DNA of 64,000 bases from Nevskia sp. (lineage in GTDB: Bacteria > Pseudomonadota > Gammaproteobacteria > Nevskiales > Nevskiaceae). Both the position numbers and the translations under genes were made by a program. The stretch covers positions 434,001 to 498,000 of the forward strand of contig NZ_JAKFUM010000003.1 of assembly GCF_021732705.1 (NCBI RefSeq), in the 5' to 3' direction. Every line of letters begins with the position of its first letter. The first letter of the stretch is position 1. The notes below the pieces were generated by a model. The model worked only from the letters and a program-made list of their open reading frames with translations. It ran no database searches and was not told the origin of the DNA. Positions 1 to 64,000 of the stretch are shown piece by piece.

Positions 1-1
1 C

Positions 2-2551
2 TATCTCGGCGGCTTCTCGGCGGCGACCAGCATGGTGATCGTCGAAACCATCGCGCTGTCGACGATGATCTCCAACGAACTGGTGCTGCCGGTGGTGCTC
101 GGCTCGAAGCGCTTCCGGATGGCGGCCAGCGGCGATCTGGGTGGCCTGATCAAGAACATTCGTCGCACGGCGATCGTCGCGATCATCGCTGCCGCCTACC
201 TGTATTTCCGGGTCTACACCGGGCCCGGCTCGCTGACCGCGATCGGCCTGCTGTCATTCGCGGCCGTTTCCCAGTTCGCGCCAGCGGTGATCGGCGGCGT
301 CGTCTGGCGTGGTGGCACGCGGATCGGTGCGCAGGCCGGCCTGCTGCTCGGCTTCGGCCTGTGGATCTACACGCTGCTGCTGCCGGCGCTGATGGCCGGC
401 ACCGACAGCAGCCTGCTGGCGCAAGGGCCGTTCGGCATCGGCTGGCTGCGGCCGCAGGCGCTGTTCGGCCTGACCGGCTTCGACGACATCACCCACGGCA
501 CGCTGTGGAGCCTCGGCGTCAACACGCTGGCCTACCTGCTGGTGCCGCTGGCGCTCAAGCCCGGCCTGCGCGAACGCCTGCAGGCCGGGCGCTTTCTCGA
601 TGTGCCGTCGGCGGCGCGCACGGTGCGCGAATCGACGATCCGGATCGCCGCGACGGTCGGCGATCTCGTCGTGCTGCTGGAGCGCTTCTTCGGCGCCGAG
701 CGCGCCCGCAGCGAGCTGGAACTGCACGCTCGCCGCCTCGGCCGGCCGACGCCGAAGCCGGAGGATCGGGTGTCTTCCGAGCAGGCGCGGCATGTCGAAC
801 TGCTGTTGTCCGGCGCGCTCGGTGCGTCGAGTGCGCGTCTGGTGCTCGGCTCCGCACTCGGCGGTCGCGACATGCAGCTCGAAGACGTGATCCGGCTGCT
901 TGACGAAACCGCGCACGAGATCCAGTTCAATCGCGAACTGCTGCGCGCGTCGCTCGAACATCTGTCGCAGGGCGTGTCGGTGGTCGACAAGGACCTGTGC
1001 CTGGTCGGCTGGAACCGTCGCTATCTGGAACTGCTCGATTACCCGGAAGGCCTGATCAAGGTCGGCCGGCCGATCGCCGACGTGTTCCGGTTCAATGCCG
1101 AACGCGGCCTGCTCGGGCCGGGCGACATCGAGACCCAGATCGAGCGGCGCATCGCCCATCTGCGCGCCGGCACGCCGAACAGCCACGAGCGCCGGATGCC
1201 GGATGGCCGGGTCATCGAGGTGCGCGGCAGCCCGATGTCCGGCGGCGGCTACGTCACCAGCTATTCGGACGTCACCGCCTACAAGCAGGCGCAAGCCGCG
1301 CTGGAAGTGGTCAACGAGCAGCTGGAGGAGCGCGTCGGCGAACGCACGGCAGCGCTGGAGGAAGCGCGCGGCGCGGCCGAGCGCGCCAATCGCGCCAAGT
1401 CACGCTTTCTGGCCACCGTCACCCATGACCTCGTGCAGCCGCTGAATGCCGCGCGACTGTTCGTCACCTCGATCGACCGCGACACGGTGCCGCCGGGCAC
1501 GGCGAAGGTGGTCGGGCAGGTGGAAAGTGCGCTGCACGCGGCCGAAAACCTGATCAGCGCGCTGCTCGACATCTCCCGCCTCGATGCCGATGCCCAGGCG
1601 GTGCGCCGCGAGCATTTTCCGGTCGACCGGGTGCTGGCACCGCTGGCCAACGAGTTCGCCGCGCTGGCCAGTGCCCGGGGACTCGAGTTCCGCTTCGTGC
1701 CGTGTTCGGCGATCGTCGAGACCGATCCGGCGCTGCTGCGTCGCATCCTGCAGAACTTCCTGTCCAACGCCGTGCGCTACACGCGCAGCGGCCGGGTGCT
1801 GCTCGGCTGCCGACGACGGCCGGGGAGCCTCGAAATCATGGTGATCGACACCGGCCCGGGCATTCCGGCCGAACGCCAGCCGGAAATCTTCGAGGAATTC
1901 CGGCGGCTCGATGTCGGCCGCGATTTCGATCACGGCCTCGGGCTCGGCCTGTCGATTGCCGACCGCCTGTCGAAGCTGCTCAAGCACCGGCTGGGCCTGC
2001 GCTCGAATGTCGGTCGCGGCAGCAATTTCTCGATCGGCGTGCCGTTCGGCGACCCGGCCCTGATCGCGCCGCTCCGGCCGGCGCCGGTGGCGCGCTCCAC
2101 CGATCGCCTGCATGGCCGGCTGGTGTTCTGTCTCGACAACGAGTACGCCACGCTCGACGCGCTGACGGCCCTGCTCGGCCGCTGGGGTTGCCGGGTGATC
2201 ACGGCGCGCAACGCCGACGAAGCCCGCCGGCTGTCGCAGCCGGGCAGCGAGGTGCCGGATCTGGCGCTGATCGACTTCCATCTCGGCGAAGGCCCGACCG
2301 GCATTGCGCTGATGGCTGAACTGCGGCAGCGCTGGGGCCACGCGGTGCCGGCCATCGTGCTGACCGCCGATCCGACCGAGGCCGCGCGCAATGCCGCAAC
2401 CGCCGCCGGCCATGCGCGCCTGCCGAAGCCGGTGAAGCCGGCGGCGCTGCGGGCGTTGATGGGCCGCACCATCCGCATCCTGAACGCTGATCCGGCGGAC
2501 AGCGCGGATGCCGATGCCGAGGCTCAGTCCTCGTCGGCGACGTCGGACTGA
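2..2551 (+). CDS. Symporter-fused hybrid sensor histidine kinase (5' end outside window)
   Basis: The reading frame is open from the first base, so the start lies upstream of the window. The first ~200 visible residues are transmembrane segments typical of the C-terminal half of a sodium:solute symporter domain. Then come a PAS domain (about residues 320-425), a short coiled coil, a HisKA dimerisation helix whose His codon is near 1424 (THDLVQPL), an HATPase domain with N (NFLSNAVRYT), G1 (DTGPGIP) and G2 (GLGLGLS) boxes, and a C-terminal receiver (ALIDFHLGEG supplies the Asp). This is the architecture of symporter-linked hybrid kinases of the ErcS/NahK-like group, which sense solutes and often control oxidative or alcohol metabolism together with LuxR-type regulators. 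The stop codon overlaps the stop of the convergent response regulator by 28 bp. The ligand cannot be told from the sequence. Confidence 0.9.
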   Translation, partial: YLGGFSAATSMVIVETIALSTMISNELVLPVVLGSKRFRMAASGDLGGLIKNIRRTAIVAIIAAAYLYFRVYTGPGSLTAIGLLSFAAVSQFAPAVIGGVVWRGGTRIGAQAGLLLGFGLWIYTLLLPALMAGTDSSLLAQGPFGIGWLRPQALFGLTGFDDITHGTLWSLGVNTLAYLLVPLALKPGLRERLQAGRFLDVPSAARTVRESTIRIAATVGDLVVLLERFFGAERARSELELHARRLGRPTPKPEDRVSSEQARHVELLLSGALGASSARLVLGSALGGRDMQLEDVIRLLDETAHEIQFNRELLRASLEHLSQGVSVVDKDLCLVGWNRRYLELLDYPEGLIKVGRPIADVFRFNAERGLLGPGDIETQIERRIAHLRAGTPNSHERRMPDGRVIEVRGSPMSGGGYVTSYSDVTAYKQAQAALEVVNEQLEERVGERTAALEEARGAAERANRAKSRFLATVTHDLVQPLNAARLFVTSIDRDTVPPGTAKVVGQVESALHAAENLISALLDISRLDADAQAVRREHFPVDRVLAPLANEFAALASARGLEFRFVPCSAIVETDPALLRRILQNFLSNAVRYTRSGRVLLGCRRRPGSLEIMVIDTGPGIPAERQPEIFEEFRRLDVGRDFDHGLGLGLSIADRLSKLLKHRLGLRSNVGRGSNFSIGVPFGDPALIAPLRPAPVARSTDRLHGRLVFCLDNEYATLDALTALLGRWGCRVITARNADEARRLSQPGSEVPDLALIDFHLGEGPTGIALMAELRQRWGHAVPAIVLTADPTEAARNAATAAGHARLPKPVKPAALRALMGRTIRILNADPADSADADAEAQSSSATSD

Positions 2552-3216
2552 GAATTGTCGAGCGGCGGCGTCAGCGTGTCGGCGCTGGCATCGAGCAGGC
2601 GCCGCGCCAGCAGCGCGGCCTGGGTGCGGCGATACAGGCCGAGCTTGCGCAGGATCGCCGTGACATGGGCCTTGACCGTCGCTTCGGTGACGTTCAGCTC
2701 GTAGCCGATCTCCTTGTTCAGGCGACCATCGGCGAGCGCCATCAGCACCTTGAACTGCTGCGGCGTCAGCGTGGCGATCTGGCGCGTCAGTGCCTGTTCG
2801 GCCTCGCCCTGATCGACGACATCGACGAGCCCCTCGGGCAGCCATTCGTTGCCATCGAGCAAGGCGCGGATGGCTTCGCCGATGACGGCGAGCGAGGCCG
2901 ATTTCGGAATGTAGCCGCAGGCGCCGAAGTCGATCGCGCGGCGCACCACCAGCGGGTTTTCCTCGCCGGACACGATCGCCACCGGCACATCGGGCCGCAG
3001 GCCGCGGAGCTGGATCAGCGACGAGAAGCCGCTGCTGCCGGGCATCCGCAGGTCGAGCAGCACGAGGTCGCAGTCCGGTTGCCGTTCGAGTGCGGCAAGC
3101 AGTTCGATCATCGACGCCGTGGCTTCGACCGTGGCACCGGGCACGGCATCGGCGGCGGCGGCCGTGAGGGCTGCGCGGAACAGCGGATGGTCATCGGCGA
3201 TCAGCAGGCGGTGCAT
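2524..3216 (-). CDS. NarL/FixJ-family response regulator
   Basis: A 230-residue two-domain regulator. The receiver starts right at the N terminus ([13 protein letters not shown]), has the phospho-acceptor in LVLLDLRMPG, and ends near residue 125. The C-terminal LuxR-type HTH follows the pattern LTPQQFKVLMALADG...LNVTEATVKAHVTAILRKLG. I chose the ATG at 3216 because the receiver begins immediately there; an in-frame start 11 codons upstream would add a non-conserved tail. It converges on the symporter-fused hybrid kinase, with overlapping ends, and is the obvious candidate partner, although the kinase also has its own receiver. It would act as a DNA-binding regulator in the cytoplasm. Confidence 0.9.
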   Translation of the reverse strand: MHRLLIADDHPLFRAALTAAAADAVPGATVEATASMIELLAALERQPDCDLVLLDLRMPGSSGFSSLIQLRGLRPDVPVAIVSGEENPLVVRRAIDFGACGYIPKSASLAVIGEAIRALLDGNEWLPEGLVDVVDQGEAEQALTRQIATLTPQQFKVLMALADGRLNKEIGYELNVTEATVKAHVTAILRKLGLYRRTQAALLARRLLDASADTLTPPLDNSQSDVADED

Positions 3217-3392
3217 CGGCGAATGTCCGTTCGATTTCAGTGGCGGCATTCAACCACCGTACGACCTTGGTCGCGATTCGACCTAAGGTGAATGTTCCGG
3301 GCGATGCCCGTTCTCCACGCTACGTCTGCGGCCTTCGATGCCGCCCCCGGCTTCCGATGTCGGGCACCCGAACAACGTGGAGGAGTGAGGAG

Positions 3393-4760
3393 ATGAGGCT
3401 TTCCCGCAGCCGTTTTGCCACCGCCGTGATGGTGGCCGGATTCGGCGTCACCAGCGTGCCGGTCATGGCCGCCAGTGACGACACTGCCGCCGTGATCCAG
3501 GAGCTGAAACGTCGGATCGAGGCCCTCGAACAGCAGCTCGCGAACCAGCCGGCCGCACCCGCGACACCGGCCGCCGTGGCCGCCGCGCCGGCACCGGCAC
3601 CAGCCGCCGCCGCGCCGGCTCCGGCGGCTGCCGGCAACGAGTTCAAGCTGGCCTGGGGTGGCTACATCAAGGCCGATGCCATCGTGTCGCGCTTCAGCGA
3701 CGCGCCGGTTGCGCAGAGCCTGGGCCGCGATGCCTACATTCCGAACTCGGTGCCGGTGGTCGCGAACGCGGCCGAGAACGCCCGCACCTACACCGACCTG
3801 CACGCCAAGGAAACCCGGCTGTACCTGCGCGGCTCGGGCCTGCTGTACGGCCACAAGGTGGCGGTCAACGCCGAGTTCGACTTCATCAGCGGCCAGCTCA
3901 GTCAGGGCATCGGCGGGGCGCCGAACGAAGCGGTGACCAATGCCTACAATCCGGCGTTCCGGCTCGGCTACATCGATTTCGACAACTTCCGCATCGGCCA
4001 GGACTGGACGACGCTGCAGAACCTCGTCGCGCTGCCGGACATCGTCGATCTGGTCAACTGGCCGAGCGAAGGCACGGTGTTCGGACGTCAGCCGCAGATT
4101 CGCTACACCTGGGGTCCGCTGGCCGTGGCGCTGGAAAACACCGAATCAACGGTTGCTGCCTTCGGAGGCAACACGTTCACGGTGACCGACGACAACACGC
4201 TGCCGGACTTCGTCTGGCGCTACACCTTGAAGACCGCCAGCTGGGGCGACTACACGCTGTCGGGCGCGGTGCGCCAGATCAGCGACCGCGGCACCATCGG
4301 CAACGGCAACGATACCGCGCTCGGCTACGGCTTGAGCTTCGCCGGCAAGATTCCGCTGTGGGGTAAGGACGACCTGCGGTTCACCTTCAGCGGCGGCGAC
4401 GGCTTCGGTCGCTATCTGGCGCTGAACACGGTGGGTGACGCGATCGTCGATGCCCGCGGCAAGCTGCAGACGGTGGAGATCTACAACGGCTTCGTGGCCT
4501 ACCGCCATCCGTGGAACGAGCAGTGGCGCAGCAACGTGGCGCTGTCGGCGTTCCACGCCAACACCGGACAGGCGGCCACCGGGTCGATCTACGGCGCCGG
4601 GGTGTCGCGCAACGTCCGCAGTGCCACGGCCAACCTGCTGTACTCGCCGATCCCGAAGATCACGTTCGGCATCGAGTACCGCTACGCACGGCGTGACACC
4701 GTCGGCAACCTGTCGGGCGACCTGAGCCGCCTGCAGTTCTCGGCGCGCTACAACTTCTGA
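3393..4760 (+). CDS. DcaP-like outer-membrane porin
   Basis: A 455-residue exported protein. The ATG at 3393 follows a good Shine-Dalgarno (AGGAGTGAGG) and begins a signal peptide ending in VPVMAA. A short coiled-coil (IQELKRRIEALEQQLA) and an Ala/Pro linker come next, then a long barrel of alternating aromatic/polar strands that ends in F (SARYNF), as expected for BAM-inserted porins. The coiled coil plus Pro/Ala linker plus barrel matches DcaP-like porins, which take up dicarboxylates and other small anionic solutes. Longer in-frame upstream starts lack a signal sequence. It stands alone; the convergent neighbour overlaps its 3' end by 13 bp. Confidence 0.85.
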   Translation: MRLSRSRFATAVMVAGFGVTSVPVMAASDDTAAVIQELKRRIEALEQQLANQPAAPATPAAVAAAPAPAPAAAAPAPAAAGNEFKLAWGGYIKADAIVSRFSDAPVAQSLGRDAYIPNSVPVVANAAENARTYTDLHAKETRLYLRGSGLLYGHKVAVNAEFDFISGQLSQGIGGAPNEAVTNAYNPAFRLGYIDFDNFRIGQDWTTLQNLVALPDIVDLVNWPSEGTVFGRQPQIRYTWGPLAVALENTESTVAAFGGNTFTVTDDNTLPDFVWRYTLKTASWGDYTLSGAVRQISDRGTIGNGNDTALGYGLSFAGKIPLWGKDDLRFTFSGGDGFGRYLALNTVGDAIVDARGKLQTVEIYNGFVAYRHPWNEQWRSNVALSAFHANTGQAATGSIYGAGVSRNVRSATANLLYSPIPKITFGIEYRYARRDTVGNLSGDLSRLQFSARYNF

Positions 4761-5140
4761 TCGACCGGCGGCGACGGCGCGCGGGCACTGGCGAGCCAGG
4801 CCAGCCCGCACGCTGCCGCCGCGTAGATCAGCGCGCTGCTCGTCGCTCCATGGAAATCGTAGTGACGGTGGCTGCTGAACAGGAGGTGCAGTCCGGCATG
4901 CACGACCAGGAAGGTGGCGATGCCGCGCCGGGTCCCGACCCGGATGCGGCGACGCCGGTGTGTCAGCAGCATCAGCAGCACCGCCACCAGCGGTACGTGC
5001 GCCAGCACGAACGCGGGTTCGGCGATGGTCTCCGGCAGTTGCGCGAAGCCCGGCAGCACGCGCCATTCGCGGCGGCTGACGGCATCGAGCTCGTGCGTCG
5101 TCAGCAGCGCGAAGCCGAGCGCGAACAGCGCGTCGCGCAT
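4748..5140 (-). CDS. Small membrane protein, DUF6713-like
   Basis: About 130 residues with three to four hydrophobic segments: the N-terminal helix (ALFALGFALLTTHELDAV), a central helix (FVLAHVPLVAVLLMLLT), one around ATFLVVHAGLHLLF, and one near the C terminus (ALIYAAAACGLAWLAS). The THELDA motif after the first helix and the later HRHYDFHG stretch resemble DUF6713-type inner-membrane proteins of unknown function; that family assignment is from memory. It lies just downstream of another small membrane gene (stop of that gene at 5146), so the two probably form an operon. A TTG at 5149 would create a TTGA overlap with the upstream stop and is an alternative start. Confidence 0.65.
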   Translation of the reverse strand: MRDALFALGFALLTTHELDAVSRREWRVLPGFAQLPETIAEPAFVLAHVPLVAVLLMLLTHRRRRIRVGTRRGIATFLVVHAGLHLLFSSHRHYDFHGATSSALIYAAAACGLAWLASARAPSPPVDQKL

Positions 5141-5145
5141 CGGCT

Positions 5146-5493
5146 TCAACCGGCGCGACGGGTGACCAGGTACAGCAGCGGGCCGATGCTGCCGAGCGCG
5201 AACGTCAGCAGCACGAATGGCCAGGCCGCGCGCCCGATCTGGCGAGCGTCATGCACCATCCAGGCGCAGGCCAGCAGCAGCGCGATCACCAGATCGGCGA
5301 ACACCTGCATGCCGGCGACATGGAAATGGCTGGTGATGATGCCGAGGTAGCCGACCTCGATCACGGCGTAGGTCGAGTACAGCGAGAACGGCAGCAGCAC
5401 GACGACCAGCAGCCAGGTCGGCAGGGAATCGCTGGCAGCGGATGCGTTGGCGCCGAGCGGGCGGGGGCTGTTTCGGGTGGTGACGGTGGACAT
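5146..5493 (-). CDS. DUF2834-like membrane protein
   Basis: A 115-residue protein with three predicted membrane helices: TWLLVVVLLPFSLYSTYAVI, MQVFADLVIALLLACAWMV, and WPFVLLTFALGSIGPLLYLV. The order 'YAVIEVGYLGI...ADLVIALLL...DARQIGR..WPFVLLTFALGSIGPLLYL' is characteristic of DUF2834 proteins, whose function is unknown. It is the first gene of a two-gene minus-strand unit with the following small membrane protein, and it is divergent from the MmyB-type regulator at 5614. About 120 bp separates the two starts, so that regulator may control this pair; this is inference only. Confidence 0.7.
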   Translation of the reverse strand: MSTVTTRNSPRPLGANASAASDSLPTWLLVVVLLPFSLYSTYAVIEVGYLGIITSHFHVAGMQVFADLVIALLLACAWMVHDARQIGRAAWPFVLLTFALGSIGPLLYLVTRRAG

Positions 5494-5613
5494 CGGCGAT
5501 CTCCGGTGGTGCGCAGCGGTGGGTCAGTGACGCCAGCATCCCGGCCTGCGGTGCATGCGGCAATTACTTCGCACGTCATCGCCGGGTGCCGCAGCGCGCG
5601 GCACAATCCGGCC

Positions 5614-6462
5614 ATGAACGCGACCCTTCCAACGTCACCTCCCGGCGCGACCGCCTTTGGCGCGGCGCTCAAGACCGCGCGCATGGCCCGTCGGCGCAGT
5701 CAGCTTGATCTGGCGCTGGCAGCCGACCTGTCGCAGCGGCACTTGAGCTTCCTCGAATCCGGTCGGGCCCGGCCGAGCCGCGCCGCGCTGCTGCGGCTGG
5801 CCGATGCACTGGATCTGGGGCTCGCCACGCGCAACGCGCTGCTGACGGCGGCAGGGTTTGCGCCCGTTTACGAACGGCGGACGATCGATGCGCTGGACAT
5901 GGCGCCGATCCGCGATGCGCTCGGCCGCATGCTGCGGCACCACGAGCCGTTCCCGGCGATGGTGATCGATCGGCGCTGGAATCTGGTGATGGCGAACGAG
6001 GCGACGCAGCGCTTCATCAGCCTGCTCGGGCCGCCGGACGAGGTCTGGCGGCGCATCTGCCCCGACGGCGCGCGCAACATGGTCAAGCTCAGCTTCCATC
6101 CGCAAGGCCTGCGGCCGCTGATCGTCAATTTCGACGACATGGCGGCGGCGCTGCTGTCACGGCTGGGCGCGGAAGGTCAGGATTTTCCCGAAGCTGCGGC
6201 ACTGCGCGAGGAAGTGCTGGCGTTTCCCGGCAGCCATCCGCGCTGGCGCTCGATCGAGCCGGGCAGCCGGCCGCAGCCGGTACTGGCCACGCATTTCCGC
6301 GTGGGTGATGTCGATCTGCGGATGTTCGCGATGATCACGCATTTCGACATGCCGCAGGACCTGACGACCGAGGACCTGCGGGTGGAAACGCTGTATCCCG
6401 CCGATGCCGCCAGCGAGCAGTTGCTGCATGCGCTGGCGGGCACCGCGCCGCGCCCGGCCTGA
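5614..6462 (+). CDS. Helix-turn-helix regulator with MmyB-like ligand-binding domain
   Basis: A 282-residue transcription factor. Residues ~15-75 form a Cro/C1-type HTH (LDLALAADLSQRHLSFLESGRARPSR). The remainder matches the MmyB-like C-terminal domain (MVIDRRWNLVMANEATQRFISLL; later YPADAASEQLLHAL), a PAS-like fold thought to bind a small hydrophobic ligand. I chose the ATG at 5614 because the HTH starts shortly after it; the longer open frame upstream runs through the intergenic region and is not conserved in character. It is divergent from the DUF2834/DUF6713 membrane-protein pair, the usual arrangement for a local regulator. Direct evidence for its ligand is absent. Confidence 0.85.
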   Translation: MNATLPTSPPGATAFGAALKTARMARRRSQLDLALAADLSQRHLSFLESGRARPSRAALLRLADALDLGLATRNALLTAAGFAPVYERRTIDALDMAPIRDALGRMLRHHEPFPAMVIDRRWNLVMANEATQRFISLLGPPDEVWRRICPDGARNMVKLSFHPQGLRPLIVNFDDMAAALLSRLGAEGQDFPEAAALREEVLAFPGSHPRWRSIEPGSRPQPVLATHFRVGDVDLRMFAMITHFDMPQDLTTEDLRVETLYPADAASEQLLHALAGTAPRPA

Positions 6463-6529
6463 GGCACGGGCGGGGTTCAGCGACCAGTGCCGGGCAGCGT
6501 CGCTGCCGGCACTGATCGCCGATGTCGAC

Positions 6530-7009
6530 TCAGGGAACCGGCGTCAGGCCGGCTTCGGCACCGCCGCCTTCGAGCTTCTTCGACTTCAGGCTGACCTTGG
6601 TGAAGCCCGACAGGCTGACCAGACCGATCAGGTCGACGACGCGGCCGTAGTCGACCTTGGCATCGCCCTGCACGAACGCCAGCGTGTCCGGATCGATCTT
6701 CGACAGCTCGATCAGCTTCGGCTGCAGCGCTTCGTTCGCGTACTGGATCGGGCCCTGGCCGTCGCCGGCGTCGATGAAGTAGTTGCCGTAGCTGTCGATC
6801 GACACCACCAGCGGTTCCTTCGGCTTGTCGCTCGGTGCCGAGCTGGCCTTCGGGAGCGTCACCGGCAGCTGCGACATCATCAGCGGCGAAGTCACCATGA
6901 AGATGATCAGCAGCACCAGCATCACGTCGACCATCGGCGTGATGTTGATTTCGGCGACGGGGCCCAGCTCTTCGTCGCCACCCATGGTTCCCACGCGTTT
7001 CTTGCTCAT
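6530..7009 (-). CDS. exbD: ExbD/TolR-family biopolymer transport protein
   Basis: 159 residues: a short cytoplasmic N terminus, one transmembrane helix (EINITPMVDVMLVLLIIFMVTS) carrying the Asp needed for proton coupling in ITPMVDVMLVLL, and a periplasmic domain. ATG 7009 has a good upstream SD (GAGGAAG); the longer open frame has no conserved content. ExbD works with ExbB to energise TonB at the inner membrane. This is the second ExbD of the locus. It is separated from exbB by 204 bp containing a strong terminator, so it may be expressed by readthrough or from its own promoter. The periplasmic part (IDSYGNYFIDAG) resembles ExbD more than TolR. Confidence 0.9.
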   Translation of the reverse strand: MSKKRVGTMGGDEELGPVAEINITPMVDVMLVLLIIFMVTSPLMMSQLPVTLPKASSAPSDKPKEPLVVSIDSYGNYFIDAGDGQGPIQYANEALQPKLIELSKIDPDTLAFVQGDAKVDYGRVVDLIGLVSLSGFTKVSLKSKKLEGGGAEAGLTPVP

Positions 7010-7155
7010 CTGCTTCCTCGAACAATCAATTTCGGAGTCGGACTCCGCGGGGCGGCCGCTCGCGCGCGGCCCCAGCGTCAAGTCCCGGTGTGATGCCGAG
7101 TTTACCCCGTCGTTTCGACGAGCGTCGAACCGCGGGCCCGGCTTGAATCAGGCGC

Positions 7156-7183
7156 AAAAAAGCCCGGCGTCAAGCCGGGCTTT
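7156..7183 (-). terminator. Rho-independent terminator between exbB and exbD
   Basis: On the minus strand an 8-bp GC stem (AGCCCGGC / GCCGGGCT, loop of 5) is followed by a run of six T. It lies 31 bp downstream of the exbB stop and ahead of the distal exbD. It would uncouple the distal exbD from the rest of the operon. Confidence 0.8.
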
Positions 7184-7213
7184 GCACAAACCGTACCGCC
7201 AGGCTGCCGAGAC

Positions 7214-7804
7214 TTACGCCGGCTGGCGGGTCTCGCTGATGCGCAGGATCAGCACCTTGATCCGGTCGGACAGGAACTCCACCCGATTCTGGAAGTAGTT
7301 GAAGAACAGCAGACCGGTCAGCGCCACCGAGATACCGAGCGCGGTGGCGATCAGCGCGGTACCGATACCGGCGGACACGCCGCTGGGATCGGAAATACCG
7401 GAGCTGGCCAGCACCGTGAAGGTGTCGATGATGCCGAGAATCGTGCCGAGCAGCCCGAGCAGCGGCGACGCGGTGACGATCGTGTCGAGCAGCCACAGGT
7501 TCTTGTTCAACTCCAGGCGGGCCTCGATGTACGCCTCTTCCGAGGCGTCTTCGAGATCATGCCGGCTCTTGATCTTCGGCAGACGATCCAGCAGCAGGCG
7601 AGAAACCTTCGCCGGCACGTTGTTCGCTGCCAGCAGACCTGCTGCCGGCGCCGCTGCGCCAGGGGCCAGCGCATCTTCCAGTTCGGCCGTCTTCTTGTTG
7701 GTCATCACGTAGAAGATCAGCCGTTCGACCGCGACGAATGCCGTCAGAGCCAGTCCGGCATACAGCGCGTAGAAGGTGATGTCGTGAAACAGATTCAGAT
7801 TCAT
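7214..7804 (-). CDS. exbB: ExbB/TolQ-family proton channel subunit
   Basis: 196 residues. The ATG at 7804 is preceded by GGGGGATAA and starts MNLNLFHDITFYALYAGLALTAF, the first membrane helix. A cytoplasmic loop follows, then the conserved pair of helices around LWLLDTIVTASPLLGLLGTILGIIDTF and GIGTALIATALGISVALTGLLFFNYF, the ExbB signature. An extended upstream frame would overlap the receptor gene and is not used. ExbB pentamers surround ExbD and use the proton gradient to drive TonB. It follows the receptor gene by 28 bp, consistent with co-transcription. Confidence 0.92.
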   Translation of the reverse strand: MNLNLFHDITFYALYAGLALTAFVAVERLIFYVMTNKKTAELEDALAPGAAAPAAGLLAANNVPAKVSRLLLDRLPKIKSRHDLEDASEEAYIEARLELNKNLWLLDTIVTASPLLGLLGTILGIIDTFTVLASSGISDPSGVSAGIGTALIATALGISVALTGLLFFNYFQNRVEFLSDRIKVLILRISETRQPA

Positions 7805-7832
7805 GCTGGTTATCCCCCGGCGTGGCGCCGGA

Positions 7833-10313
7833 TCAGAATTCCGTCGACAGGGTGACGGCGAACGACACCGGAGCGCCGATGAAGTAGCTCGGCTGGGCGC
7901 CGCCGGTTCCCTGTGAACGCGTGGTGAAGTTGCTGCCGCTGCCGGCATTCAGGTAGTCATATTCCTGATTGGTGGCGTTGTTGACGACGCCAACCAGCTT
8001 GACGTTCTTCAGCGGGCCGATCGGTGCGAAGGTGTAGCCGGCGCCGATGTTCATCAGGGCGTAGCCAGCCACGCTCTGGTCATTGACCAGCGTGGCCTGA
8101 CGACGACCCGTGTACTTGCCTTCGATGAACACGTAGTAGTTGTTGCGCGCGTACTGCAGGTTCAGCGCGCCGAGCCAGACCGGCGTGTCCGGGAAGGTCT
8201 TGCCAGCGGTGTTCTCGAACGTGTTCGCGGCCGTGCGCAGGTTTTCCTTGATCAGGCTGCGCGTGTACGACGACGAGGCGTACGCGGTGAAGCCGCGGTA
8301 GAAGTTCCAGGCGCCCTCGAGTTCGACACCATAGGCCTTCGAGCCGCCGACGTTGGTGTCGGTGGAGCGCTGCTCTTCCTGATCGAACGCCACCGCCAGA
8401 CGGTTCTGGAACAGGCTGTAGAACGCCGTCGCCGAAGCCGTGACCTTTTCGCCGGCGAAACGGTAGCCGAGGTCGAAGTTGTTGGTGGTTTCAGGCACCA
8501 GGTTCAGATCCTCCACCCGGTAGTTGGTGTACACGCCGTTGACGAACGTGCCGCCGGTGGCGAGGTTCTGGTAGATGAAGTTCGACGGCACGCGGAAGCT
8601 GCGCGAGCCGTTGGCGAACACTTGGTTCGAATCGTTCAGCTGATACGAGATGCCGAGGCTCGGCAGGTTCTCGATCGCCGACACCTGAATGCGGTACGCG
8701 CCGAAACCGTTGCGAACGCCCGCTGCGCCGATGTTCGGGAAGTTGTTGAAATCACGGTCCTGGCCGCTGTGGCGGAAGCCCGGGGTGATCGTCAGCTTGT
8801 CGTCGAACAGCGTGATGGTGTCGGAGATGAACAGCGACTTGCCGGTCGAACGCGTCAACTGGTCACGCGTGTTGGTGACCGAGCCGTCGCGGTTGCGGAT
8901 CCAGGCGTACGGGCTGTCGAAGTAGCGGTCGACCACCGTGTCGGCACGGAGCGGATCGCTCGGATCGCCGGACAGGATGCGCTGTCCCGGAGCGGTCTGG
9001 CGATGGCGCGCCTTTTCGGCCCAGTAGCCGAACACGATCTTGTGATGCTCGAAGCTCTTGGTGAACTGCGCCGTGACACCCGGACGGTAGGTCGTGGTGA
9101 CGTTGGAGCGATAGATCAGGATGGTGTCGCGGGTATCGCCGTCACCGTTCAGGTCGCCGACGCCGCCGCCCTGGATGTTGGCGCCGACCGCTTCGGTCTG
9201 GCTGGCGAGCTGGCCGCCGCCGGTGCCGTAGCCATGCCACAGGTACGGGGTCAGGTCGAAGCGGAACGTCGGCGTCAGCTGGAAGCCGGCGTTGACCGAC
9301 AGGATGTAGTTGCGGAACGGGTTCAGGTTGAAGCCGAAGTAGCCGTCGCCGTTGTTCGGCGTGCTGCCGCCCTGCGCGATCGTCAGGCTTTCGTTCTGGA
9401 CACCCGCAGCACCGGCGGCGCTCGACGGCGTCAGATGCCGCGGCGCAACGAGGCCGAAGTCATACGCGCGACCGAAGGTATTGATCTGCGGGCGCGTCAG
9501 CGTGCGGAAGTTGTTGTTCAGCGCGCGGTTGTACAGGAAGTTGCCGGTGATGCGGCTGCCGCGACCGAGATCGACGGTGGTGACGAAGTCGACGTGGTGA
9601 CGGTCGGCACGGCCATCGCCCTTGAACTTGTCGATCAGCGCGCGCGAATACGAGACGTAGCTCTTCCAGATGCCGCCGACGAGACCGGTTTCGATCTTGG
9701 CGTAGGTGCGGCTGAGCTTCAGCGAGCCGCCGGTCTGCGCAACCTTGACGCCGAAGGTGTCCTTCGGGGCGCAGGTCGACAGGCCGATGTTGCCGCCGCT
9801 GGCGCCGGTGTGCGGCGCGTCGTTATCGGCTGCGCCCTGGGTCAGGAAGATGTTGCAGAGGTTTTCCGAGTCCGTGTATTCCTGCGGGAACACCGCGAAG
9901 TTACCGGAGTCGTTGACCGGCACGCCGTTGACGGTGAAGCCCAGCTGGTCCGAGTTGAAGCCGCGCACGCGGATGGCACCGCCGAACAGACCCGAGGCAT
10001 CGGTCGAGTTCGTGGCCACGCCCGGCAGCAGGCTCAAGCTCTGGAACGGGTTTTCCGTCGGGCTCTTCTTTTCGATGTAGGCCTTGTCGACGGCGCTGCG
10101 CGCCTTCGGGGTCGATTCCGGCGCGATCAGGCCGGAGGCCGACGGGCCTTCCGTGCCTTCGACCTGGATCTTGCCGATGTCGGTCGTGGACGATGCGGCC
10201 TGCGAGGTGGCGATCAGCTCGGCATCAACAGCCAGACTGGCGGCGGCGGACTCTGCGATGGCGACTGGGCCGTCGGCATTCGCGCCGTACGAGGCGACGA
10301 AGCCGGCGAGCAA
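7833..10313 (-). CDS. TonB-dependent outer-membrane receptor (apparent frameshift in signal peptide)
   Basis: About 826 residues in the open frame. After the export region there is a short N-terminal stretch, a plug domain with SPTENPFQSLSLLPGV and IRVRGFNSDQLGFTVNGVP, and a 22-strand-type barrel ending in ...VTLSTEF with terminal F. The ligand is unknown; the plug has no secretin/STN domain, so it is not an ECF-signalling receptor. The frame itself offers only a TTG start at 10313 with no Shine-Dalgarno. An ATG at 10342 preceded by AGGGAGA begins MPLKPTRLPY, but in another frame. One added base would join it to AVLLAGFVASYGANA and restore a normal signal peptide. The gene is either frameshifted or contains a sequence error here. 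It is flanked by tonB/exbD and exbB, implying a dedicated energising system. Confidence 0.85.
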   Translation of the reverse strand: MLAGFVASYGANADGPVAIAESAAASLAVDAELIATSQAASSTTDIGKIQVEGTEGPSASGLIAPESTPKARSAVDKAYIEKKSPTENPFQSLSLLPGVATNSTDASGLFGGAIRVRGFNSDQLGFTVNGVPVNDSGNFAVFPQEYTDSENLCNIFLTQGAADNDAPHTGASGGNIGLSTCAPKDTFGVKVAQTGGSLKLSRTYAKIETGLVGGIWKSYVSYSRALIDKFKGDGRADRHHVDFVTTVDLGRGSRITGNFLYNRALNNNFRTLTRPQINTFGRAYDFGLVAPRHLTPSSAAGAAGVQNESLTIAQGGSTPNNGDGYFGFNLNPFRNYILSVNAGFQLTPTFRFDLTPYLWHGYGTGGGQLASQTEAVGANIQGGGVGDLNGDGDTRDTILIYRSNVTTTYRPGVTAQFTKSFEHHKIVFGYWAEKARHRQTAPGQRILSGDPSDPLRADTVVDRYFDSPYAWIRNRDGSVTNTRDQLTRSTGKSLFISDTITLFDDKLTITPGFRHSGQDRDFNNFPNIGAAGVRNGFGAYRIQVSAIENLPSLGISYQLNDSNQVFANGSRSFRVPSNFIYQNLATGGTFVNGVYTNYRVEDLNLVPETTNNFDLGYRFAGEKVTASATAFYSLFQNRLAVAFDQEEQRSTDTNVGGSKAYGVELEGAWNFYRGFTAYASSSYTRSLIKENLRTAANTFENTAGKTFPDTPVWLGALNLQYARNNYYVFIEGKYTGRRQATLVNDQSVAGYALMNIGAGYTFAPIGPLKNVKLVGVVNNATNQEYDYLNAGSGSNFTTRSQGTGGAQPSYFIGAPVSFAVTLSTEF

Positions 10314-10415
10314 TACGGCAAACGGGTGGGCTTCAGTGGCATGGTGATCTCCCTAAGTCTCTGGCTCATGAATGACAGCAAGGTGCAGCAACTGCTCGTT
10401 AGAAAGGCGAAAACT

Positions 10416-11108
10416 TCAGTTGGCCGGCTTGAAATCGAGGTCGACGGTGAAGCGATGCGTCAGCTCGCCCGGCCAGGCGTCGGACGGAAATGGCGGGTAG
10501 CTGGCCCGGCGAACCGTCACCAGCGCCTGCTTGTCGAGCAGAATCGAGTTCGATGACTCCTGAATGTCGGCTTCGACCAGCTCACCGCTGCGCTTCAGGA
10601 CGAACCAGACCCGCGTCGTGCCCTGCGGACGCTGCAGGCTGGCCTCACGTCCGGTCGGATAACGCTTGGTCGAATTCAGATAGCTGCGCACCTGGCCGAC
10701 GTACTGGCTTTCCAGATTCACGTTCACCGGCGGGGCAGGCGGCGGAGCCGGCGGCGGCGGCGGCGCATCCGGCGGCGGCGCCGGCGATGGCGGCACCGGT
10801 GCCGGCTGCGGCGGCGTCGGTTCGGACACCGGCTGCGGACTCGGCACCGGCGACGGTGGCGGGTTCGGGCGCTGCGGGGTCGGTGTCGGCGGCGGCGGCG
10901 TTGGTGGCGGCGGTTCCGGCGGCGGCGGTTCCGGCGGCGGTGGCGGCGCTTCCGGCGGCGGCTCGGCGAGCACCACGACGATCTCGTCGCGCACGACCGG
11001 CTTCTTCGGCTCGATCAGCGGCCGCGAGGCGATCAGCCACGCGAACGACAGCTGCACGATCGCCGCAACGAACGCGATCCAGTTGCGATGGCGGTAGATG
11101 GAATTCAT
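10416..11108 (-). CDS. tonB: TonB energy-transducing protein
   Basis: 230 residues. A cytoplasmic start is followed by one membrane helix (WIAFVAAIVQLSFAWLIAS). Residues ~48-135 are an extreme proline-rich periplasm-spanning segment made of PPPEPPPPE- and PTP-type repeats. The C-terminal ~90 residues form the TonB domain that contacts the receptor TonB box (YVGQVRSYLNSTKRYPTGREA; TRVWFVLKRSGELVEADI). Unlike E. coli TonB there is no Lys-Pro repeat section. It is 15 bp downstream of an exbD and just upstream of the receptor gene, in one minus-strand unit. Confidence 0.93.
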   Translation of the reverse strand: MNSIYRHRNWIAFVAAIVQLSFAWLIASRPLIEPKKPVVRDEIVVVLAEPPPEAPPPPPEPPPPEPPPPTPPPPTPTPQRPNPPPSPVPSPQPVSEPTPPQPAPVPPSPAPPPDAPPPPPAPPPAPPVNVNLESQYVGQVRSYLNSTKRYPTGREASLQRPQGTTRVWFVLKRSGELVEADIQESSNSILLDKQALVTVRRASYPPFPSDAWPGELTHRFTVDLDFKPAN

Positions 11109-11123
11109 GCACGCAGAGCGCCG

Positions 11124-11531
11124 TTACTTCTTCTTGGCCGCAATCGACATCGACTCGAAGCCGCCACCCTTGAGGGCGTCCATGACGTCGAGCAGGCGCT
11201 GCATCTCGACGGTCTTGTCCCCGTTGATGATGATCGTGACCTTGGCGTCCGGTCGCTCCATCGCGCGTATGCCCGGCGTCAGCCCTTCCAGCGTCGTCGG
11301 CTTGCCGTTGAGTTGCAGCTCGCCGTCCTTGCCCATCGTGACGATGGCATTGATGACGGTCTTCAGATCCTGAGTCTCGGACGACGTCGGCAACGAGGTC
11401 TTCACCCCGAGCGCCGGAATCACGTTGATGCTGATCAGCACGAAAAACACGAGCAGGAACATCATCACGTCGATCATCGGGATGATCTCGATGCGCGCGC
11501 GCGGTTTCTTCGCTTGGTCCCAATGACGCAT
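11124..11531 (-). CDS. exbD: ExbD/TolR-family biopolymer transport protein (first copy)
   Basis: 135 residues starting at ATG 11531 (SD CAGGGG upstream). The membrane helix IEIIPMIDVMMFLLVFFVLIS carries the conserved Asp, and the periplasmic domain follows (ALGVKTSLPTSSETQDL; VTIIINGDKTVEMQRLLDVMDALK). It is the first gene of the tonB unit and diverged in sequence from the second exbD of the locus. Two unlike ExbD proteins in one locus recall the exbB-exbD1-exbD2 systems of Xanthomonas. The longer open frame upstream extends into the divergent promoter region and is not used. Confidence 0.92.
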   Translation of the reverse strand: MRHWDQAKKPRARIEIIPMIDVMMFLLVFFVLISINVIPALGVKTSLPTSSETQDLKTVINAIVTMGKDGELQLNGKPTTLEGLTPGIRAMERPDAKVTIIINGDKTVEMQRLLDVMDALKGGGFESMSIAAKKK

Positions 11532-11844
11532 GAACGGCCCCTGACAAAGGCGTGGATGATCCACGCCCCCGATGACGAATCGATGAATTTTCTTGAAATT
11601 GTCGACCTGATCGGCCGACGACGCCCTGCCATGCTTGTCGCGACGGCTCGTCTGGACGAGTCGATATCCCGGATTGAATCCAACAGCAAAAAACCTGCCG
11701 TTGTCTGCCTGGGTCTGCCGGATTCCCGAAGCGGGACCATCATCCGCAGCCCGCATGCGCCGTGCTTGCGGTCGCTTTATGCTCAGGCATCGTCATGATA
11801 AACGAGATTAAAAGTTGAAAGTCAGCAGGAGGGTGCGACCGGCG

Positions 11845-13704
11845 GTGTGGATTTCGGCTCATGGCGGCGCGCCTTGCGCGATCCGCAATCCGCAACGGAA
11901 ACGCGTCGGAGCCGCTGCAGCCCTTGCCGCAGCGATGTCTGCGTGGCTGGCGGCCTGTGCGCCGACCGCGACGACGGTGCCGGATTCACCTGCCGCCGCC
12001 GTCAGTTCGCGCCCTTCGGCGGTGACGGTGAAGCTGATCGGGATCAACGATTTTCATGGTCATCTGCTGCCACCGGACGGATTGACCGAAGTGGTCGAGG
12101 CCGATGGTTCGCCGCCAGTCAAGCTGTCGCTCGGCGGCGTTGCCTACCTGGCCAGCGAGATCCGCGCGCTGAAGGCGGCGAATCCGCTGAACGTGGTCGT
12201 CGGCGCGGGCGATCTGATCAGCGCCAGCCAGTTGCAGAGCGCGCTGTTCAACGACGAGCCGGCGGTCGACGTGCTGAACGCGCTCGGGCTCGACCTGTCG
12301 TCGGTCGGCAACCATGAGTTCGACAAGGGTCGCGACGCCCTGCTGCGGATGCAGCGCGGTGGCTGCGCGCCGGGACAGGTCGCCGGGCCCGCCGCCTCGG
12401 CGACCACCTGTCTCGACGGCCGCTATCCGGGCGCGAAGTTCCAGTGGCTGGCCGCCAACGTGATCGACGACGCGAGCGGCCGGACGCTGCTGCCGGCCTA
12501 TGACATCAAGACCCTGCCCACCGCCAGCGGTCCGGTGCGGATTGCGTTCATCGGACTGGTGCTGAAAGACGCACCGACGCTGGTGGCACCGGCCGGCATT
12601 CGCGGCCTGCGCTTCACCGACGAAGCCGACACCGTCAACGCGCTGGTGCCGCAGATCACGGCGCAGGGCGTGCGCAGCATCGTCGTGCTGATCCATCAGG
12701 GCGGCTACACGCAGGCCGGTTACAACGACGAGGAATGCTCGACCTTCACCGGCGACATCGTCGACGTGGTCAAGCGTCTCGATCCGGCGGTCGACGCCGT
12801 GATCAGCGCGCACACGCATCGCACCTATCGCTGCCGCCTGCCGAGCCGCGACCCGGCGCACCGGATTCTGGTCACCAGCGCCGGTCACGGCGGGCGCTTC
12901 GTCACCGACATCGATCTGACGATCGACCCGGCGAGCGATGAGGTGCTCGACAGCCGCGCGCGCAACATCCCGATCGTCAACGACCGCGCGCCGAACCCGG
13001 CGCCGGACCGCTACCCGACCTTGGTGCCGGATGCCGCGATCGCGGCGAAGGCGGCGTTCTACGCGGCGAAGGCGGCGCCGGTCGGCGACACGCCGGTGGC
13101 GCGGCTCAAGGCCGATCTGCTGCGCAAGGTCGATGCCGCCGGCGAGACGGCGCTCGGCTACGTGATCGCCGATGCCCAGCTCGCGTCGGCGCGTGATCCG
13201 GCGCAGGGCGGCGCGCAGCTGGCGCTGATGAACCGCGATGGCGTGCGCGCCGATCTGCTGCGGCGTCCGTCCGATGGTCAGGTGAACTTCGGGCAGATCT
13301 ACACCGCCCAGCCGTTCGGCAGCGACCTGGTGACGATGACGCTGAGCGGCGCCCAGCTCATCGCCGTGCTCGAACAGCAATGGCGCATGAAGGACGGGCG
13401 ACTGATCGAGACCTTCCTGCATCCATCGGCCGGTTTCCGCTATCGCTGGTCAGCCAGTGCGCCGGTCGGTGCCCGGATCGTGCCGGGATCGGTCGAACTG
13501 GAAGGCCAGCCGGTGCAGCCCGAGCGGATCTACCGGGTCAACGTCAACCGCTACCTCGCCGACGGCGGTGATGGCTTCACGCAGTTCCTGGCGGGCACCG
13601 ATCGCGTGACCGGCGTGCTCGATCGCGACGCACTGATCGCCTATCTGAAGGCGAGCGAGCCGGTCGACGTGCCGAAAACCGGCCGCGTCACCCGCGTCGA
13701 CTGA
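11845..13704 (+). CDS. 5'-nucleotidase/UDP-sugar hydrolase-type lipoprotein
   Basis: About 619 residues. The signal peptide ends in a lipobox (AWLAAC). The metallophosphatase domain shows all signature blocks: INDFHGHL, GAGDLIS, GNHEFDKG, LIHQGG and SAHTHRTY, which bind two metal ions. The C-terminal 5'-nucleotidase domain contains NRDGVRADL and VNVNRYLADGGDGF, involved in substrate binding. It should hydrolyse nucleotides outside the cytoplasm (UshA-like), as a lipid-anchored form. The start is uncertain: GTG 11845 sits 12 bp after an AGGAGG box, while a TTG at 11815 lies before it. It is divergent from the exbD-tonB unit with a 313-bp region between, which should contain both promoters. Confidence 0.9.
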   Translation: MWISAHGGAPCAIRNPQRKRVGAAAALAAAMSAWLAACAPTATTVPDSPAAAVSSRPSAVTVKLIGINDFHGHLLPPDGLTEVVEADGSPPVKLSLGGVAYLASEIRALKAANPLNVVVGAGDLISASQLQSALFNDEPAVDVLNALGLDLSSVGNHEFDKGRDALLRMQRGGCAPGQVAGPAASATTCLDGRYPGAKFQWLAANVIDDASGRTLLPAYDIKTLPTASGPVRIAFIGLVLKDAPTLVAPAGIRGLRFTDEADTVNALVPQITAQGVRSIVVLIHQGGYTQAGYNDEECSTFTGDIVDVVKRLDPAVDAVISAHTHRTYRCRLPSRDPAHRILVTSAGHGGRFVTDIDLTIDPASDEVLDSRARNIPIVNDRAPNPAPDRYPTLVPDAAIAAKAAFYAAKAAPVGDTPVARLKADLLRKVDAAGETALGYVIADAQLASARDPAQGGAQLALMNRDGVRADLLRRPSDGQVNFGQIYTAQPFGSDLVTMTLSGAQLIAVLEQQWRMKDGRLIETFLHPSAGFRYRWSASAPVGARIVPGSVELEGQPVQPERIYRVNVNRYLADGGDGFTQFLAGTDRVTGVLDRDALIAYLKASEPVDVPKTGRVTRVD

Positions 13705-13714
13705 CGACGGCGCG

Positions 13715-13741
13715 CGGAACACCGCACGGCGCGGCGTTCCG
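13715..13741. terminator. Possible bidirectional terminator hairpin
   Basis: An 11-bp inverted repeat with one mismatch (CGGAACACCGC / GCGGCGTTCCG, 5-base loop) lies between the convergent 5'-nucleotidase and oligopeptidase genes. There is no T run, so termination is inferred from position only. Confidence 0.45.
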
Positions 13742-13772
13742 ACTGCGGTCCGTCGGCGCGACGGCGATCGGC

Positions 13773-15836
13773 TCAGGCCACCAGGCCCGAATGCCGCAGC
13801 AGCGCGTCGACTTCCGGCTTGCGGCCGCGGAACGCGACGAACAGGTCCATGGCATCGGCGGAGCCGCCGTTGGCCAGCACCGTGTCGCGGAAGCGGCGGC
13901 CGGTCTCCGGCGCGAAACCGGTTTCCTCGAACGCGGCAAAGGCGTCGGCCGACAGCACTTCCGCCCACTTGTAGCTGTAGTAGCCGGCCGCGTAGCCGCC
14001 GGCGAAGATGTGGCCGAACGAGTTCGGCATGCGGTTCCAGGCCGGCGGCGGGAACACGCTGACCTCGGCGCGGGCCGCGGTCAGCGTGTCGAGGATCGAC
14101 TGTCCGGCCGCCCGTGCCGCCTCGGTATCGCGATGCAGTCGCAGGTCGAACAGCGCGAACTCGACCTGACGCAGGGTCTGCAGGCCGGCCTGATAGCCGC
14201 GGCCGGCCTGCAGCTTGGCCAGCAGGGCATCCGGAATCGCAGCGCCGGTCTGGTGGTGGCGCGCGAAGCCGTTCAGCGTCGCGCGGTCGTAGCACCAGTT
14301 CTCCATGAACTGGCTCGGCAGTTCCACCGCATCCCAGGCGACACCGCGGATGCCGGACACCGAGGCCTCGTCGACCCGGGTCAGCAGGTGGTGCAGGCCG
14401 TGGCCGAACTCGTGGAACAGGGTCAGCACTTCATCGTGCGTCAGCAGTGCCGGCTGATCGCCGAGCGGCGGCGTGAAGTTGCAGGTCAGGTAGGCCACCG
14501 GTCGCTGCAGGCCGCTGGCGGTGCGTCGGCGCACGAGGCATTCGTCCATCCACGCGCCGCCGCGCTTGTCGGTACGTGCGAACGGATCGAGGTAGAACAG
14601 GCCGATCTCCGCGCCATCGGCTTCCTTCAGGCGATAGGTCGTGACGTCCGGATGCCAGGTCTTGATCCCGGACGCAGCCTCGATGGTCACGCCGTACATG
14701 CGCTCGACGACATCGAACATGCCCTGGATCACCTGCGGCGCCGGGAAGTACGGCCGCAGCTCTTCCTCGGAATAGCCGAGCTTTTGTTCCTTGAGCTTTT
14801 CCGAGTAGTAGGCGACATCCCACGGCTGCAGATCGGTCAGGCCGTCGCGGGCCTTGGCGAACGCGCGCAGTTCGTCGAGTTCGGCCAGCGCGAACGGCCG
14901 CGCCTTGGCCGACAGATCGAGCAGGAAGGCTTCGACCGCGTCCGGCGATTCCGCCATCTTGGTCGCCAGCGACAGTTCGGCGAAGTTGCCGAAGCCGAGC
15001 AGCCGCGCCTCTTCGTGGCGCAGCGCGAGGATCTCGTTCATCAGCGGCGTGTTGTCGAACTGTCCGCCCTGCGGGCCGAGTTCGGAGGCGCGCGTGGCAT
15101 AGGCCTCGTACAGTTCGAAACGCAGCTCGCGGCGATCGGCATACGAGATCACGGCGTCGTAGCTCGGGAAGTCGAGCGTCAGCAGCCAGCCGTCGAGCGA
15201 CTTGGCCTTGGCCTTCTCGGCGGCCTGCGCCTTGCCTTCGACGGTCATGCCGACCAGCAGCGATTCGTCGGTGACGTGCTTCGACCACGCCTGCACGGCG
15301 TCCATCAGGTTTTCCTCGAACTTCGTCTGCAGTTCCGACAGACGCAGCGCGATGACCTTGAAGCGTTCCTTCTGTTCCGGCGGCAGCGCGATGCCGGACA
15401 GCTTGAAGTCGCGGATGGCGTCGGTCAGCAGCTTCCGGCGGGCCGGCGAGAAGCCGGCCGCGGCCGGGCTCGAGGCCAGCTGTTCGTAGGCCTGATACAG
15501 CGCCTCGTTCTGCGACAGCTCCAGCCCGTATTCGGTGATCTTCGGCTGCACCGCATTGAAGGCCTTGCGCCAGTCGCCGGTCGAAGTCACGCCGAACAAG
15601 TGCTGCACCGGTCCCCAGGCGCGGCCGAGGCGATCACTCAGGTCTTCCAGCGGCTCGATCAGGCTTTCCCAGCGCGTGGCCTTGCCGGACGCCAGCAGCG
15701 CGTCCAGCGCTTCGCGATTGCCGGCGAGGACGGCGTCGATCGCCGGTTCGGCGTGCTCCGGCAGGATCGCGTCGAACGCCGGCAGCGTGTTCGGGGCCCA
15801 GGTGTGGTCAGTCGGTGCGAGCAGCGGATTGGTCAT
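13773..15836 (-). CDS. prlC: Oligopeptidase A (M3 zinc metallopeptidase)
   Basis: 687 residues, close to the ~680 of PrlC. The zinc motif is LFHEFGHGLHHLL (HEXXH) with the downstream Glu in the helix ending in SGIRGVAWDAVELPSQFMENW, which is the M3A signature. The N terminus (MTNPLLAPTD...LPAFDAI) is typical of OpdA/PrlC rather than Dcp. I chose ATG 15836; the upstream codons in the same frame are not conserved. The enzyme degrades signal peptides and short oligopeptides in the cytoplasm. It stands alone, convergent with the nucleotidase gene and divergent from the lipoprotein hydrolase. Confidence 0.95.
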   Translation of the reverse strand: MTNPLLAPTDHTWAPNTLPAFDAILPEHAEPAIDAVLAGNREALDALLASGKATRWESLIEPLEDLSDRLGRAWGPVQHLFGVTSTGDWRKAFNAVQPKITEYGLELSQNEALYQAYEQLASSPAAAGFSPARRKLLTDAIRDFKLSGIALPPEQKERFKVIALRLSELQTKFEENLMDAVQAWSKHVTDESLLVGMTVEGKAQAAEKAKAKSLDGWLLTLDFPSYDAVISYADRRELRFELYEAYATRASELGPQGGQFDNTPLMNEILALRHEEARLLGFGNFAELSLATKMAESPDAVEAFLLDLSAKARPFALAELDELRAFAKARDGLTDLQPWDVAYYSEKLKEQKLGYSEEELRPYFPAPQVIQGMFDVVERMYGVTIEAASGIKTWHPDVTTYRLKEADGAEIGLFYLDPFARTDKRGGAWMDECLVRRRTASGLQRPVAYLTCNFTPPLGDQPALLTHDEVLTLFHEFGHGLHHLLTRVDEASVSGIRGVAWDAVELPSQFMENWCYDRATLNGFARHHQTGAAIPDALLAKLQAGRGYQAGLQTLRQVEFALFDLRLHRDTEAARAAGQSILDTLTAARAEVSVFPPPAWNRMPNSFGHIFAGGYAAGYYSYKWAEVLSADAFAAFEETGFAPETGRRFRDTVLANGGSADAMDLFVAFRGRKPEVDALLRHSGLVA

Positions 15837-16179
15837 GGCAGGGCGCGTCGGAAGTCGGGTGGGGCAGGCGGTCGGCGGCAGCACGCCGGTCGATCATCAA
15901 TGCTGGCGACGGGGCCGGAATCAAGTCGGCGGCGTGCCCAGCGGACCGCATCGTCGCACGCCGGCTTTTTCGGCGAACAATCAATTGTTCCGACCGTGTC
16001 GATAGATCGCCGCCGCCGGATGTCCGCGGCGCGCGGCCCGGCACTGTCCGTCTGTGGGTGATCCGGCGGGCTTGTCGCATGGAATGACGGGCCTGCGCGT
16101 TATCATGACAGCCGTCCTGCAACCCGAATCGCCGGGCTACGCCGCCCGCTGCCCTTTTCGATCGAGAGACCTCCCACCC
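15837..16179. other. Divergent intergenic region, no gene seen
   Basis: A stretch of 343 bp between the divergent prlC and lipoprotein-hydrolase starts. Frames that run through it are upstream extensions of the two genes and lack coding character. It contains an AT-richer patch near 15966-15990 (GGCTTTTTCGGCGAACAATCAATTG region) that could hold a promoter. I see no convincing operator or repeat. Confidence 0.4.
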
Positions 16180-17091
16180 GTGCGCAAGATCGTCGTTGTT
16201 CTCGCTGCCCTGCTGTTGCTGTCGGCCTGTACCCGTCAGAAAGTGCTGAACACGCTGACCAGCGATGACGGCTACAACCTCGCGTCGAACATCGTGTTCG
16301 ACAACGCGACCGGCCTGCAGCTCGATGTCTACAGCCCGGCCGGCGTCCGCAATGCGCCGGTCGTGGTGTTCTTCTACGGCGGCCGCTGGTCGGAAGGCGA
16401 CAAGGCTGACTACAAGTTCGTCGGCCAGGCGCTGGCGGCGAAGGGTTTCGTCGCGGTGCTGCCGAACTACCGGCTGTATCCGAAGGTTCGCTTCCCGGGC
16501 TTCCTGATCGATTCCGCGAAGGCCGTGCGCTGGGCGCACGACAATGGGGCGCAGTACGGCGGTGACCCGGCCAAGATCGTCGTGCTCGGCCACTCGGCCG
16601 GCGCCTACAACGCAGCAATGCTGACCCTGAATCCGGACTACCTGAAGCAGGCCGGCGGTGATCGCGCGTACATCCGCGGCATGATCGGCCTGGCCGGTCC
16701 GTACGATTTCCTGCCGATCACCGATCCGGACCTGCGCGACCTGTTCGGGCCGCCGGAAAACTACGACCAGACGCAGCCGGTGCTATACCCGGATGGCAAG
16801 AACCCGCCGATGCTGCTGATGCACGGCCGCGACGACAAGTTCGTGCCGATCCGCAATTCCGAAAGCCTGGCCGCGCGGCTGAAGAGCGCCAATGGTCCGG
16901 TCGAGACCGTGTTCTATCCGGAAATGAGCCAGAACAAGATCGTCGAGACCCTGTCCACGCGCCTGCAGCCACAGGCCGACGTGATGCTGTACGTCAACGA
17001 GTTCGTCAAGCGCGTGACCAGCGGCCCGGCGACCGGTCAGGTCCAGCAGCAGGCGCCGGGCGGGCTGCAGACGATCGTTCCGCAGCCTTGA
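16180..17091 (+). CDS. Lipoprotein alpha/beta hydrolase (carboxylesterase-like)
   Basis: 303 residues from GTG 16180: MRKIVVVLAALLLLSAC is a short lipoprotein signal with a clear lipobox, so the protein is probably attached to a membrane facing the periplasm. The hydrolase core shows the oxyanion block VVVFFYGGRW, the nucleophile elbow GHSAGAYNA and the late HGRDDKFVP region supplying the Asp. The acid/base His is not obvious near the C terminus: EMSQNKIVETLS occupies the place where a Gly-His is normal. This makes activity worth checking. The fold resembles BD-FAE/esterase-lipase proteins (kynurenine formamidase-like). It is followed 31 bp later by the carbonic anhydrase gene, possibly in one transcript. 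Confidence 0.8.
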   Translation: MRKIVVVLAALLLLSACTRQKVLNTLTSDDGYNLASNIVFDNATGLQLDVYSPAGVRNAPVVVFFYGGRWSEGDKADYKFVGQALAAKGFVAVLPNYRLYPKVRFPGFLIDSAKAVRWAHDNGAQYGGDPAKIVVLGHSAGAYNAAMLTLNPDYLKQAGGDRAYIRGMIGLAGPYDFLPITDPDLRDLFGPPENYDQTQPVLYPDGKNPPMLLMHGRDDKFVPIRNSESLAARLKSANGPVETVFYPEMSQNKIVETLSTRLQPQADVMLYVNEFVKRVTSGPATGQVQQQAPGGLQTIVPQP

Positions 17092-17122
17092 TGCCGGCTC
17101 GCCATTCCGGCGCGCGCACGCC

Positions 17123-17650
17123 GTGATCCGCAGCTATCGCGGCCGGTCGCCGACGCTTGGCGAGGCCGTCTACATCGACGAGCAGGCCTGCGTCATCGGC
17201 GACTGCGTGCTCGGCGACGACGTCTCGGTCTGGCCGATGGCCGTGGTTCGCGGCGACGTCAACTTCATCCGCATCGGCCAGCGCACCAACGTGCAGGACG
17301 GCGCCGTGCTGCACGTCACCCACGATGGCCCGCTGCTGCCGGGCGGCATGGGTCTGATCATCGGCGACGATGTCACCATCGGCCATCAGGCAATCCTGCA
17401 CGGCTGCACCGTCGGCAACCGCTGCCTGATCGGCATGGGCGCGAAAGTGCTGGACCGCGCCGTGATCGAGGATGACGTGCTGCTGGCCGCCGGTTCGCTG
17501 GTGGGGCCGGGCAAGCGCCTGGAATCCGGCTGGCTGTATCGCGGCAGCCCGGCCGTGGCGGCCCGCCGGCTCAGCGAGCAGGAAATCGCAAACCTGCGCT
17601 ACTCGGCCGAGCATTACGTCCGGGTCAAGAATTTTTACCGGCAGGGCTGA
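17123..17650 (+). CDS. Gamma-class carbonic anhydrase-like protein (YrdA family)
   Basis: 175 residues of left-handed beta helix with hexapeptide repeats (VIGDCVLGDDVSVWPMAVVRGDV). Metal-ligand histidines are visible in VLHVTHDG (first His pair) and in IGHQAILHGC. This matches YrdA/CaiE-type trimeric gamma-carbonic anhydrase homologues, many of which bind zinc but have weak activity. The start is GTG 17123, immediately before MIRSYRGRSPTLG, a conserved N terminus in the family. It lies between the lipoprotein hydrolase and gpmA on the same strand with short gaps. Confidence 0.9.
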   Translation: MIRSYRGRSPTLGEAVYIDEQACVIGDCVLGDDVSVWPMAVVRGDVNFIRIGQRTNVQDGAVLHVTHDGPLLPGGMGLIIGDDVTIGHQAILHGCTVGNRCLIGMGAKVLDRAVIEDDVLLAAGSLVGPGKRLESGWLYRGSPAVAARRLSEQEIANLRYSAEHYVRVKNFYRQG

Positions 17651-17698
17651 TCCGGCCCCGTCATTTCGCAATCCGTCACCGAAGAGCCCCGTCAGGAC

Positions 17699-18448
17699 AT
17701 GACCCGTAAACTCGTGCTGTTGCGCCACGGCCAGAGCCAGTGGAACCTCGAAAACCGCTTCACCGGCTGGGTCGATGTCGACCTGACCGAGCAGGGCCGC
17801 GCCGAAGCCAAGGCCGGTGGCGAACTGATGCGGGCCGAAGGCCTGACCTTCGATAGCGCCCACACCTCGGTGCTGAAGCGCGCGATCCGCACGCTGAATG
17901 CCGCGCTCGACGCGATGGACCAGCAGTGGATTCCGGTGACCAAGACCTGGCGCCTGAACGAGCGCCACTACGGCGCGCTGCAGGGTCTGGACAAGGCCGA
18001 GACCACGGCCAAGCACGGCGAGGCGCAGGTCAAGATCTGGCGCCGCAGCTACGACATCCCGCCGCCGGCGATGACGCTCGACGACCCGGGTCACCCGGCC
18101 AACGACGTGCGCTACGCCAAGCTCGACGCCGCCGCCCTGCCGGGCACGGAATCGCTGGCGACGACGCTCGACCGCGTGCTGCCGTACTGGCATGACGCCA
18201 TCGCCCCTCAGCTCAAGGCCGGCCAGACCGTGCTCGTGGCCGCTCACGGCAACAGTCTGCGCGCGCTGTACAAGTACCTGACCGGCATCGGCGAAGCCGA
18301 GATCCTCGAGATCAACATCCCGACCGGCATCCCGCTGCTGTTCGAACTGGATGACCAGTTGAAGGTGGTCAGCCACCGCTACCTCGGCGATCCGGAAGCG
18401 GCGAAGCGGGCGGCGGAAGCGGTCGCCAATCAGGCGAAGGCGAAGTAA
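17699..18448 (+). CDS. gpmA: 2,3-bisphosphoglycerate-dependent phosphoglycerate mutase
   Basis: 249 residues, the normal length for GpmA. The catalytic phosphohistidine motif is [12 protein letters not shown] at the N terminus, the second His lies in [15 protein letters not shown], and the substrate region [14 protein letters not shown] is present. It interconverts 3- and 2-phosphoglycerate in glycolysis/gluconeogenesis. ATG 17699 begins the conserved sequence. It ends in a run of Ala/Lys codons and is followed by a strong GC hairpin at 18471. Confidence 0.97.
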
Positions 18449-18470
18449 GTCCCGGCAGAGCGCATGACAT

Positions 18471-18497
18471 GCCGACGGCGGCGTGGCCGCCGTCGGC
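18471..18497. terminator. Strong GC hairpin between convergent gpmA and DUF455 gene
   Basis: A perfect 12-bp inverted repeat (GCCGACGGCGGC, loop GTG) fills most of the 53-bp gap between convergent stops. There is only a short T stretch. It is likely a bidirectional terminator. Confidence 0.7.
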
Positions 18498-18501
18498 TTG
18501 A

Positions 18502-19359
18502 TCAAGCCGGCCGCGCCGTCGCCGCGCGCCGCGGCTGCGGTTTCGGGGCGCGCTCGGGACGTTGATCGAGCGCGTGCTGGATCAGCCGCAGTTCCTCGTC
18601 GCTGAACCCGGCTTCGCGCCGCGCCGCGTCGTTGATCGGCGGCCGGATGCTCATGCCCTGCTCGGCCAGCAGGCGCTGCGAAGTCGCGATCGGATCGACG
18701 CCTTCGCGCGTGCAGGCCCAGCGGTACCAGCGCGTGCCGATCGCGACGTGGCCGACTTCCTCGGCCAGGATCACGTCGAGGATCGCGACCGTGTCGCGGT
18801 CGCCGATCTCGGTCAGCCGCCGGATGATGCCCGGCGTCACGTCGAGGCCGCGCGCCTCGAGCACGCGCGGCACGCAGCACATGCGATCGAGCAGCGCGTG
18901 CGCGGTCTTTTCGGCCGCTTCCCACAGGCCGTTGTGCGCCGGCAGGTCGCCGTAGTCGAAGCCCAGCTCCTTCAGCCGCGCGCGCAGCATCGCGAAATGG
19001 CGGGCTTCGTCCTGCGCCACCGAAATCCAGTCGCGGTAGTAGTCGGCCGGCAGGCCGCGAAAGCGCCAGGCTGCGTCCAGCGCCAGATTGATCGCGTTGA
19101 ACTCGATGTGGGCCACGGCATGGATCAGCGCGGCGCGGCCCGCCACGGTGCCGAGGCCGCGCGTCGGCACATCGCGCGGATGGATCAGCTCGGGTCGGGC
19201 CGGCCGGCCGGGGATGCGGGCATCCGCGGCTGGCGCATCGGCGTGCGAAAAATCGGCTGCCGGATCGATGGCGGCCGCGAGCCGGCATTTTTCGCCCGGA
19301 TCGACCGCGACCAGCGCCGCCAGCACGGCGGCAAAGCCATCGCTCACGCGCAGGTCCAC
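18502..19359 (-). CDS. DUF455 ferritin-like protein
   Basis: 285 residues. Metal-binding helix motifs of a ferritin-like di-iron protein are visible: AHIEFNAI, QDEARHFAMLRARL and AEEVGHVAIGTRWY. DUF455 proteins are related to MiaE-like di-iron proteins, but their reaction is not established. The start is GTG 19359, which overlaps the 3' end of the upstream FAH-family gene by 16 bp, implying translational coupling. The C-terminal ~25 residues are a basic/proline-rich tail (RPERAPKPQPRRAATARPA) that looks disordered. Confidence 0.85.
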   Translation of the reverse strand: MDLRVSDGFAAVLAALVAVDPGEKCRLAAAIDPAADFSHADAPAADARIPGRPARPELIHPRDVPTRGLGTVAGRAALIHAVAHIEFNAINLALDAAWRFRGLPADYYRDWISVAQDEARHFAMLRARLKELGFDYGDLPAHNGLWEAAEKTAHALLDRMCCVPRVLEARGLDVTPGIIRRLTEIGDRDTVAILDVILAEEVGHVAIGTRWYRWACTREGVDPIATSQRLLAEQGMSIRPPINDAARREAGFSDEELRLIQHALDQRPERAPKPQPRRAATARPA

Positions 19360-19970
19360 TCGAAACGGCCAAGGCTCGGGCTGGCGAGCAGGCAGTGATC
19401 GCCGGGCTTGAGTTCGGCCACCCCTTTCGGCGTGCCGGTGTAGATCACGTCACCCGGTTCCAGGCTCCAGAACTGGCTCAGGATGCGGATCTGCTGCGCC
19501 ACCGGATACAGCATCTCGCGGGTCAGGCCGTGCTGGCGCAGTTCGCCGTTGACGTGCAGCGTGAACTCCAGCGCCTGCAGGTCCTGTTCGAGGAACGGCT
19601 TGAAATCGCCGAGCGGGGCGGAGCCATCGAACGACTTCGAGATCTCCCAGGGCTTGCCCTTGTTCTTGAGTTCGGTCTGCAGGTCGCGCAGGGTCAGGTC
19701 GAGGCCGAGGGTGACGCCGGCGACCGAGTCCAGCGCGTCTTCGAGCGCGATGTCGCGGCCGCCGCCGGTCAGCATCACCACCAGTTCCGCTTCGTGGTGA
19801 ACGCCGCCGTGGCCCTTCGGCAGGTCGATCACGTCGCCGAGCGGCACCACCGCCGAGGCCGGCTTCATGAACACCACGCACTCGCCATCCGGCTTGTGGC
19901 CGAGGTGCGCCAGTTCGGCGACGTGGTCGGCGTAGTTCTTGCCGATGCAGAAAATGCGGTTGACCTTCAT
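19344..19970 (-). CDS. Fumarylacetoacetate hydrolase family protein
   Basis: 208 residues beginning at ATG 19970 (MKVNRIFCIGKNYADHVAEL). The FAH-fold active-site blocks are present: FMKPASAVV, VHHEAELVVML (metal-binding E..E) and KSFDGSAPLGDF, with IYTGTPKGVAELKPGD near the C terminus. The small single-domain size matches FahD1-type acylpyruvases/oxaloacetate decarboxylases or isomerases. The exact substrate cannot be given. It is the first gene of a two-gene unit with DUF455. Confidence 0.9.
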   Translation of the reverse strand: MKVNRIFCIGKNYADHVAELAHLGHKPDGECVVFMKPASAVVPLGDVIDLPKGHGGVHHEAELVVMLTGGGRDIALEDALDSVAGVTLGLDLTLRDLQTELKNKGKPWEISKSFDGSAPLGDFKPFLEQDLQALEFTLHVNGELRQHGLTREMLYPVAQQIRILSQFWSLEPGDVIYTGTPKGVAELKPGDHCLLASPSLGRFEWTCA

Positions 19971-20094
19971 CGAGTGCCTGACGGAAGAGGGAGGGGGCCT
20001 GCGCTTTTGCGAACGCGGCGGTGTCGGCGATACTTTAAGCGTGCTGCCGCAGGGATGTGGCGGCCCACCATTCGATCCAACGGAGAAGGTCAGC

Positions 20095-20796
20095 ATGAAG
20101 CATCGCAAGTGGCAGCTCGGTGTGGTGATGGCAGCGGCCGGCAGCCTGTTCGCATCCGGTGCAGTCGGTGCCGACCAGCAAGGCGCCTACATCGGCCTCG
20201 TTGGCGGCGTCGGACTGCTGAACGACACGGCGGCGACCGTCAGCAGCGGCGGCGTGGCGACGACCGGCACGCTCGAATTCAGTGACGGCCCGATCGGCGG
20301 CATCGTTACCGGCTACACCTTCGCCAACGGTCTGCGCCCGGAACTGGAAGTGACCTACCGGCGCAACCGCTTCGATGGCGGCGGCGGCAATGTCCGCACC
20401 GCGTCCGGCGTTGCCAGCCTGTACTACAACTTCTCGAACAAGGGCTATTACTTCTACGTCGGCGGTGGTGGCGGCTACGCCAACCTGCGTGCCTACCTCG
20501 ACGAGGCCGGCGGCGATACCGCGAACAAGGCGGTCTACAGCGCTGGCACCGGTCTGGGCTTTGCGGCCACGCGCAACCTGCAGGTCGGCGTCGACTATCG
20601 CTTCACCGGCACCTTCGATCGTCCGGTGTTCACTTATGACGTCGGCGGCGCGCCGGTCGACGCCGCGTTCCGCTATCGCGGCAGTGTCGTCACCATCGGC
20701 CTGCGCTACTCGTTCGGCGCGATCTTCGGCGGCGGCGAGGGCAGCGGCGTGCGCGCCGGTGACGAAGACGTACGCGTGGTGCCGGTCTCGCGCTGA
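20095..20796 (+). CDS. Outer-membrane beta-barrel protein
   Basis: 233 residues. ATG 20095 follows CGGAGAAGG. The signal peptide ends in SGAVGA. The mature part starts QQGAYIGLVGGVGLLND and consists of eight or so alternating strands (FSNKGYYFYVGGGGGYANL; LQVGVDYRFTGTF; VVTIGLRYSFGAIF), as in OmpA-like/opacity porin barrels (PF13505 type). It has no OmpA C-terminal peptidoglycan domain. Its role is unknown. A terminator follows directly. Confidence 0.82.
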   Translation: MKHRKWQLGVVMAAAGSLFASGAVGADQQGAYIGLVGGVGLLNDTAATVSSGGVATTGTLEFSDGPIGGIVTGYTFANGLRPELEVTYRRNRFDGGGGNVRTASGVASLYYNFSNKGYYFYVGGGGGYANLRAYLDEAGGDTANKAVYSAGTGLGFAATRNLQVGVDYRFTGTFDRPVFTYDVGGAPVDAAFRYRGSVVTIGLRYSFGAIFGGGEGSGVRAGDEDVRVVPVSR

Positions 20797-20820
20797 GTCC
20801 GTATCGCGCGTGTCATCGGA

Positions 20821-20849
20821 AGCCGTCGGCGAAATCCGGCGGCTTTTTT
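20821..20849 (+). terminator. Rho-independent terminator after beta-barrel gene
   Basis: A 9-bp stem (AGCCGTCGG / CCGGCGGCT, one G-T pair), 6-base loop and six T lie 24 bp after the stop of the beta-barrel gene. Confidence 0.9.
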
Positions 20850-20881
20850 GTGGACGACGCTGCGCAAGCCGTCGCCGCACG

Positions 20882-20920
20882 AAAAAAAAGCGGCCACCAC
20901 CCCGGTACTTCGGTGGCCGC
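20882..20920 (-). terminator. Rho-independent terminator for the minus-strand phosphorelay operon
   Basis: Reading the minus strand, a perfect 9-bp stem (GCGGCCACC / GGTGGCCGC) with a 13-base loop is followed by eight T. It lies ~190 bp beyond the stop of the response regulator at 21109 and faces the preceding terminator. Confidence 0.85.
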
Positions 20921-21048
20921 AAGCTCAGGGTACCTCCGACTTCGCGACCGATCCCCGATGCGCGGCTGCGCCGCGGACCCGACACCGGCACACGAGGCCG
21001 GAACAGCCCCGGGATTGTTGATGCCACGTGAATGTGCCTCAATCGGCT

Positions 21049-21090
21049 GATCGGCTTGGTACGAAAGGACTAGTCCCGTTCGTGCCGATC
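21049..21090. repeat. Interrupted inverted repeat downstream of the response regulator
   Basis: Nested arms GATCGGC / GCCGATC, ACGAA / TTCGT and GGAC / GTCC meet around a TA centre. The whole can fold into an extended hairpin 19 bp past the regulator stop. There is no T run. It may be a transcript-end stabiliser or a repeat relic. Confidence 0.4.
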
Positions 21091-21108
21091 GGCTGACCCA
21101 AACGCGGC

Positions 21109-21771
21109 TCAGCCGCGCTCGGGATTCGCCATCAGCCGTTGCGCCAGCACCGCCGCCTGCGTGCGCGTCTGCAGATCGAGCTTGCGCAGCAGCGTGCTGA
21201 TGTGGGTCTTGACCGTCGATTCGCTGATGCCGAGATCGCTGGCGATCTGCTTGTTCAGCCGGCCATCGCGCAGGTGCAGCATGATCCGGAGCTCCTGCGG
21301 CGACAGCCGCCCCAGCCGGACCTCGGCGGCATCGCGCGGCTTGGCGCGGTCGTCCATCGCCGCCGGCATGACCCACGAGCTCTCGCCATCGAGCAGGCGC
21401 CGGATGATCGTCTGCATCTCGTCCGGGCCGATCGACTTGTGGATGAACGCAACCGCACCCAGCGTCTGCGCCAGCCGCACCCAGACCTGTTCCGACAGCG
21501 ACGACACCACCGCCACCCGCAGCGCCGGATGCTGGCTGCTGAGGTATTGCAGCGATGACAGGCCTTCGGCGCCGGGCATCAGCAGATCGAGCAGCACGAG
21601 GTCGGCTGGCGGCGTCGCGGCGGCGGCGGTGGTCAGCGATTCGAACGAATCGGTCTCGACGATCGTGGCATCGGGGGCCACGGCCTTCACCGCCAGACGC
21701 AGCGCAACCCGGAACAGCGGATGGTCGTCGGCGATCAGCACGATGGGCGCAGCGGAAGTACGGTCGGTCAT
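21109..21771 (-). CDS. NarL/FixJ-family response regulator of a phosphorelay operon
   Basis: 220 residues. The receiver ([29 protein letters not shown] with the phospho-Asp) is followed by a LuxR-type HTH ([15 protein letters not shown]...[20 protein letters not shown]). Its ATG overlaps the stop of the CHASE hybrid kinase by four bases (ATGA), so it is translated with it and is the natural output of that kinase. It is a paralogue of the regulator at 2524-3216 (similar length, same MAN/ARLL ending style). Its targets are unknown. Confidence 0.93.
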
Positions 21772-24700
21772 GGCCGGAGGGAGCGGTCGGTGCGGGAAAG
21801 GGTTGACGAGTCGGATCGGGGGGATGCGGGATCGAGTGCCGCGATCAACTGCCGGTGACGGGCCACGGCGGCGGCAATCTCCGCGTCATCGGCAGCGGGT
21901 GTCAGGGTCGCGTGGCACCGCGACAGCGCCTGCGCACCGAGCCAGTCGCAGTGGCCCTGCAGGGTCGCGGAAGCCTGCCGGAAGGCGACGTCGTCACCCG
22001 ACTGCCGGGCCGCGAGCAGCGCCGCGATGGTCGGCTCGGACTGGCCGCGCAGGCCGTCGAGCATGGCCTGCAGGCCGTCGGGACCGAGATCGTCCCGCCA
22101 CTGGTCGAGCACGGCGGCATCCGGCAGGTCGGCCGGATGCGCGGGCGCCGCGGGTTCGGGTCGTGCATCGGCGCGCTGCACCGGCGAACGGCCAGCCGCC
22201 GGCATCACTTCGCGAAGCGCGGCATCGAGCTCGGCGCGGCGGATCGGCTTGCCGAGGTGCCGATCCATGCCGGCGGCGATGCAGGCCTGACGCTCGTCGT
22301 CGAGCACGCTGGCGGTCATCGCGAAGATGCGCGGCTGACGCGGCAGCGGCAGCGCCCGGATCCGGCGCGTGGCCTCCAGACCGTCGAGCCCCGGCATCTG
22401 CACATCCATCAGCAGCAGGTCGTAGTCGCCGGCCGCGGCCATCTCGACCGCGCGCAGCCCGTCTTCGGCGAGATCGGCCGCCACGCCCAGCGACTGCAGC
22501 ATGCGCAGCCCGACCTTCTGATTGACCGGGTTGTCCTCGACCAGCAGCACGCGCAGGGCCGATGGCCGTGTCCCGGGCGGCGCAGGGGGCGTCGATGTGC
22601 TGGCGGCGGCCGGCGCGGCCAGCAGTTCGGTGAACACTTGCAGCAGTGCCGCGCGGCGCAGCGGCTTCAGGCGCACGCGGTCGACCAGCGGCGTCGCCTG
22701 CGGCAGTCGCAGGCTGCTGAGCAGCAGCAGCGGCAGGTTGGCGCCATCGGCACGGGCGCGGATCGCCGCCGCCAGCGCCAGCCCGTCCATCTCCGGCATC
22801 AGGTAGTCGAGCACGGCCAGGTCGTAGCGTTCGCCCGCCGTCAGCCGACTCAGCGCGTCGGCAGCGCTGGCGCAGCCAACGGCCGTCATCTGCCAGTCGC
22901 GCGCGGCGGCCAGCACGATGCGGCGATTGACCGGGTGATCGTCGACCACCAGCAGGCGCTTGCCGGCCAGCGCCGAGGCGTCCGGCTGCGGTGGCGGTGG
23001 CCACGCCGGATCATGCTGGACGGCGACGTGGAACGAGAACGTCGAGCCTTCGCCGGGCCGGCTGTCGACCGCGACATCGCCGCCCATGCGCTGGGCGAGC
23101 CGCTGGCAGATCGCGAGCCCCAGCCCGGTACCGCCGTAGCGGCGCGTGGTCGAGGCATCGACCTGGCTGAAGCTGCGGAACAGGCGATCGAGCCGTTCCG
23201 GCGCGATGCCGATGCCGGTGTCGCGCACGGCCACATGCAGGCGCAGCCGCTGCGCATCGAGCGCCTCGGCCCGGATCGAGACCAGCACCGAGCCGCGCTC
23301 GGTGAACTTCACGGCGTTCGACAAGTAGTTGACCAGCACCTGCCGCAGGCGGCCACGGTCGGCGCGGATCATCACCGGCACGCCGTCGTCGATCTCGCAG
23401 GCGAGTTCGAGGCCTTTCGCGGCGGCGGCGACGGCGGCCTGCTCCAGCGCTTCGTCGACCGTGTGCGGCAGGTCGAACACCTGCTCGTCGAGCTCGATCT
23501 GCCCGGCCTCGACCTTCGAGAAATCGAGGATGTCGTTGATCACGTGCAGCAGGTGGTCGCCGCTGTGGCGAATCGTGTCGAGGCTGGCGCGCTGGTCGGC
23601 ATCGAGCGGCGCATCGGCCATCAGCTCGGCGGTGCCGAGGATGGCGTTCAGTGGCGTGCGGATCTCGTGGCTCATGTTCGCCAGGAACTCGCTCTTGGCC
23701 CGGTTGGCCGCCTCGACCGCCGACCGCGCCTGCTGCAGCGCCACCGCCTGCCGCCGCCAGCGGGCGCCGCCGCGGGCAACGACGGCCAGCAGCAGTGCCG
23801 ACAGCGCGCCGCCAAGCGCCACCAGCCACGGCGCCAGCCGATCGGCCACGGTGACGAAGCCGGGCAGCGCATGGGCGCGCAGCGTCCAGGCCCGCCCCGG
23901 CATCGCGATGCCGACGGTGCCGTCGAGCCCGGTGCCGACGCCGGGATCGTCGGCGCCGGCCAGCGGCTGGGGGCTGCCGGCAGCGTCGCGGCCGGCGGTC
24001 GAGTAGAGCCGGGCGGCGCCGGCGGTGGCCGGGCCGTCGAACACCTCGAACGCGATCGGGCTCGGGCTGTCGCCGAGCAGGCCGAGCATGAAATCGTCGG
24101 CGCGGAATGCCGCCGTGAGCCAGCCGAGCAGGCGGCCCTCGCGCTGGATCGCGAGATAGGCGATGAAGCCGGCCTGCGCGCCGTTCGAGGCGGCCAGCCG
24201 CAGGCGCGGGCTGATCGTGACTTCGCCGCTGGCGACCGCCGCTTCCATCACGGCGCGACGAGTCGGCTCCTGCATCATGTCGACGCCGAGCACGCGCTGG
24301 TTTTCGGCCGTGAACGGCGCGACGTAGAGAATCGGCGAATGGATCGCCGGCGGTTCGACCGCCGCCGGCCGGCCCGGCTCGACCGGCGGCCGCGGCGTGA
24401 ATTCCCGCAGCAGCGCCGGGTCCGCCAGCCCTTCCGGCAGCGGCGCGCGGCGCACCGATGCGACGAAGGCCGACAGCTCGGCCGCCGGCACGGCCACGGC
24501 GAAGCTCAGCGACTTGAAGCCGGGGTAGTGCTGGTCCAGCCGCAGCGTCTCGACGTAGCGCAGCCAGTCCGCACGGCTGACCTCGTCGGACGCGATGAAC
24601 AGGCCGAGGCCGCCGCGCAGCACCTGACCGTACGCCGCCATCCGCTGTTCGACGGCGGCGACGATGCGCTGCAGTTCGTAGTCGAACCGGGCGCGCTGAT

Positions 24701-24818
24701 GTTCCTGCACCAGCTTCTGCGTCTGCCAGCCGCCGAGCAGGCCGGCGGCCAGCATCACCGCGATCAGCGCCAGGGCGGATCGCGACAGCAGTGGCCCGTC
24801 GGTCGGCGCTTCGCTCAT
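21768..24818 (-). CDS. CHASE-domain hybrid sensor histidine kinase with two receivers and HPt
   Basis: 1016 residues from ATG 24818. An N-terminal membrane helix (~13-33) is followed by a periplasmic CHASE domain (~60-290; [32 protein letters not shown]), a second helix (~320-345), HisKA with His near residue 384 ([12 protein letters not shown]), HATPase ([25 protein letters not shown]), receiver 1 (~620, VVDDHPVN / [11 protein letters not shown]), receiver 2 (~755, [10 protein letters not shown] / [11 protein letters not shown]) and an HPt with phospho-His near 953 (LQGHCDWLG). CHASE domains sense small extracellular ligands. It is coupled by ATGA overlaps to an upstream receiver-HPt protein and a downstream NarL regulator, giving a complete relay. 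The long open N-terminal extension is not used. Confidence 0.93.
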
Positions 24819-25669
24819 CGGCCGATATCGCCCGCTGCCGCCGACGCGGCTGCCGCCGACGCGGCTGCCGTCGTCGGGGCCGCGGCCAGGATCGCGCCGT
24901 GCCGCCACACGGCGGCGACCAGCCGCGCGTGCCGGGCCAGCAGGCCGCGCACGTCGGCGCTGGTGCGCGTGCGATCGCCGGCACTCGCCTGCGCTTCCAC
25001 CTCCGCGCACCGTGCGGCCAGCGCGTCGGCCCCGAGCTGCAGGCTGGTGCCGCGGAGCGCATGGGCGATCCGGCCGAGCGCCGCGAGATTGCCGGCAGCA
25101 ATGGCGGCGTCTGCCCGCGCCTGCTGCACGGGCAGATCGGCGATCAGCGCGCCGACCACTTCGGCCAGTCCGGCGTCGCCGTACAGCCGCTGCAGGTCGT
25201 GCAGCGCCCCCGGATCGAAATCCGTGGGCGGTTCGACGGTCGGTGACGCGGCCATCACTGCACGCAGCGTGGCCAGCCGCGGTGGGTGCGGAAGCGTTGC
25301 GTCGGCGCCCGCGGCACGGCAGCGCTCGTCATCGGCCGGATCGCGGATCAGCGCGACGAGGCGGATGGCGCCGGGGGCCTGCGCGCGGCCGACGGCGGCA
25401 AGCGTCGCCAGCGGCGCGAGGCGCGCGACATCGGCGTCGGCGTCGACGTCAGGATGGCCTGGTGGGTCGATGCCGACGATCAGCAGCGCGGGCGTGGCCT
25501 CGGCGATGAACCGGCCGGCGGCGTCGAGGTCCTCGACGATGACCGGCGGCGCGGCTTCCAGGCGCTGCAGCAGCAGGCCGAGCAGTTGCCGGGTCACGGC
25601 ATCGGACATCAGCAGGCCGACGCGCAGCGCGGTGGCGTCCGGGCCTGAAGCAGAGTCGGCATTCGGCAT
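24815..25669 (-). CDS. Degenerate receiver plus HPt protein
   Basis: 284 residues. The first ~125 residues look like a receiver fold ([48 protein letters not shown]), but the phospho-acceptor position is Gly (IVGID) and the acidic pair is reduced to one Asp, so it should not be phosphorylated. Residues ~155-260 form an HPt domain with His near 201 ([15 protein letters not shown]). The C terminus is Ala-rich and low-complexity, encoded partly by short GC tandem repeats near 24830-24875. It is first in an operon whose next gene is the CHASE hybrid kinase (4-bp overlap). It probably acts as a phosphotransfer or sink module for that kinase. Confidence 0.8.
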
Positions 25670-25890
25670 CGCGCCTGTCCCTGTGGGCGAAGAGTCCAGC
25701 GCTGACCTTACGGGGGCGCGCGGCGGCGATCAATGGCGGTGGCGAAAAAAGGCCCGGAAATAATGAATTCTGGTCGTCAGAATGCTCCGAATCGCCGGAA
25801 ATTCTGCTGCTTTGTGGCGATCGATGCGCCGATCATGCTGGCCGTGACGACCATGACGACGAGGTGATTTTTGTCAACAATCGCTCTGTT

Positions 25891-26790
25891 TCACGGCGCT
25901 GGCAGCGTGCGCAGCAGCGGGTCGGCGGAAAACTCGGCATCGAGATAATCGATGAACACGCGGGCCCGGCGCGGCAGCAGGCGCTTTTCGGCGTAGATCG
26001 CATGAATCGGCAGCGACGGAATGCCCCAGTCAGGCATCAGCACCTGAACCCGGCCGGATGCGATCTCGTCGGCGAACAGCCAGCGCGGCATCAGCGCGAT
26101 GCCCAGACCGTCGAGCACGGCGGCCCGCACGCCTTCCGGACTGTTGACGCGGAAGCGTCCGCCAACGGTGATCGGTGCCCGCTCGAACGGCCAGACCGCG
26201 CCGGTGGCCAGCAGCGAAAACAGCACGCACTGATGCCGGGGCAGGTCGAGCGGCGTCTGCGGCGTGCCGTGGGCCGCGAGGTAGTCGCTGCTGGCAACAC
26301 AGACGCGCCGCGCCGTGCCGATGCGCCGCGCGCGCAAAGCCGAATCGCGCAGATCGCCAACGCGGATCGCGACATCGACGCCTTCCTCGACCAGATCGAT
26401 CATCCGGTCGCCAATCTGCAGATCGAGATCGATCTCCGGATATCGCGCGAGGAACGGCTTGACCAGCGGCAGGATCTTGTAGCGCGCCAGCGCGGTCGGG
26501 GCAGTCGCGCGCAGCAGGCCGGCCGGGTGATCCTCGCCGCGGGCGTTGGATTCGGCTTCGCGCAGCGCATCGAGCGCCGGTCGCAGCTCGGCGTAATAAC
26601 GCTCGCCCTCCGAGGTCAGGGTCAGCCTGCGGGTCGAGCGGTGCATCAGCCGGGCGCCGACCTGCGCTTCGAGCGACGCCAGATGGCGGCTGACATTCGG
26701 CTGGCCGATGCCCAGCTCGCGAGCGACGGCGGACAGGCTGCCCGTCTCCACGGCGCGCGCGAAGCAATGCATCCACAGCAGGCGGTCCAT
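25891..26790 (-). CDS. LysR-family transcriptional regulator
   Basis: 299 residues. The winged HTH is at the N terminus (SLSAVARELGIGQPNVSRHLASLEAQVGARLMHRSTRRLTLT), and the periplasmic-binding-like effector domain runs from about residue 90 (LLRATAPTALARYKILPLVKPFLARYPEIDLDLQI). It belongs to the CrgA/DsdC-like branch (YY.EL..ALDALREAE linker). It is divergent from an AhpD-like gene and an SDR, with a TTTTGG-N11-CCAAAA box between, so it most likely controls them and itself. The effector is unknown. Confidence 0.95.
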   Translation of the reverse strand: MDRLLWMHCFARAVETGSLSAVARELGIGQPNVSRHLASLEAQVGARLMHRSTRRLTLTSEGERYYAELRPALDALREAESNARGEDHPAGLLRATAPTALARYKILPLVKPFLARYPEIDLDLQIGDRMIDLVEEGVDVAIRVGDLRDSALRARRIGTARRVCVASSDYLAAHGTPQTPLDLPRHQCVLFSLLATGAVWPFERAPITVGGRFRVNSPEGVRAAVLDGLGIALMPRWLFADEIASGRVQVLMPDWGIPSLPIHAIYAEKRLLPRRARVFIDYLDAEFSADPLLRTLPAP

Positions 26791-26848
26791 GCGATGGGGC
26801 TCCGATCATTCATCCGGATTCATGCGCCACGCGCATGAGCCATATGTG

Positions 26849-26871
26849 TTTTGGTTAGCTTATCGCCAAAA
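26849..26871. promoter_or_regulatory. LysR-type operator candidate between divergent genes
   Basis: A perfect TTTTGG-N11-CCAAAA palindrome (the T-N11-A rule of LysR boxes) lies 58 bp from the LysR start and 60 bp from the AhpD-like start. It is flanked by GCGCATGAG direct repeats at 26831 and 26872 and preceded by the inverted repeat CATGCGC-CAC-GCGCATG at 26821-26837. A further palindrome, TTCGGTACCGAA, is at 26908-26919. Confidence 0.75.
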
Positions 26872-26930
26872 GCGCATGAGTCGATAGTGCGGTCCACGCC
26901 GAAACGATTCGGTACCGAACGAGAACCGCC

Positions 26931-27497
26931 ATGCTCCATTTCCCGCTGCCCACCGCTGAAACCGCTCCCGAAGCCAGCCGCGCGACGCTGGTCGCGGTCG
27001 AGAAGGCCTGGGGCTTCACCCCGAACCTGATCCGCACGTTTGCCAACAGCCCGGCTACGCTGCAGGGCGTCTGGGGTCTGCTGGGCGCGTTCCAGCAGTC
27101 ATCGTTCACGCCGGCCGAGCGCGAGCTGGTGCTGATCGCCGCGAGCGTCGAGAACGCCTGCGGCTACTGCACCGCCGGCCACAGCCTGATGGGCAAGGGA
27201 GCCGGCCTGAGCGATGTCCAGATCGCCGCGCTGCGTGCCGGCCAGCCGCTCGAGAATGCCCGGCTCGAAGCGCTGCGCGTGTTCACGGTGGCGGTGGTGG
27301 CGAAGCGCGGCTTCGTCGACGATCTGGAACTGCAGCGCTTCCTCGCGCAGGGCTACAGCCAGGCGCAGGTGCTGGAAGTGCTGCTCGGGGTCGCGGCCAA
27401 GACGCTGACCAACTACACCGACCACATTGCCCGCGTCGCGCTGGACGATGCCTTCCAGTCCGCCGCGTGGACGCCCGCGCCGCGGCAGGCCGCCTGA
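26931..27497 (+). CDS. AhpD-like/carboxymuconolactone decarboxylase family protein
   Basis: 188 residues, all-helical. The redox-active motif ENACGYCTAGHSLMG (CxxC...H) is that of AhpD-type alkylhydroperoxidases. The first half begins with WGFTPNLIRTFANSPATLQGVWGLLGAF, the dimer/oligomer helix typical of the family. It probably reduces peroxides or disulfides in the cytoplasm. It is divergent from the LysR regulator and followed 25 bp later by an SDR gene, so all three form a small regulon. The physiological thiol partner is unknown. Confidence 0.9.
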   Translation: MLHFPLPTAETAPEASRATLVAVEKAWGFTPNLIRTFANSPATLQGVWGLLGAFQQSSFTPAERELVLIAASVENACGYCTAGHSLMGKGAGLSDVQIAALRAGQPLENARLEALRVFTVAVVAKRGFVDDLELQRFLAQGYSQAQVLEVLLGVAAKTLTNYTDHIARVALDDAFQSAAWTPAPRQAA

Positions 27498-27522
27498 GCC
27501 GGCCGCATTGGAGCGCCTGACC

Positions 27523-28278
27523 ATGACCACCACCACACCCGTCGTCCTCATCACCGGTGCCCTGACCGGCATCGGTCGCGCCACGGCCTTCGCGTTCGCC
27601 CGCAGCGGTGCCCGGCTTGTCGTGTCCGGCCGCCGCGAGGCCGAAGGGGCCGCGCTGATCGCCGAACTGAACGGCCTCGGCGCCGAGGCGATCTTCGTCC
27701 CGGCCGATGTCCGCCACGAAGCCGACATCGCCGCGCTCGTCGCGAAGACGCTCGATGCCTTTGGCCGCCTCGATGTCGCCGTCAACAATGCCGGTACCGA
27801 GGGGCAGGGCGGGCCGATCACCGCCGTCGACGAGGCGGTCTACCACAGCGTGTTCGAGACCAACGTCAAGGGCGTGCTGCTGTCGATGAAGCACGAACTG
27901 CCGCCGATGGCCGCGCAGGGCAGCGGCAGCATCATCAACCTGTCGTCGCTGGCCGGGCATGTCGGCTTCGCCGGTGCGTCGATCTATGTCGCCAGCAAGC
28001 ACGCGGTCGAAGGCCTGACGCGCAGCGCCGCGCTCGAAGTCGCCGGCTTCGGCGTCCGGGTCAATGCCGTGGCGCCGGGACCGATCCAGACCGACATGCT
28101 CGATCGCTTCACCGGCCGCAGCGCCGAGATGAAGGCCGGCTTCCTCGGCATGGTGCCGGCGAAGCGCGCCGGCACGGTCGAGGAAGTCGCGTCGACCATC
28201 GTCTATCTGGCCAGCGCCGGTGCCGCGTTCATCACCGGCCAGATCGTCAGCATGGATGGCGGCCTGTCGGCGCGGTGA
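27523..28278 (+). CDS. Short-chain dehydrogenase/reductase
   Basis: 251 residues. Rossmann motif TGALTGIG near residue 11, NNAGTEG, catalytic Ser in LSSLAGH, and YVASK (Tyr/Lys). R37-R38 after the second strand (VVSGRREAEG) suggests NADP(H) preference. ATG 27523 starts MTTTTPVVLITGA. The C-terminal IVSMDGGLSAR is the usual SDR ending. It is in the same transcript as the AhpD-like gene and under probable LysR control. The substrate cannot be deduced. Confidence 0.92.
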   Translation: MTTTTPVVLITGALTGIGRATAFAFARSGARLVVSGRREAEGAALIAELNGLGAEAIFVPADVRHEADIAALVAKTLDAFGRLDVAVNNAGTEGQGGPITAVDEAVYHSVFETNVKGVLLSMKHELPPMAAQGSGSIINLSSLAGHVGFAGASIYVASKHAVEGLTRSAALEVAGFGVRVNAVAPGPIQTDMLDRFTGRSAEMKAGFLGMVPAKRAGTVEEVASTIVYLASAGAAFITGQIVSMDGGLSAR

Positions 28279-28297
28279 TGCCGGACCTCGCGGACTG

Positions 28298-28359
28298 AGC
28301 GCCGCGCCGGCCACGGTGCCCTGCCGCAGCGGCAAGGCACCGTGGCCGGTGGCGGCGCT
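28298..28359. repeat. Very long GC hairpin between convergent genes
   Basis: Arms of ~23 bases (AGCGCCGCGCCGGCCACGG... and its complement ending GGCGGCGCT) pair almost perfectly with a one-base bulge. The loop itself contains a smaller hairpin TGCCG-CAG-CGGCA. It sits 20 bp after the SDR stop and 34 bp before the end of the convergent kinase gene. It would end or stabilise both transcripts; there is no T run. Confidence 0.7.
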
Positions 28360-28392
28360 GCGCCGGTTGCGCGCGGTGCTCCCGAGCCGGGC

Positions 28393-30756
28393 TCAACGGC
28401 CGCGCTTGTCGCGCACCATCGACACCAGCCGCTGGTAGTCCGCCAGCACCGATGGCGCGGCGTGCAGCGCAAGCGCGGCATCGCCGCTGCGTGCCGCCTG
28501 TTCCAGCGCGGCGCAGGCCTGCGCCAGCGCATCGGCGCCCAGCAGCCACGCGGCAGACTGGAAATCGTGCGCGACGCGGCCAAGCGCGGCGACGTCGCGG
28601 GTGCGCAGCGCAGCCTTGAAGCGCTGCTGCTGGCCCGGAAACTCGTCGAGCAGGGCCTGCATCAGTTGTTGATGATCGCTGGCGCCGTACGCTGATTTCA
28701 GGCGCTCGCCGATGCCTGCGACGTGACTTCCGGCGGCATCCGGCACCAGGCCCGGGCCAGCCACCGGACGGTCCGGCGTTCGTCGCAGCACGGCGGCGAG
28801 TTCGTGCACGTCGATCGGCTTGCGCAGGTAGTCATCCATGCCGGCTTCGCGGCAGCGCTGCTCGTCCGCAACCAGCGCGCTGGCGGTCACGGCAACGATC
28901 CACGGGCGAGGCCGAGCATCGCGCGCTGCCCCCGGCTGTCGCAGGGCGCGCGCCACGGCGAAGCCATCGATCTCCGGCATCTGCAGATCGAGCAGGATCA
29001 GGTCGTAGGCGCATGCCGTCGCCATCCGCAGCGCTTCGCGGCCATCACGGGCCAGATCGGCGGCCCGCGCACCGTGATAGCCGAAGCGTTCGAGCCAGTG
29101 CAGCAGCACCTGCTGGTTCACGCGATTGTCCTCGGCCACGAGGATGCGCAGCGGATGCTGGCTCGCCCATGCGCTGCGATCTTGCTCGGCCAGCGCCTCG
29201 GCTCCCGCCGACTCCGGCCCGTCGTCGAGCACGTCGGGCGCGGCCGGGAGGTCGATCTCGAAGCTGAAGGTCGACCCCTGCCCCGGCTGGCTCGTGGCCC
29301 AGATGCGGCCGTTCATGCGCTCGACCAGCCGCTTGGCGATGGCCAGCCCGAGGCCGGAGCCGCCGTAGTTCCGCGTGTGCGACGGATCCAGCTGGCTGAA
29401 CACGCCGAACAGGCGATGCATGTGCTCGGCGGCGATGCCGATGCCGGGATCGGTCACCGAGAAGCGCAGGCGCCTGCCGGCGTCACCGAGGTTTTCGGCG
29501 GGCGGGGCCGATGCCACCTTCAGTACCACCGATCCGTGCTCGGTGAACTTCACGGCGTTCGACAGCAGATTGACCACGATCTGGCGCAGGCGCGCGGCAT
29601 CGCCGAACACGGCCTGCGGCAGGTCGGCTGCAAGGTCGAGCGTCACCGGCAACTGCTTGTCGAGCGCACTGGCCGCAACCAGCTGCAGCGCTTCGTGCAG
29701 GCAGCTGCGCAGCACGAAGCGGTAGCGCTCCAGTTCCAGCCGGCCGGCCTCGGCCTTCGAGAAATCGAGAATCTCGTTGATGACGGTCAGCAAATGGGTG
29801 CCGCTGCTGCGGATGATGGTCACGTAATCGCGCTGCTGCGCGTTCAGCACCGTATCGAGCAGCAGCGAGGTCATACCGATCACGCCATTCATCGGCGTGC
29901 GGATCTCGTGACTCATGTTGGCGAGGAACTGGCTCTTGGCGGCTGCCGCCGCCTCGGCGGCTTGCTGGCTGCGCTTCAGTTCCTCGACATCGACCAGCGT
30001 GCCGAACCAGCGGATCGGCCGACCGTGATCGTCGAGCTGCGGGCGGCGATCGGTCTGATGCCAGCGGTACTCGCCGTCGTGTCGGCGCATGCGCACGAGC
30101 ATCGGCTGGGATTCGCCGGTATTCAGGCAGTGCTGCCACTCGGCCTGCACGCGGGCGAGGTCGCCGTGATGGACGCTGTCCTCCCAGCCGTTGGCCATCA
30201 GTTGCTCGGCCGTGCGGCCGAAGTAGTCGACGCAGACGTCGTTGACGAAATCGAGCAGGCCGTCGGCCCCCGAACTCCAGATCTGGATCGGCACCGCGGC
30301 GGCCAGCGCGCGGTAGCGGGCTTCGGCATCACGGCCGGCAGCCGCCGCTTCGGCGGCGGCGGCGCGCGCTTCGAGCAGGTCCGCGGCGACGCCGATCAGG
30401 GCCAGCAGTTGATCGCGCTGCGCCGATGTCAGCACGCGAGGCCTTTCGTCGAACAGGCACAGTGCGCCGAGCGTTCGCCCGCCGCGGTCGTTCAGCGGCG
30501 CGATGGCGCAGTAGCGAATCGGGCGCGAAGGCTGCGCGCCGCGCTCGTCCTGCCGCGGATCCTGAACTTCGAGCAGGCCGTCCGGCATCGCTTTCGCGGC
30601 GGTCATCAGCGGGTCGACATCGATGCCCAGAATCGGCTGCGATGGTCCGGCGTCCGGCAGCAGGCGCACGTGCGGCATGTCGAGCAACGCGCTCGCCAGC
30701 CGCGTCAGCGACTCGCCCGCGTTCGCGGCAGCGGCATCCCTCCGATCCTGCGTCAC
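28393..30756 (-). CDS. GAF-PAS hybrid sensor histidine kinase with receiver and HPt
   Basis: 787 residues and no membrane helix, so probably cytosolic. Residues ~1-135 resemble a GAF domain ([26 protein letters not shown]). A PAS/PAC follows ([39 protein letters not shown]), then HisKA with His near 283 ([14 protein letters not shown]), HATPase ([25 protein letters not shown]), a receiver (~537, [10 protein letters not shown] / [11 protein letters not shown]) and an HPt with His near 728 ([14 protein letters not shown]). The G1 box has DPGIG instead of DTGIG. GTG start at 30756. It has no adjacent response regulator, so its output is unknown. It is 102 bp downstream of pckA, with a terminator between. 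Confidence 0.92.
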
Positions 30757-30812
30757 GGCCCGTGTCCTCGTGGCGTCCCTGTCATGGCCGATTATCCACC
30801 GCCACCGGCCAC

Positions 30813-30837
30813 AAAAAACCCGGCGCGAGGCCGGGTT
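30813..30837 (-). terminator. Rho-independent terminator of pckA
   Basis: On the minus strand an 8-bp stem (AACCCGGC / GCCGGGTT, 5-base loop) is followed by six T, 21 bp after the pckA stop. Confidence 0.92.
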
Positions 30838-30858
30838 CTTCGTGCAGCGAAGGTTGCG

Positions 30859-32535
30859 CTAGATGCGCGCCTCGATGCCGAACGCGGCGAAGCCCTTGGT
30901 CTCGAAGTTCTTGCGGAACATGTCGCGCAGCTTGGTGGCCGTCGCGTCGTAGTCCGCCGGATTCGGCCAGGTGTTGCGCGGGTTGAGGATGGCGGCATCC
31001 ACGCCAGGGCAGGACTTCGGCATCTTCAGGTTCAGGATCGGCTGGGTTTCGGTTTCAACGCCGTCCAGCTCGCCGTTCAGTGCCGCGTTGAGCAGCGCGC
31101 GGGTCACCTTCAGCGACATGCGCTTGCCGGTGCCGTACGGGCCGCCGCTCCAGCCGGTGTTCAGCAGGATGCAGCGCGACTTGTGCTTCTTCATCTTCTC
31201 CGCCAGCAGCTTGGCGTAGACGTTCGGCTTGTGGGCCATGAACGGGCCGCCGAAGCAGGCCGAGAACGTCGGCTGCGGTTCGGTGACGCCGACTTCGGTG
31301 CCGGCCACGCGCGCCGTGAAGCCCGAGACGAAGTGGTACATCACGTCTTCCGGCTCGAGGATCGAGATCGGCGGCAGCACGCCGAAGGCATCGGCGGTCA
31401 GCAGCACGATGGTTTCCGGATGCGGGCCCTGGCCGTTCGGCATGGTGTTCGGCACCACGCTCAGCGGGTAGCTGAAGCGGGTGTTCTCGGCGATCGAGCC
31501 GTCGTTGAGGTCGAGCTCGTCCGGATGGCACTCGGCCATCGTCCTGCCCGGCAGCGGCGGCACGTTCTCGATGATCGTGCCCGGCTTCGACAGCGCTCCC
31601 GCGATCACCGGCTCGGCGTTCTTGTCGAGGTTGATCAGCTTGGCGTAGCAGCCGCCTTCGAGGTTGCACAGGCCGTTGTCGGACCAGATGGTCTCGTCGT
31701 CGCCGATCAGGCGGCGCGACGCGTCGGCCGACAGCGTGGTCTTGCCGGTGCCGGACAGGCCGAACAGGATCGCGCCGTCGCCCTTCTCGCCGACATTGGC
31801 CGAGCAGTGCATCGAGAGGCGGCCCTGCTTCGGCAGCAGGTAGTTGCCGACCGTGAAGATGGTCTTCTTGTTGACGCCGCAGTAGTCGGCGCGGCCGGCG
31901 ACGATGCAGATCTGGTTGCGGGTATCGATGATCACGGCGGCTTCGGCGCGGCTGCCGTCACGCTCCGGCTCGCAGACGAAGCTCGGCACGTTGAGCATGG
32001 TCCAGCGGCGGGCATCGACATCCTTCACGCCCGGCAGGTTCTTCGGAAACATGTTGTCGCAGAAGAACGCATGGGTCGCGTACTCGCCGACGAAGCGGTA
32101 CGGCACGGCGAAATCGGCGTCCGAACCCATGAACAGGTCCTTGACGTACAGCGTCGCCTGCTTGTCATTCAGATGGGCGACGACGCGCTTCAGCAGGCCT
32201 TCGTACTTGGTCGGGTCGTACGGCGTGAGATCGGCCTTGAACCAGATCTCGTCGGCGACTTCCGGCCACTTCACGGCGAAGGTGTCCTTGGTGCGGCGGC
32301 CGGTGCAGTCGGGATCGGTGTAGTAGACCAGCGGGCCGTTGACGCCGAGCTTGGTCGCGAACGCCTTCTGCGCATCCGACGGACCTTCGCGAGAAACGCG
32401 ACCGCGATCGTTGGCGATCGCCTCGTGAAACAGCTGTTCCTTGCTCAGCTCGTACTTGTAGGTGACGGAGGTGAGACCGAACAGCTTCTCGAGGTCAGCC
32501 TGGAAGCTCGTCGCGGCGCTTTTCTGATCATCCAT
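30859..32535 (-). CDS. pckA: Phosphoenolpyruvate carboxykinase (ATP)
   Basis: 558 residues from ATG 32535. The nucleotide-binding loop is FGLSGTGKTTLSAD near residue 262, the metal/PEPCK-specific loop is RRLIGDDETIWSDNG, and GWSGGPYGTGKRM lies in the C-terminal half; all three are hallmarks of the ATP-dependent enzyme. It converts oxaloacetate to PEP at the start of gluconeogenesis. GTG 32550 in frame is an alternative start. It is monocistronic: 185 bp separates it from pilJ upstream, and a strong terminator follows. Confidence 0.97.
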   Translation of the reverse strand: MDDQKSAATSFQADLEKLFGLTSVTYKYELSKEQLFHEAIANDRGRVSREGPSDAQKAFATKLGVNGPLVYYTDPDCTGRRTKDTFAVKWPEVADEIWFKADLTPYDPTKYEGLLKRVVAHLNDKQATLYVKDLFMGSDADFAVPYRFVGEYATHAFFCDNMFPKNLPGVKDVDARRWTMLNVPSFVCEPERDGSRAEAAVIIDTRNQICIVAGRADYCGVNKKTIFTVGNYLLPKQGRLSMHCSANVGEKGDGAILFGLSGTGKTTLSADASRRLIGDDETIWSDNGLCNLEGGCYAKLINLDKNAEPVIAGALSKPGTIIENVPPLPGRTMAECHPDELDLNDGSIAENTRFSYPLSVVPNTMPNGQGPHPETIVLLTADAFGVLPPISILEPEDVMYHFVSGFTARVAGTEVGVTEPQPTFSACFGGPFMAHKPNVYAKLLAEKMKKHKSRCILLNTGWSGGPYGTGKRMSLKVTRALLNAALNGELDGVETETQPILNLKMPKSCPGVDAAILNPRNTWPNPADYDATATKLRDMFRKNFETKGFAAFGIEARI

Positions 32536-32720
32536 TGGTTTCGTTACCACTTTCTGCGAGGGAGAGGGTCGCGCGCCGAAAAATGTTGCGCTGCGGGACG
32601 TGCATTTTACGGAAACGGCGCCGAATAGGGGCCGGAGGGTTCATTTTTACGGGGCGACCGCCGCGGCGCCGTTTCAATCACCGCGATCGCAGGCAACGGT
32701 GGCGGAAAGACCGCCGTCCC

Positions 32721-34766
32721 TCAGATCGGTGCGGTGACTGCGCCGGCTTCGTTGTCGTCGGCCAGCTTGAAACCGGATACCGACTCGCGCAGCTTGTCGG
32801 ACAGCGCATTGAGCTCGCCGACCGCCTGCGAGGTCAGCCCGGCGGATTCCGACGTCTGCATCGCGATCTGGCGGATCGACAGCATGGTATCGGCGATGCG
32901 CGTGGCGGCCTGCGATTCGCCACGGGCGGCGATGGCGATGTCCTGAATCGACCGCGCCAGTTCCTGCGACGAGGCTTCGATCCGCGTCAGCGCCTGGCCG
33001 GCTTCCTCGGCCGACTGGGCACCCGACACGACGTTTGCCGTCGAGCGCTCCATCGAGATGATCGCTTCGTTGGTATCGGCCTGAATGGTCTTGACCAGAG
33101 TCTCGATCTGGCGTGTGGCGGAGCCGGCGCGTTCGGCCAATCGCTGCACTTCATGCGCGACCACCGAGAAGCCGCGACCGGCTTCGCCCGCCATCGCCGC
33201 CTGGATCGAGGCATTCAGCGCCAGCGTGTTGGTCTGCTCGGCGATGTCGTTGATCACCTCGATGATGTTGCCGATTTCCTGCGACGACTCGCCGAGCCGC
33301 TTGATGCGCTTCGCCGTGTCCTGGATCTGCTCGCGCAGCGCGGCCATGTTCTGGATCGTGCGGCCGACGGTGTTGGCGCCGTTGTGCGCGATCTGCACCG
33401 AGCCCTCGGCTTCCAGCGAGATGTTCTCGGCACGGGCGGCAACGGCCCGCAGCGATTCGCTGGTGGCGGTGATCGCGGTCGAGGTCGCGGTGATTTCCTG
33501 CGCCTGACGCTCGGACGCCTCGCTCATCTTCAGCGCCGTGCCCTGCGTGCTGGCCGCGGCACCGACGATGTCCTCGGACGTGCGGTTGATCGTGCCGACG
33601 AGGCCGCGCAGGGTCTGCACGGTGTAGTTGATCGAATCGGCGATCGCACCGGTGAAGTCTTCGGTCACCGTCACGTCGACGGTGAGATCGCCGTCGGCCA
33701 GATTGGTGATCTCGTCGAGCAGATGCAGGATCGCCTGCTGCTGGCGGGTTTCCTTCTCGGCCGCCAGACGCGCCGCCTCCGCTGCCGCCTGCTGGCGCAG
33801 CCGCACGAACAGCGCGATCGCCCCGAGCGACAGCAGGCCGGCGACATAGGCGATCCACGGCAGCCAGGTCGGCAGGCCGTCCCTGACCGAACCGGCCTTG
33901 TCGTCGAGTGCGGCGAGCGTGCTGGTCAGGTTGACGATCGCCGCCGGCGTGCCGGCAGCGGCGGTCAGCAGTGCGGCAACCGGTTCGGCCTGCTGTGACG
34001 TGACCTGCGCGGCCTGCGCCAGGCCTTTCACGTCTTCCTTCAGCAACTGCACCGACGACGCGAGCGCTGGATCGGCCAGCAGGCTGTCGTTGTTCGACTG
34101 CAGCACGCGAATCTGGGCATCGAGATCGGCCACCGCGGCCTTGAAGTTGGCCCCGCGACCGAGCAGGCCGCCGGCCAATGCGTGGAGGCGTTCGAGTGCC
34201 ACTGCCTGCTGCGAGGCCGCGCTCAGCAGGGCGGCCGATGCTGCCGGGCGTGCGGCGATCTTCTCGATCAGCGCGGCGACATTGCGCGCGAGCCCGCCAT
34301 CGGCGGCCGGATTGTCCGAGGCATGGATCGCCGTACCGACGTAGCGCATCGCTTCGGCGACGCGCTGGTAAGGCTCGCTGCCGATGCGGATCGCGTCGAT
34401 CGCGCCGCCGAGGCCGGACCACGCGGCCGCGGCCGCGTCGGCTTCGGGTCGGGCCGACGCCGGTGCCGCGGCAATCACGCCGGGCAGCAGGCCATCGATG
34501 TTCTGTGCCGCGGTGCTCAGCACCGCGAAGTCCGGCTGCAGGCCGGCCGCCGCGCGCTCGGCGGTGCTGCCGATCGCCAGCGCGCTGCGGGTCAGTTCGC
34601 GCAGTTGCGCCGCGAGCACCGGATTGGCGACCTGCCGGGTCTGCAGCAGCGCGAAGACGATGCCGACGACGAGCAGGCCGGCGGCGGCCACGCCGAGCAG
34701 GATGCCGTCGCGCCGGGCCGATGCCGGTCGGGTGCCGCGTGCGCTGCCGGTCCTCTTGTCTGCCAT
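32721..34766 (-). CDS. pilJ: PilJ-type methyl-accepting chemotaxis protein for twitching motility
   Basis: 681 residues. TM1 is near 20-40 ([21 protein letters not shown]), the periplasmic region resembles the PilJ N-terminal domain, and TM2 is near 295-318 ([21 protein letters not shown]). HAMP and a signalling domain follow, with the hairpin tip around [17 protein letters not shown] near residue 542. The spacing and the text [14 protein letters not shown] are those of PilJ, the receptor of the Pil-Chp system that controls type IV pili. It directly follows pilH (55-bp gap). The usual pilI, pilK and chpA are not beside it here. Confidence 0.92.
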
Positions 34767-34821
34767 GTGCGTCCCTTGTTGCCGCTGATGACCGTGTTTC
34801 GAGGCGAGGCTGGCCGCAGGC

Positions 34822-35187
34822 TCAGCCGCCGAGCACGTGCTGGACCTTGCCGACCAGTTCCGCTTCCTGCACCGGCTTGACGATGTACTCGCGCGCGCCC
34901 TGCCGCAGCGCCCAGACGCGATCGGTTTCCTGACTCTTGCTCGACACCACGATCACCGGAATCGCGGCCGTGGCCGGATCGCGGGTCATCGTGCGGGTGG
35001 CCTGAAAGCCGTTCATGCCGGGCATGACGACGTCCATCACCACGCAGTCGACCTTCAGGGTCCGGACCAGCGCCAGCGCATCCTGGCCGGACGTGGCTTC
35101 GAACACCGAGTGTCCGGCGCGGGTCAGCGCGGCCTTGAGGAATTCCTTGTCCGTCGGTGAATCGTCGACCACCATCACGCGTGCCAT
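34822..35187 (-). CDS. pilH: PilH-type single-domain response regulator
   Basis: 121 residues, receiver only: [21 protein letters not shown] with the acidic pair, phospho-Asp in [13 protein letters not shown], and Lys in REYIVKPVQ. The length and the PTD motif match PilH of the Pil-Chp chemosensory system, which modulates pilus retraction. It sits directly upstream of pilJ. pilG, normally its upstream neighbour, is absent: the next gene upstream is the dihydroorotase-like gene. Confidence 0.9.
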
Positions 35188-35285
35188 GCGGGGCTCCGGC
35201 TGTTGCTGGACTGCGGGCAGACCATTGCGGCCTGACTATAAACCAGCCGCCCCGGATGCCCGAGACGGCGGTTCCGGCCGACTAT

Positions 35286-36587
35286 TTACCCGCGCCAGAC
35301 GCGGACGGCACGGCCCTCGAAGCGCTCGCCGATGAACGGCGTGTTGCGTCCGACGCTGTTGATCGTAGCCGGCGTCAGGCGCCAATCGTTTGTCGGATCG
35401 ACCAGGCACAGATCGGCCTTCGCGCCCGGCGCGAGGCTCGCGGCGGGAAGGCCCAGAATGCGGCTCGACGCCGCACTCAGGCGTTCGGCCAGCGCCAGCG
35501 GCGACAGCAGTCCGTCGTGCACCAGCCGCAGGCTCAGCGGCAGCAGCGTGTCGACGGCGGAGATCCCCGGCTCGGTCAGCGGCAGCGGATTGGTCTTGGC
35601 ATCGACTTCGTGCGGCTGGTGATCGGAACAGATCGCGTCGATCAGGCCGGAGCCGACCGCGGCGCGCAGCGCATCGCGATCGGCCCGCGCGCGCAGCGGC
35701 GGCAGCACGTGGGCCATCGCGTTGAAGCCTTCGAGATCGTGCTCGCTCAGGAACAGCTGATGCGCCGCGACATCCGCCGTCACCGGCAGGCCGCGCCGCT
35801 TGGCCGAGGCCAGCAGCTCGACGCCGCGGGCACTGCTCAGGCGGCCGAAGTGGATGCGGGCGCCGGTGTCCTCGACCAGCGAGATCCACTGCCGCATCGC
35901 CACCGCTTCGGCGGCGACTGGAATCGGCGCGAGCCCCAGCCGCGTGGCGACGGCGCCCTCGTGAGCGCAGCCGTTGTTGGCCAGCGCGGCATCGAGCGGC
36001 ACCACGTGCACGGTCATGCCGAGGCTCGCGGCGTATTCCAGCGCCCGCCGCGCAACCAGCGCGCTGGCCATCGGCGTCAGGCCGTTCGACACACCGACGC
36101 AGCCGGCGGCCTTCAGCGCGCTGATCTCGGCCAGCGCCTCGCCATCGAGGCCCTTGGTCAGTGCGCCGAGCATGTGGACGTAGGTCCCGGCCGCCGCCTT
36201 GGCGATGCGGTTGACGCGGTTGACCATCGCGGTCGAATCGATCACCGGTCGCGTGTCCGGCGGCAGGCAGATCGCGGTGATGCCGGCGGCCAGCGCGGCA
36301 TGGGTTTCCGAGCGCATCGTGCCTTTCTGCGTGGCGCCCGGTTCGCGGGTGCGCGCACAGAGGTCGACCACACCCGGCAGCAGCCAGTGGCCGCTGCCGT
36401 CGATGACCTCGGCGAAGTCGCCGCCGGCGGCATCGACGATCACGCCGTCGCGGAACGCAACATCGCCGATCGAATCGCTGCCGCTGCTCGGATCGAGACG
36501 GCGGACGTTGCGGATCAGTGTGCCGCCGTGAGGCGGGAGGCGGGAAGGGCGAGGCGTGGGAGCGACTGGCGCGTCCGGCGGAGTCAT
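35286..36587 (-). CDS. pyrX: Inactive dihydroorotase-like subunit (PyrC'/PyrX)
   Basis: 433 residues from ATG 36587. It has the amidohydrolase fold of class I dihydroorotases, including LPGVVDLCARTREPG, CLPPDTRPVID and ICSDHQPHEV. The zinc-binding H-x-H that should follow the first motif is replaced by C-A-R, so it cannot bind the binuclear metal centre. This matches PyrC' of pseudomonads, a non-catalytic partner that stabilises aspartate carbamoyltransferase. It lies 28 bp after pyrB on the same strand. The N-terminal ~20 residues (PTPRPSRLPPHGG) are encoded within a heptamer repeat and may not be native to the family. Confidence 0.93.
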   Translation of the reverse strand: MTPPDAPVAPTPRPSRLPPHGGTLIRNVRRLDPSSGSDSIGDVAFRDGVIVDAAGGDFAEVIDGSGHWLLPGVVDLCARTREPGATQKGTMRSETHAALAAGITAICLPPDTRPVIDSTAMVNRVNRIAKAAAGTYVHMLGALTKGLDGEALAEISALKAAGCVGVSNGLTPMASALVARRALEYAASLGMTVHVVPLDAALANNGCAHEGAVATRLGLAPIPVAAEAVAMRQWISLVEDTGARIHFGRLSSARGVELLASAKRRGLPVTADVAAHQLFLSEHDLEGFNAMAHVLPPLRARADRDALRAAVGSGLIDAICSDHQPHEVDAKTNPLPLTEPGISAVDTLLPLSLRLVHDGLLSPLALAERLSAASSRILGLPAASLAPGAKADLCLVDPTNDWRLTPATINSVGRNTPFIGERFEGRAVRVWRG

Positions 36588-36632
36588 GCTGCTGCTGTCG
36601 TTACGCCTCACGCCTCACGCCTCCCGCCTGAC
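36529..36632. repeat. Inverted pair of GGCGTGA-type heptamer repeats at the pyrB/pyrX junction
   Basis: Plus-strand copies at 36529-36564 (GAGGCGGGAGGCGGG... then GAGGCGTGGG) and complementary copies at 36603-36632 (CGCCTCACGCCTCACGCCTC) flank the pyrX start codon. The right arm encodes the last residues of PyrB (VRREA), and the left arm encodes the PyrX N terminus. A similar pair occurs at 60445-60548. Confidence 0.7.
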
Positions 36633-37583
36633 GTCTTCACCGAGGATCATTGCCATCACGGCCATGCGCACCGCGATGCCGTGCTCGACCTGTTCGAGGA
36701 TCAGCGACTGGTCGCCGTAGGCGACATCGCCTTCGATCTCGACGCCGCGGTTGATCGGGCCCGGATGCATGATCAGCACGTCCTTCGGCAGCTTCGCGAG
36801 GCGAGCCTTGGTCAGGCCGAAGTCGCGATGGAATTCGCCGGTGGACGGCAGGAAGGCACCGACCATGCGCTCCTTCTGCAGTCGCAGCAGCATGATCACG
36901 TCGACGCCGGCGAGCCCGGCATCCAGATCATTGAACACGGTGACGCCCATCGCCTCGATGCCGGCAGGAATCAGCGTGCGCGGGCCGACGACGCGGATTT
37001 CGGCGGCACCGAGCGTGCGCAGCGCGTGGATGTCCGAGCGGGCGACGCGCGAGTGCAGGATGTCGCCGACGATCGCGACCTTCAGCTTCGAGAACTCGCC
37101 GCGGTGACGGCGGATCGTGAACATGTCGAGCAGCGCCTGCGTCGGGTGCGCATGGCGGCCATCACCAGCGTTCAGGATCGCGACACCGGGAGCCGCGTGC
37201 TGCGCGAAGAAATGCGCGGCACCGCTGGCTTCGTGGCGGATCACGAACATGTCGACCTGCATCGCTTCCAGCGTCTTCAGCGTGTCGAGCAGGGTTTCGC
37301 CCTTGGCCGTGCTGCTGGACGCGACCTGGATGTTGATCACGTCGGCCGACAGGCGCTTGGCCGCCAGCTCGAACGTGGTGCGGGTGCGGGTGGAGGCCTC
37401 GAAGAACAGGTTGACGACCGTCTTGCCGTGCAGCAGCGGCACTTTCCGGCCGCGGCTGCCGCGACCGCCGGCATAGCGTTCGGTCTGATCGAGGATGTCG
37501 GTCAGCAGCGGCTTCGACAGGCCTTCCATGCTCAGCAGGTGGCGCAGACGCCCGTCCGGCGTCAGTTGCAGCGGATGACTCAT
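36615..37583 (-). CDS. pyrB: Aspartate carbamoyltransferase catalytic subunit
   Basis: 322 residues. The carbamoyl-phosphate loop is [19 protein letters not shown], and the aspartate region contains [14 protein letters not shown] and MRLQ-type residues in [10 protein letters not shown]. It catalyses the committed step of pyrimidine synthesis. ATG 37583 overlaps the ruvX stop by four bases. The last residues (VRREA) come from a heptamer repeat. Unlike Pseudomonas aeruginosa there is no pyrR between ruvX and pyrB. It probably forms a dodecamer with the inactive dihydroorotase-like protein encoded next. Confidence 0.97.
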
Positions 37584-38110
37584 GACGCCTCGGCTTTCAG
37601 CGGCGTCGGGCCGGGCACGGCCCAGAACTTGGCGGTGTCGCCGGACAGGTACTGCTCCAGGATCAGGCGCGCGGCGACGCCATCGCGCTCGCCCTTCTGC
37701 ACGCGGTTCTTCTTGCGGCCGTCAGCGCGGGCGCTGCGGATTTCATCGTCCGCCGCACGCGAGGACATGCGTTCGTCGACCATGAACACCGGCAGGCCGT
37801 AGCGGCGGCGCAGCGTTTCGGCGAACTGCCGCGACGGGCCGGTGATCGGCTGGTCGCCGCCATCCATGTTGACCGGCAGGCCGACGATCGCCGCATCCGG
37901 CCGCCATTCCTTCAGCAGCTTGTCGATCGCCTGCCAGTCCGGTTCGCGACCGTTGCTGAGCACCGGCAGCGGGCGGGCGAGGCGGGTCAGGTCATCGCCG
38001 ACGGCGAGGCCGATGCGCTTCAGGCCGTAGTCGAAGCCGAGATAGACCCGGGTCTTGGTCGGGACCGGAGATGCGGAAGTGACGGGGGTATCGACAGGGG
38101 CCTCAGGCAT
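37580..38110 (-). CDS. ruvX: RuvX/YqgF RNase H-fold nuclease
   Basis: About 176 residues from ATG 38110. The RNase H-like core starts [18 protein letters not shown] (first catalytic Asp), has [18 protein letters not shown] in the middle, and [14 protein letters not shown] with the second acidic cluster. It is a putative Holliday-junction resolvase or 16S rRNA 5'-end processing factor. The first ~20 residues are extra and Pro/Thr-rich. A TTG further upstream would extend it into algH. It overlaps algH by 8 bp and pyrB by 4 bp. Confidence 0.93.
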
Positions 38111-38663
38111 GTCCGGCGCGGCTCGCAAGATGGGAGATGTCAACGCCGATCAGCCGCGTGGCGGCGATCCAGCGTTCGGCGGCAGGGGTCTGGAACAGCA
38201 CCGACGGCTTCACCGGCGCGTTCAGCCAGGAATTCGCCAGCACTTCAGTTTCAAGCTGGCCTTCGCTCCAGCCGGCGTAGCCGAGCAGCACCAGGTACTG
38301 GCTCGGGCCCTGACCGCGGCCGATGGCGCCGAGCACGTCGCGCGAGGTGGTGATGAACAGGTCCTCGTCGACCTTCAGGGTCGAATCCCAGCCGCCGGGC
38401 GCCGTGTGGACGACGAAGCCGCGCTCCGGCTGCACCGGGCCGCCCCAGAACACGATCGGATCGCTGTCCATCGCATCGTGATCGACGCCGATCTGGTCCA
38501 GCATGTCGGACAGCCGCAGGTCGGTCGGCCGGTTGACGACGAGGCCGAGCGCACCTTTCTCCGAGTGCTCGCACAGCAAGGTCACCGAATGACGGAAATT
38601 CTCGTCTTCGAGGCCCGGCATGGCCACGAGAAACTGGTTGCTGAAATAGCTGTCATCGGCCAT
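38103..38663 (-). CDS. algH: YqgE/AlgH family protein
   Basis: 186 residues starting MADDSYFSNQFLVAMPGLEDENFRHSVTLLCEH, the highly conserved N terminus of the family. Other family blocks are GALGLVVNRPTDL, FWGGPVQPERGFVVH and LGYAGWSEGQLE. Its biochemical role is not settled; in Pseudomonas it influences alginate and virulence gene expression. It lies between gshB and ruvX in the classical order. Confidence 0.95.
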   Translation of the reverse strand: MADDSYFSNQFLVAMPGLEDENFRHSVTLLCEHSEKGALGLVVNRPTDLRLSDMLDQIGVDHDAMDSDPIVFWGGPVQPERGFVVHTAPGGWDSTLKVDEDLFITTSRDVLGAIGRGQGPSQYLVLLGYAGWSEGQLETEVLANSWLNAPVKPSVLFQTPAAERWIAATRLIGVDISHLASRAGHA

Positions 38664-38707
38664 GGCGGCAGTATCCGGTTCGCGTCGAGGGCTGACAAGA
38701 CGCGCGA

Positions 38708-39661
38708 TCAGCGTGCGAGCAGTCGCCGCTCGATCGCGTCGATCAGCAGGCCGCCGATGTCGGTGCCGAATTCGGCATCGATCTCGCGCGCGCAGGTCGG
38801 GCTGGTGACGTTGATCTCGGTGAGCGCTTCGCCGATGACATCGAGCCCGACGAACAGCAGCCCGCGCCGCACCAGTTCCGGACCGACCGCTTCGGCGATG
38901 CGCTGCTGCGCCGCGGTCAGCGGCCGCGGCACGCCCTTGCCGCCGGCGGCAAGGTTGCCGCGGGTCTCGCTGCCTTGCGGAATGCGGGCGAGGCCGTACG
39001 GCACGGCCACGCCATCGACGACCAGCACCCGGGTGTCGCCATCGACGATCGCCGGCAGGTAGCGCTGCGCGACGATGGTGCGGCGGCCGTTGTCGGACAG
39101 CTGCTCGATCACCGAGCCGAGGTTCATCGCATCCGGCCCGATCCGGAAGATGCCGCTGCCGCCCATGCCGTCGAGCGGCTTGTAGATGACATCGCGATGC
39201 TCGGCGTGGAACGCGCGGAGGGTCCGGTCATCGCGCGAGAACAGGGTGGGCGGGCACAGTTCCGGGAACCAGGCGGTGAACGCCTTCTCGTTGCAGTCCC
39301 GGAGCGACGACGGCTTGTTGACCACCAGCGCGCCCTGCGCTTCGGCGCGTTCGAGCATGTAGGTGGAAGCGACGAATTCCATGTCGAACGGCGGGTCCTT
39401 GCGCATCAGGATCGCGTCGAGGCTGCCGAGCTTCACGACTTCCGGCTCGGCGGTGAACTCGAACCAGTGCTTATTGTCGTCGAACACGGTGACGGCGCGG
39501 GTGCGGCCATAGGCGATGCCGTCGCGCAGCCAGAGGTCACCCTGTTCGAGGTAGCGCAGCGCCCAGCCGCGCTTCTGCGCCGCCAGCATCAGGGCGAGCG
39601 TCGTGTCCTTGTACGGCTTGATCGACCCGATCGGGTCCATGACGATGCCTAGCGTTTTCAT
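38708..39661 (-). CDS. gshB: Glutathione synthetase
   Basis: 317 residues from ATG 39661 (MKTLGIVMDPIGSIKPYKDTT). It is an ATP-grasp ligase with KPLDGMGGSGIFRI as the glycine-rich loop, RYLPAIVDGDTRVLVVDG and VGLDVIGEALTEINVTSPTCARE, all GshB-specific. It joins gamma-glutamylcysteine and glycine. It is first in the gshB-algH-ruvX-pyrB-pyrX series and divergent from the molybdopterin protein gene with 77 bp between. Confidence 0.97.
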   Translation of the reverse strand: MKTLGIVMDPIGSIKPYKDTTLALMLAAQKRGWALRYLEQGDLWLRDGIAYGRTRAVTVFDDNKHWFEFTAEPEVVKLGSLDAILMRKDPPFDMEFVASTYMLERAEAQGALVVNKPSSLRDCNEKAFTAWFPELCPPTLFSRDDRTLRAFHAEHRDVIYKPLDGMGGSGIFRIGPDAMNLGSVIEQLSDNGRRTIVAQRYLPAIVDGDTRVLVVDGVAVPYGLARIPQGSETRGNLAAGGKGVPRPLTAAQQRIAEAVGPELVRRGLLFVGLDVIGEALTEINVTSPTCAREIDAEFGTDIGGLLIDAIERRLLAR

Positions 39662-39738
39662 CGGTTCGCGGGAGGCGGGAAAGTAGGCAAATGGTAGCGG
39701 ATCGACCCACCCGCCTTCCGGCAGTCGATAATGGCTGC

Positions 39739-40791
39739 ATGTCCAATCCTTCGCTTTCGCTGATCGCGCCCCCGCTGCCGCCCGGGCAGGTGCTGACCGA
39801 CAAGTTCCCGCTGGTCGGCGAACTGGCGGCGGCACCGGGGCTGAGTGCCGCGAGCTGCCGGATCGAGATCGGCGGGCTGGTGGCTACACCGCTGAGCTTG
39901 AGCCTTGCCGAGCTGATGGCCGTGCCCGATGCCGAACGCATCGTTGACATCCATTGCGTCACCGGCTGGTCGCGCCCCAGCTTGCGCCTGCGCGGCTGGC
40001 CGCTGGCCGCCGTGCTGGCGCGTGCCGGCGTGCACGCGGACGCGCGCTATGTGCGCTTCGTCGCGCACAGCCTGCGGGCGCATGACACCTCGCTGCCGCT
40101 GGACTTCGCGCTGGCCGATACCTGGCTCGTGCACAGCGTCGACGGCGCACCGCTGAGTGCCGAACACGGCGGACCGATCCGCACCGTCACGCCGAGCCGC
40201 TACTTCTACAAGAGCCTGAAATGGCTTGCGAAGATCGAACTGATGGCGGAAGACCGGCTCGGCTACTGGGAACGGGAAAGCGCGTACCACAACGAGGCCG
40301 ATTTCCGCGCCGAGCAGCGCTTCGACGATGCCCGCGTCACCGCGCCGGACGCCGTCGCCGCATTCCGCGACGCCACCGATTTCGCCCCGTGGCGCGACAC
40401 CGTGCTGCTGAAGGCCCGGCTCGGCGGCTGGACGCCGAAGACCCGCGATCTGCGCGGCATTCAGGCCAAGTCCTGCAGCTTGCGCAATGCCCGCCTGGCC
40501 GAGGCCGATCTCGGCGGGGCCAACCTGAGCCTGAGCAACTGCGAAGGGGCCGATCTGCAGCGCGCCGATTTCACCAAGGCCGATCTCGAGGGCGCAAGCT
40601 TCGCCGGCGCCGACCTGCGCGGTGCCGTCATGGTCGACAGCTTCCTGTCGGCGGCCCGCTTCTATCGCGATTTCGCCAACGGCAAGCGGCTGGCCGCGCA
40701 GGTCGAAGGCTTGCGGCTGGTGCGGCCGCGCGGCCTGCTCGAATCGCAGGCGGAATTCCTGCGGCAGCAGGGGGTTGCCATTTCCGAATGA
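39739..40791 (+). CDS. Sulfite-oxidase-like molybdopterin protein fused to pentapeptide repeats
   Basis: 350 residues from ATG 39739, with no signal peptide. Residues ~20-205 form the oxidoreductase molybdopterin-binding domain: the Moco cysteine is in DIHCVTGWSRPS, with TSLPLDFALADTWLVHSVDG, HGGPIRTVTPSRYFYKSLKW and LGYWERESAYHNEADF, as in YuiH-type proteins. After a ~30-residue linker, residues ~240-310 are A(D/N)LXX pentapeptide repeats (ARLAEADLGGANLSLSNCEGADLQRADF). I do not know this pairing as a standard family. The enzymatic domain appears complete and cytoplasmic. The stop overlaps the following CDF transporter start (ATGA), so the two are co-translated. Confidence 0.85.
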   Translation: MSNPSLSLIAPPLPPGQVLTDKFPLVGELAAAPGLSAASCRIEIGGLVATPLSLSLAELMAVPDAERIVDIHCVTGWSRPSLRLRGWPLAAVLARAGVHADARYVRFVAHSLRAHDTSLPLDFALADTWLVHSVDGAPLSAEHGGPIRTVTPSRYFYKSLKWLAKIELMAEDRLGYWERESAYHNEADFRAEQRFDDARVTAPDAVAAFRDATDFAPWRDTVLLKARLGGWTPKTRDLRGIQAKSCSLRNARLAEADLGGANLSLSNCEGADLQRADFTKADLEGASFAGADLRGAVMVDSFLSAARFYRDFANGKRLAAQVEGLRLVRPRGLLESQAEFLRQQGVAISE

Positions 40792-41708
40792 TGAACAACT
40801 CGCCGTTGCGGTTCGCCGCGTTGTCGGTCGCCACGGCCTGCGTGGTGCTGACTTTGAAGCTGGCCGCGTGGTACGTCAGCGGCTCGGTCGGGTTGCTGTC
40901 GGATGCACTAGAGACGCTGACCAATGTCGGTGGCGCGCTGATGGCGCTGACCATGCTGCGGCTGGCGATGCAGCCGCCGGACGAGATCCACGCCTACGGC
41001 CACGCCAAGGCCGAGTACTTCTCCAGCGGCTTCGAAGGCATGCTGATCTTCGTGGCCGCGATCCTGATCGCGATCGAAGCCGTGCCGCGCCTGTTCGCGC
41101 CGCAGCCGATCGAGGCGCCGGGCCTCGGTCTCGGCATCGCCGTGGTCGCCACGGTGATCAACTTGGTCGTCGCGCGGCTCCTCAAGCGCGCCGGCAAGCG
41201 CCTGAATTCCCTGACGCTGGATGCCGATTCCCGGCACCTCATGACCGATGTCTGGACCACCGTCGGCGTGCTCGTCGGCCTGCTGCTGGTGGTGGTCACC
41301 GGCTGGCTGTGGCTCGATGCCGCGATTGCGCTGCTGGTCGCCGCCCATGTGTTGCTGGAAGGCTTGAGTCTGGTTCGCGAAGCGGCCAGCGGCCTGATGG
41401 ACGCGGCGTGGCCGGATGCCGAACTGGCCGAGCTGAACACGGTGCTCGACGCCTTCCGGGCCGAAGGCGCGCCGGGCGAGATCGAGTTCCATGCCATCCG
41501 CACGCGGCAGGCCGCCGCGCTGCGTTTCGTCGACTTTCACGTGCTGGTGCCCGGCGAGTGGTCAGTGCAGCGCGGCCACGACCTGATCGAGCGGATCGAG
41601 CAGGCGCTCGGCGAAAAGCTGCCGCAACTGGCAGTCAACGCCCATCTGGAGCCGTCGGAAGACCCGCGGTCCTACGAAGACGAAGGTATCGCGCGCTTTC
41701 GCACCTGA
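40788..41708 (+). CDS. Cation diffusion facilitator family efflux protein
   Basis: 306 residues. It has six membrane helices in the CDF arrangement: helix 2 carries SDALETLTN (metal site variant of the usual SDxxxD), helix 5 carries LDADSRHLMTDVWTTVG (H and D ligands), and YGHAKAEYFSSGFEG is the conserved loop. The C-terminal cytoplasmic domain (GEIEFHAIRTRQAA; RFVDFHVLVPGEWSVQRGHDL) matches ZT_dimer. SDALE in place of SDALD alters one metal ligand and may change specificity. It exports Zn2+/Fe2+/Mn2+-type ions. It is coupled to the molybdopterin-pentapeptide gene. Confidence 0.9.
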   Translation: MMNNSPLRFAALSVATACVVLTLKLAAWYVSGSVGLLSDALETLTNVGGALMALTMLRLAMQPPDEIHAYGHAKAEYFSSGFEGMLIFVAAILIAIEAVPRLFAPQPIEAPGLGLGIAVVATVINLVVARLLKRAGKRLNSLTLDADSRHLMTDVWTTVGVLVGLLLVVVTGWLWLDAAIALLVAAHVLLEGLSLVREAASGLMDAAWPDAELAELNTVLDAFRAEGAPGEIEFHAIRTRQAAALRFVDFHVLVPGEWSVQRGHDLIERIEQALGEKLPQLAVNAHLEPSEDPRSYEDEGIARFRT

Positions 41709-41840
41709 TCGCCTGCGACGGCGTTCTGCCCGCACGGCAACGGTGCGCGGCGCACCGGACTGGGCTGCATTTGCTGTGGCGGCCGCGACGAGTCATCCCT
41801 ACACTCTGCGTGAACAGTCGTGTTCCGACGGAGTGATCGG

Positions 41841-43643
41841 ATGTCCATCGTGTTGAAAAGCTTGAAGGTTTCAGTGCATGCGCTGATGTGCGCCGCCACG
41901 GTCGGACTGCTCGCGGCCTGTTCCGGCAGCTCCGCCCCGGACACGGCATCGAGCAGCCCCCTGCAGGCGCCGCCGGATGCGCCCGGCGTCACCAACACGG
42001 TGCCGGCCACGCCCAGCGCTGGCCAGAGCCGCGCAGGGCAGGTCTACAACGTCAGCATCCGGGCGCCGGCGACCGGCGACACGATGGTGTTCACCGTGTT
42101 TGAACCGGCCACCGTCACCGGCGGCCGGCGCTATCCGCTGGTGCTGCACAGCCACGGGTTCTCGGCCAGCCGCCAGACCTCGCTCGCCAGCAATTCGGCG
42201 ACCAGCGCGCTGAGCCCCGGCACGGCGGAAATCCCGATGCTGGTGGCCCAGGGCTACGGCGTGATTTCGATCGACGAGCGCGGCCACGGCGAATCCAGCG
42301 GCACGATCCGGGTGATGGACCCGGATTTCGAAGGCCGTGACCTGATCGCCGTGCTCGATTGGGCCGAAGTCCGTCTCGACTGGCTCGCCCGCGGCCGCAG
42401 CGCCGACGGCCGCGATCCGGACAATCTGGTCGTCGGCGCTATCGGCGGCTCCTACGGCGGCATGTACCAGTTCCTGCTGAACAACATCGACCCGCGCCGT
42501 CGCCTCGATGCCTTGGTGCCCGAAATCGCTCCGAACGATCTGACCTACAGCCTGTTCCCGAACGGCACGATCAAGGCCGGTTGGGATTCGGCGCTGTTCT
42601 TGCTCGGCAACACCGCCGGCAGCGGCCTCGATCGCGGCCACTTCGATCCGTACATCCAGCGGCTGTTCACGACCGACCTGCTGACCAACCAGATCGCGCC
42701 CGATCATCTCGACTTCTTCCGCTATCACTCGAACGCGTACTTCTGCAACGGCCAGCGGGTGGCGACCAACGGCGGCGCCGGCACCACGCCGGGCTTCTCG
42801 CCAACGCCGCCGCCGAGAGTCAACGCGCTGTTCTGGCAGGGCTTCCGCGACACGCTGTTCAACTTCAACGAAGGCTTCGCCAACTACCAGTGCTACCGGC
42901 AGGCCGGCGGCGACGTGCGCCTGCTGACCTACCAGTTCGGCCACAACGCCATTCCGCTGATTCCGGACCCGGGTGCGCTGCTGCACCAGCCGCTCGGCGA
43001 CTCGCTGCGCACGCAGTGCGGCGTGGTCCAGAAAAGCGATGCGACCATCGCCTTCTTCAACGAGTACCTGAAGGGCCAGCGCGGCGCGACCAATGCCGTG
43101 GTGCCGAACCGGGTCTGCCTGTCGCTGTCCGGCACCGATGCCGTGCAGGTCGACACCGTGGCGCGCGGCACCGGCGGCACGCCGATCACGATTCCGGATA
43201 CGCAGGTCGTCACCGGGCTGATCGACGTGCCGGTGATCGCGCCGCTCGGCATCACGGCCGATGCCGCTGGCACCGTGCTTGGCGGCATTCCGCACCTGCG
43301 CGTGACCGTCACCGACACGCTGCCGGTCCCGGTGCTGAACAGCGATCCGATCGTGTTCGTCGGCGTTGGCCATCGTCGCGCTGCCGGCCCGCTGCGGTCC
43401 TGGGATCTGGTCGACAACCAGGTCACGCCGCTGCGCGGTTACGGCGTGCACGATGTCGACCTGATCGGCGTCGCCGAGCGCCTGCTGCCGGGCGACGAGC
43501 TGGCGCTGCTGTTCTACGGCGGCCACGACCAGTATCACGTCACCGGCAGCCTGAACGTCGCCAGCCCGACGATCACCACGGTGCGGATCGCCGGCCAGGT
43601 CTGGATGCCGCTGCTCGGGCCGCTGGCGAACAGCGGGCAGTAG
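41841..43643 (+). CDS. Large exported alpha/beta hydrolase lipoprotein (CocE/Xaa-Pro peptidase-like)
   Basis: 600 residues from ATG 41841. The lipobox LLAAC ends the signal, and a Ser/Pro/Thr-rich linker follows. The alpha/beta-hydrolase core has LVLHSHGFSASRQ (oxyanion), VISIDERGHGESSG and the nucleophile elbow AIGGSYGGMYQF. The region around QFGHNAIPLIPD may carry the His. The C-terminal ~180 residues form a beta-rich domain like the jelly roll of CocE/PepX-type proteins (LPVPVLNSDPIVFVGVGHRR). Substrate is unknown: a peptide, ester or lactone are all possible. A REP-like element and a hairpin follow. Confidence 0.82.
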   Translation: MSIVLKSLKVSVHALMCAATVGLLAACSGSSAPDTASSSPLQAPPDAPGVTNTVPATPSAGQSRAGQVYNVSIRAPATGDTMVFTVFEPATVTGGRRYPLVLHSHGFSASRQTSLASNSATSALSPGTAEIPMLVAQGYGVISIDERGHGESSGTIRVMDPDFEGRDLIAVLDWAEVRLDWLARGRSADGRDPDNLVVGAIGGSYGGMYQFLLNNIDPRRRLDALVPEIAPNDLTYSLFPNGTIKAGWDSALFLLGNTAGSGLDRGHFDPYIQRLFTTDLLTNQIAPDHLDFFRYHSNAYFCNGQRVATNGGAGTTPGFSPTPPPRVNALFWQGFRDTLFNFNEGFANYQCYRQAGGDVRLLTYQFGHNAIPLIPDPGALLHQPLGDSLRTQCGVVQKSDATIAFFNEYLKGQRGATNAVVPNRVCLSLSGTDAVQVDTVARGTGGTPITIPDTQVVTGLIDVPVIAPLGITADAAGTVLGGIPHLRVTVTDTLPVPVLNSDPIVFVGVGHRRAAGPLRSWDLVDNQVTPLRGYGVHDVDLIGVAERLLPGDELALLFYGGHDQYHVTGSLNVASPTITTVRIAGQVWMPLLGPLANSGQ

Positions 43644-43668
43644 CGGCCAGCCGTTCCACCGCCCTCCT

Positions 43669-43701
43669 CATTCCGGCGCAGGCGGGAATCCAGCCTGCGC
43701 T
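43669..43701. repeat. REP-like ATTCC...GGAAT element
   Basis: CATTCCGGCGCAGGCGGGAATCC resembles the 'ATTCCCGC...GCGGGAAT' palindromic elements common in proteobacterial intergenic DNA. A degraded inverted copy of GCAGGC follows. It lies 26 bp past a stop codon, as REP elements usually do. Confidence 0.5.
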
Positions 43702-43734
43702 CATCGACCCGGCGCGCTAACCGCGGGGCGGGGC

Positions 43735-43766
43735 CCTGCGGGCACCCGGTGACCGGTGCCCGCAGG
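43735..43766. terminator. 12-bp hairpin between hydrolase and FAD oxidase genes
   Basis: Perfect arms CCTGCGGGCACC / GGTGCCCGCAGG with an 8-base loop. There is no T run on either strand. It is either the end signal of the upstream hydrolase transcript or a regulatory site 50 bp before the next start codon. Confidence 0.5.
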
Positions 43767-43815
43767 CCCGACCGTTACAATGCGCGTCTTGACTCACGCT
43801 GACCCGATCACCGCC

Positions 43816-45357
43816 ATGACCGCTGTCCAGAATCCCGCGTCGCTGCCGAGCCTGCTCGGTCCGCATTGCTTCGATGATCCGGACCGCCTGCGCCGCTACG
43901 AGATTCCGGAGCGCGGCGAGCCCGGCAAGGCCAGCGGCCTGCTGCTGCCGCAGAGCGAGGCCGAAGTCGGCCAGCTGCTCGCGGCGTGCAGCGCGCACGG
44001 CGTCAAGCTCGTGATCAGCGCCGGGCGGACGGGCCTCGTCGAAGCCCAGCGTCCGGATGGCGAGTGCGTGCTGAGCCTCGAGAAGCTCGACCAGCCGCTG
44101 CGCTTCACCACGCCGGACGGCGACGTCTTCGCGTTCGGCGAACGCGCCGCCCCGGAAACGCACGCCGATGCCCTGGCCGCATGGTGGCGGGCGCGCGGTG
44201 CGCCGCCGTGCGCCGACGGCGTGCTGGAAACGCAGGCCGGCATCGCCGTGGACGCGGTCAACCGCATCCTCGAACCGCTTGGCCTGATGTGGCCGATGGA
44301 GATGGGTTCGTCGAGCGCCGCGAGCGTCGGCGGCTGCGTGGCCAATGCCTCGGCCGGTGCCAACGCCGTCTGCTACGGCACGGCGGCCCATCTCGCGGTG
44401 CAGGCATTCGGCTTCAGCGGCGACGGTCGGGCCATCGTCAGCGATGCGCCGGCCTGGAAAGCGGTGCCGGAAGATCTGCTGGCGATCAATTCGGCGGCGC
44501 CGCACCCGGAGTGGGGTCTGATCGGCACGCAGGGCGTGCTCGGCGTGATCACCCGCGTGCGGCTGCGCGCCTACGCGATCCCGGGCCAGCGCGAGGCGGC
44601 GCTGATTCCGGTCGCCGACATGCCGGCCGCGATGCGGATCCTCGCGGCGGCGCGGGCGCTGTTCGGCGCCGATGTCGAGGAATTCGAATTCATCGGCAAG
44701 CCGGCGCTGGAACTGGTGCGCCACCTGAAGGGCGAGGCCTTCCGCAGCCCGCTCGCGCGGCATGACGCGCCGTACTACCTGCTGCTGCAGGTCAAGTCGC
44801 ACAAGGCGCATGTCGATCTGGCCGGCATGCTGTACGAATTCCTGGCCGACGACGTCAGCCTGCCGGAAGAGCAGATCGGCTACGCGCCGCTGAAGGCGCT
44901 GAAGGAGATCCGCCATTCGATCACCGAGGCCAGCAACCACCGCATGCGCGAGCTCGGTGGCGGCCGCCTGAGCTTCGACACGGCGACGCCGGTGTCCGTG
45001 TTCGGGGATTACCTCAAGGTGCTGGAAGCCGAGCTGAAGGCGGAATTTCCGAACGTGGCGCTGATCGCGTTCGGTCACGCCGGCGTCGGCGGCGCACACC
45101 TGCACATCCTCGGCACGAAGGACGCGCCGGTGTCGCAGCACGCCAAGGCGCTGGTCAAGATCGTGTTCGACGTGACGCAGGATTTCGGCGGCACGTTCAG
45201 CGCCGAGCATGGTGTCGGCACCAAATGGGGCGACGAGTTCATCGCGCGTGCGCCGGCGGCCACGCATACGGCGCTGGTCGCGGCCAAGCGCCGCCATGAT
45301 CCGCAGGCCACGCTCAGCCCGCGCAGCTTCGCGCTGGATCGCTTGTTGCTGGCATAA
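43816..45357 (+). CDS. FAD-linked oxidase (D-2-hydroxyacid dehydrogenase type)
   Basis: 513 residues from ATG 43816. N-terminal PCMH FAD-binding domain: ASGLLLPQSEAEVGQLLAAC, VISAGRTGLVEAQRP, MEMGSSSAASVGGCVANASAG and LIGTQGVLGVITRVRLR. C-terminal FAD-oxidase domain: ALIAFGHAGVGGAHLHI and FSAEHGVGTKWGDEF, the conserved end motif of GlcD/D-2-hydroxyglutarate/D-lactate dehydrogenases. It oxidises a 2-hydroxy acid and passes electrons onward, with no iron-sulfur domain fused. It stands alone; the substrate is not decided. Confidence 0.88.
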   Translation: MTAVQNPASLPSLLGPHCFDDPDRLRRYEIPERGEPGKASGLLLPQSEAEVGQLLAACSAHGVKLVISAGRTGLVEAQRPDGECVLSLEKLDQPLRFTTPDGDVFAFGERAAPETHADALAAWWRARGAPPCADGVLETQAGIAVDAVNRILEPLGLMWPMEMGSSSAASVGGCVANASAGANAVCYGTAAHLAVQAFGFSGDGRAIVSDAPAWKAVPEDLLAINSAAPHPEWGLIGTQGVLGVITRVRLRAYAIPGQREAALIPVADMPAAMRILAAARALFGADVEEFEFIGKPALELVRHLKGEAFRSPLARHDAPYYLLLQVKSHKAHVDLAGMLYEFLADDVSLPEEQIGYAPLKALKEIRHSITEASNHRMRELGGGRLSFDTATPVSVFGDYLKVLEAELKAEFPNVALIAFGHAGVGGAHLHILGTKDAPVSQHAKALVKIVFDVTQDFGGTFSAEHGVGTKWGDEFIARAPAATHTALVAAKRRHDPQATLSPRSFALDRLLLA

Positions 45358-45519
45358 GCCGAAGCGCTGTCCGTCCTCCCGCGTGCTCCTCGCGCTGTTC
45401 CGGTTCCGTGTGCTGCATCGTGGTCATGCCTGCGATGCTGGCAACGGAATACCGGCGCAGGGCGGCGATGACGCTTCTGGAACACTTGCTCCCGTGATTC
45501 GACTGGTTGCCACGCGCCG

Positions 45520-46419
45520 ATGAGCGCCATCCTGCTGCTGGCGCTGTGCCTTGGCATCGGGCTCGCGATGGCGCGTCACGAACGCCTGCCGGCCGGTGCC
45601 CCGCAGGCGCTGAACTTCTGGATCGTCAATGTCGCGCTGCCGGCGCTGATTCTGGTCGAGATCCCGAAGCTGCAATTCTCGCGCGAGCTACTGTTCCCGG
45701 CGCTGGCACCGTGGCTGGTGTTCCTCGGCGCCGTGGCGATCTTCGGCTTCATCGGCCCGCGGCGTGGCTGGAGCCGCGGCACCACCGGCGCAATGATCCT
45801 GACCTGCGGGCTCGGCAACACGGCCTACATGGGGCTGGCGATGGTCGAATCGCTGCGCGGCCCGATGGCGGTCGGCCCGGCCGTGATCGCGGACCAGTTC
45901 GGCTCGTTCATCGCGCTGTCGACCGGTGCCGTCGTCGTCGCCACGGTCTATGCCGGCGCGCCGCCGCGGCTCGACGAGATCGTGCGCCGCCTGTTCGGCT
46001 TCACGCCGTTTCTCGCGCTGCTGGTGGCGCTGGCGCTGTGGCCGCTCGGCGGCCTGCCGGACGTGCTGCAGAAAGTGCTGACCCGCATCGGCCAGACCCT
46101 GACGCCACTGGCGCTGTTCTCGGTCGGCCTGCAGCTGCAGCTGCGCGGCATCGGCGAAAGCCGCGGCAAGCTGATCGCCGGGCTCGGCTGGAAGATGGCG
46201 GTGGCCCCGCTGCTGGTGTTCGGCATCGCGCTGGTCGGCGGGCTCGGCGGCAATGTCAACGCCGTGGCCGGCATCCTGCAGTGCGCGATGCCGCCGATGA
46301 TCACGGCCGGCATCCTCGCCGAGCAGAACAACCTGGACCCGAAGCTCGCCAACCTCGTGATCGGCGTCGGCACGGTGCTGTCGCTGCTGACCTTGCCGCT
46401 GGCGTCGGCGCTGCTCTGA
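45520..46419 (+). CDS. AEC-family (auxin efflux carrier-like) transporter
   Basis: 299 residues with about ten membrane helices (ILLLALCLGIGLAMA; LNFWIVNVALPALILVEI; MILTCGLGNTAYMGLAM; ...VIGVGTVLSLLTLPLASALL). GLGNTAYMGLAMVESL and MPPMITAGILAEQ are the AEC signature positions. Family members move organic acids such as malate, or amino acids. It is the only gene between the FAD oxidase and the convergent fusion gene; 160 bp separates it from the former, so it need not be co-transcribed. Confidence 0.9.
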   Translation: MSAILLLALCLGIGLAMARHERLPAGAPQALNFWIVNVALPALILVEIPKLQFSRELLFPALAPWLVFLGAVAIFGFIGPRRGWSRGTTGAMILTCGLGNTAYMGLAMVESLRGPMAVGPAVIADQFGSFIALSTGAVVVATVYAGAPPRLDEIVRRLFGFTPFLALLVALALWPLGGLPDVLQKVLTRIGQTLTPLALFSVGLQLQLRGIGESRGKLIAGLGWKMAVAPLLVFGIALVGGLGGNVNAVAGILQCAMPPMITAGILAEQNNLDPKLANLVIGVGTVLSLLTLPLASALL

Positions 46420-46438
46420 GCCGTTGACGCCGCGATCA

Positions 46439-46465
46439 ATGTGTATCTGACCCCAATTCTTCGAA
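46439..46465. repeat. Possible RAYT/REP-type motif
   Basis: Just after the AEC stop the sequence ATGTGTATCTGACCCCAATT occurs. Read on the other strand (AATTGGGGTCAGATACACAT) it resembles motifs that accompany REP-associated transposases in gammaproteobacteria. No transposase is present here. Confidence 0.3.
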
Positions 46466-46472
46466 GCGCGGC

Positions 46473-48290
46473 CTAGGGCTGTGACGGCTTGGCGCTGCCG
46501 GCCTGCAGTTGTGCCACCGCCGCGTCGATCCTCTGCTGCAGCAGCCGCTGTCCCAGTTCGACGCTGGCCTTGTCCGGCCGTCCGGATGAGCCCGGGCCGG
46601 GCGGCGTGCGGTACGGCGCCCAGCGCTCCGGCGCCAGCCGATCCCGCCGCACCAGTGCCGGCGCCACGGCCAGCAGTTCCGAGGTGTCGACCAGCCCGGC
46701 ATGATCGCCGGCATCGGCCGGATCGGCACCGGCCGCCTTGACCCGCTCGGCCAGCGGCGCGGGCTCGTAGTAGCGATCCAGATGGACGATGGTCACGCCG
46801 CGTGTCCCGAGGGTCGCGTTCAGCTTCTGCGCGAGCGCCGCCTGCAGCGGCTGGCTGCCGCCGTGATCGCCCATCAGCACGATGCGGGTGAAGCCGGCCA
46901 GCGCGAGGCTGGTCACCGCGTCGTCGAGCACGGCGGTCATCGTGGTGTCGCGCAGGCTGATCGTGCCCGGCCACTGCATGTGCGCCGTGCGCGGCGCGGT
47001 GCCGCCGGCGGGCGAGAACGGAATGACCGGCGCCACTAGGGTCTGGCCCACGCGGCGAGCAATGGTGTCGGCGGCCGCACGGACGATGGCGTTGTGCTTC
47101 GCGAACGCCATCGCCGGGCCGTTCTGCTCGATGCCGCCGATCGGGATCAGCACCGTCGTCGCGCCGGCCTTGATCCGCTCGGCCAGCTCCGGCCAGGTCA
47201 GTTCATCCAGCTGAACGGTGGAAGCTTCGGCCGCCGCTTGAACGCGCGGCGCGGCCATCAGCATGACCGCGATCAGGATGGTGGAGGCCACCGTGCCCGT
47301 CGCCGCGTCACCCCGGCGCGTCAGCCGCTTCCACGCCGCCACGAAGGGGGCGAAGTACAGCGTGCGGACCGAATGCCACTGGCCATCGGTGCCGTCGCCG
47401 AGGCCCATCGCGGTCACCTCGTTGGTCGCGGCCGGCACATGCAGCGAGCCGTACCAGCGATCCCAGATGCCGAGTTCGAAGCCGCGGTTCTTGCCCCAGT
47501 GCGCCGGGTTCGCGGAATGGTGGATCTGGTGATGCGCCGGGCTGATCCACCAGCCATCGAGCGGCCCGTAGCGGAACCAGACCTGCCAGTGCTTCAGGTT
47601 GGCGATCAGTCCGGACAGGCCGATGACGAAGTTCGCGCCGAGGAACGTGAATGCCGTCACGGCATCGGCATACAGGTACAGGAACAGGCCGGTTACCAGT
47701 GATGTCAGCACGGCCGTCACGGTCAGCGTCAGCAGCAAGTCGACCGGATGAACGCGGAATGCGGTGATCGGCGTCAGCACTTCGGCCGAATGGTGCACCT
47801 TGTGGAACTCCCACAGCAGCGGCACGTCGTGCAGCAGCGTATGCGCGAGCCAGCGGCCGAGGTCGTAGGCAACGAAGAACAGCAGCGTGTAGACCAGCTT
47901 CGTGCCGACACCGGCCGACCAGCCCGGTGACGCCCCGAACCCGAAGGCGAGGGCGCTGGCCACCGCGTCCGCCAGCCAGGCCGACGACAGCACCAGCGGC
48001 ACCACGATCACTGCGAAGACCAGCGCGTTGACCAGGTAATAGCGGTAGTCGGCCCGTGCCGATGGATGCCACCACTGCCCGCGGCTGAAGTGCCGGCTGC
48101 GGAAGCTGCCCGGCGTGCCGCGCTCGAACCAGCGCCAGCCCAGCCAGCCGAGCAGCAGCGTCGCCAGCAGATAGGGCCAGTACAGCGGCGACGACCGATC
48201 AAGGAAGAAGAACAGCGCGCGCGCCACCGGCCGCACGACCGTCGTCAGCAGATCCATCATCAGCGGCGAGCTTGCCAGGTCAGCGGCCAT
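46473..48290 (-). CDS. Sterol desaturase-family membrane protein fused to a creatininase-family domain
   Basis: About 605 residues. Residues ~20-330 form a fatty-acid-hydroxylase/sterol-desaturase domain with several helices and the histidine clusters HTLLH, HKVHHS and HHQIHHS for a di-iron centre. A further hydrophobic segment (TILIAVMLMAAPRVQAAA, ~355-375) looks like a former signal peptide; a creatininase-family domain follows (LTWPELAERIKAGATTVLIPIGGIEQNGP; MQWPGTISLRDTT; VLMGDHGGSQP; GDHAGLVDTSELLA). In the creatininase part EQNGPAM replaces EQHGPHL and KHN replaces the usual Asp site, so metal binding differs from classical creatininase. The second domain should face the periplasm. ATG 48290 chosen; GTG 48311 is possible. 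Confidence 0.85.
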   Translation of the reverse strand: MAADLASSPLMMDLLTTVVRPVARALFFFLDRSSPLYWPYLLATLLLGWLGWRWFERGTPGSFRSRHFSRGQWWHPSARADYRYYLVNALVFAVIVVPLVLSSAWLADAVASALAFGFGASPGWSAGVGTKLVYTLLFFVAYDLGRWLAHTLLHDVPLLWEFHKVHHSAEVLTPITAFRVHPVDLLLTLTVTAVLTSLVTGLFLYLYADAVTAFTFLGANFVIGLSGLIANLKHWQVWFRYGPLDGWWISPAHHQIHHSANPAHWGKNRGFELGIWDRWYGSLHVPAATNEVTAMGLGDGTDGQWHSVRTLYFAPFVAAWKRLTRRGDAATGTVASTILIAVMLMAAPRVQAAAEASTVQLDELTWPELAERIKAGATTVLIPIGGIEQNGPAMAFAKHNAIVRAAADTIARRVGQTLVAPVIPFSPAGGTAPRTAHMQWPGTISLRDTTMTAVLDDAVTSLALAGFTRIVLMGDHGGSQPLQAALAQKLNATLGTRGVTIVHLDRYYEPAPLAERVKAAGADPADAGDHAGLVDTSELLAVAPALVRRDRLAPERWAPYRTPPGPGSSGRPDKASVELGQRLLQQRIDAAVAQLQAGSAKPSQP

Positions 48291-48421
48291 CGGGGCATCG
48301 GGACGGAACACCAGCCCCGATTATGGCCCGTGCGGGCTGCCTGCTCCGTTGTCGCCGATTGGCGGCAGCAGTCCTCTGCCCTAAACTGCGCGCCGCAGGA
48401 CTCAGCGCCTCGCCCCGCGTC

Positions 48422-48497
48422 GCCGGCTTAGCTCAGTTGGTAGAGCAACTGATTTGTAATCAGTAGGTCGTCAGTTCGATCCTGACAGTCGGCACCA
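48422..48497 (+). tRNA. tRNA-Thr (anticodon TGT)
   Basis: 76 nt including an encoded CCA. Acceptor arms GCCGGCT / AGTCGGC pair (one G-T), the D arm has GCTCAGTTGGTAGAGC, the anticodon stem-loop CTGATTTGTAATCAG places TGT in the loop, and the T arm is GTCAGTTCGATCCTGAC. It reads ACA/ACG codons. A weak hairpin plus TTTT at 48555-48574 may end the transcript. Confidence 0.97.
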
Positions 48498-48628
48498 TCA
48501 AATCAATGGCTTGCGCGACGTGACGCATCTTTCCAAGTCTTCTCGGGTGTTCGCGCCGCCGTGTGCGGCCTTTTCTGTGAGTCATGGCGCGAGCGGTGCA
48601 CGTCCCGCATCTCGTCCAGGCTACGCGC

Positions 48629-49042
48629 TCATGTGACGAGCCTGAGCAGCACGGCGCCAGCCGCGGCAATGTGGGCCAGCGTGATCAGCACGGATATGCC
48701 GTGCAGCCGTGCGAACTGCTTGCGATCTCCGCGATCGGTGGCGCGGTTGATGGCCGGCATCAGGATCTGACGCGTGGGCACGGTCGTTGCGGCGATCAGC
48801 GCGAGGAGCACGGCGGTTGAGGCCTCCGCGCTCGCCAGCATCAGCAGCGCTGCAGCCGCCCCACTGGTACCGATCACGAACAAGTAGAACGGCGGAAAGG
48901 CCTTGCGAATCAACAGCCGCGCCTCGGCCACCGGCATGACCTTGAACAGGAATGCGGCAAAGCCCGCTGCGAACAGCAGCATCCCGCCGAACAGCCATGC
49001 GGTGATCAGCAGCGCGACTGACCCTGCCAGATCGGCGATCAT
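48629..49042 (-). CDS. DUF4149/TMEM205-like four-helix membrane protein
   Basis: 137 residues with four hydrophobic helices: LAGSVALLITAWLFGGMLLFAAGFAAFLF, FPPFYLFVIGTSGAAAALLMLAS, TAVLLALIAATTVPTRQIL and LHGISVLITLAHIAAAGAVLL. The conserved polar stretch ILMPAINRATDRGDRKQFARLHGISV matches DUF4149 (TMEM205-like) proteins of unknown function. ATG 49042. It is 42 bp downstream of the DCC-Coq7 fusion gene on the same strand and may be co-transcribed. Confidence 0.75.
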   Translation of the reverse strand: MIADLAGSVALLITAWLFGGMLLFAAGFAAFLFKVMPVAEARLLIRKAFPPFYLFVIGTSGAAAALLMLASAEASTAVLLALIAATTVPTRQILMPAINRATDRGDRKQFARLHGISVLITLAHIAAAGAVLLRLVT

Positions 49043-49084
49043 TCGCGGTCCACCCGGTGTCTGTCGTGACGCGGGACGCGGGCG

Positions 49085-50092
49085 CTACACATAACGGCAA
49101 ACCCGCACGGCGTGCGCCGATCCGTGGCCGACCATGCCCAGCCACAGGCGCATCAATGGGCCGGGCTTGTTGTTCCAGCGCGAACCCGCGTCATTGCGGT
49201 GCGCGACTTCATCGGCCTGACAGGAGACGAGCAAGTCGCGCAGCTGCTCGAGCTTTTCGAGATGGGCCGTGACGCGCGCGTCGCCGGCAATGGCAGTCGC
49301 ATTCGCGCTCGCGGACGGATCGGGCTCCGTCAACGCGTCGATCTGCTCGATCTGCGCGGCGTAGTGACGATCGACGAACGTCTCGACTGCCTGGATCGTC
49401 GCGTAGACGGCGCGCGGACCGAACAAGGCGGGCACGGCACCGGTCAGCCAGCCGGACAGTCGCCACAACGGCAGCAATGCGCTACGGGAACGCGGCGGCA
49501 CGACGGCCTCGATCAGGCCGAGGTGCCGCTGTTCGGTTTCGAGATGGTGCCGGGCGAAGGCGCGCAACTCGGGCTTTCGCGTGATCGCCAGCACACCGCG
49601 ATAGATCATCACGGCGCCGGTCTCGCCGGCATGGTCGGTTCGGAGTTCGCGTAGCAGTTCGCGAGGAAAGGCCTCCGAGACGGTCGCGCCGGATCGGCCG
49701 CGCCACAGCGGTCGGATCACGAGGAAAACCGTGTACAGCTGATCGAGCACCGGCAGCATCCCGGGCAGCCGAGCCAGCCTCGCGAGCCAGCGCCAGCGCG
49801 GCAGGTGCGACCAGATTTCCGCGAAGGCTGCGGCACCCCGCAACAGCGTTCCGTCGGCACGGCGGACATGCATTCGCGCCAGTGCAGTGGCGGCATCGAG
49901 ATCGGGGCCGAGTTCGGCTGGGCTGCCGGCATGAGCATCGACCCAGCGCAGTGATTCTCCGCCTTCGGTTCGCTGATAGCTTGCGATCTCGGCGCGGCAC
50001 AACGGGCAGCCGCCGTCGTAGTAGACACACAGCGTATCGGCAGCGACGACTGTCTGGTGATTCGGGGTCAGGGCTTCAGGGTGGGTAGACAT
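49085..50092 (-). CDS. DCC thiol-oxidoreductase domain fused to Coq7 demethoxyubiquinone hydroxylase
   Basis: 335 residues from ATG 50092. Residues ~20-130 form a DCC/DUF393 thioredoxin-like domain with CVYYDGGCPLCRAEI (DxxCPLC). Residues ~150-335 form Coq7: LRTDHAGETGAVMIYRGVL, HHLETEQRHLGLIEA, VETFVDRHYAAQI and CQADEVAHRNDA supply the carboxylates and histidines of the di-iron site that hydroxylates the ubiquinone ring. Stand-alone Coq7 is ~215 residues. The fusion may couple redox delivery or quality control to ubiquinone synthesis; that is inference. It ends the conserved part of this region. The 627 bp upstream is without a recognisable gene. Confidence 0.88.
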   Translation of the reverse strand: MSTHPEALTPNHQTVVAADTLCVYYDGGCPLCRAEIASYQRTEGGESLRWVDAHAGSPAELGPDLDAATALARMHVRRADGTLLRGAAAFAEIWSHLPRWRWLARLARLPGMLPVLDQLYTVFLVIRPLWRGRSGATVSEAFPRELLRELRTDHAGETGAVMIYRGVLAITRKPELRAFARHHLETEQRHLGLIEAVVPPRSRSALLPLWRLSGWLTGAVPALFGPRAVYATIQAVETFVDRHYAAQIEQIDALTEPDPSASANATAIAGDARVTAHLEKLEQLRDLLVSCQADEVAHRNDAGSRWNNKPGPLMRLWLGMVGHGSAHAVRVCRYV

Positions 50093-50719
50093 GGGTCGGA
50101 AGGGCAAGAAGTTGCACGGCGTTACGGCCGGACCGTGATCGCGGATGCCACGCCGTGGCCCACGGGCTGTCTCATAGGCAGCCTCAATGCCGGTGGTTGA
50201 ACGAGCATCCAAGTGCGCAGCTCATCCGCAGCGTCGAGGTTTGCTGTCGTGTCGACGGCACACGCCGCTGGATCGGCCCGGAACGCCGATCGCAGCCCAT
50301 CGCGGTCCGCAGCTCGGAATCCGCGGGCGCCGCGATCTGATCGGCCACGCGGAGAAACGCCTCTCCCATCGGAACCGGTCGCTCTATCGTGGGCGTGTCG
50401 CACATCCGAGCCGTTGCTTTGGAAGGCCTGACCAAGACGTGCTGAGCCTGCGAAGTCGCGCATGAACAACGCCGAGGAAGTCGCTAAGCTCGGTATCACC
50501 GATTGCCTCAGTCTCTCGGCTGCGCACACCAAGCACTGGTACGCGCCTTTGACCAGTGGCGAGCACGCTCCTCCACGATCGCAGGTGTGGAAATCGGGGC
50601 ACTGTGGAAGATTCGTTCGACCAGCCGTTGCAGGCATACCATTGCTTCTCGCAAGAGGGCATGTGCCGTCGAGCAGGTTCAGGCCGCTGACGCCAATCAT
50701 TCAACCGCAGGACAGGGCG
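50093..50719. other. 627 bp with no recognisable gene
   Basis: Between the divergent Coq7-fusion and NTF2-like genes. Open frames exist on both strands (for example 50462-50719, an N-terminal extension of the NTF2-like frame, and 50384-50704 on minus), but their translations have neither hydrophobic cores nor motifs. The region should hold two promoters. It begins the low-density accessory strip. Confidence 0.5.
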
Positions 50720-51175
50720 ATGTCGATCATCAAGGCCGTCTGCAGTATCGCGATTACCGGGCTCCTGAGCATCTCATGCCTGACCATGGGGCCGGCATTC
50801 GCCGGCAACACCAACACGGCCACAGAACCCGCTCCGAATGCGTCGCCCGAAGCCATCGTCGACGCCCAGCTTGCCGCCTATAACCGACGGGATCTCGAGG
50901 GGTTTCTCGATTTCTACGCGGAGGATGCGATCCTTGCGAATCACCCCGATCAGGTCACGCAAACCGGCAAGGCCGAAATCCGCGCAAGATACCGGCAGCG
51001 CTTCAGTCACCCGGACGTTCACGCTGAGATCATCGAACGCGTGACCTTCGGCAGGTTCGTCATCGATCACGAGCGCGTCGTGGCAGCGCCTCCAGCGAAG
51101 GGAACGCTGGAAGCAGTCGCTGTCTACGAGGTCAGCGCCGGCAAGATTGTCCGGGTCACGTTTCTCAAGAACTGA
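50720..51175 (+). CDS. Exported NTF2/SnoaL-like protein
   Basis: 151 residues from ATG 50720. The signal peptide MSIIKAVCSIAITGLLSIS... ends at MGPAFAG. The cone-shaped NTF2-like domain follows: PEAIVDAQLAAYNRRDLEGFLDFYAEDAILAN and a strand-rich second half, VHAEIIERVTFGRFVIDHERV ... VYEVSAGKIVRVTFLK. Such proteins bind small hydrophobic molecules or act as isomerases; the ligand is unknown. It is the first solid gene of the accessory strip. Confidence 0.82.
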   Translation: MSIIKAVCSIAITGLLSISCLTMGPAFAGNTNTATEPAPNASPEAIVDAQLAAYNRRDLEGFLDFYAEDAILANHPDQVTQTGKAEIRARYRQRFSHPDVHAEIIERVTFGRFVIDHERVVAAPPAKGTLEAVAVYEVSAGKIVRVTFLKN

Positions 51176-51382
51176 TGCCGCCGAAGCGCAGCGATGCAGC
51201 CCAGAAGATACTTCGTGATCGCGAGGTTCAGGACAGTCTTGCCGATTCATGACTGACCGGCTTCTCATTCGACGCAACGGCAGGATCAGGAGCGGAGGCT
51301 CGCGTTACATGCAATGCGCCGATGCCCTGTCTCTGCCGTGCACGGCCAGTGAGGTCCGCGACAGCGCGCAGCGTATGGCTCG

Positions 51383-51550
51383 ATGACTGACTTGCTCAGC
51401 CTGATCGGCATCGGATTCGGACTGTTTCGGGCCAATGTCGATTCGCTGCTGTCTGAATGTCGCCACACGCGTGAGTGGAACGCATCACGTCGGCCAAACC
51501 GCTCGGTCGATGTGACGCGACGCGCGCTTTCGGGAGGCAGCAACCCATGA
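51383..51550 (+). CDS. Possible small ORF coupled to the HEAT-like gene
   Basis: A 55-codon frame (MTDLLSLIGIGFGLFRANVD...) ends with TGA overlapping the ATG of the next gene (ATGA at 51547). It begins with ATGA overlap to a still smaller frame at 51249-51386 (MTDRLLIRRNGRIRSGG...). The N terminus is hydrophobic. No Shine-Dalgarno or known family is seen. The chain of two four-base overlaps is suggestive but could be chance in GC-rich DNA. Confidence 0.25.
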   Translation: MTDLLSLIGIGFGLFRANVDSLLSECRHTREWNASRRPNRSVDVTRRALSGGSNP

Positions 51551-52578
51551 GAAAGATGCTCGATGATTATCCTGCGCTCGCTGCCGCTGTCCGAAGGCTT
51601 GTGTCGGCCGAGGTGACTGCGAAAGAGGCTGCGGACCTGATGGCCCGCGTCGGTTCGGAGACGCAATCGATACCGATACGGCGAATGGACCTGTGGGAAA
51701 ACACACTGCGAGCGGAGGCGTGGACAGCTGAACCTGGCGATGGGAAACAACGCTGGAAGTTCTGGGTTCGCCCGCGTCGATTCATCTCGTGGATCGACCT
51801 GTGCAGCCACGATGGTCGCAAGCGGGAGGCCGCATTGCGAATGACCACGGGCGGCGCACCGAGCGCTTTCCTGCTTGCACTCGCGTTCAGGCGGTTGAAT
51901 GACTGGGTCCCCGAAGTCAGGGCTGCCGCGAGAGCGGCAATTCCGGACCTGGCCTTGAACTCCAAGCCCGAGGACGTCGCCGATGTGCTTTGGAGCCTGT
52001 TGCCCATCTGGAATAACTGGGGCCGAATGCAGGCCGTCGATCGAGACACTGTTGCCGCCATTGCCGCATTCGACCGTGTCTCGCGCGCACTTCGTGCCAG
52101 AGTGATGGGAGCAACGGTGGGGCCAGCGTCTTTCGTTCTGTCTCAATGCGCACGCATCGGTTGTTTCGAGCATGGCATTCACGAATTCGCTCAAGGCGCA
52201 GCCCAGCCGGCGGTACGGGCACGCGCCTTCCGGTGGCTGCTCATGGGGCGAACCGATTGGGTCGTGGGTTACCAGTGGAAATGGACCGATCACGCCTACT
52301 GCAAAGGAAGGCTCGAAGCCATGCTGGAGTCCCAAGCCATTCCAGTGAAACCATCGTTCATGACGACGCTTGACGCCGCGATGTCGGACCCATCGCCGAT
52401 GGTCCGTCGAGTTGCGGCCGAGTTTCTCATCCGCGAACTTCACACACTGGGCGATCATGCATTTGCGCTCGCGCAGAAAGCAGCTTCCGATGTCAGTCCG
52501 TCCGTTTCTGAACGAGGAAACTTCGCTTTGAAGCAACTCGGTAACGACGATTCACGTGCAGCGAAGTGCATGGCATGA
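51547..52578 (+). CDS. HEAT-repeat-like hypothetical protein
   Basis: 343 residues from ATG 51547, preceded by GGGAGG. It is almost entirely alpha-helical, with helix pairs such as LNDWVPEVRAAARAAIPDLAL and DAAMSDPSPMVRRVAAEFLIRELH, which look like HEAT/ARM repeats at the beginning and end. The middle contains DVLWSLLPIWNNWGRMQ and GRTDWVVGYQWKWTD. I do not recognise the family; similar DNA-glycosylase AlkD-like helical scaffolds or phycobilin-lyase-type HEAT proteins are possible. No catalytic motif is visible. It has no clear functional link to its neighbours. Confidence 0.7.
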   Translation: MRKMLDDYPALAAAVRRLVSAEVTAKEAADLMARVGSETQSIPIRRMDLWENTLRAEAWTAEPGDGKQRWKFWVRPRRFISWIDLCSHDGRKREAALRMTTGGAPSAFLLALAFRRLNDWVPEVRAAARAAIPDLALNSKPEDVADVLWSLLPIWNNWGRMQAVDRDTVAAIAAFDRVSRALRARVMGATVGPASFVLSQCARIGCFEHGIHEFAQGAAQPAVRARAFRWLLMGRTDWVVGYQWKWTDHAYCKGRLEAMLESQAIPVKPSFMTTLDAAMSDPSPMVRRVAAEFLIRELHTLGDHAFALAQKAASDVSPSVSERGNFALKQLGNDDSRAAKCMA

Positions 52579-52856
52579 CCATACGGTCAAGCGCGTGAAC
52601 GCTTGCAGGCCAACCTCAAGTTTCCGTGCGAGGGAGATGATCTCCCGCGGCCGAAAGGCAGCATTCGGTCGGCGGCATGCTGCTGGGCAGTTTGACGGCA
52701 TGGCGCGATGACATGACTCGCGGCTGACAATTGCGAGATATGCCGATACTCATGCATGCCCCATGTGCTCGCTCGGACGGCGCTTATCGTGGCGTGATCA
52801 CGGGCAGTAAACTTGTTGTTTCCTGACGCAGTTCTCCAACCTCGCGAGACGTGTAG

Positions 52857-53324
52857 ATGCCCGTCATCAGATCCGAAAGTTTTCTCGTGGAGGAAACGTC
52901 GTCAAGCAGCGTCTCGGCTCCGAACCGTGATCTGTGGATCAGCGAGCCCGGCGGCCTCACCCAGTTTGGCGCTTTTGTGCAAGAGATACAGCCTGGTGCC
53001 CGTTCGTCGATCAAGCATTGGCACAGCGCCGAGGATGAACTCGTGTATGTGCTTGACGGTGTGCTGACAGTCATCGAGGGGGAGACATGCTTCGTCATCG
53101 GTCCAGGCGATGCCGCAACGTTCAAGGCAGGTGTGCCGGCAGGCCACTGTTTGTGGAATCAGACTGATTCGATCGTGCGGTGTCTGGTTGTCGGCACGCG
53201 TGCACCGCTTGATCGCGTGACCTATCCTGATCATGAGCGAGTGTGTGTTCGTGATCGAAGCCAGCCCGAAGACATCTGGACCGATTTGGCCGGCAAGCCC
53301 GCCGGCAGCCCCTATGCCGAGTGA
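52857..53324 (+). CDS. Cupin-domain protein
   Basis: 155 residues. A single cupin barrel: motif 1 is IKHWHSAEDELVYVLDG (H-x-H...E pattern of metal ligands) and motif 2 is GPGDAATFKAGVPAGHCLWN with the last His. The N terminus MPVIRSESFLVEE and the region DRVTYPDHERVCVRDRS suggest the 'cupin superfamily, capsular sugar/transcription-associated' type seen next to sugar or amino-acid genes, but the substrate is unclear. ATG 52857 without a strong Shine-Dalgarno. It lies 110 bp before the YdeI-family gene on the same strand. Confidence 0.85.
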   Translation: MPVIRSESFLVEETSSSSVSAPNRDLWISEPGGLTQFGAFVQEIQPGARSSIKHWHSAEDELVYVLDGVLTVIEGETCFVIGPGDAATFKAGVPAGHCLWNQTDSIVRCLVVGTRAPLDRVTYPDHERVCVRDRSQPEDIWTDLAGKPAGSPYAE

Positions 53325-53434
53325 TCCATGACCCGGCGGCCGCAGTTACCGACTGCTCCCGCAAGCCGGCTGATCAGTCGCCGCGCGATCGCGGCTGGTG
53401 CCGGGTTCCTGTTTTAGTCCTCCTCCAAAGTCCG

Positions 53435-53998
53435 ATGTCCACACCGCAGTTCTTCGTCAACGCATCCGCCTTTCGTTCGTGGCTGGAAGCACACGCTGCA
53501 TCTCGAACCGAGCTGCTGGTCGGCTTCCACAAGGTTGGCTCCGGCCAGCCGAGCATGTCATGGCCTGAATCGGTAGACGAAGCCTTGTGCTTCGGATGGA
53601 TTGACGGTGTCCGCAAGCGCATCGACGATCATTCCTACTCGATCCGATTCACGCCGAGGAAGGCCGGCTCGATCTGGAGCGCCGTCAATATCGCGAAAGT
53701 CGAAAAGCTCGTGGCTGAAGGACGAATGACAGATGCCGGCATGAAGGCGTTTGCACGTCGCACCGCGCACAAGTCGAAGGTCTATGCCTATGAACAGGCA
53801 TCAACCGCTGAGTTGTCGCCCGAGGAGCTGCAGGAGTTCAAGCGGGATGCCGAAGCGTGGCACTACTTCGAGTCAACGCCGCCCAGCTACAGGCGCGTCA
53901 TCCTTCACTGGATTGCCTCTGCCAAGAAAACGGAAACGCGAGCCTCGCGTTTCTCGGCCCTGCTCTTGGCCTGCGCATCTCGCCAACGCCTGAGGTGA
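53435..53998 (+). CDS. YdeI/OmpD-associated family protein
   Basis: 187 residues from ATG 53435. FFVNASAFRSWLEAHAA, ELLVGFHKVGSGQPSMSWPESVDEALCFGWIDGVRKRIDDHSYSIRFTPRKAGSIWSAVN and VILHWIASAKKTETRASRF are the family blocks (the last is split here for length). The proteins are implicated in cationic-peptide or bacteriocin tolerance in enterics, but no mechanism is known. The C terminus is slightly shorter than usual. It is followed by 332 bp without a gene. Confidence 0.85.
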   Translation: MSTPQFFVNASAFRSWLEAHAASRTELLVGFHKVGSGQPSMSWPESVDEALCFGWIDGVRKRIDDHSYSIRFTPRKAGSIWSAVNIAKVEKLVAEGRMTDAGMKAFARRTAHKSKVYAYEQASTAELSPEELQEFKRDAEAWHYFESTPPSYRRVILHWIASAKKTETRASRFSALLLACASRQRLR

Positions 53999-54330
53999 GG
54001 ATGGAAGCCGCGGCGCAAGTGTTCGGTGGACATGTCTGGGCCCGTTCTTCTGTGCGCCCTTGCTGCTGATGGGGTCGGTCCGCGGTCGTGTACCCAACGT
54101 CGTCGAACATGTGGAAACAGGCAATCAGTCCAGCCTGCGCACCGTCATCCCAGGCACATCAAGCCACATCCACGCGTGCCGACATGCGTGCACTGAGGGC
54201 AATGCGTCGCGCCGTTCGTCGCCACTCACTTGACGGCTTCTGCTCCGCGGGAGCGTAATTTCGCCGTCAGCGGATAGACCGCGGACACTCGCCAACGGAT
54301 CGTTGGCAACGCGATAAGGAGCTTATCGCC
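53999..54330. other. Intergenic region holding the nadM leader
   Basis: A stretch of 332 bp with no coding sequence. Its last 60 bases carry a GGATAGACC motif and two perfect hairpins (separate entry). The rest shows no gene, repeat or terminator with a T run. Confidence 0.5.
54272..54330 (+). promoter_or_regulatory. nadM leader: GGATAGACC motif and two hairpins, the second presenting the Shine-Dalgarno
   Basis: GGATAGACC is at 54272-54280. The inverted repeat CCAACG-GAT-CGTTGG is at 54292-54306. GCGATAAG-GAG-CTTATCGC at 54311-54329 ends one base before the ATG. The SD (AAGGAG) lies at the top of this 8-bp stem and in its 3-base loop. The nadV start has the same plan, so the structure is probably functional in translation control, by a protein or a metabolite. 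Confidence 0.7.
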
Positions 54331-55392
54331 ATGCAGTTTGATCTACTCGTGTTCATCGGGCGATTTCAGCCCTTTCACAACGGCCACCTTGCTGTCGTCC
54401 GCCAAGGTCTTGCCGAAGGACAGCATGTCCTGGTGTTGGCCGGTTCGGCCGACCGCCCCCGCAATATCCGTGATCCGCTGACCGCGGACGAGCGCGCCCA
54501 GATGATTCTGGCGTGCCTCACACGTGAGGAGCAATCGCGCGTCTCCATCGCGCCGCTGCGTGACGCGACGTACAACGACGCGATCTGGATCCGCAACGTG
54601 CAGGCGGCGATCTTCAGCTGTCTTCAGACCATGTTTCCGGGCCGAAAGCCGGAAGGCCTGCGGATTGGTCTGGTGGGCCACAGCAAGGATCGCAGCTCGT
54701 ATTACTTGCGGCTGTTCCCGACCTGGGGCGCCGTCAATGTTGCGAACCACGAGGGCATCAGCGCGACCGATCTCCGGAAGCTGTACTTCACGCACCCGTT
54801 CGAGCAGGGAAGAGTACCTGCCGAAGTGGCCTTGATCTTCGAACAGCGCATGCCGAGCGCAAGTTACGAAAGCTTGCTGGCCTTCGCCCGCACGTCCGCT
54901 TACGCCGAACTCAAGGCGGAGCAGGATTTCGTCAATCGGTATCGCGAGCAGTTTGCCGGCCTCAAGTATCCGCCGACTTTCAACACGGTCGATGCCGTCG
55001 TTGTCCAGAGCGGCCACGTGCTGTTGATTCGCCGTGGCGCGCGCCCCGGTCTTGGCCAGCTTGCACTGCCGGGCGGTTTCATCCACGAAGACGAGACCGC
55101 ACTCGATGCCTGCCTTCGCGAACTGCGCGAGGAAACACGGCTCAAGATTCCCGAGCCGGTGCTGCGCGGCTCGTTGACGGATCAGTGCCAGTTCGACGAT
55201 CCGTTCCGGTCCGTCCGCGGTCGCACGTTCACCACGGCATTTCGCTTCGACCTCAGGCCCGACACCACCCTTCCGAAGGTCAAGGGCGGCGACGACGCCA
55301 GGGAAGCCTTCTGGGTGCCGCTGGCACAGGTACAGCCGGCAGACATGTACGAGGACCACTACTTCATCCTTCAGAAGTTGGTGGGCCTGTAG
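54331..55392 (+). CDS. nadM: Bifunctional nicotinamide-nucleotide adenylyltransferase/Nudix hydrolase
   Basis: 353 residues. Residues 1-~185 are the adenylyltransferase: FIGRFQPFHNGHLAVV with the nucleotide-binding HxGH-like site, and VGHSKDRSSYYLRLFP and ISATDLRKLYF further on. Residues ~205-353 are a Nudix domain with GGFIHEDETALDACLRELREE (Nudix box) and ADMYEDHYFILQ at the end. It turns NMN plus ATP into NAD+; the Nudix half cleaves ADP-ribose-type compounds. This layout matches the Synechocystis slr0787-type and phage enzymes. nadV follows 67 bp later, so nicotinamide can be turned into NAD+ by two adjacent gene products. Confidence 0.95.
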   Translation: MQFDLLVFIGRFQPFHNGHLAVVRQGLAEGQHVLVLAGSADRPRNIRDPLTADERAQMILACLTREEQSRVSIAPLRDATYNDAIWIRNVQAAIFSCLQTMFPGRKPEGLRIGLVGHSKDRSSYYLRLFPTWGAVNVANHEGISATDLRKLYFTHPFEQGRVPAEVALIFEQRMPSASYESLLAFARTSAYAELKAEQDFVNRYREQFAGLKYPPTFNTVDAVVVQSGHVLLIRRGARPGLGQLALPGGFIHEDETALDACLRELREETRLKIPEPVLRGSLTDQCQFDDPFRSVRGRTFTTAFRFDLRPDTTLPKVKGGDDAREAFWVPLAQVQPADMYEDHYFILQKLVGL

Positions 55393-55417
55393 CACGATAG
55401 CTTGTTCAATCCGTCGG

Positions 55418-55459
55418 GATAGACCCGGCGGCCATCCATCAACGTAGAGGAGTTCTACG
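55418..55459 (+). promoter_or_regulatory. nadV leader: GGATAGACC motif and Shine-Dalgarno hairpin
   Basis: GGATAGACC is at 55418-55426, followed by CCGGCGG. CGTAGA-GGAGT-TCTACG at 55443-55459 is a perfect 6-bp hairpin whose loop is the Shine-Dalgarno GGAG, and it touches the ATG at 55460. It repeats the arrangement seen before nadM although the arm sequences differ, which points to selection for the structure. Confidence 0.7.
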
Positions 55460-56890
55460 ATGACGCTTCACGATCGCAAGAATCTGATTCTCAACACCGA
55501 CAGTTACAAGCTGAGCCACTTCCTCCAGTATCCCGAGGGCACGGAGGTCATCAACAGCTACATCGAGCCGCGTGGCGGCGGCCTGAAGGACGTCGTCTTC
55601 TTCGGCCTTCAGGCGTTCGTCAAGGCGTATCTGAGCCAGCCCATCACGCGGGCGGCCATCGACGAGGCCGAGGAACTGGCGATGGCGCATGTCGGCTACT
55701 TCAACCGGGCTGGCTGGGAACGGATACTCGAAAGGCACGAGGGCTTCCTGCCCCTGGAGATCGAGGCGGTTCCCGAAGGTACCGTGCTCGACACCCGCAT
55801 TCCCGTGGTGCAGATTCGGAACAGCGATCCCACGTTGCCGTGGCTGCCGAGCTACCTCGAAACGGCATTGCTGCGTGCCGTCTGGTACCCGACCACCGTT
55901 GCCAGCCTGAGCTTTGCCTGCAAGAAGGAATTGCGGCGATATCTCGACGAGACCAGTGATGATCCGGCCGCCGCGCTGCCGTTCCAGCTGCATGACTTTG
56001 GTGCGCGCGGCGCAGCCTCCGAGGAGGCGGCCGGCCTTGGCGGCGCCGGCCATCTGTTGAACTTCCTCGGCACGGACACGCTTGCGGCGCTGTCGGTCGC
56101 GCGAGAGTTCTACGACGAGCCGCTGGCCGGTTTCAGCATTCCGGCCAGCGAGCACAGCACGATGACCAGCTGGGGCAAGCCGGGCGAAGCCGAGGCCTAT
56201 CGCAACATGATCGAGCGCTTCGCCGGGCCCGGGAAGATCGTCGCTTTCGTGGTCGACAGCTATGACCTGTGGAACGCGGTCGATCACATCGTTGGCGTCG
56301 AACTCAAGTCGCTGATCGAAAGCACCGGCGGCCGCGTCGTGATCCGTCCGGACAGCGGCGATCCGATCGCCGTGCTTCCGCGCTTGATCGAGCACCTGAT
56401 GAAGCGCTTCGGCCATCGCGTGAACGGGAAGGGCTATCGCGTGCTGCCGGACTTCATCCGCGTCATTCAGGGTGATGGCGTCAATCTGGAGAGCCTGCCC
56501 CGGATTCTCGAAGCGCTGAAAATTCGCGGTATCGCCACCGAAAATGCCGCATTCGGCATGGGCGGTGGCCTGTTGCAGAAGGTTGATCGAGACACGATGA
56601 AGTGGGCGATGAAGGCCAGTCAGGCCGTGATCAACGGTCAGCCGCGCGACATCTTCAAGGACCCGGTGACGGATCCCGGCAAGCGCAGCAAGGCGGGACG
56701 CTGGGCCGTGGTACGCAAGGCCAATGGCTATGAGGGTGTACGAATCGAGGAACTGGCCGGCCGTGAAAATCTGCTTCGGCCGGTATTCCGGAATGGCAGG
56801 CTGCTGGTCGATGATCGGTTCGCCGAGCTGCGGACACGTACGGCGGCCGAGTTCGAACGGCTGATCACCGCCCCGCACGCTGGCCACTGA
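55460..56890 (+). CDS. nadV: Nicotinamide phosphoribosyltransferase
   Basis: 476 residues. NLILNTDSYKLSHFLQYPEGTEVINSYIEPRGG at the N terminus, HDFGARGAASEEAAGLGGAGHL, SIPASEHSTMTSWGKPGEAEAY and VVIRPDSGDP mark the NadV/NAMPT branch rather than PncB. It joins nicotinamide and PRPP to NMN, so it salvages nicotinamide without a deamidase. It works with the product of nadM just upstream. In phages the same pair forms an NAD+ reconstitution pathway that defeats NAD-depleting defence; whether this chromosomal pair has a related role is open. Confidence 0.95.
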   Translation: MTLHDRKNLILNTDSYKLSHFLQYPEGTEVINSYIEPRGGGLKDVVFFGLQAFVKAYLSQPITRAAIDEAEELAMAHVGYFNRAGWERILERHEGFLPLEIEAVPEGTVLDTRIPVVQIRNSDPTLPWLPSYLETALLRAVWYPTTVASLSFACKKELRRYLDETSDDPAAALPFQLHDFGARGAASEEAAGLGGAGHLLNFLGTDTLAALSVAREFYDEPLAGFSIPASEHSTMTSWGKPGEAEAYRNMIERFAGPGKIVAFVVDSYDLWNAVDHIVGVELKSLIESTGGRVVIRPDSGDPIAVLPRLIEHLMKRFGHRVNGKGYRVLPDFIRVIQGDGVNLESLPRILEALKIRGIATENAAFGMGGGLLQKVDRDTMKWAMKASQAVINGQPRDIFKDPVTDPGKRSKAGRWAVVRKANGYEGVRIEELAGRENLLRPVFRNGRLLVDDRFAELRTRTAAEFERLITAPHAGH

Positions 56891-56931
56891 CTCTGTTCGA
56901 ATGCCAGCGCACGCGGGAGGTGGAGCACGTG

Positions 56932-57377
56932 ATGGAACCGCGGTTCTGGGAGATCATCGTCAACGATGTCGATGATTCGGTCTAGGCCCGGCGAAACTCG
57001 CAGATCAAGCGCGCGCAGGGTTCAAGGAAACCGAGCGCAAGACCAAGCTTGCTACCGAAGACAAGAAGCAGTTGATCCGTGGAGCCCCGTTCGACGGGAA
57101 GCGATACCGGCTCGATGCGCGTCACTCGATCGGGTGCGTGAATATGGCAGGCCGGATCGAGATCGTCTCGATCGATGGTTCGGCTGGTCTGCCGGCAGCA
57201 CGAGCGATGGTGCTTCAGCGTGCCGCAACGCGTGTGGGACTTGGAGTGCAGCCTGCTTCGAGCTATCGTCTGAGTCGCCTCGATCACGACGCCGGGCGCT
57301 TGCCGCGAGAATTCAACTTCTTGGTGAATTCTCGGCGTGCGATGGCCGAGCGCTCAGCTCACTCTCCCATGTTGTGA
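56932..57377 (+). pseudogene. Decayed gene remnant
   Basis: An ATG at 56932 begins MEPRFWEIIVNDVDDSV and stops at TAG 56983. From 56976 another frame continues with coding-like text (LADQARAGFKETERKTKLATEDKKQLIRGAPFDGKRYRLDARH, written here in two halves: LADQARAGFKETERKTK and LATEDKKQLIRGAPFDGK) to about 57150, then loses character. This looks like a frameshifted, truncated gene. The N terminus vaguely resembles DUF4240 (RFWEII) proteins. I cannot assign a function. Confidence 0.35.
57306..57334. repeat. Perfect 10-bp inverted repeat
   Basis: CGAGAATTCA / TGAATTCTCG with a 9-base loop, inside the remnant region between nadV and the SRPBCC gene. It is unusually AT-rich compared with its surroundings. 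It may be a terminator without T run or the scar of an inserted element. Confidence 0.5.
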
Positions 57378-57449
57378 CGCGGCTATGTGTGATGGATGCT
57401 GTCATGCAGGCAGGATCGACCTGCACATCCCAAGCTGTAGGAGCACTCG

Positions 57450-57911
57450 ATGTCATCGAAGAAGCGTATCCAGTTCACGACCATCATCAACGCTCCGGTA
57501 GCCGTCGTCTGGCGTCATGTCATCTCGCCCGATAGCTACAGGCATTGGGCGGCAGCCTTCTCGGAAGGATCACATTTCGAGGGGTCCTGGGCGCAGGGTT
57601 CGGGAATTCGGTTCCTGTCTCCAACCGGAGATGGCATGGTGGCCGAGATCGCCGAGAACATCGCGCACGAGCGCATTTCCATTCGCCACTTCGGCTTCAT
57701 CATGAATGGAGTCGAAGACACGACCAGTGATGCCGTCAAGGCTTGGGCGCCGGCGTTCGAGACCTATACGTTCGTCGCCCTGCGCGAAGGCACCCAGATG
57801 GTGGTTGATCAGGACGTTGCGGCTGAATGGGAGCAGTACATCAGTGAAGCCTGGCCGAAGGCGCTAGCACTGCTCAAGGCGCTGAGCGAGTCCTCTGCGG
57901 CCGAGACCTGA
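57450..57911 (+). CDS. SRPBCC-family protein
   Basis: 153 residues starting at ATG 57450 with the Shine-Dalgarno TAGGAG eight bases before. The START/Bet v1-like fold begins RIQFTTIINAPVAVVWRHVISPDSYRHWAAAF and closes with a long C-terminal helix (EWEQYISEAWPKALALLKALS), typical of AHSA1/polyketide-cyclase-like proteins. Ligand unknown. An inverted repeat TGCAGG/CCTGCA lies 25 bp upstream of the start. It is the last solid gene of the plus-strand accessory strip. Confidence 0.83.
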   Translation: MSSKKRIQFTTIINAPVAVVWRHVISPDSYRHWAAAFSEGSHFEGSWAQGSGIRFLSPTGDGMVAEIAENIAHERISIRHFGFIMNGVEDTTSDAVKAWAPAFETYTFVALREGTQMVVDQDVAAEWEQYISEAWPKALALLKALSESSAAET

Positions 57912-58491
57912 TCGACGCGCCGGCCTTCTTCGCCGGATCAACGCCGACTCGCGCCTGCGCGGGAGGTGGTGGTCTCGACGTCATGGCGCAATGCGAATCG
58001 GAATGCGCGGGAGATCGGCACACTGTCCGATCGCGCGGATGCGCGCTTCGATTGGCCGATGCGTATCGAACCGGGCATCGGTCAGCCGGTCGACCAGCAG
58101 AGCAGACAGACCCCGCACGGAGCATCCGCAATTCGCGGGTGTCATCCACCAGCGACTGATCTGCAACCGCATCGGCCGACGGGCGACTCGGCTGCACGGA
58201 GGTGCTGGCCGCGCCTCGCCGACATCCAGTGTCGCTGAGCGCTGCGTGAGCTGGCTCCCGGTACGGTTCGATACCGGCCTCCAATGCGGCCGAGTCAACG
58301 CGTATGCCGACTGCGGCTTCTGGGAGCCGTGACGTGCGTCGCCGTAGTCGATCGCGAGTTGTCACGAACTCCCGCGGCGCCCCGCGACTGAGGGTCACGT
58401 CGGTCAATGCCTCGCAGACAGGAAGCTGTAAAGTGCAGCGGTGGTTCGCATCCAAGGAAGCTCGAGCGGCGGCGACCGAACTGCGAGTCCC
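57912..58491. other. 580 bp without a recognisable gene
   Basis: Between the convergent SRPBCC and CmtD-like genes. Open frames on both strands translate to Arg/Ser/Pro-rich text without motifs, as expected for non-coding GC-rich DNA. No terminator with a T run and no transposase fragment was found. Confidence 0.5.
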
Positions 58492-59214
58492 TTAAGCCAG
58501 TTCGATGTCACCGAAGGTCAGGTGCTCCCACATGCGCTCGTAGACGCGGCCGGCCGTGACCTGGCGCGCCACCGTTTCGTCCGGCGTCAGCAGCGTGTGG
58601 TCACCATCCTGACCCAGGCTCATCAATCCTGTCTCGACTCTTGCGGCTTCTTCGAGAAACCACGACAGCGCAAGCGCTTCGACCAGGTCGATTCCGACGA
58701 CGACTGCGCCATTGGCACGCATCACCAGCGCATTGCCACTGCCGAGCGTTTCGGCCAGCCGCGCAGCCGCGGCATCGTCGCGCAGCAGGCGCGGGTCGTC
58801 CCAGAGCACCGGGCCGGAGCCGTCCGGCTTGGCGAAGTAGGCGCCGAAGCCGTGTCGCGCGCGCGGCGTGCGCTTCAGCAGCGCCAGCAGGCCGGTCTGC
58901 GGCGGCATGATCCGGCAGATCGCGCCGACTTCCGGCCGGCGCGCATAGACCTGCTGATGGATGCGCACTTCGCCGAGCACGCCATCCGGCAGCGGTCCGG
59001 AGGTGCGGACGACGCTGCCGGTGTCAGTCGGCAGCAGGGTGCCCATCGGCTTCGCGGCACAGACCAGGAAGTGCTCGACATCGAGCCGGACGCTGCAATG
59101 CCCGTAGGCATGGACGAGGCCGCTGCGGGCCAGCGCGCGCGCCGCCTGGCGCAGCGCGCGTTCGGTGTTTTCGGTGGCGACAGGGGTATTCGGGAACGCG
59201 CTCACGACATTCAT
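58492..59214 (-). CDS. Class II aldolase/adducin-fold protein, CmtD-like decarboxylase candidate
   Basis: About 240 residues from ATG 59214 (TTG 59229 possible). The fold is visible from LRQAARALARSGLVHAYGHCSVRLD through FLVCAAKPMGTLLPTD and ALVMRANGAVVVGIDLVEAL. In standard members the zinc ligands sit in an H-x-H after the 'aICr' strand and in 'rnHG'; here the text is AICRIMPPQTG and MRANGAVVVG, so both sites look altered. In p-cumate degradation CmtD, a protein of this family, decarboxylates the ring-cleavage product. The adjacent aldolase, dehydrogenase, CoA ligase and Rieske genes support such a role. It is divergent from that operon. Confidence 0.75.
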   Translation of the reverse strand: MNVVSAFPNTPVATENTERALRQAARALARSGLVHAYGHCSVRLDVEHFLVCAAKPMGTLLPTDTGSVVRTSGPLPDGVLGEVRIHQQVYARRPEVGAICRIMPPQTGLLALLKRTPRARHGFGAYFAKPDGSGPVLWDDPRLLRDDAAAARLAETLGSGNALVMRANGAVVVGIDLVEALALSWFLEEAARVETGLMSLGQDGDHTLLTPDETVARQVTAGRVYERMWEHLTFGDIELA

Positions 59215-59239
59215 TTCCTGACCGATCAAGAGGTTCGAT

Positions 59240-59252
59240 TTGTAACTTACAA
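59240..59252. promoter_or_regulatory. TTGTAA-C-TTACAA palindrome, operator candidate
   Basis: A perfect 13-base palindrome 26 bp upstream of the CmtD-like start, in the divergent control region. Its TGT...ACA form is like GntR-family operators. No regulator gene lies in the window beside it. Confidence 0.45.
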
Positions 59253-59344
59253 GCCGTACAGCCGGAATGTTGAAAGCTGTGTCGGGAGATAGTACGGTAC
59301 CTGCCTGACGGGTGGCGAGTGCGCTGCGAGCCGACGCCCAACGT

Positions 59345-59524
59345 CAAAAGCAACCGTTCAACGCAAAGGCGTAAAGAACGGCCAAAACGAGGACGCAAAG
59401 GAAAGCCAAGAAAGAAGAATAATGCTTCGAGTAAAAGCGGCCCTGCAGTTTCGATCCCTTACTTTCTGTAGCTGTTCTTTGCATCCTTTTTGTTCCCTTT
59501 GCGCCTTTGCGTTGAACTTTTGCT
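59345..59524. repeat. MITE-like inverted-repeat element in the divergent promoter region
   Basis: About 180 bp. The left arm (from 59345) contains TTCAACGCAAAGGCG, AAAACGAGGA and CGCAAAGGA. The right arm (59461-59524) carries the complement in reverse order (CTTTGCATCC, TTTGCGCCTTTGCG, TTGAACTTTTGC). Outer ~20 bases match nearly perfectly, inner parts at about three of four positions. It is AT-rich compared with the genome, and GCAAAGGCGCAAAG-type repeats are widespread in bacterial intergenic DNA. It encodes no transposase. Confidence 0.8.
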
Positions 59525-59557
59525 GTCGCCATGGCAACACCAACGAGACAAGCCGAC

Positions 59558-60505
59558 ATGAGCAACAAGATCCGCTGCGCGATCATCGGCCCCGGGAACA
59601 TCGGGACCGACCTGCTGTACAAGTTGAAGCGTTCGGCCGTGCTGGAGCCGGTGTGGATGGTCGGCGTCGATCCGGAATCCGAAGGTCTGGCCCGGGCTCG
59701 CGAATACGGCCTGCAGACGACCTCCGACGGCGTCGCCGGCCTGCTGCCGCACGTGCTGGCCGATGGCGTGCAGATCGCCTTCGATGCCACCAGCGCCTAC
59801 GTCCACAAGGCCAACTCCGACGCGCTCACCGCGCTCGGCGTACTGATGATCGATCTGACGCCGGCGGCGATCGGCCCGTTCTGCGTGCCGCCGATCAACC
59901 TGAAGCGCCATGCCGGCTCCGGCGAGCGCAACGTCAACATGGTCACCTGCGGTGGCCAGGCGACGATTCCGATGGTCTACGCCGTCTCCCGCGTGCAGCC
60001 GGTCAAGTACGCCGAGATCGTCGCGACGGTCGCCTCGAAGTCGATCGGCCCCGGCACCCGCAAGAACATCGACGAGTTCACCCGCACCACGGCTGCGGCC
60101 GTGAAGAGCGTCGGCGGTGCCGAGCGCGGCAAGGCGATCATCATCGTCAACCCGGCCGAGCCGCCGCTGATCATGCGCGACACCGTCCACTGCCTGACGG
60201 TCGACGCGCCGAAGCAGAAAGAGATCGAGGAATCGGTCCGCGACATGCTCGCCGAAGTCCAGAAGTACGTCCCCGGCTACCGGGTGATGAACGGCCCAGT
60301 CTTCGACGGCAACCGCGTCACCACCTTCCTGCAGGTGGAAGGCTTGGGCGACTACCTGCCGAAGTACGCCGGCAACCTCGACATCATGACCGCCGCCGCC
60401 GCACGCACCGCCGAGATGTTCGCCGAAGAAATCCATGCCGCCGAGAGGCGTGAGGCGGAAGGCGTGAGGCGTGACAGCAACGCCGTCGCGAAGGACCAGG
60501 CCTGA
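59558..60505 (+). CDS. Acetaldehyde dehydrogenase (acylating) of meta-cleavage pathways
   Basis: 315 residues from ATG 59558 ([19 protein letters not shown], the family's usual start; ATG 59531 is nearer the repeat). Rossmann motif GPGNIG, the active-site Cys in [13 protein letters not shown], and the dimer segment [19 protein letters not shown]. It converts acetaldehyde, CoA and NAD+ to acetyl-CoA and forms a channelling complex with the aldolase encoded next (MhpF/BphJ/CmtH type). The last ~20 residues ([13 protein letters not shown]...) derive from a heptamer repeat and extend the normal C terminus. Confidence 0.95.
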
Positions 60506-60548
60506 CCCTGCGGCTGTTCCGCCTCACTCCTCACCCCTCACCCCTCAC
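60445..60548. repeat. Inverted pair of GGCGTGA-type heptamer repeats at the dehydrogenase/aldolase junction
   Basis: Left arm 60445-60475 (GAGGCGTGAGGCGGAAGGCG...) lies in the dehydrogenase coding end; right arm 60519-60548 (CGCCTCACTCCTCACCCCTC...) ends 9 bp before the aldolase ATG. The arms can pair over ~30 bases. The same design occurs at the pyrB/pyrX junction, down to the RREA peptide. Confidence 0.7.
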
Positions 60549-60557
60549 GAGTAAGCC

Positions 60558-61592
60558 ATGAATCTGAAAGGCATCGCGGTCAAGACCCATGACATGTCGC
60601 TGCGTGACGGCATGCACCCGAAGCGCCACCAGATCAGCATCGAACAGATGCAGAAGATCGCCACTGGCCTCGATGCCGCCGGCGTGCCGCTGATCGAAGT
60701 CACCCACGGCGATGGTCTCGGCGGTGGCAGCGTCAACTACGGCTTCGCCGCCGCCAGCGACGAGGACTACCTCCGCGCCGTCATCCCGCTTCTCAAGCAG
60801 GCCAAAGTCTCCGCCCTGCTGATCCCGGGCATCGGCACCGTCGACGACCTGAAAGTGGCCGCCGACTGCGGAATCCACACGGTCCGGGTCGCCACCCACT
60901 GCACCGAGGCCGATGTCAGCGAGCAGCACATCGTCGCGGGCAGAAAGCTCAACCTCGACACCGTCGGCTTCCTGATGATGGCTCACATGAGCGAGCCGGA
61001 AGCGCTGCTCAAGCAGGCCCGACTGATGGAGAGCTACGGCGCCCAGACCATCTACGTCACCGACTCGGCCGGCTACATGCTGCCGGACGATGTCACGGCC
61101 AGAATCGGCCACCTGCGCCAGCACCTGAACCCGGACACCGAACTCGGCTTCCATGGTCACCACAACCTGTCGATGGGCGTGTCGAACAGCCTCGCCGCCA
61201 TCGAAGCGGGTGCGCGGCGCATCGACTGCGCCTGCGGCGGCATGGGCGCCGGTGCCGGCAACACGCCGCTCGAAGTGTTCATCGCGGTGGCCAACCGGAT
61301 GGGTATCGAGACCGGGGTCGACCTGTTCAAGGTCACCGATGTTGCAGAAGACCTGGTCACCCCGATCCTCGACTTCCCGGTGCGCATCGACCGCAACTCG
61401 CTGACGCTCGGCTATGCCGGCGTCTACTCGAGCTTCCTGCTGTTCGCCCGCCGCGCCGAAGCCAAGTACGGCGTGCCGGCAAGAGAAATCCTGATCGAGC
61501 TGGGCCGCCTGAAGATGGTCGGCGGTCAGGAAGACATGATTGAAGACACCGCCATCAACATGGCTCGCGAGCGTGGGCTGCTGGCAGCCTGA
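60558..61592 (+). CDS. 4-hydroxy-2-oxovalerate aldolase
   Basis: 344 residues. TIM-barrel HMG-like aldolase: [13 protein letters not shown] at the first strand, [16 protein letters not shown], and the metal-binding HGHHNLSMG. It also has the long C-terminal DRE-TIM communication region with [13 protein letters not shown]. It splits 4-hydroxy-2-oxovalerate (or the isobutyl analogue side products) into pyruvate and acetaldehyde and hands the aldehyde to the preceding dehydrogenase (MhpE/BphI/CmtG type). No standard Shine-Dalgarno precedes ATG 60558; the heptamer repeat arm is there instead. Confidence 0.96.
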
Positions 61593-61596
61593 GATC

Positions 61597-63303
61597 GTGA
61601 ACAAGGCCACCACCACCTTCCGCGCGGCGCGCGACCTGTTGCTGCGCCATCGCAGCGACTACACGTCCGCGATGCGCGAGTTCGCCTGGCCGCAGTTGCC
61701 CAGCTTCAACTGGGCGCTCGACCATTTCGATGATCTGGCGCGCGGCAACGGCAGCACTGCGCTGTGGATCGTCGATGACGCCGGCAACGAGCTGAAGCGC
61801 TCGTTCGAAGAACTGCGCATCGCTTCCAATCGCACCGCCAACTGGCTGCGCGCACTCGGCGTGCGGCGTGGCGATCGCCTGCTGGTGATGCTGCCGAATC
61901 GGGTCGAGCTGTGGGAAGTGATGCTGGCGGCGATCAAGCTCGGTGCGGTGCTGGCACCGGCGACGCAGATCCTGTCGGTGGCCGACCTTCAAGACCGCAT
62001 CGAGCGCGGCGACATGCGCGCGGTGATCGCCGATGAGGCCAGCACGGCCAAGTTCGATGGCATCGCCGACGGCAGGCTCAAGATCGTCGTCGGTGGCGAA
62101 GCCGAGGGCTGGACTGCGTACTCGGAAGCGGCACATGCCGCAGACGGCTACACCGCCGATGGCGCGACCGAGGGCAGCGATCCCTGCGTGCTGTATTTCA
62201 CGTCCGGCACTACCTCGAAGCCGAAGATGGTGCTGCACACCCAGACCAGCTATCCGGTCGGTCATCTGAGCACGATGTACTGGCTCGGCCTGCAGGCCGG
62301 CGACGTGCATCTGAACATCAGCTCGCCGGGCTGGGCCAAGCACGCCTGGAGTTGCTTCTTCGCGCCCTGGCAGGTCGGTGCGACGGTGTTCATCTACAAC
62401 CAGGGCCGCTTCGATGGCGCGAAGACCTTGGCGACCATCGTCCGCTGTGGCGTCACCAGCCTGTGTGCGCCGCCGACGGCTTGGCGCAGCCTTATCCTGG
62501 AAGACCTGAGGGCCTATCCGGTCGCGCTGCGCGAGCTGACCAGCGCCGGCGAGCCGCTGAATCCGGAAGTGATCGAACAGGTCAAAGCTGCATGGGGCAT
62601 CACCATCCGCGAAGGCTTCGGCCAGACCGAATCGACCGCGATGCTCGGCAACCCGCCGGGTCAGCCGGTGCGTTACGGCTCGATGGGCCGGCCGCTGCCG
62701 GGTTATCAGATTGATCTGCTCGATCTCGATGGCACGGTGGCCCGGGAAGGCGAGATTTCAGTTCGGCTGAGCCCGCGCCCGACCGCGATCATGGCCGGCT
62801 ACGCGGGCGACGACGCGAAGACGCGGAAAGCGCTCGGTGGCTCGCACTACGGCACCGCCGATGTCGCGTCGATCGACGCTGATGGCTACTACTGGTACGT
62901 CGGTCGTACTGATGACGTGTTCAAGAGTTCGGACTACCGCATCTCGCCGTTCGAGCTGGAAAGCGCCTTGCTCGAACATCCGGCGGTCGCCGAAGCGGCC
63001 GTGTTCGAAAGCCCGGACTCGAAGCGTCTCTGCGTGCCCAAGGCCTGCGTGATCCTGACACCCGGCCATGCACCGACAGCGGACACCGCGAAAGTGATCC
63101 TGCAGTTCGCGCGCGAGCGGCTGGCGCCGTACCAGAAGATCCGCGTGCTGGAGTTCTGCGAGCTGCCGAAGACCGTGTCCGGCAAGGTCAAGCGCAACGA
63201 ACTGCGCGCCACCGAAGCCGAGCGCCGTGCGTCCGGAACCCGCGGTCCGCACGAGTATTTCGACACCGATTTCCCCGAGCTGCTGGATACCCGACGCGCC
63301 TGA
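61597..63303 (+). CDS. AMP-dependent acyl-CoA synthetase (CymE-like candidate)
   Basis: 568 residues from GTG 61597, four bases after the aldolase stop. The P-loop is [17 protein letters not shown], and further motifs are [40 protein letters not shown] and the catalytic Lys in [13 protein letters not shown]. It resembles medium-chain/benzoate-type acyl-CoA synthetases. In P. putida the p-cymene operon ends with an acetyl-CoA-synthetase-like gene (cymE), which fits this position. The acid activated here is unknown. Confidence 0.9.
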
Positions 63304-63346
63304 GCCCCGCTCAACTGCCGCGCATCATCTGAACCGGAAGACCGCC

Positions 63347-64000
63347 ATGAACGCACCCGTCACGCCCGAGTCGAAGCCGATTCCGCTGTCCGAACTGCCG
63401 GTCGTCTGGACCGACAAGGAAAAGCATCGCTTCAAGGTCGCCCGGCGCAGCTTCGTCGACCCGGACATCCTGAAGACCGAATACGAGACGATCTTCAATA
63501 AGTGCTGGCTGTACCTCGGTCACGAGTCGGAACTTGCCAAGCCGGGCGACTTCGTGACCCGCATCGTTGCCAAGCGCAGCATCCTGTTCACCCGGGACGC
63601 CAGCGGCAAGATCAATGCGATGTTCAACACCTGTCCGCATCGCGGTGCGCAGGTTTGCCGCGAGCGCAAGGGCAACGCCAAGTCGTTCCAGTGCTTCTAT
63701 CACGGCTGGGTGTTCGGCTCTGACGGCAAGCTCAAGAGCCAGCCGGGTGCCGAGTGCTATCCGGACGACTTCAACGCCGACGGCGATGCCAATCTGGTAC
63801 CGGTGCCGCGGCTCGATTCCTACCGCGGCTTCTGGTTCATCTGCTTCGATGCCAACGTGCAGTCGCTGCCGGATTATCTGGCCGGCGCGAAGGAGTGGAT
63901 CGACATCGTCGCCGACCAGTCGGAAACGATGATGACCCTGGTCGGCGGCACGCAGGAGTACCAGATTCGCGCCAACTGGAAGCTCTTGACCGAGAACTCG
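63347..64000 (+). CDS. Rieske ring-hydroxylating dioxygenase large subunit (3' end outside window)
   Basis: 218 residues visible. The Rieske cluster is CPHRG (C96, H98) and CFYHGW (C116, H119), giving C-X-H-X17-C-X2-H. The catalytic mononuclear-iron domain is just beginning ([10 protein letters not shown]) at the window end. It hydroxylates an aromatic acid, with ferredoxin and reductase partners not in view. ATG 63347 lies 43 bp past the CoA ligase stop. With the lower-pathway genes upstream, this defines a meta-cleavage catabolic operon, p-cumate type being the best guess. Confidence 0.93.

Follow-up and report, generated by a model that had tools for sequence, protein, structure and literature searches.

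Why should nadM and nadV, two genes of nicotinamide salvage in a Nevskia genome, both start directly behind a hairpin that holds the Shine-Dalgarno sequence in its loop? In the window, by which we mean the whole 64,000-nt stretch of DNA that was analysed, nadM (54331-55392, forward strand) encodes a 353-aa bifunctional NMN adenylyltransferase/Nudix hydrolase (NCBIfam NF003786, 472.5 bits against a cutoff of 397; Pfam CTP_transf_like and NUDIX), and nadV (55460-56890, forward strand) encodes a 476-aa nicotinamide phosphoribosyltransferase of the NAMPT type (NCBIfam NF006629, 617 bits; Pfam NAMPT_N and NAPRTase; PHROG 448). The initial annotation had noticed a Shine-Dalgarno hairpin next to each ATG, and both the sequence and a hairpin scan bear this out. 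Each leader is a tandem of hairpins, P1 and P2, on the forward strand. P2 is a hairpin of 6-7 bp that displays the Shine-Dalgarno as a GGAGN pentaloop and ends 0-1 nt before the ATG. At nadM it reads GCGATAA[GGAGC]TTATCGC (54311-54329; sequence, hairpin scan and fold), the loop being the Shine-Dalgarno, and is followed by a single C and the ATG at 54331 (gap of 1 nt); the GAG loop described earlier is this same hairpin counted with one more G-C pair. At nadV it reads CGTAGA[GGAGT]TCTACG (55443-55459; sequence, scan and fold), again with the Shine-Dalgarno as loop, and abuts the ATG at 55460. P1 carries an AUAGA pentaloop in both leaders. At nadM (54266-54286; sequence and fold) a core GCGG[ATAGA]CCGC at 54270-54282 is extended by GTC/GAC across one mismatch; at nadV (55411-55431; sequence and fold) P1 reads CCGTCGGG[ATAGA]CCCGGCGG and falls within a model match at 55413-55459. 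The word GGATAGACC, recorded previously upstream of both starts, is indeed present (54272-54280 and 55417-55425); what had been overlooked is that it forms the P1 loop together with the inner part of its stem, and is not merely a common word. The nadM leader contains an additional pentaloop hairpin, also pointed out before, GCCAAC[GGATC]GTTGGC (54291-54307, forward strand; sequence and fold), which the fold draws with one extra pair and a 3-nt loop and whose equivalent in the relative L032 reads GCCAAC[GGAGC]GTTGGC. The minimum-energy fold of both leaders contains the predicted hairpins (z -2.70 and -2.36). A loose scan of both strands of the window found perfect Shine-Dalgarno-like hairpins adjoining an ATG or GTG at five places (8 rows), with a GGAG loop only at nadM and nadV, in keeping with the earlier remark that none of the other starts then looked at is alike. 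The window leaders have no terminator-like site, and a transcription terminator was rejected.

Is this likeness a matter of structure or of copied sequence? Among 75 leaders (71 distinct), 96.3% of cells are paired against 50.7% after shuffling, double-changed cells number 399 against 120.6, and the covariation score is 1.085 against 0.216 for shuffled and at most 0.180 for slid alignments. Two of the five measures, pairs with two-sided change (12, a figure reached in 85 of 500 shuffles) and further pair types (46, reached in 147 of 500), are not above shuffling, as expected with so many variable rows. The R2 and R3 alignments were fitted to their own structure and the detection rules were fixed after the leaders had been viewed; alignment A1 holds 16 of 48 leaders, picked for an equal linker and both hairpins. 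Compensatory base changes, proposed earlier as a check on homologous leaders, are abundant and preserve the helices, as in a structured RNA regulator, and the suggestion of a shared structure in place of a copied repeat holds: arms vary between nadM and nadV and between lineages, and pairing is retained. A chance origin, or common descent from a copied repeat, can draw on the identical arms of the near relatives L001, L002 and L032, but the strong divergence between lineages and between the two window leaders, with pairing kept, speaks against it, and the pair counts refute it, so that we give it practically no weight. The models also recognise leaders on which they were not built. Model R1, built without any window sequence, matches the nadV P2 (E 0.0017), and R2 matches the nadM leader, absent from its training set, at 54268-54328 (E 0.0083). 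In the whole 4.5 Mb genome the sole R2 match at E <= 10 is the nadV leader, which is in the R2 training set; the nadM leader was not listed in that search.

Many phages, and some plasmids and bacteria, have this element in front of nadM, nadV and the transporter gene pnuC. Both hairpins occur at 59 of 224 nadM, nadV or pnuC starts, compared with 1 of 945 starts of other genes, and the P1 rule alone is satisfied at 75 of 224 against 5 of 945. In the fetched loci, a hairpin of at least 5 bp with a GGAGN loop abutting the start is found at 32 of 118 nadM, 30 of 137 nadV and 4 of 1316 other ORFs, and three of these four are pnuC, a nadM fragment and a gene adjoining nadM. The arrangement is thus largely specific to NAD-salvage genes. 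The initial annotation had overlooked both pnuC as a third target and the wide occurrence in phages; pnuC carries the element in five viral records (L074/L276, L271, which is G444, L267, L280 and L255). Of the ten new PnuC-seeded loci, the four whose leaders were read (L229, L230, L231 and L236) have no element there by eye. Matches at L095:3740-3770 and L092:6381-6423, with no ORF found behind them, look like chance, as does the one in L204. A class-wide R3 scan of 369 genomes listed only the genome of the window and a weak match in G087 (24 bits); this silence is uninformative, since the scan also passed over G362 and G131, which apparently come from the same draw of 369 and have the element in their nadM leaders (L144 and L145). 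These counts also bear on a reading without any trans factor, in which P2 simply tunes translation or wards off RNase and P1 stabilises the RNA independently. Placing a Shine-Dalgarno in a small hairpin is enough to reduce initiation, hairpins at the 5' end can shield an mRNA, and a P2-like hairpin under a wide rule does occur at 20 of the 945 other starts. However, the pair of hairpins is almost missing from other genes of the same loci, and tuning needs none of the AUAGA, AGAGA or AGUGA loops that the P1 rule picks out at nad starts; we regard this reading as highly improbable.

What kind of signal, then, is read? In 109 hairpin-bearing leaders, collected by a rule of at least 5 bp and -3 to +6 nt, the P2 stem measures 5-7 bp and ends -2 to +4 nt from the start codon. 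The linker between P1 and P2 measures 2-13 nt in 64 of 70 leaders and is longer in six. Few positions are conserved outside both pentaloops and the closing A-U pair of P2 (66 of 71). ATAGA (21), AGAGA (19) and AGTGA (7) make up 47 of the P1 loops in 70 leaders with a P1 of at least 5 bp, a selection that favoured A..GA and GG.GT loops. Loops vary between lineages, and four leaders that are near-copies of one another (L103-L105 and L124) have P2 without P1. The variable linker and the scarcity of conserved positions beyond the loops and the closing pair argue for a protein rather than a small-molecule partner. Because the arms are unlike even in a single genome and the loop motif lies on the sense strand, the signal looks like RNA, and a DNA operator was rejected. 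NrtR is a transcriptional repressor that acts on DNA. It too controls NAD genes (PMC8865458, available text), whereas the features just named set the present element apart from it. Loop-loop kissing was also rejected, AUAGA and GGAGU not being complementary by eye.

No Rfam family accounts for the element. Against 4227 models, among which we take both NAD families to be, there was no match up to E 5 in window positions 53900-55700, only a tRNA matched in the window at the gathering threshold, and in 16 loci with the element, each about 3 kb long and searched up to E 1, all eight matches fell in the tRNA stretch of L190 and none at the element; it is therefore not placed in NAD+-I, NAD+-II or any other of these families. 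The NAD+-I riboswitch (nadA motif) is similar in its two tandem domains and its NAD+ genes, but it consists of bulged stem-loops with a ACANCCCC bulge (PMC7297122, accessible portions), whereas the hairpins here are unbulged. NAD+-II (pnuC motif) likewise precedes pnuC, and the ribosome-binding site, which it is thought to block, is part of its predicted switch; in the portions available of PMC7749635 and PMC8632094 its two stems are separated by an internal bulge, it may form a pseudoknot, and it is reported from Streptococcus only, in contrast to the two simple hairpins without an Rfam match seen here. Could NAD+, NMN, nicotinamide or a related molecule nevertheless bind the two-hairpin RNA directly and stabilise P2? 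The identified targets are NAD-salvage genes, and two NAD+ classes are known before other genes, NAD+-II standing before pnuC (PMC7749635 and PMC8632094, in part). Against such a riboswitch stand the variable linker, the scant conservation, and loops that differ between lineages and do not complement each other; moreover, if the ligand is one that every cell contains, the absence of the element from all 30 NadM-lacking nadV genomes or records considered below would be left unaccounted for. We consider it unlikely. Of the two mechanisms offered initially, a protein or direct sensing of NAD+ or nicotinamide, the first is better supported, by the linker, the few conserved positions beyond the loops and the company of NadM.

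Which protein might this be? In the nadV-seeded set, P2 is present in 8 of 9 NadM-encoding and 0 of 30 NadM-lacking genomes or records. This count leaves out 11 loci that are partial, duplicate or of untested NadM status (L017, L022, L023, L024, L026, L027, L028, L049, L057, L058 and L060), and L053, L054 and L059, where the alignment starts late; L037 is negative by the GGAGN rule and positive once the loop rule is widened to GGA/GGG/AGG for all rows, and L018 scores weakly with the model (15.3 bits, E 0.37). NadM is also encoded in seven of seven new viral records reached through a hairpin before nadV or pnuC, one of which, L277, matches it as two pieces. Outside this check lie three of the ten records, with the hairpin at nadM itself (L258, L267 and L275), records already known to encode NadM, and 15 with a bare hairpin 17- or 18-mer and no NAD gene behind it. 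In these small and related samples, whose records may be fragments, the site occurs only where NadM is encoded. The converse is different. Several NadM-bearing genomes have no recognisable element (Nevskia L005, Rhizobium phage RHph_X66, a Shinella plasmid and others), and for 34 of 90 distinct NadM proteins the fetched locus lacks such a hairpin at both nadM and nadV, against 56 with one, including doubtful hairpins in L143, L083 and at the nadM of L088. On a NadM tree made by a quick method, 15 changes are required to place the element across 89 rows (59 carriers), whereas 200 label shuffles average 25.2 and never fall below 20; the element is clustered on the tree, yet its gains or losses have been numerous. 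NadM and the element may pass down together as a single cassette.

In another reading, a different RNA-binding protein, NadV itself or a host protein, would read the loops, with NadM a passenger of the cassette. The anatomy suits any loop-reading protein with two binding sites, and since nadM and nadV are often neighbours, their co-occurrence with the element is partly positional. However, no obvious regulator gene lies beside nadM and nadV in the window (the four neighbours scanned are a cupin, OmdA, an AHSA1-like protein and a weak HEAT match), and no element accompanies nadV where NadM is lacking (0 of 30). NadV is also less likely as partner because records G451 (159 kb) and G454 (251 kb, element weak) have the element beside or at nadM and no NadV match. 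A host factor would have to be shared across Nevskiaceae, Caulobacterales, Psychrobacter and the hosts of diverse phages. Like the element, CsrA/RsmA sites form hairpins in tandem and hold the Shine-Dalgarno in the loop of one of them. CsrA requires GGA in hairpin loops, and a CsrA/RsmA leader needs it in both, whereas the P1 loops here are mostly A-N-N-G-A, with no GGA in the 47 of 70 named above. A partner other than NadM seems to us a less probable alternative.

We therefore return to NadM and propose that the leaders are translational operators bound by a protein, most likely NadM acting in autogenous repression, a reading to which we assign a probability of roughly 0.5. The structured site overlaps the initiation region of nadM's own mRNA, as an autogenous operator should, and the Shine-Dalgarno in the P2 loop beside the ATG points to putative control of translation; we infer repression and not activation. 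The cis-acting RNA would comprise two short pentaloop hairpins (three at the window nadM), with P1 upstream, across a short variable linker, of a P2 that ends at the start codon. With its 6-7 bp, free P2 would yield to the ribosome. The protein, probably the NMN adenylyltransferase-Nudix enzyme NadM, would read the loops, bind P1 and P2 jointly, clamp P2 shut and block 30S binding. Excess NadM would thus repress each target mRNA (nadM, nadV and pnuC), perhaps as set by bound NAD+ or ADP-ribose, and the twin hairpins probably let their carriers turn down NAD-salvage genes when enzyme suffices. We know of no report of NadM binding RNA. Autogenous operators of thymidylate synthase, phage T4 gp32 and bacterial ribosomal proteins share the principle that a protein with another main job blocks translation of its own mRNA, the protein being putative here. 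Human thymidylate synthase, when free of ligand, stabilises a hairpin in which the start codon is sequestered (PMC4274661; also PMC535899 and PMC10931766; available sections). The present element differs in its tandem pentaloop hairpins, which recur in front of two or three genes of one pathway in phages and bacteria alike. Comparing NadM from 33 element and 19 non-element representatives (after seven rows were left out), we found no basic residue exclusive to carriers. Some Nudix-domain positions are better kept in carriers (such as H229, 97 vs 58%, and K318 as K/R, 94 vs 58%), a lead only, in which ancestry is not separated. The NrtR model NF050029 matches the Nudix part of NadM weakly (residues 195-348, E 9.1e-06, far under its cutoff).

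What are the wider implications? The element appears to be an undescribed class of cis-regulatory RNA, shared among phages, plasmids and bacteria and tied to a single pathway, from nicotinamide to NAD+; a literature search of partly available texts found no description of it. NARP2 comprises NAMPT plus NMNAT, and we know of no dedicated translational control of NAD+ rebuilding. In the accessible parts of PMC11984713 and PMC12028318, phage NAD+ rebuilding by NARP1 and NARP2 is a counter-defence against NAD+-depleting immunity. We think it plausible, though less likely than not, that NadM is a sequence-specific RNA-binding repressor of pentaloop hairpins whose Nudix domain senses NAD+ or ADP-ribose, and that phages dose this anti-immunity pathway by translational feedback; if true, a metabolic enzyme would be an RNA-binding regulator. 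The covariance model offers a direct route to further members of the regulon, for which a 213-aa family (PHROG 1843) is a candidate.

Two hairpins had been described next to the nadM and nadV start codons, and sequence inspection with a hairpin scan finds both as reported. In the leader of nadM, whose product is an NMN adenylyltransferase-Nudix protein, GCGATAA[GGAGC]TTATCGC (54311-54329, + strand) ends 1 nt before the ATG; in that of nadV, which encodes a nicotinamide phosphoribosyltransferase, CGTAGA[GGAGT]TCTACG (55443-55459, + strand) touches it. Upstream of this start-abutting hairpin, P2, each leader carries another pentaloop hairpin, P1: GCGG[ATAGA]CCGC before nadM and CCGTCGGG[ATAGA]CCCGGCGG before nadV. 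The word GGATAGACC, noted by the initial annotation as shared, is indeed in both leaders, where it is also the P1 loop region and so part of a second hairpin. The further hairpin ascribed to nadM is present in that leader, as the pentaloop GCCAAC[GGATC]GTTGGC between P1 and P2. RNA folding recovers the window leader hairpins (z -2.70 and -2.36). The closest named relative of the window nadV belongs to Hydrocarboniphaga (Nevskiaceae; 87% identity), and the gene is patchy across the family (8 of 58 genomes). In one related genome (G007, locus L032), the nadV match from a protein search contains one TGA and the leader element is intact.

We conclude that the P1 + P2 element is real and largely specific; it seems not to have been described before, and we put the probability that it is a functional RNA structure at about 0.95. 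Under one rule for all genes, a GGAGN hairpin of at least 5 bp precedes 32 of 118 nadM and 30 of 137 nadV genes, against 4 of 1316 other ORFs, namely pnuC (the transporter gene), a nadM fragment, a gene for a 213-aa protein and one chance case. A wider test, restricted to ORFs with a Shine-Dalgarno-like motif, combined a broader P2 rule with a P1 rule: P2 was found at 104 of 224 nad genes versus 20 of 945 others, P1 at 75 versus 5, and both at 59 versus 1, the last being the 213-aa gene; as the rules were set after viewing the leaders and the rows are related, these control counts carry no p-value. No Rfam 15 family matches the element. No description of it appears among the literature matches listed, from a collection with few subscription journals and no bioRxiv preprints. 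By word search, neither the NAD+-II paper nor the 26-genome survey (PMC7749635, PMC8632094) mentions nadM, nadV or phage in its main text.

The initial annotation had proposed compensatory changes in the arms of homologous leaders as a check, and these are abundant. In a first alignment of 16 leaders, picked for carrying both hairpins, 96.9% of cells are paired (shuffled 56.7%) and the covariation score is 1.084 (shuffled 0.253). The covariance model built from it, R1, contains no window sequence and finds the window nadV leader at E 0.0017 in a search of 718 kb. Enlargement in two rounds gave R2 (56 leaders) and R3 (75 leaders). The R3 alignment has 96.3% paired cells versus 50.7% shuffled, 399 double-changed cells versus 120.6, and a score of 1.085 versus 0.216, falling to at most 0.180 when slid by one column. 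Two-sided changes occur in 12 of 12 pairs, equally so in 85 of 500 shuffles, and the pair-type count lies inside the shuffled range (147 of 500); these two measures are non-discriminating because so many rows are variable. R2 finds the window nadM leader, which is absent from its alignment, at 54268-54328 (E 0.0083). In the window's own 4.5 Mb genome its single match at E<=10 is the nadV leader, an R2 training member; the nadM leader is not returned.

What genes does the element accompany? R2 matches 28 of 37 whole viral records at E<=0.5, and the strong matches traced lie at nadM, nadV and pnuC and, near nadM, at the 213-aa gene and at a gene for a 90-aa protein. In five viral records (L074/L276, L255, L267, L271, L280) pnuC is preceded by the element, with P2 only in L255; L074 and L255 were assigned by Pfam NMN_transporter, and L267, L271, L276 (the record of L074) and L280 by BLAST to it. 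A gene-blind search of viral contigs for the bare 17-mer GCAAAAGGAGTTTTTGC returned 40 places, by following gene: 15 at nadM, 4 at nadV, 4 at pnuC by BLAST, 4 at the 213-aa gene, 5 at other ORFs (one of them, in L255, pnuC by Pfam) and 8 at no ORF. The 12 places of TTTAGAGGAGTTCTAAA comprise 7 at nadV, 1 at nadM, 2 at other ORFs and 2 at none, and a third pattern gave 1 place without an ORF. The 213-aa phage protein, of PHROG 1843 (function unknown) and without a Pfam match in its L067 copy, might be one more component of the NAD pathway or act in its control. Its gene (L067:2268-2909) has a nadM-like two-hairpin leader in L067, L253, L256 and L272, with the same protein start, and a 214-aa relative in L258 has a leader with P2. 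The 90-aa protein (L101:2721-2990; PHROG 5321, unknown) lies directly before nadM and has the element (R1 E 0.0012). In a 518 kb viral contig (L280:7434-7638) the P2 17-mer occurs twice at a distance of 188 bases, one copy preceding a 50-aa ORF and the other pnuC.

Anatomy was surveyed in 109 P2 leaders (stem at least 5 bp, pentaloop with GGA or GGG, end -3 to +6 nt). Loops are GGAGT (75), GGAGA (13), GGAGC (11) and others (10); 89 leaders have an A-T closing pair, stems span 5-7 bp, and the hairpin's 3' end falls between -2 and +4 nt relative to the start. The loops of 70 P1 hairpins of at least 5 bp, where the choice among several possible hairpins leaned to A..GA and GG.GT, are ATAGA (21), AGAGA (19), AGTGA (7), GGAGT (5), GGGGT (4) and others (14); the P1-P2 linker is 2-13 nt in 64 and 17-38 nt in 6. 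Conservation thus lies in the loop bases (a purine at position 1, often G at position 4) and in the length and place of the P2 stem, and not in arm sequence, a pattern that we read as the mark of an RNA-binding protein recognising two hairpins and occluding the start site. A compact ligand pocket would require more fixed geometry. Action through a bound protein is probable; the element may also repress, sense a ligand and have a role in infection.

Which protein might bind? In loci gathered through nadV, with NadM status from whole-genome or whole-record searches, P2 is present in 8 of 9 with NadM versus 0 of 30 without; 4 of the 8 also carry P1 of at least 5 bp by the same rule, and the sole NadM-bearing exception is Nevskia L005. 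NadM is encoded in 7 of 7 new viral records reached via a hairpin before nadV or pnuC, compared with 2 of 21 nadV-seeded viral records. Two records with the element lack a NadV match, weak evidence as both are possibly incomplete: G451 (159 kb), where a small gene adjoining nadM has the element ahead of it, and G454 (251 kb), with a weak element at nadM (4-bp P2) that one model search found and the R2 search of whole viral records missed. These observations together make NadM the best candidate partner, at even odds in our judgement. The caveat is that NadM and element may have been inherited together as a cassette. At the fetched loci of 34 of 90 distinct NadM proteins, a P2-type hairpin is absent at nadM and nadV, and on a NadM tree of 89 rows the element state changes 15 times (minimum of 200 shuffles, 20). 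According to one survey (PMC9503650), no phage has NadM without having NadV as well, which fits a joint pathway.

Two genes served to gather related loci: nadV in genomes, viral contigs, phage records and plasmids, and nadM in genomes and viral contigs. In an initial scan, 95 of 204 nadM/nadV places had a GGAGN-loop hairpin of at least 4 bp directly at the start, a count that keeps duplicate copies of one locus and includes weak nadM matches. P2 arms include CTTCAA/TTGAAG (Caulobacterales, Hellea), TCAGTAA/TTACTGA (two genomes from the same class as the window) and, in viral contigs, GCAAAA/TTTTGC, TTTAGA/TCTAAA or AATAGA/TCTATT. Visual inspection covered twelve named records of phages and plasmids. 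Phages DSS3_MAL1, RcXuper, LucasX (P2 loop GGAAC) and vB_OspM_OC have P1 and P2 at both genes; in DLP_6, nadM has both and nadV a 4-bp P2. ACP17 has a 4-bp P2 at nadV and BcepSauron a variant with smaller loops. Both hairpins are also present on two plasmids: that of Methylosinus trichosporium OB3b shows them clearly at nadM, with a larger or smaller loop at nadV, and that of Novosphingobium ES2-1 clearly at nadV and irregularly at nadM. No element was seen by eye in Rhizobium phage RHph_X66, a Shinella plasmid or Vibrio phage CZ01. Four viral records of 176-180 kb (L103, L104, L105, L124), which from their lengths we take to be T4-like, carry a P2-like AACGT[GGAGC]ACGTT before nadM without P1; in L103-L105, where searched, nadV is far from nadM. 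Finally, phage contig L190 has a dense tRNA array upstream of nadM (613-1488), including a selenocysteine tRNA family match of 42.8 bits, just below the gathering score of 47.
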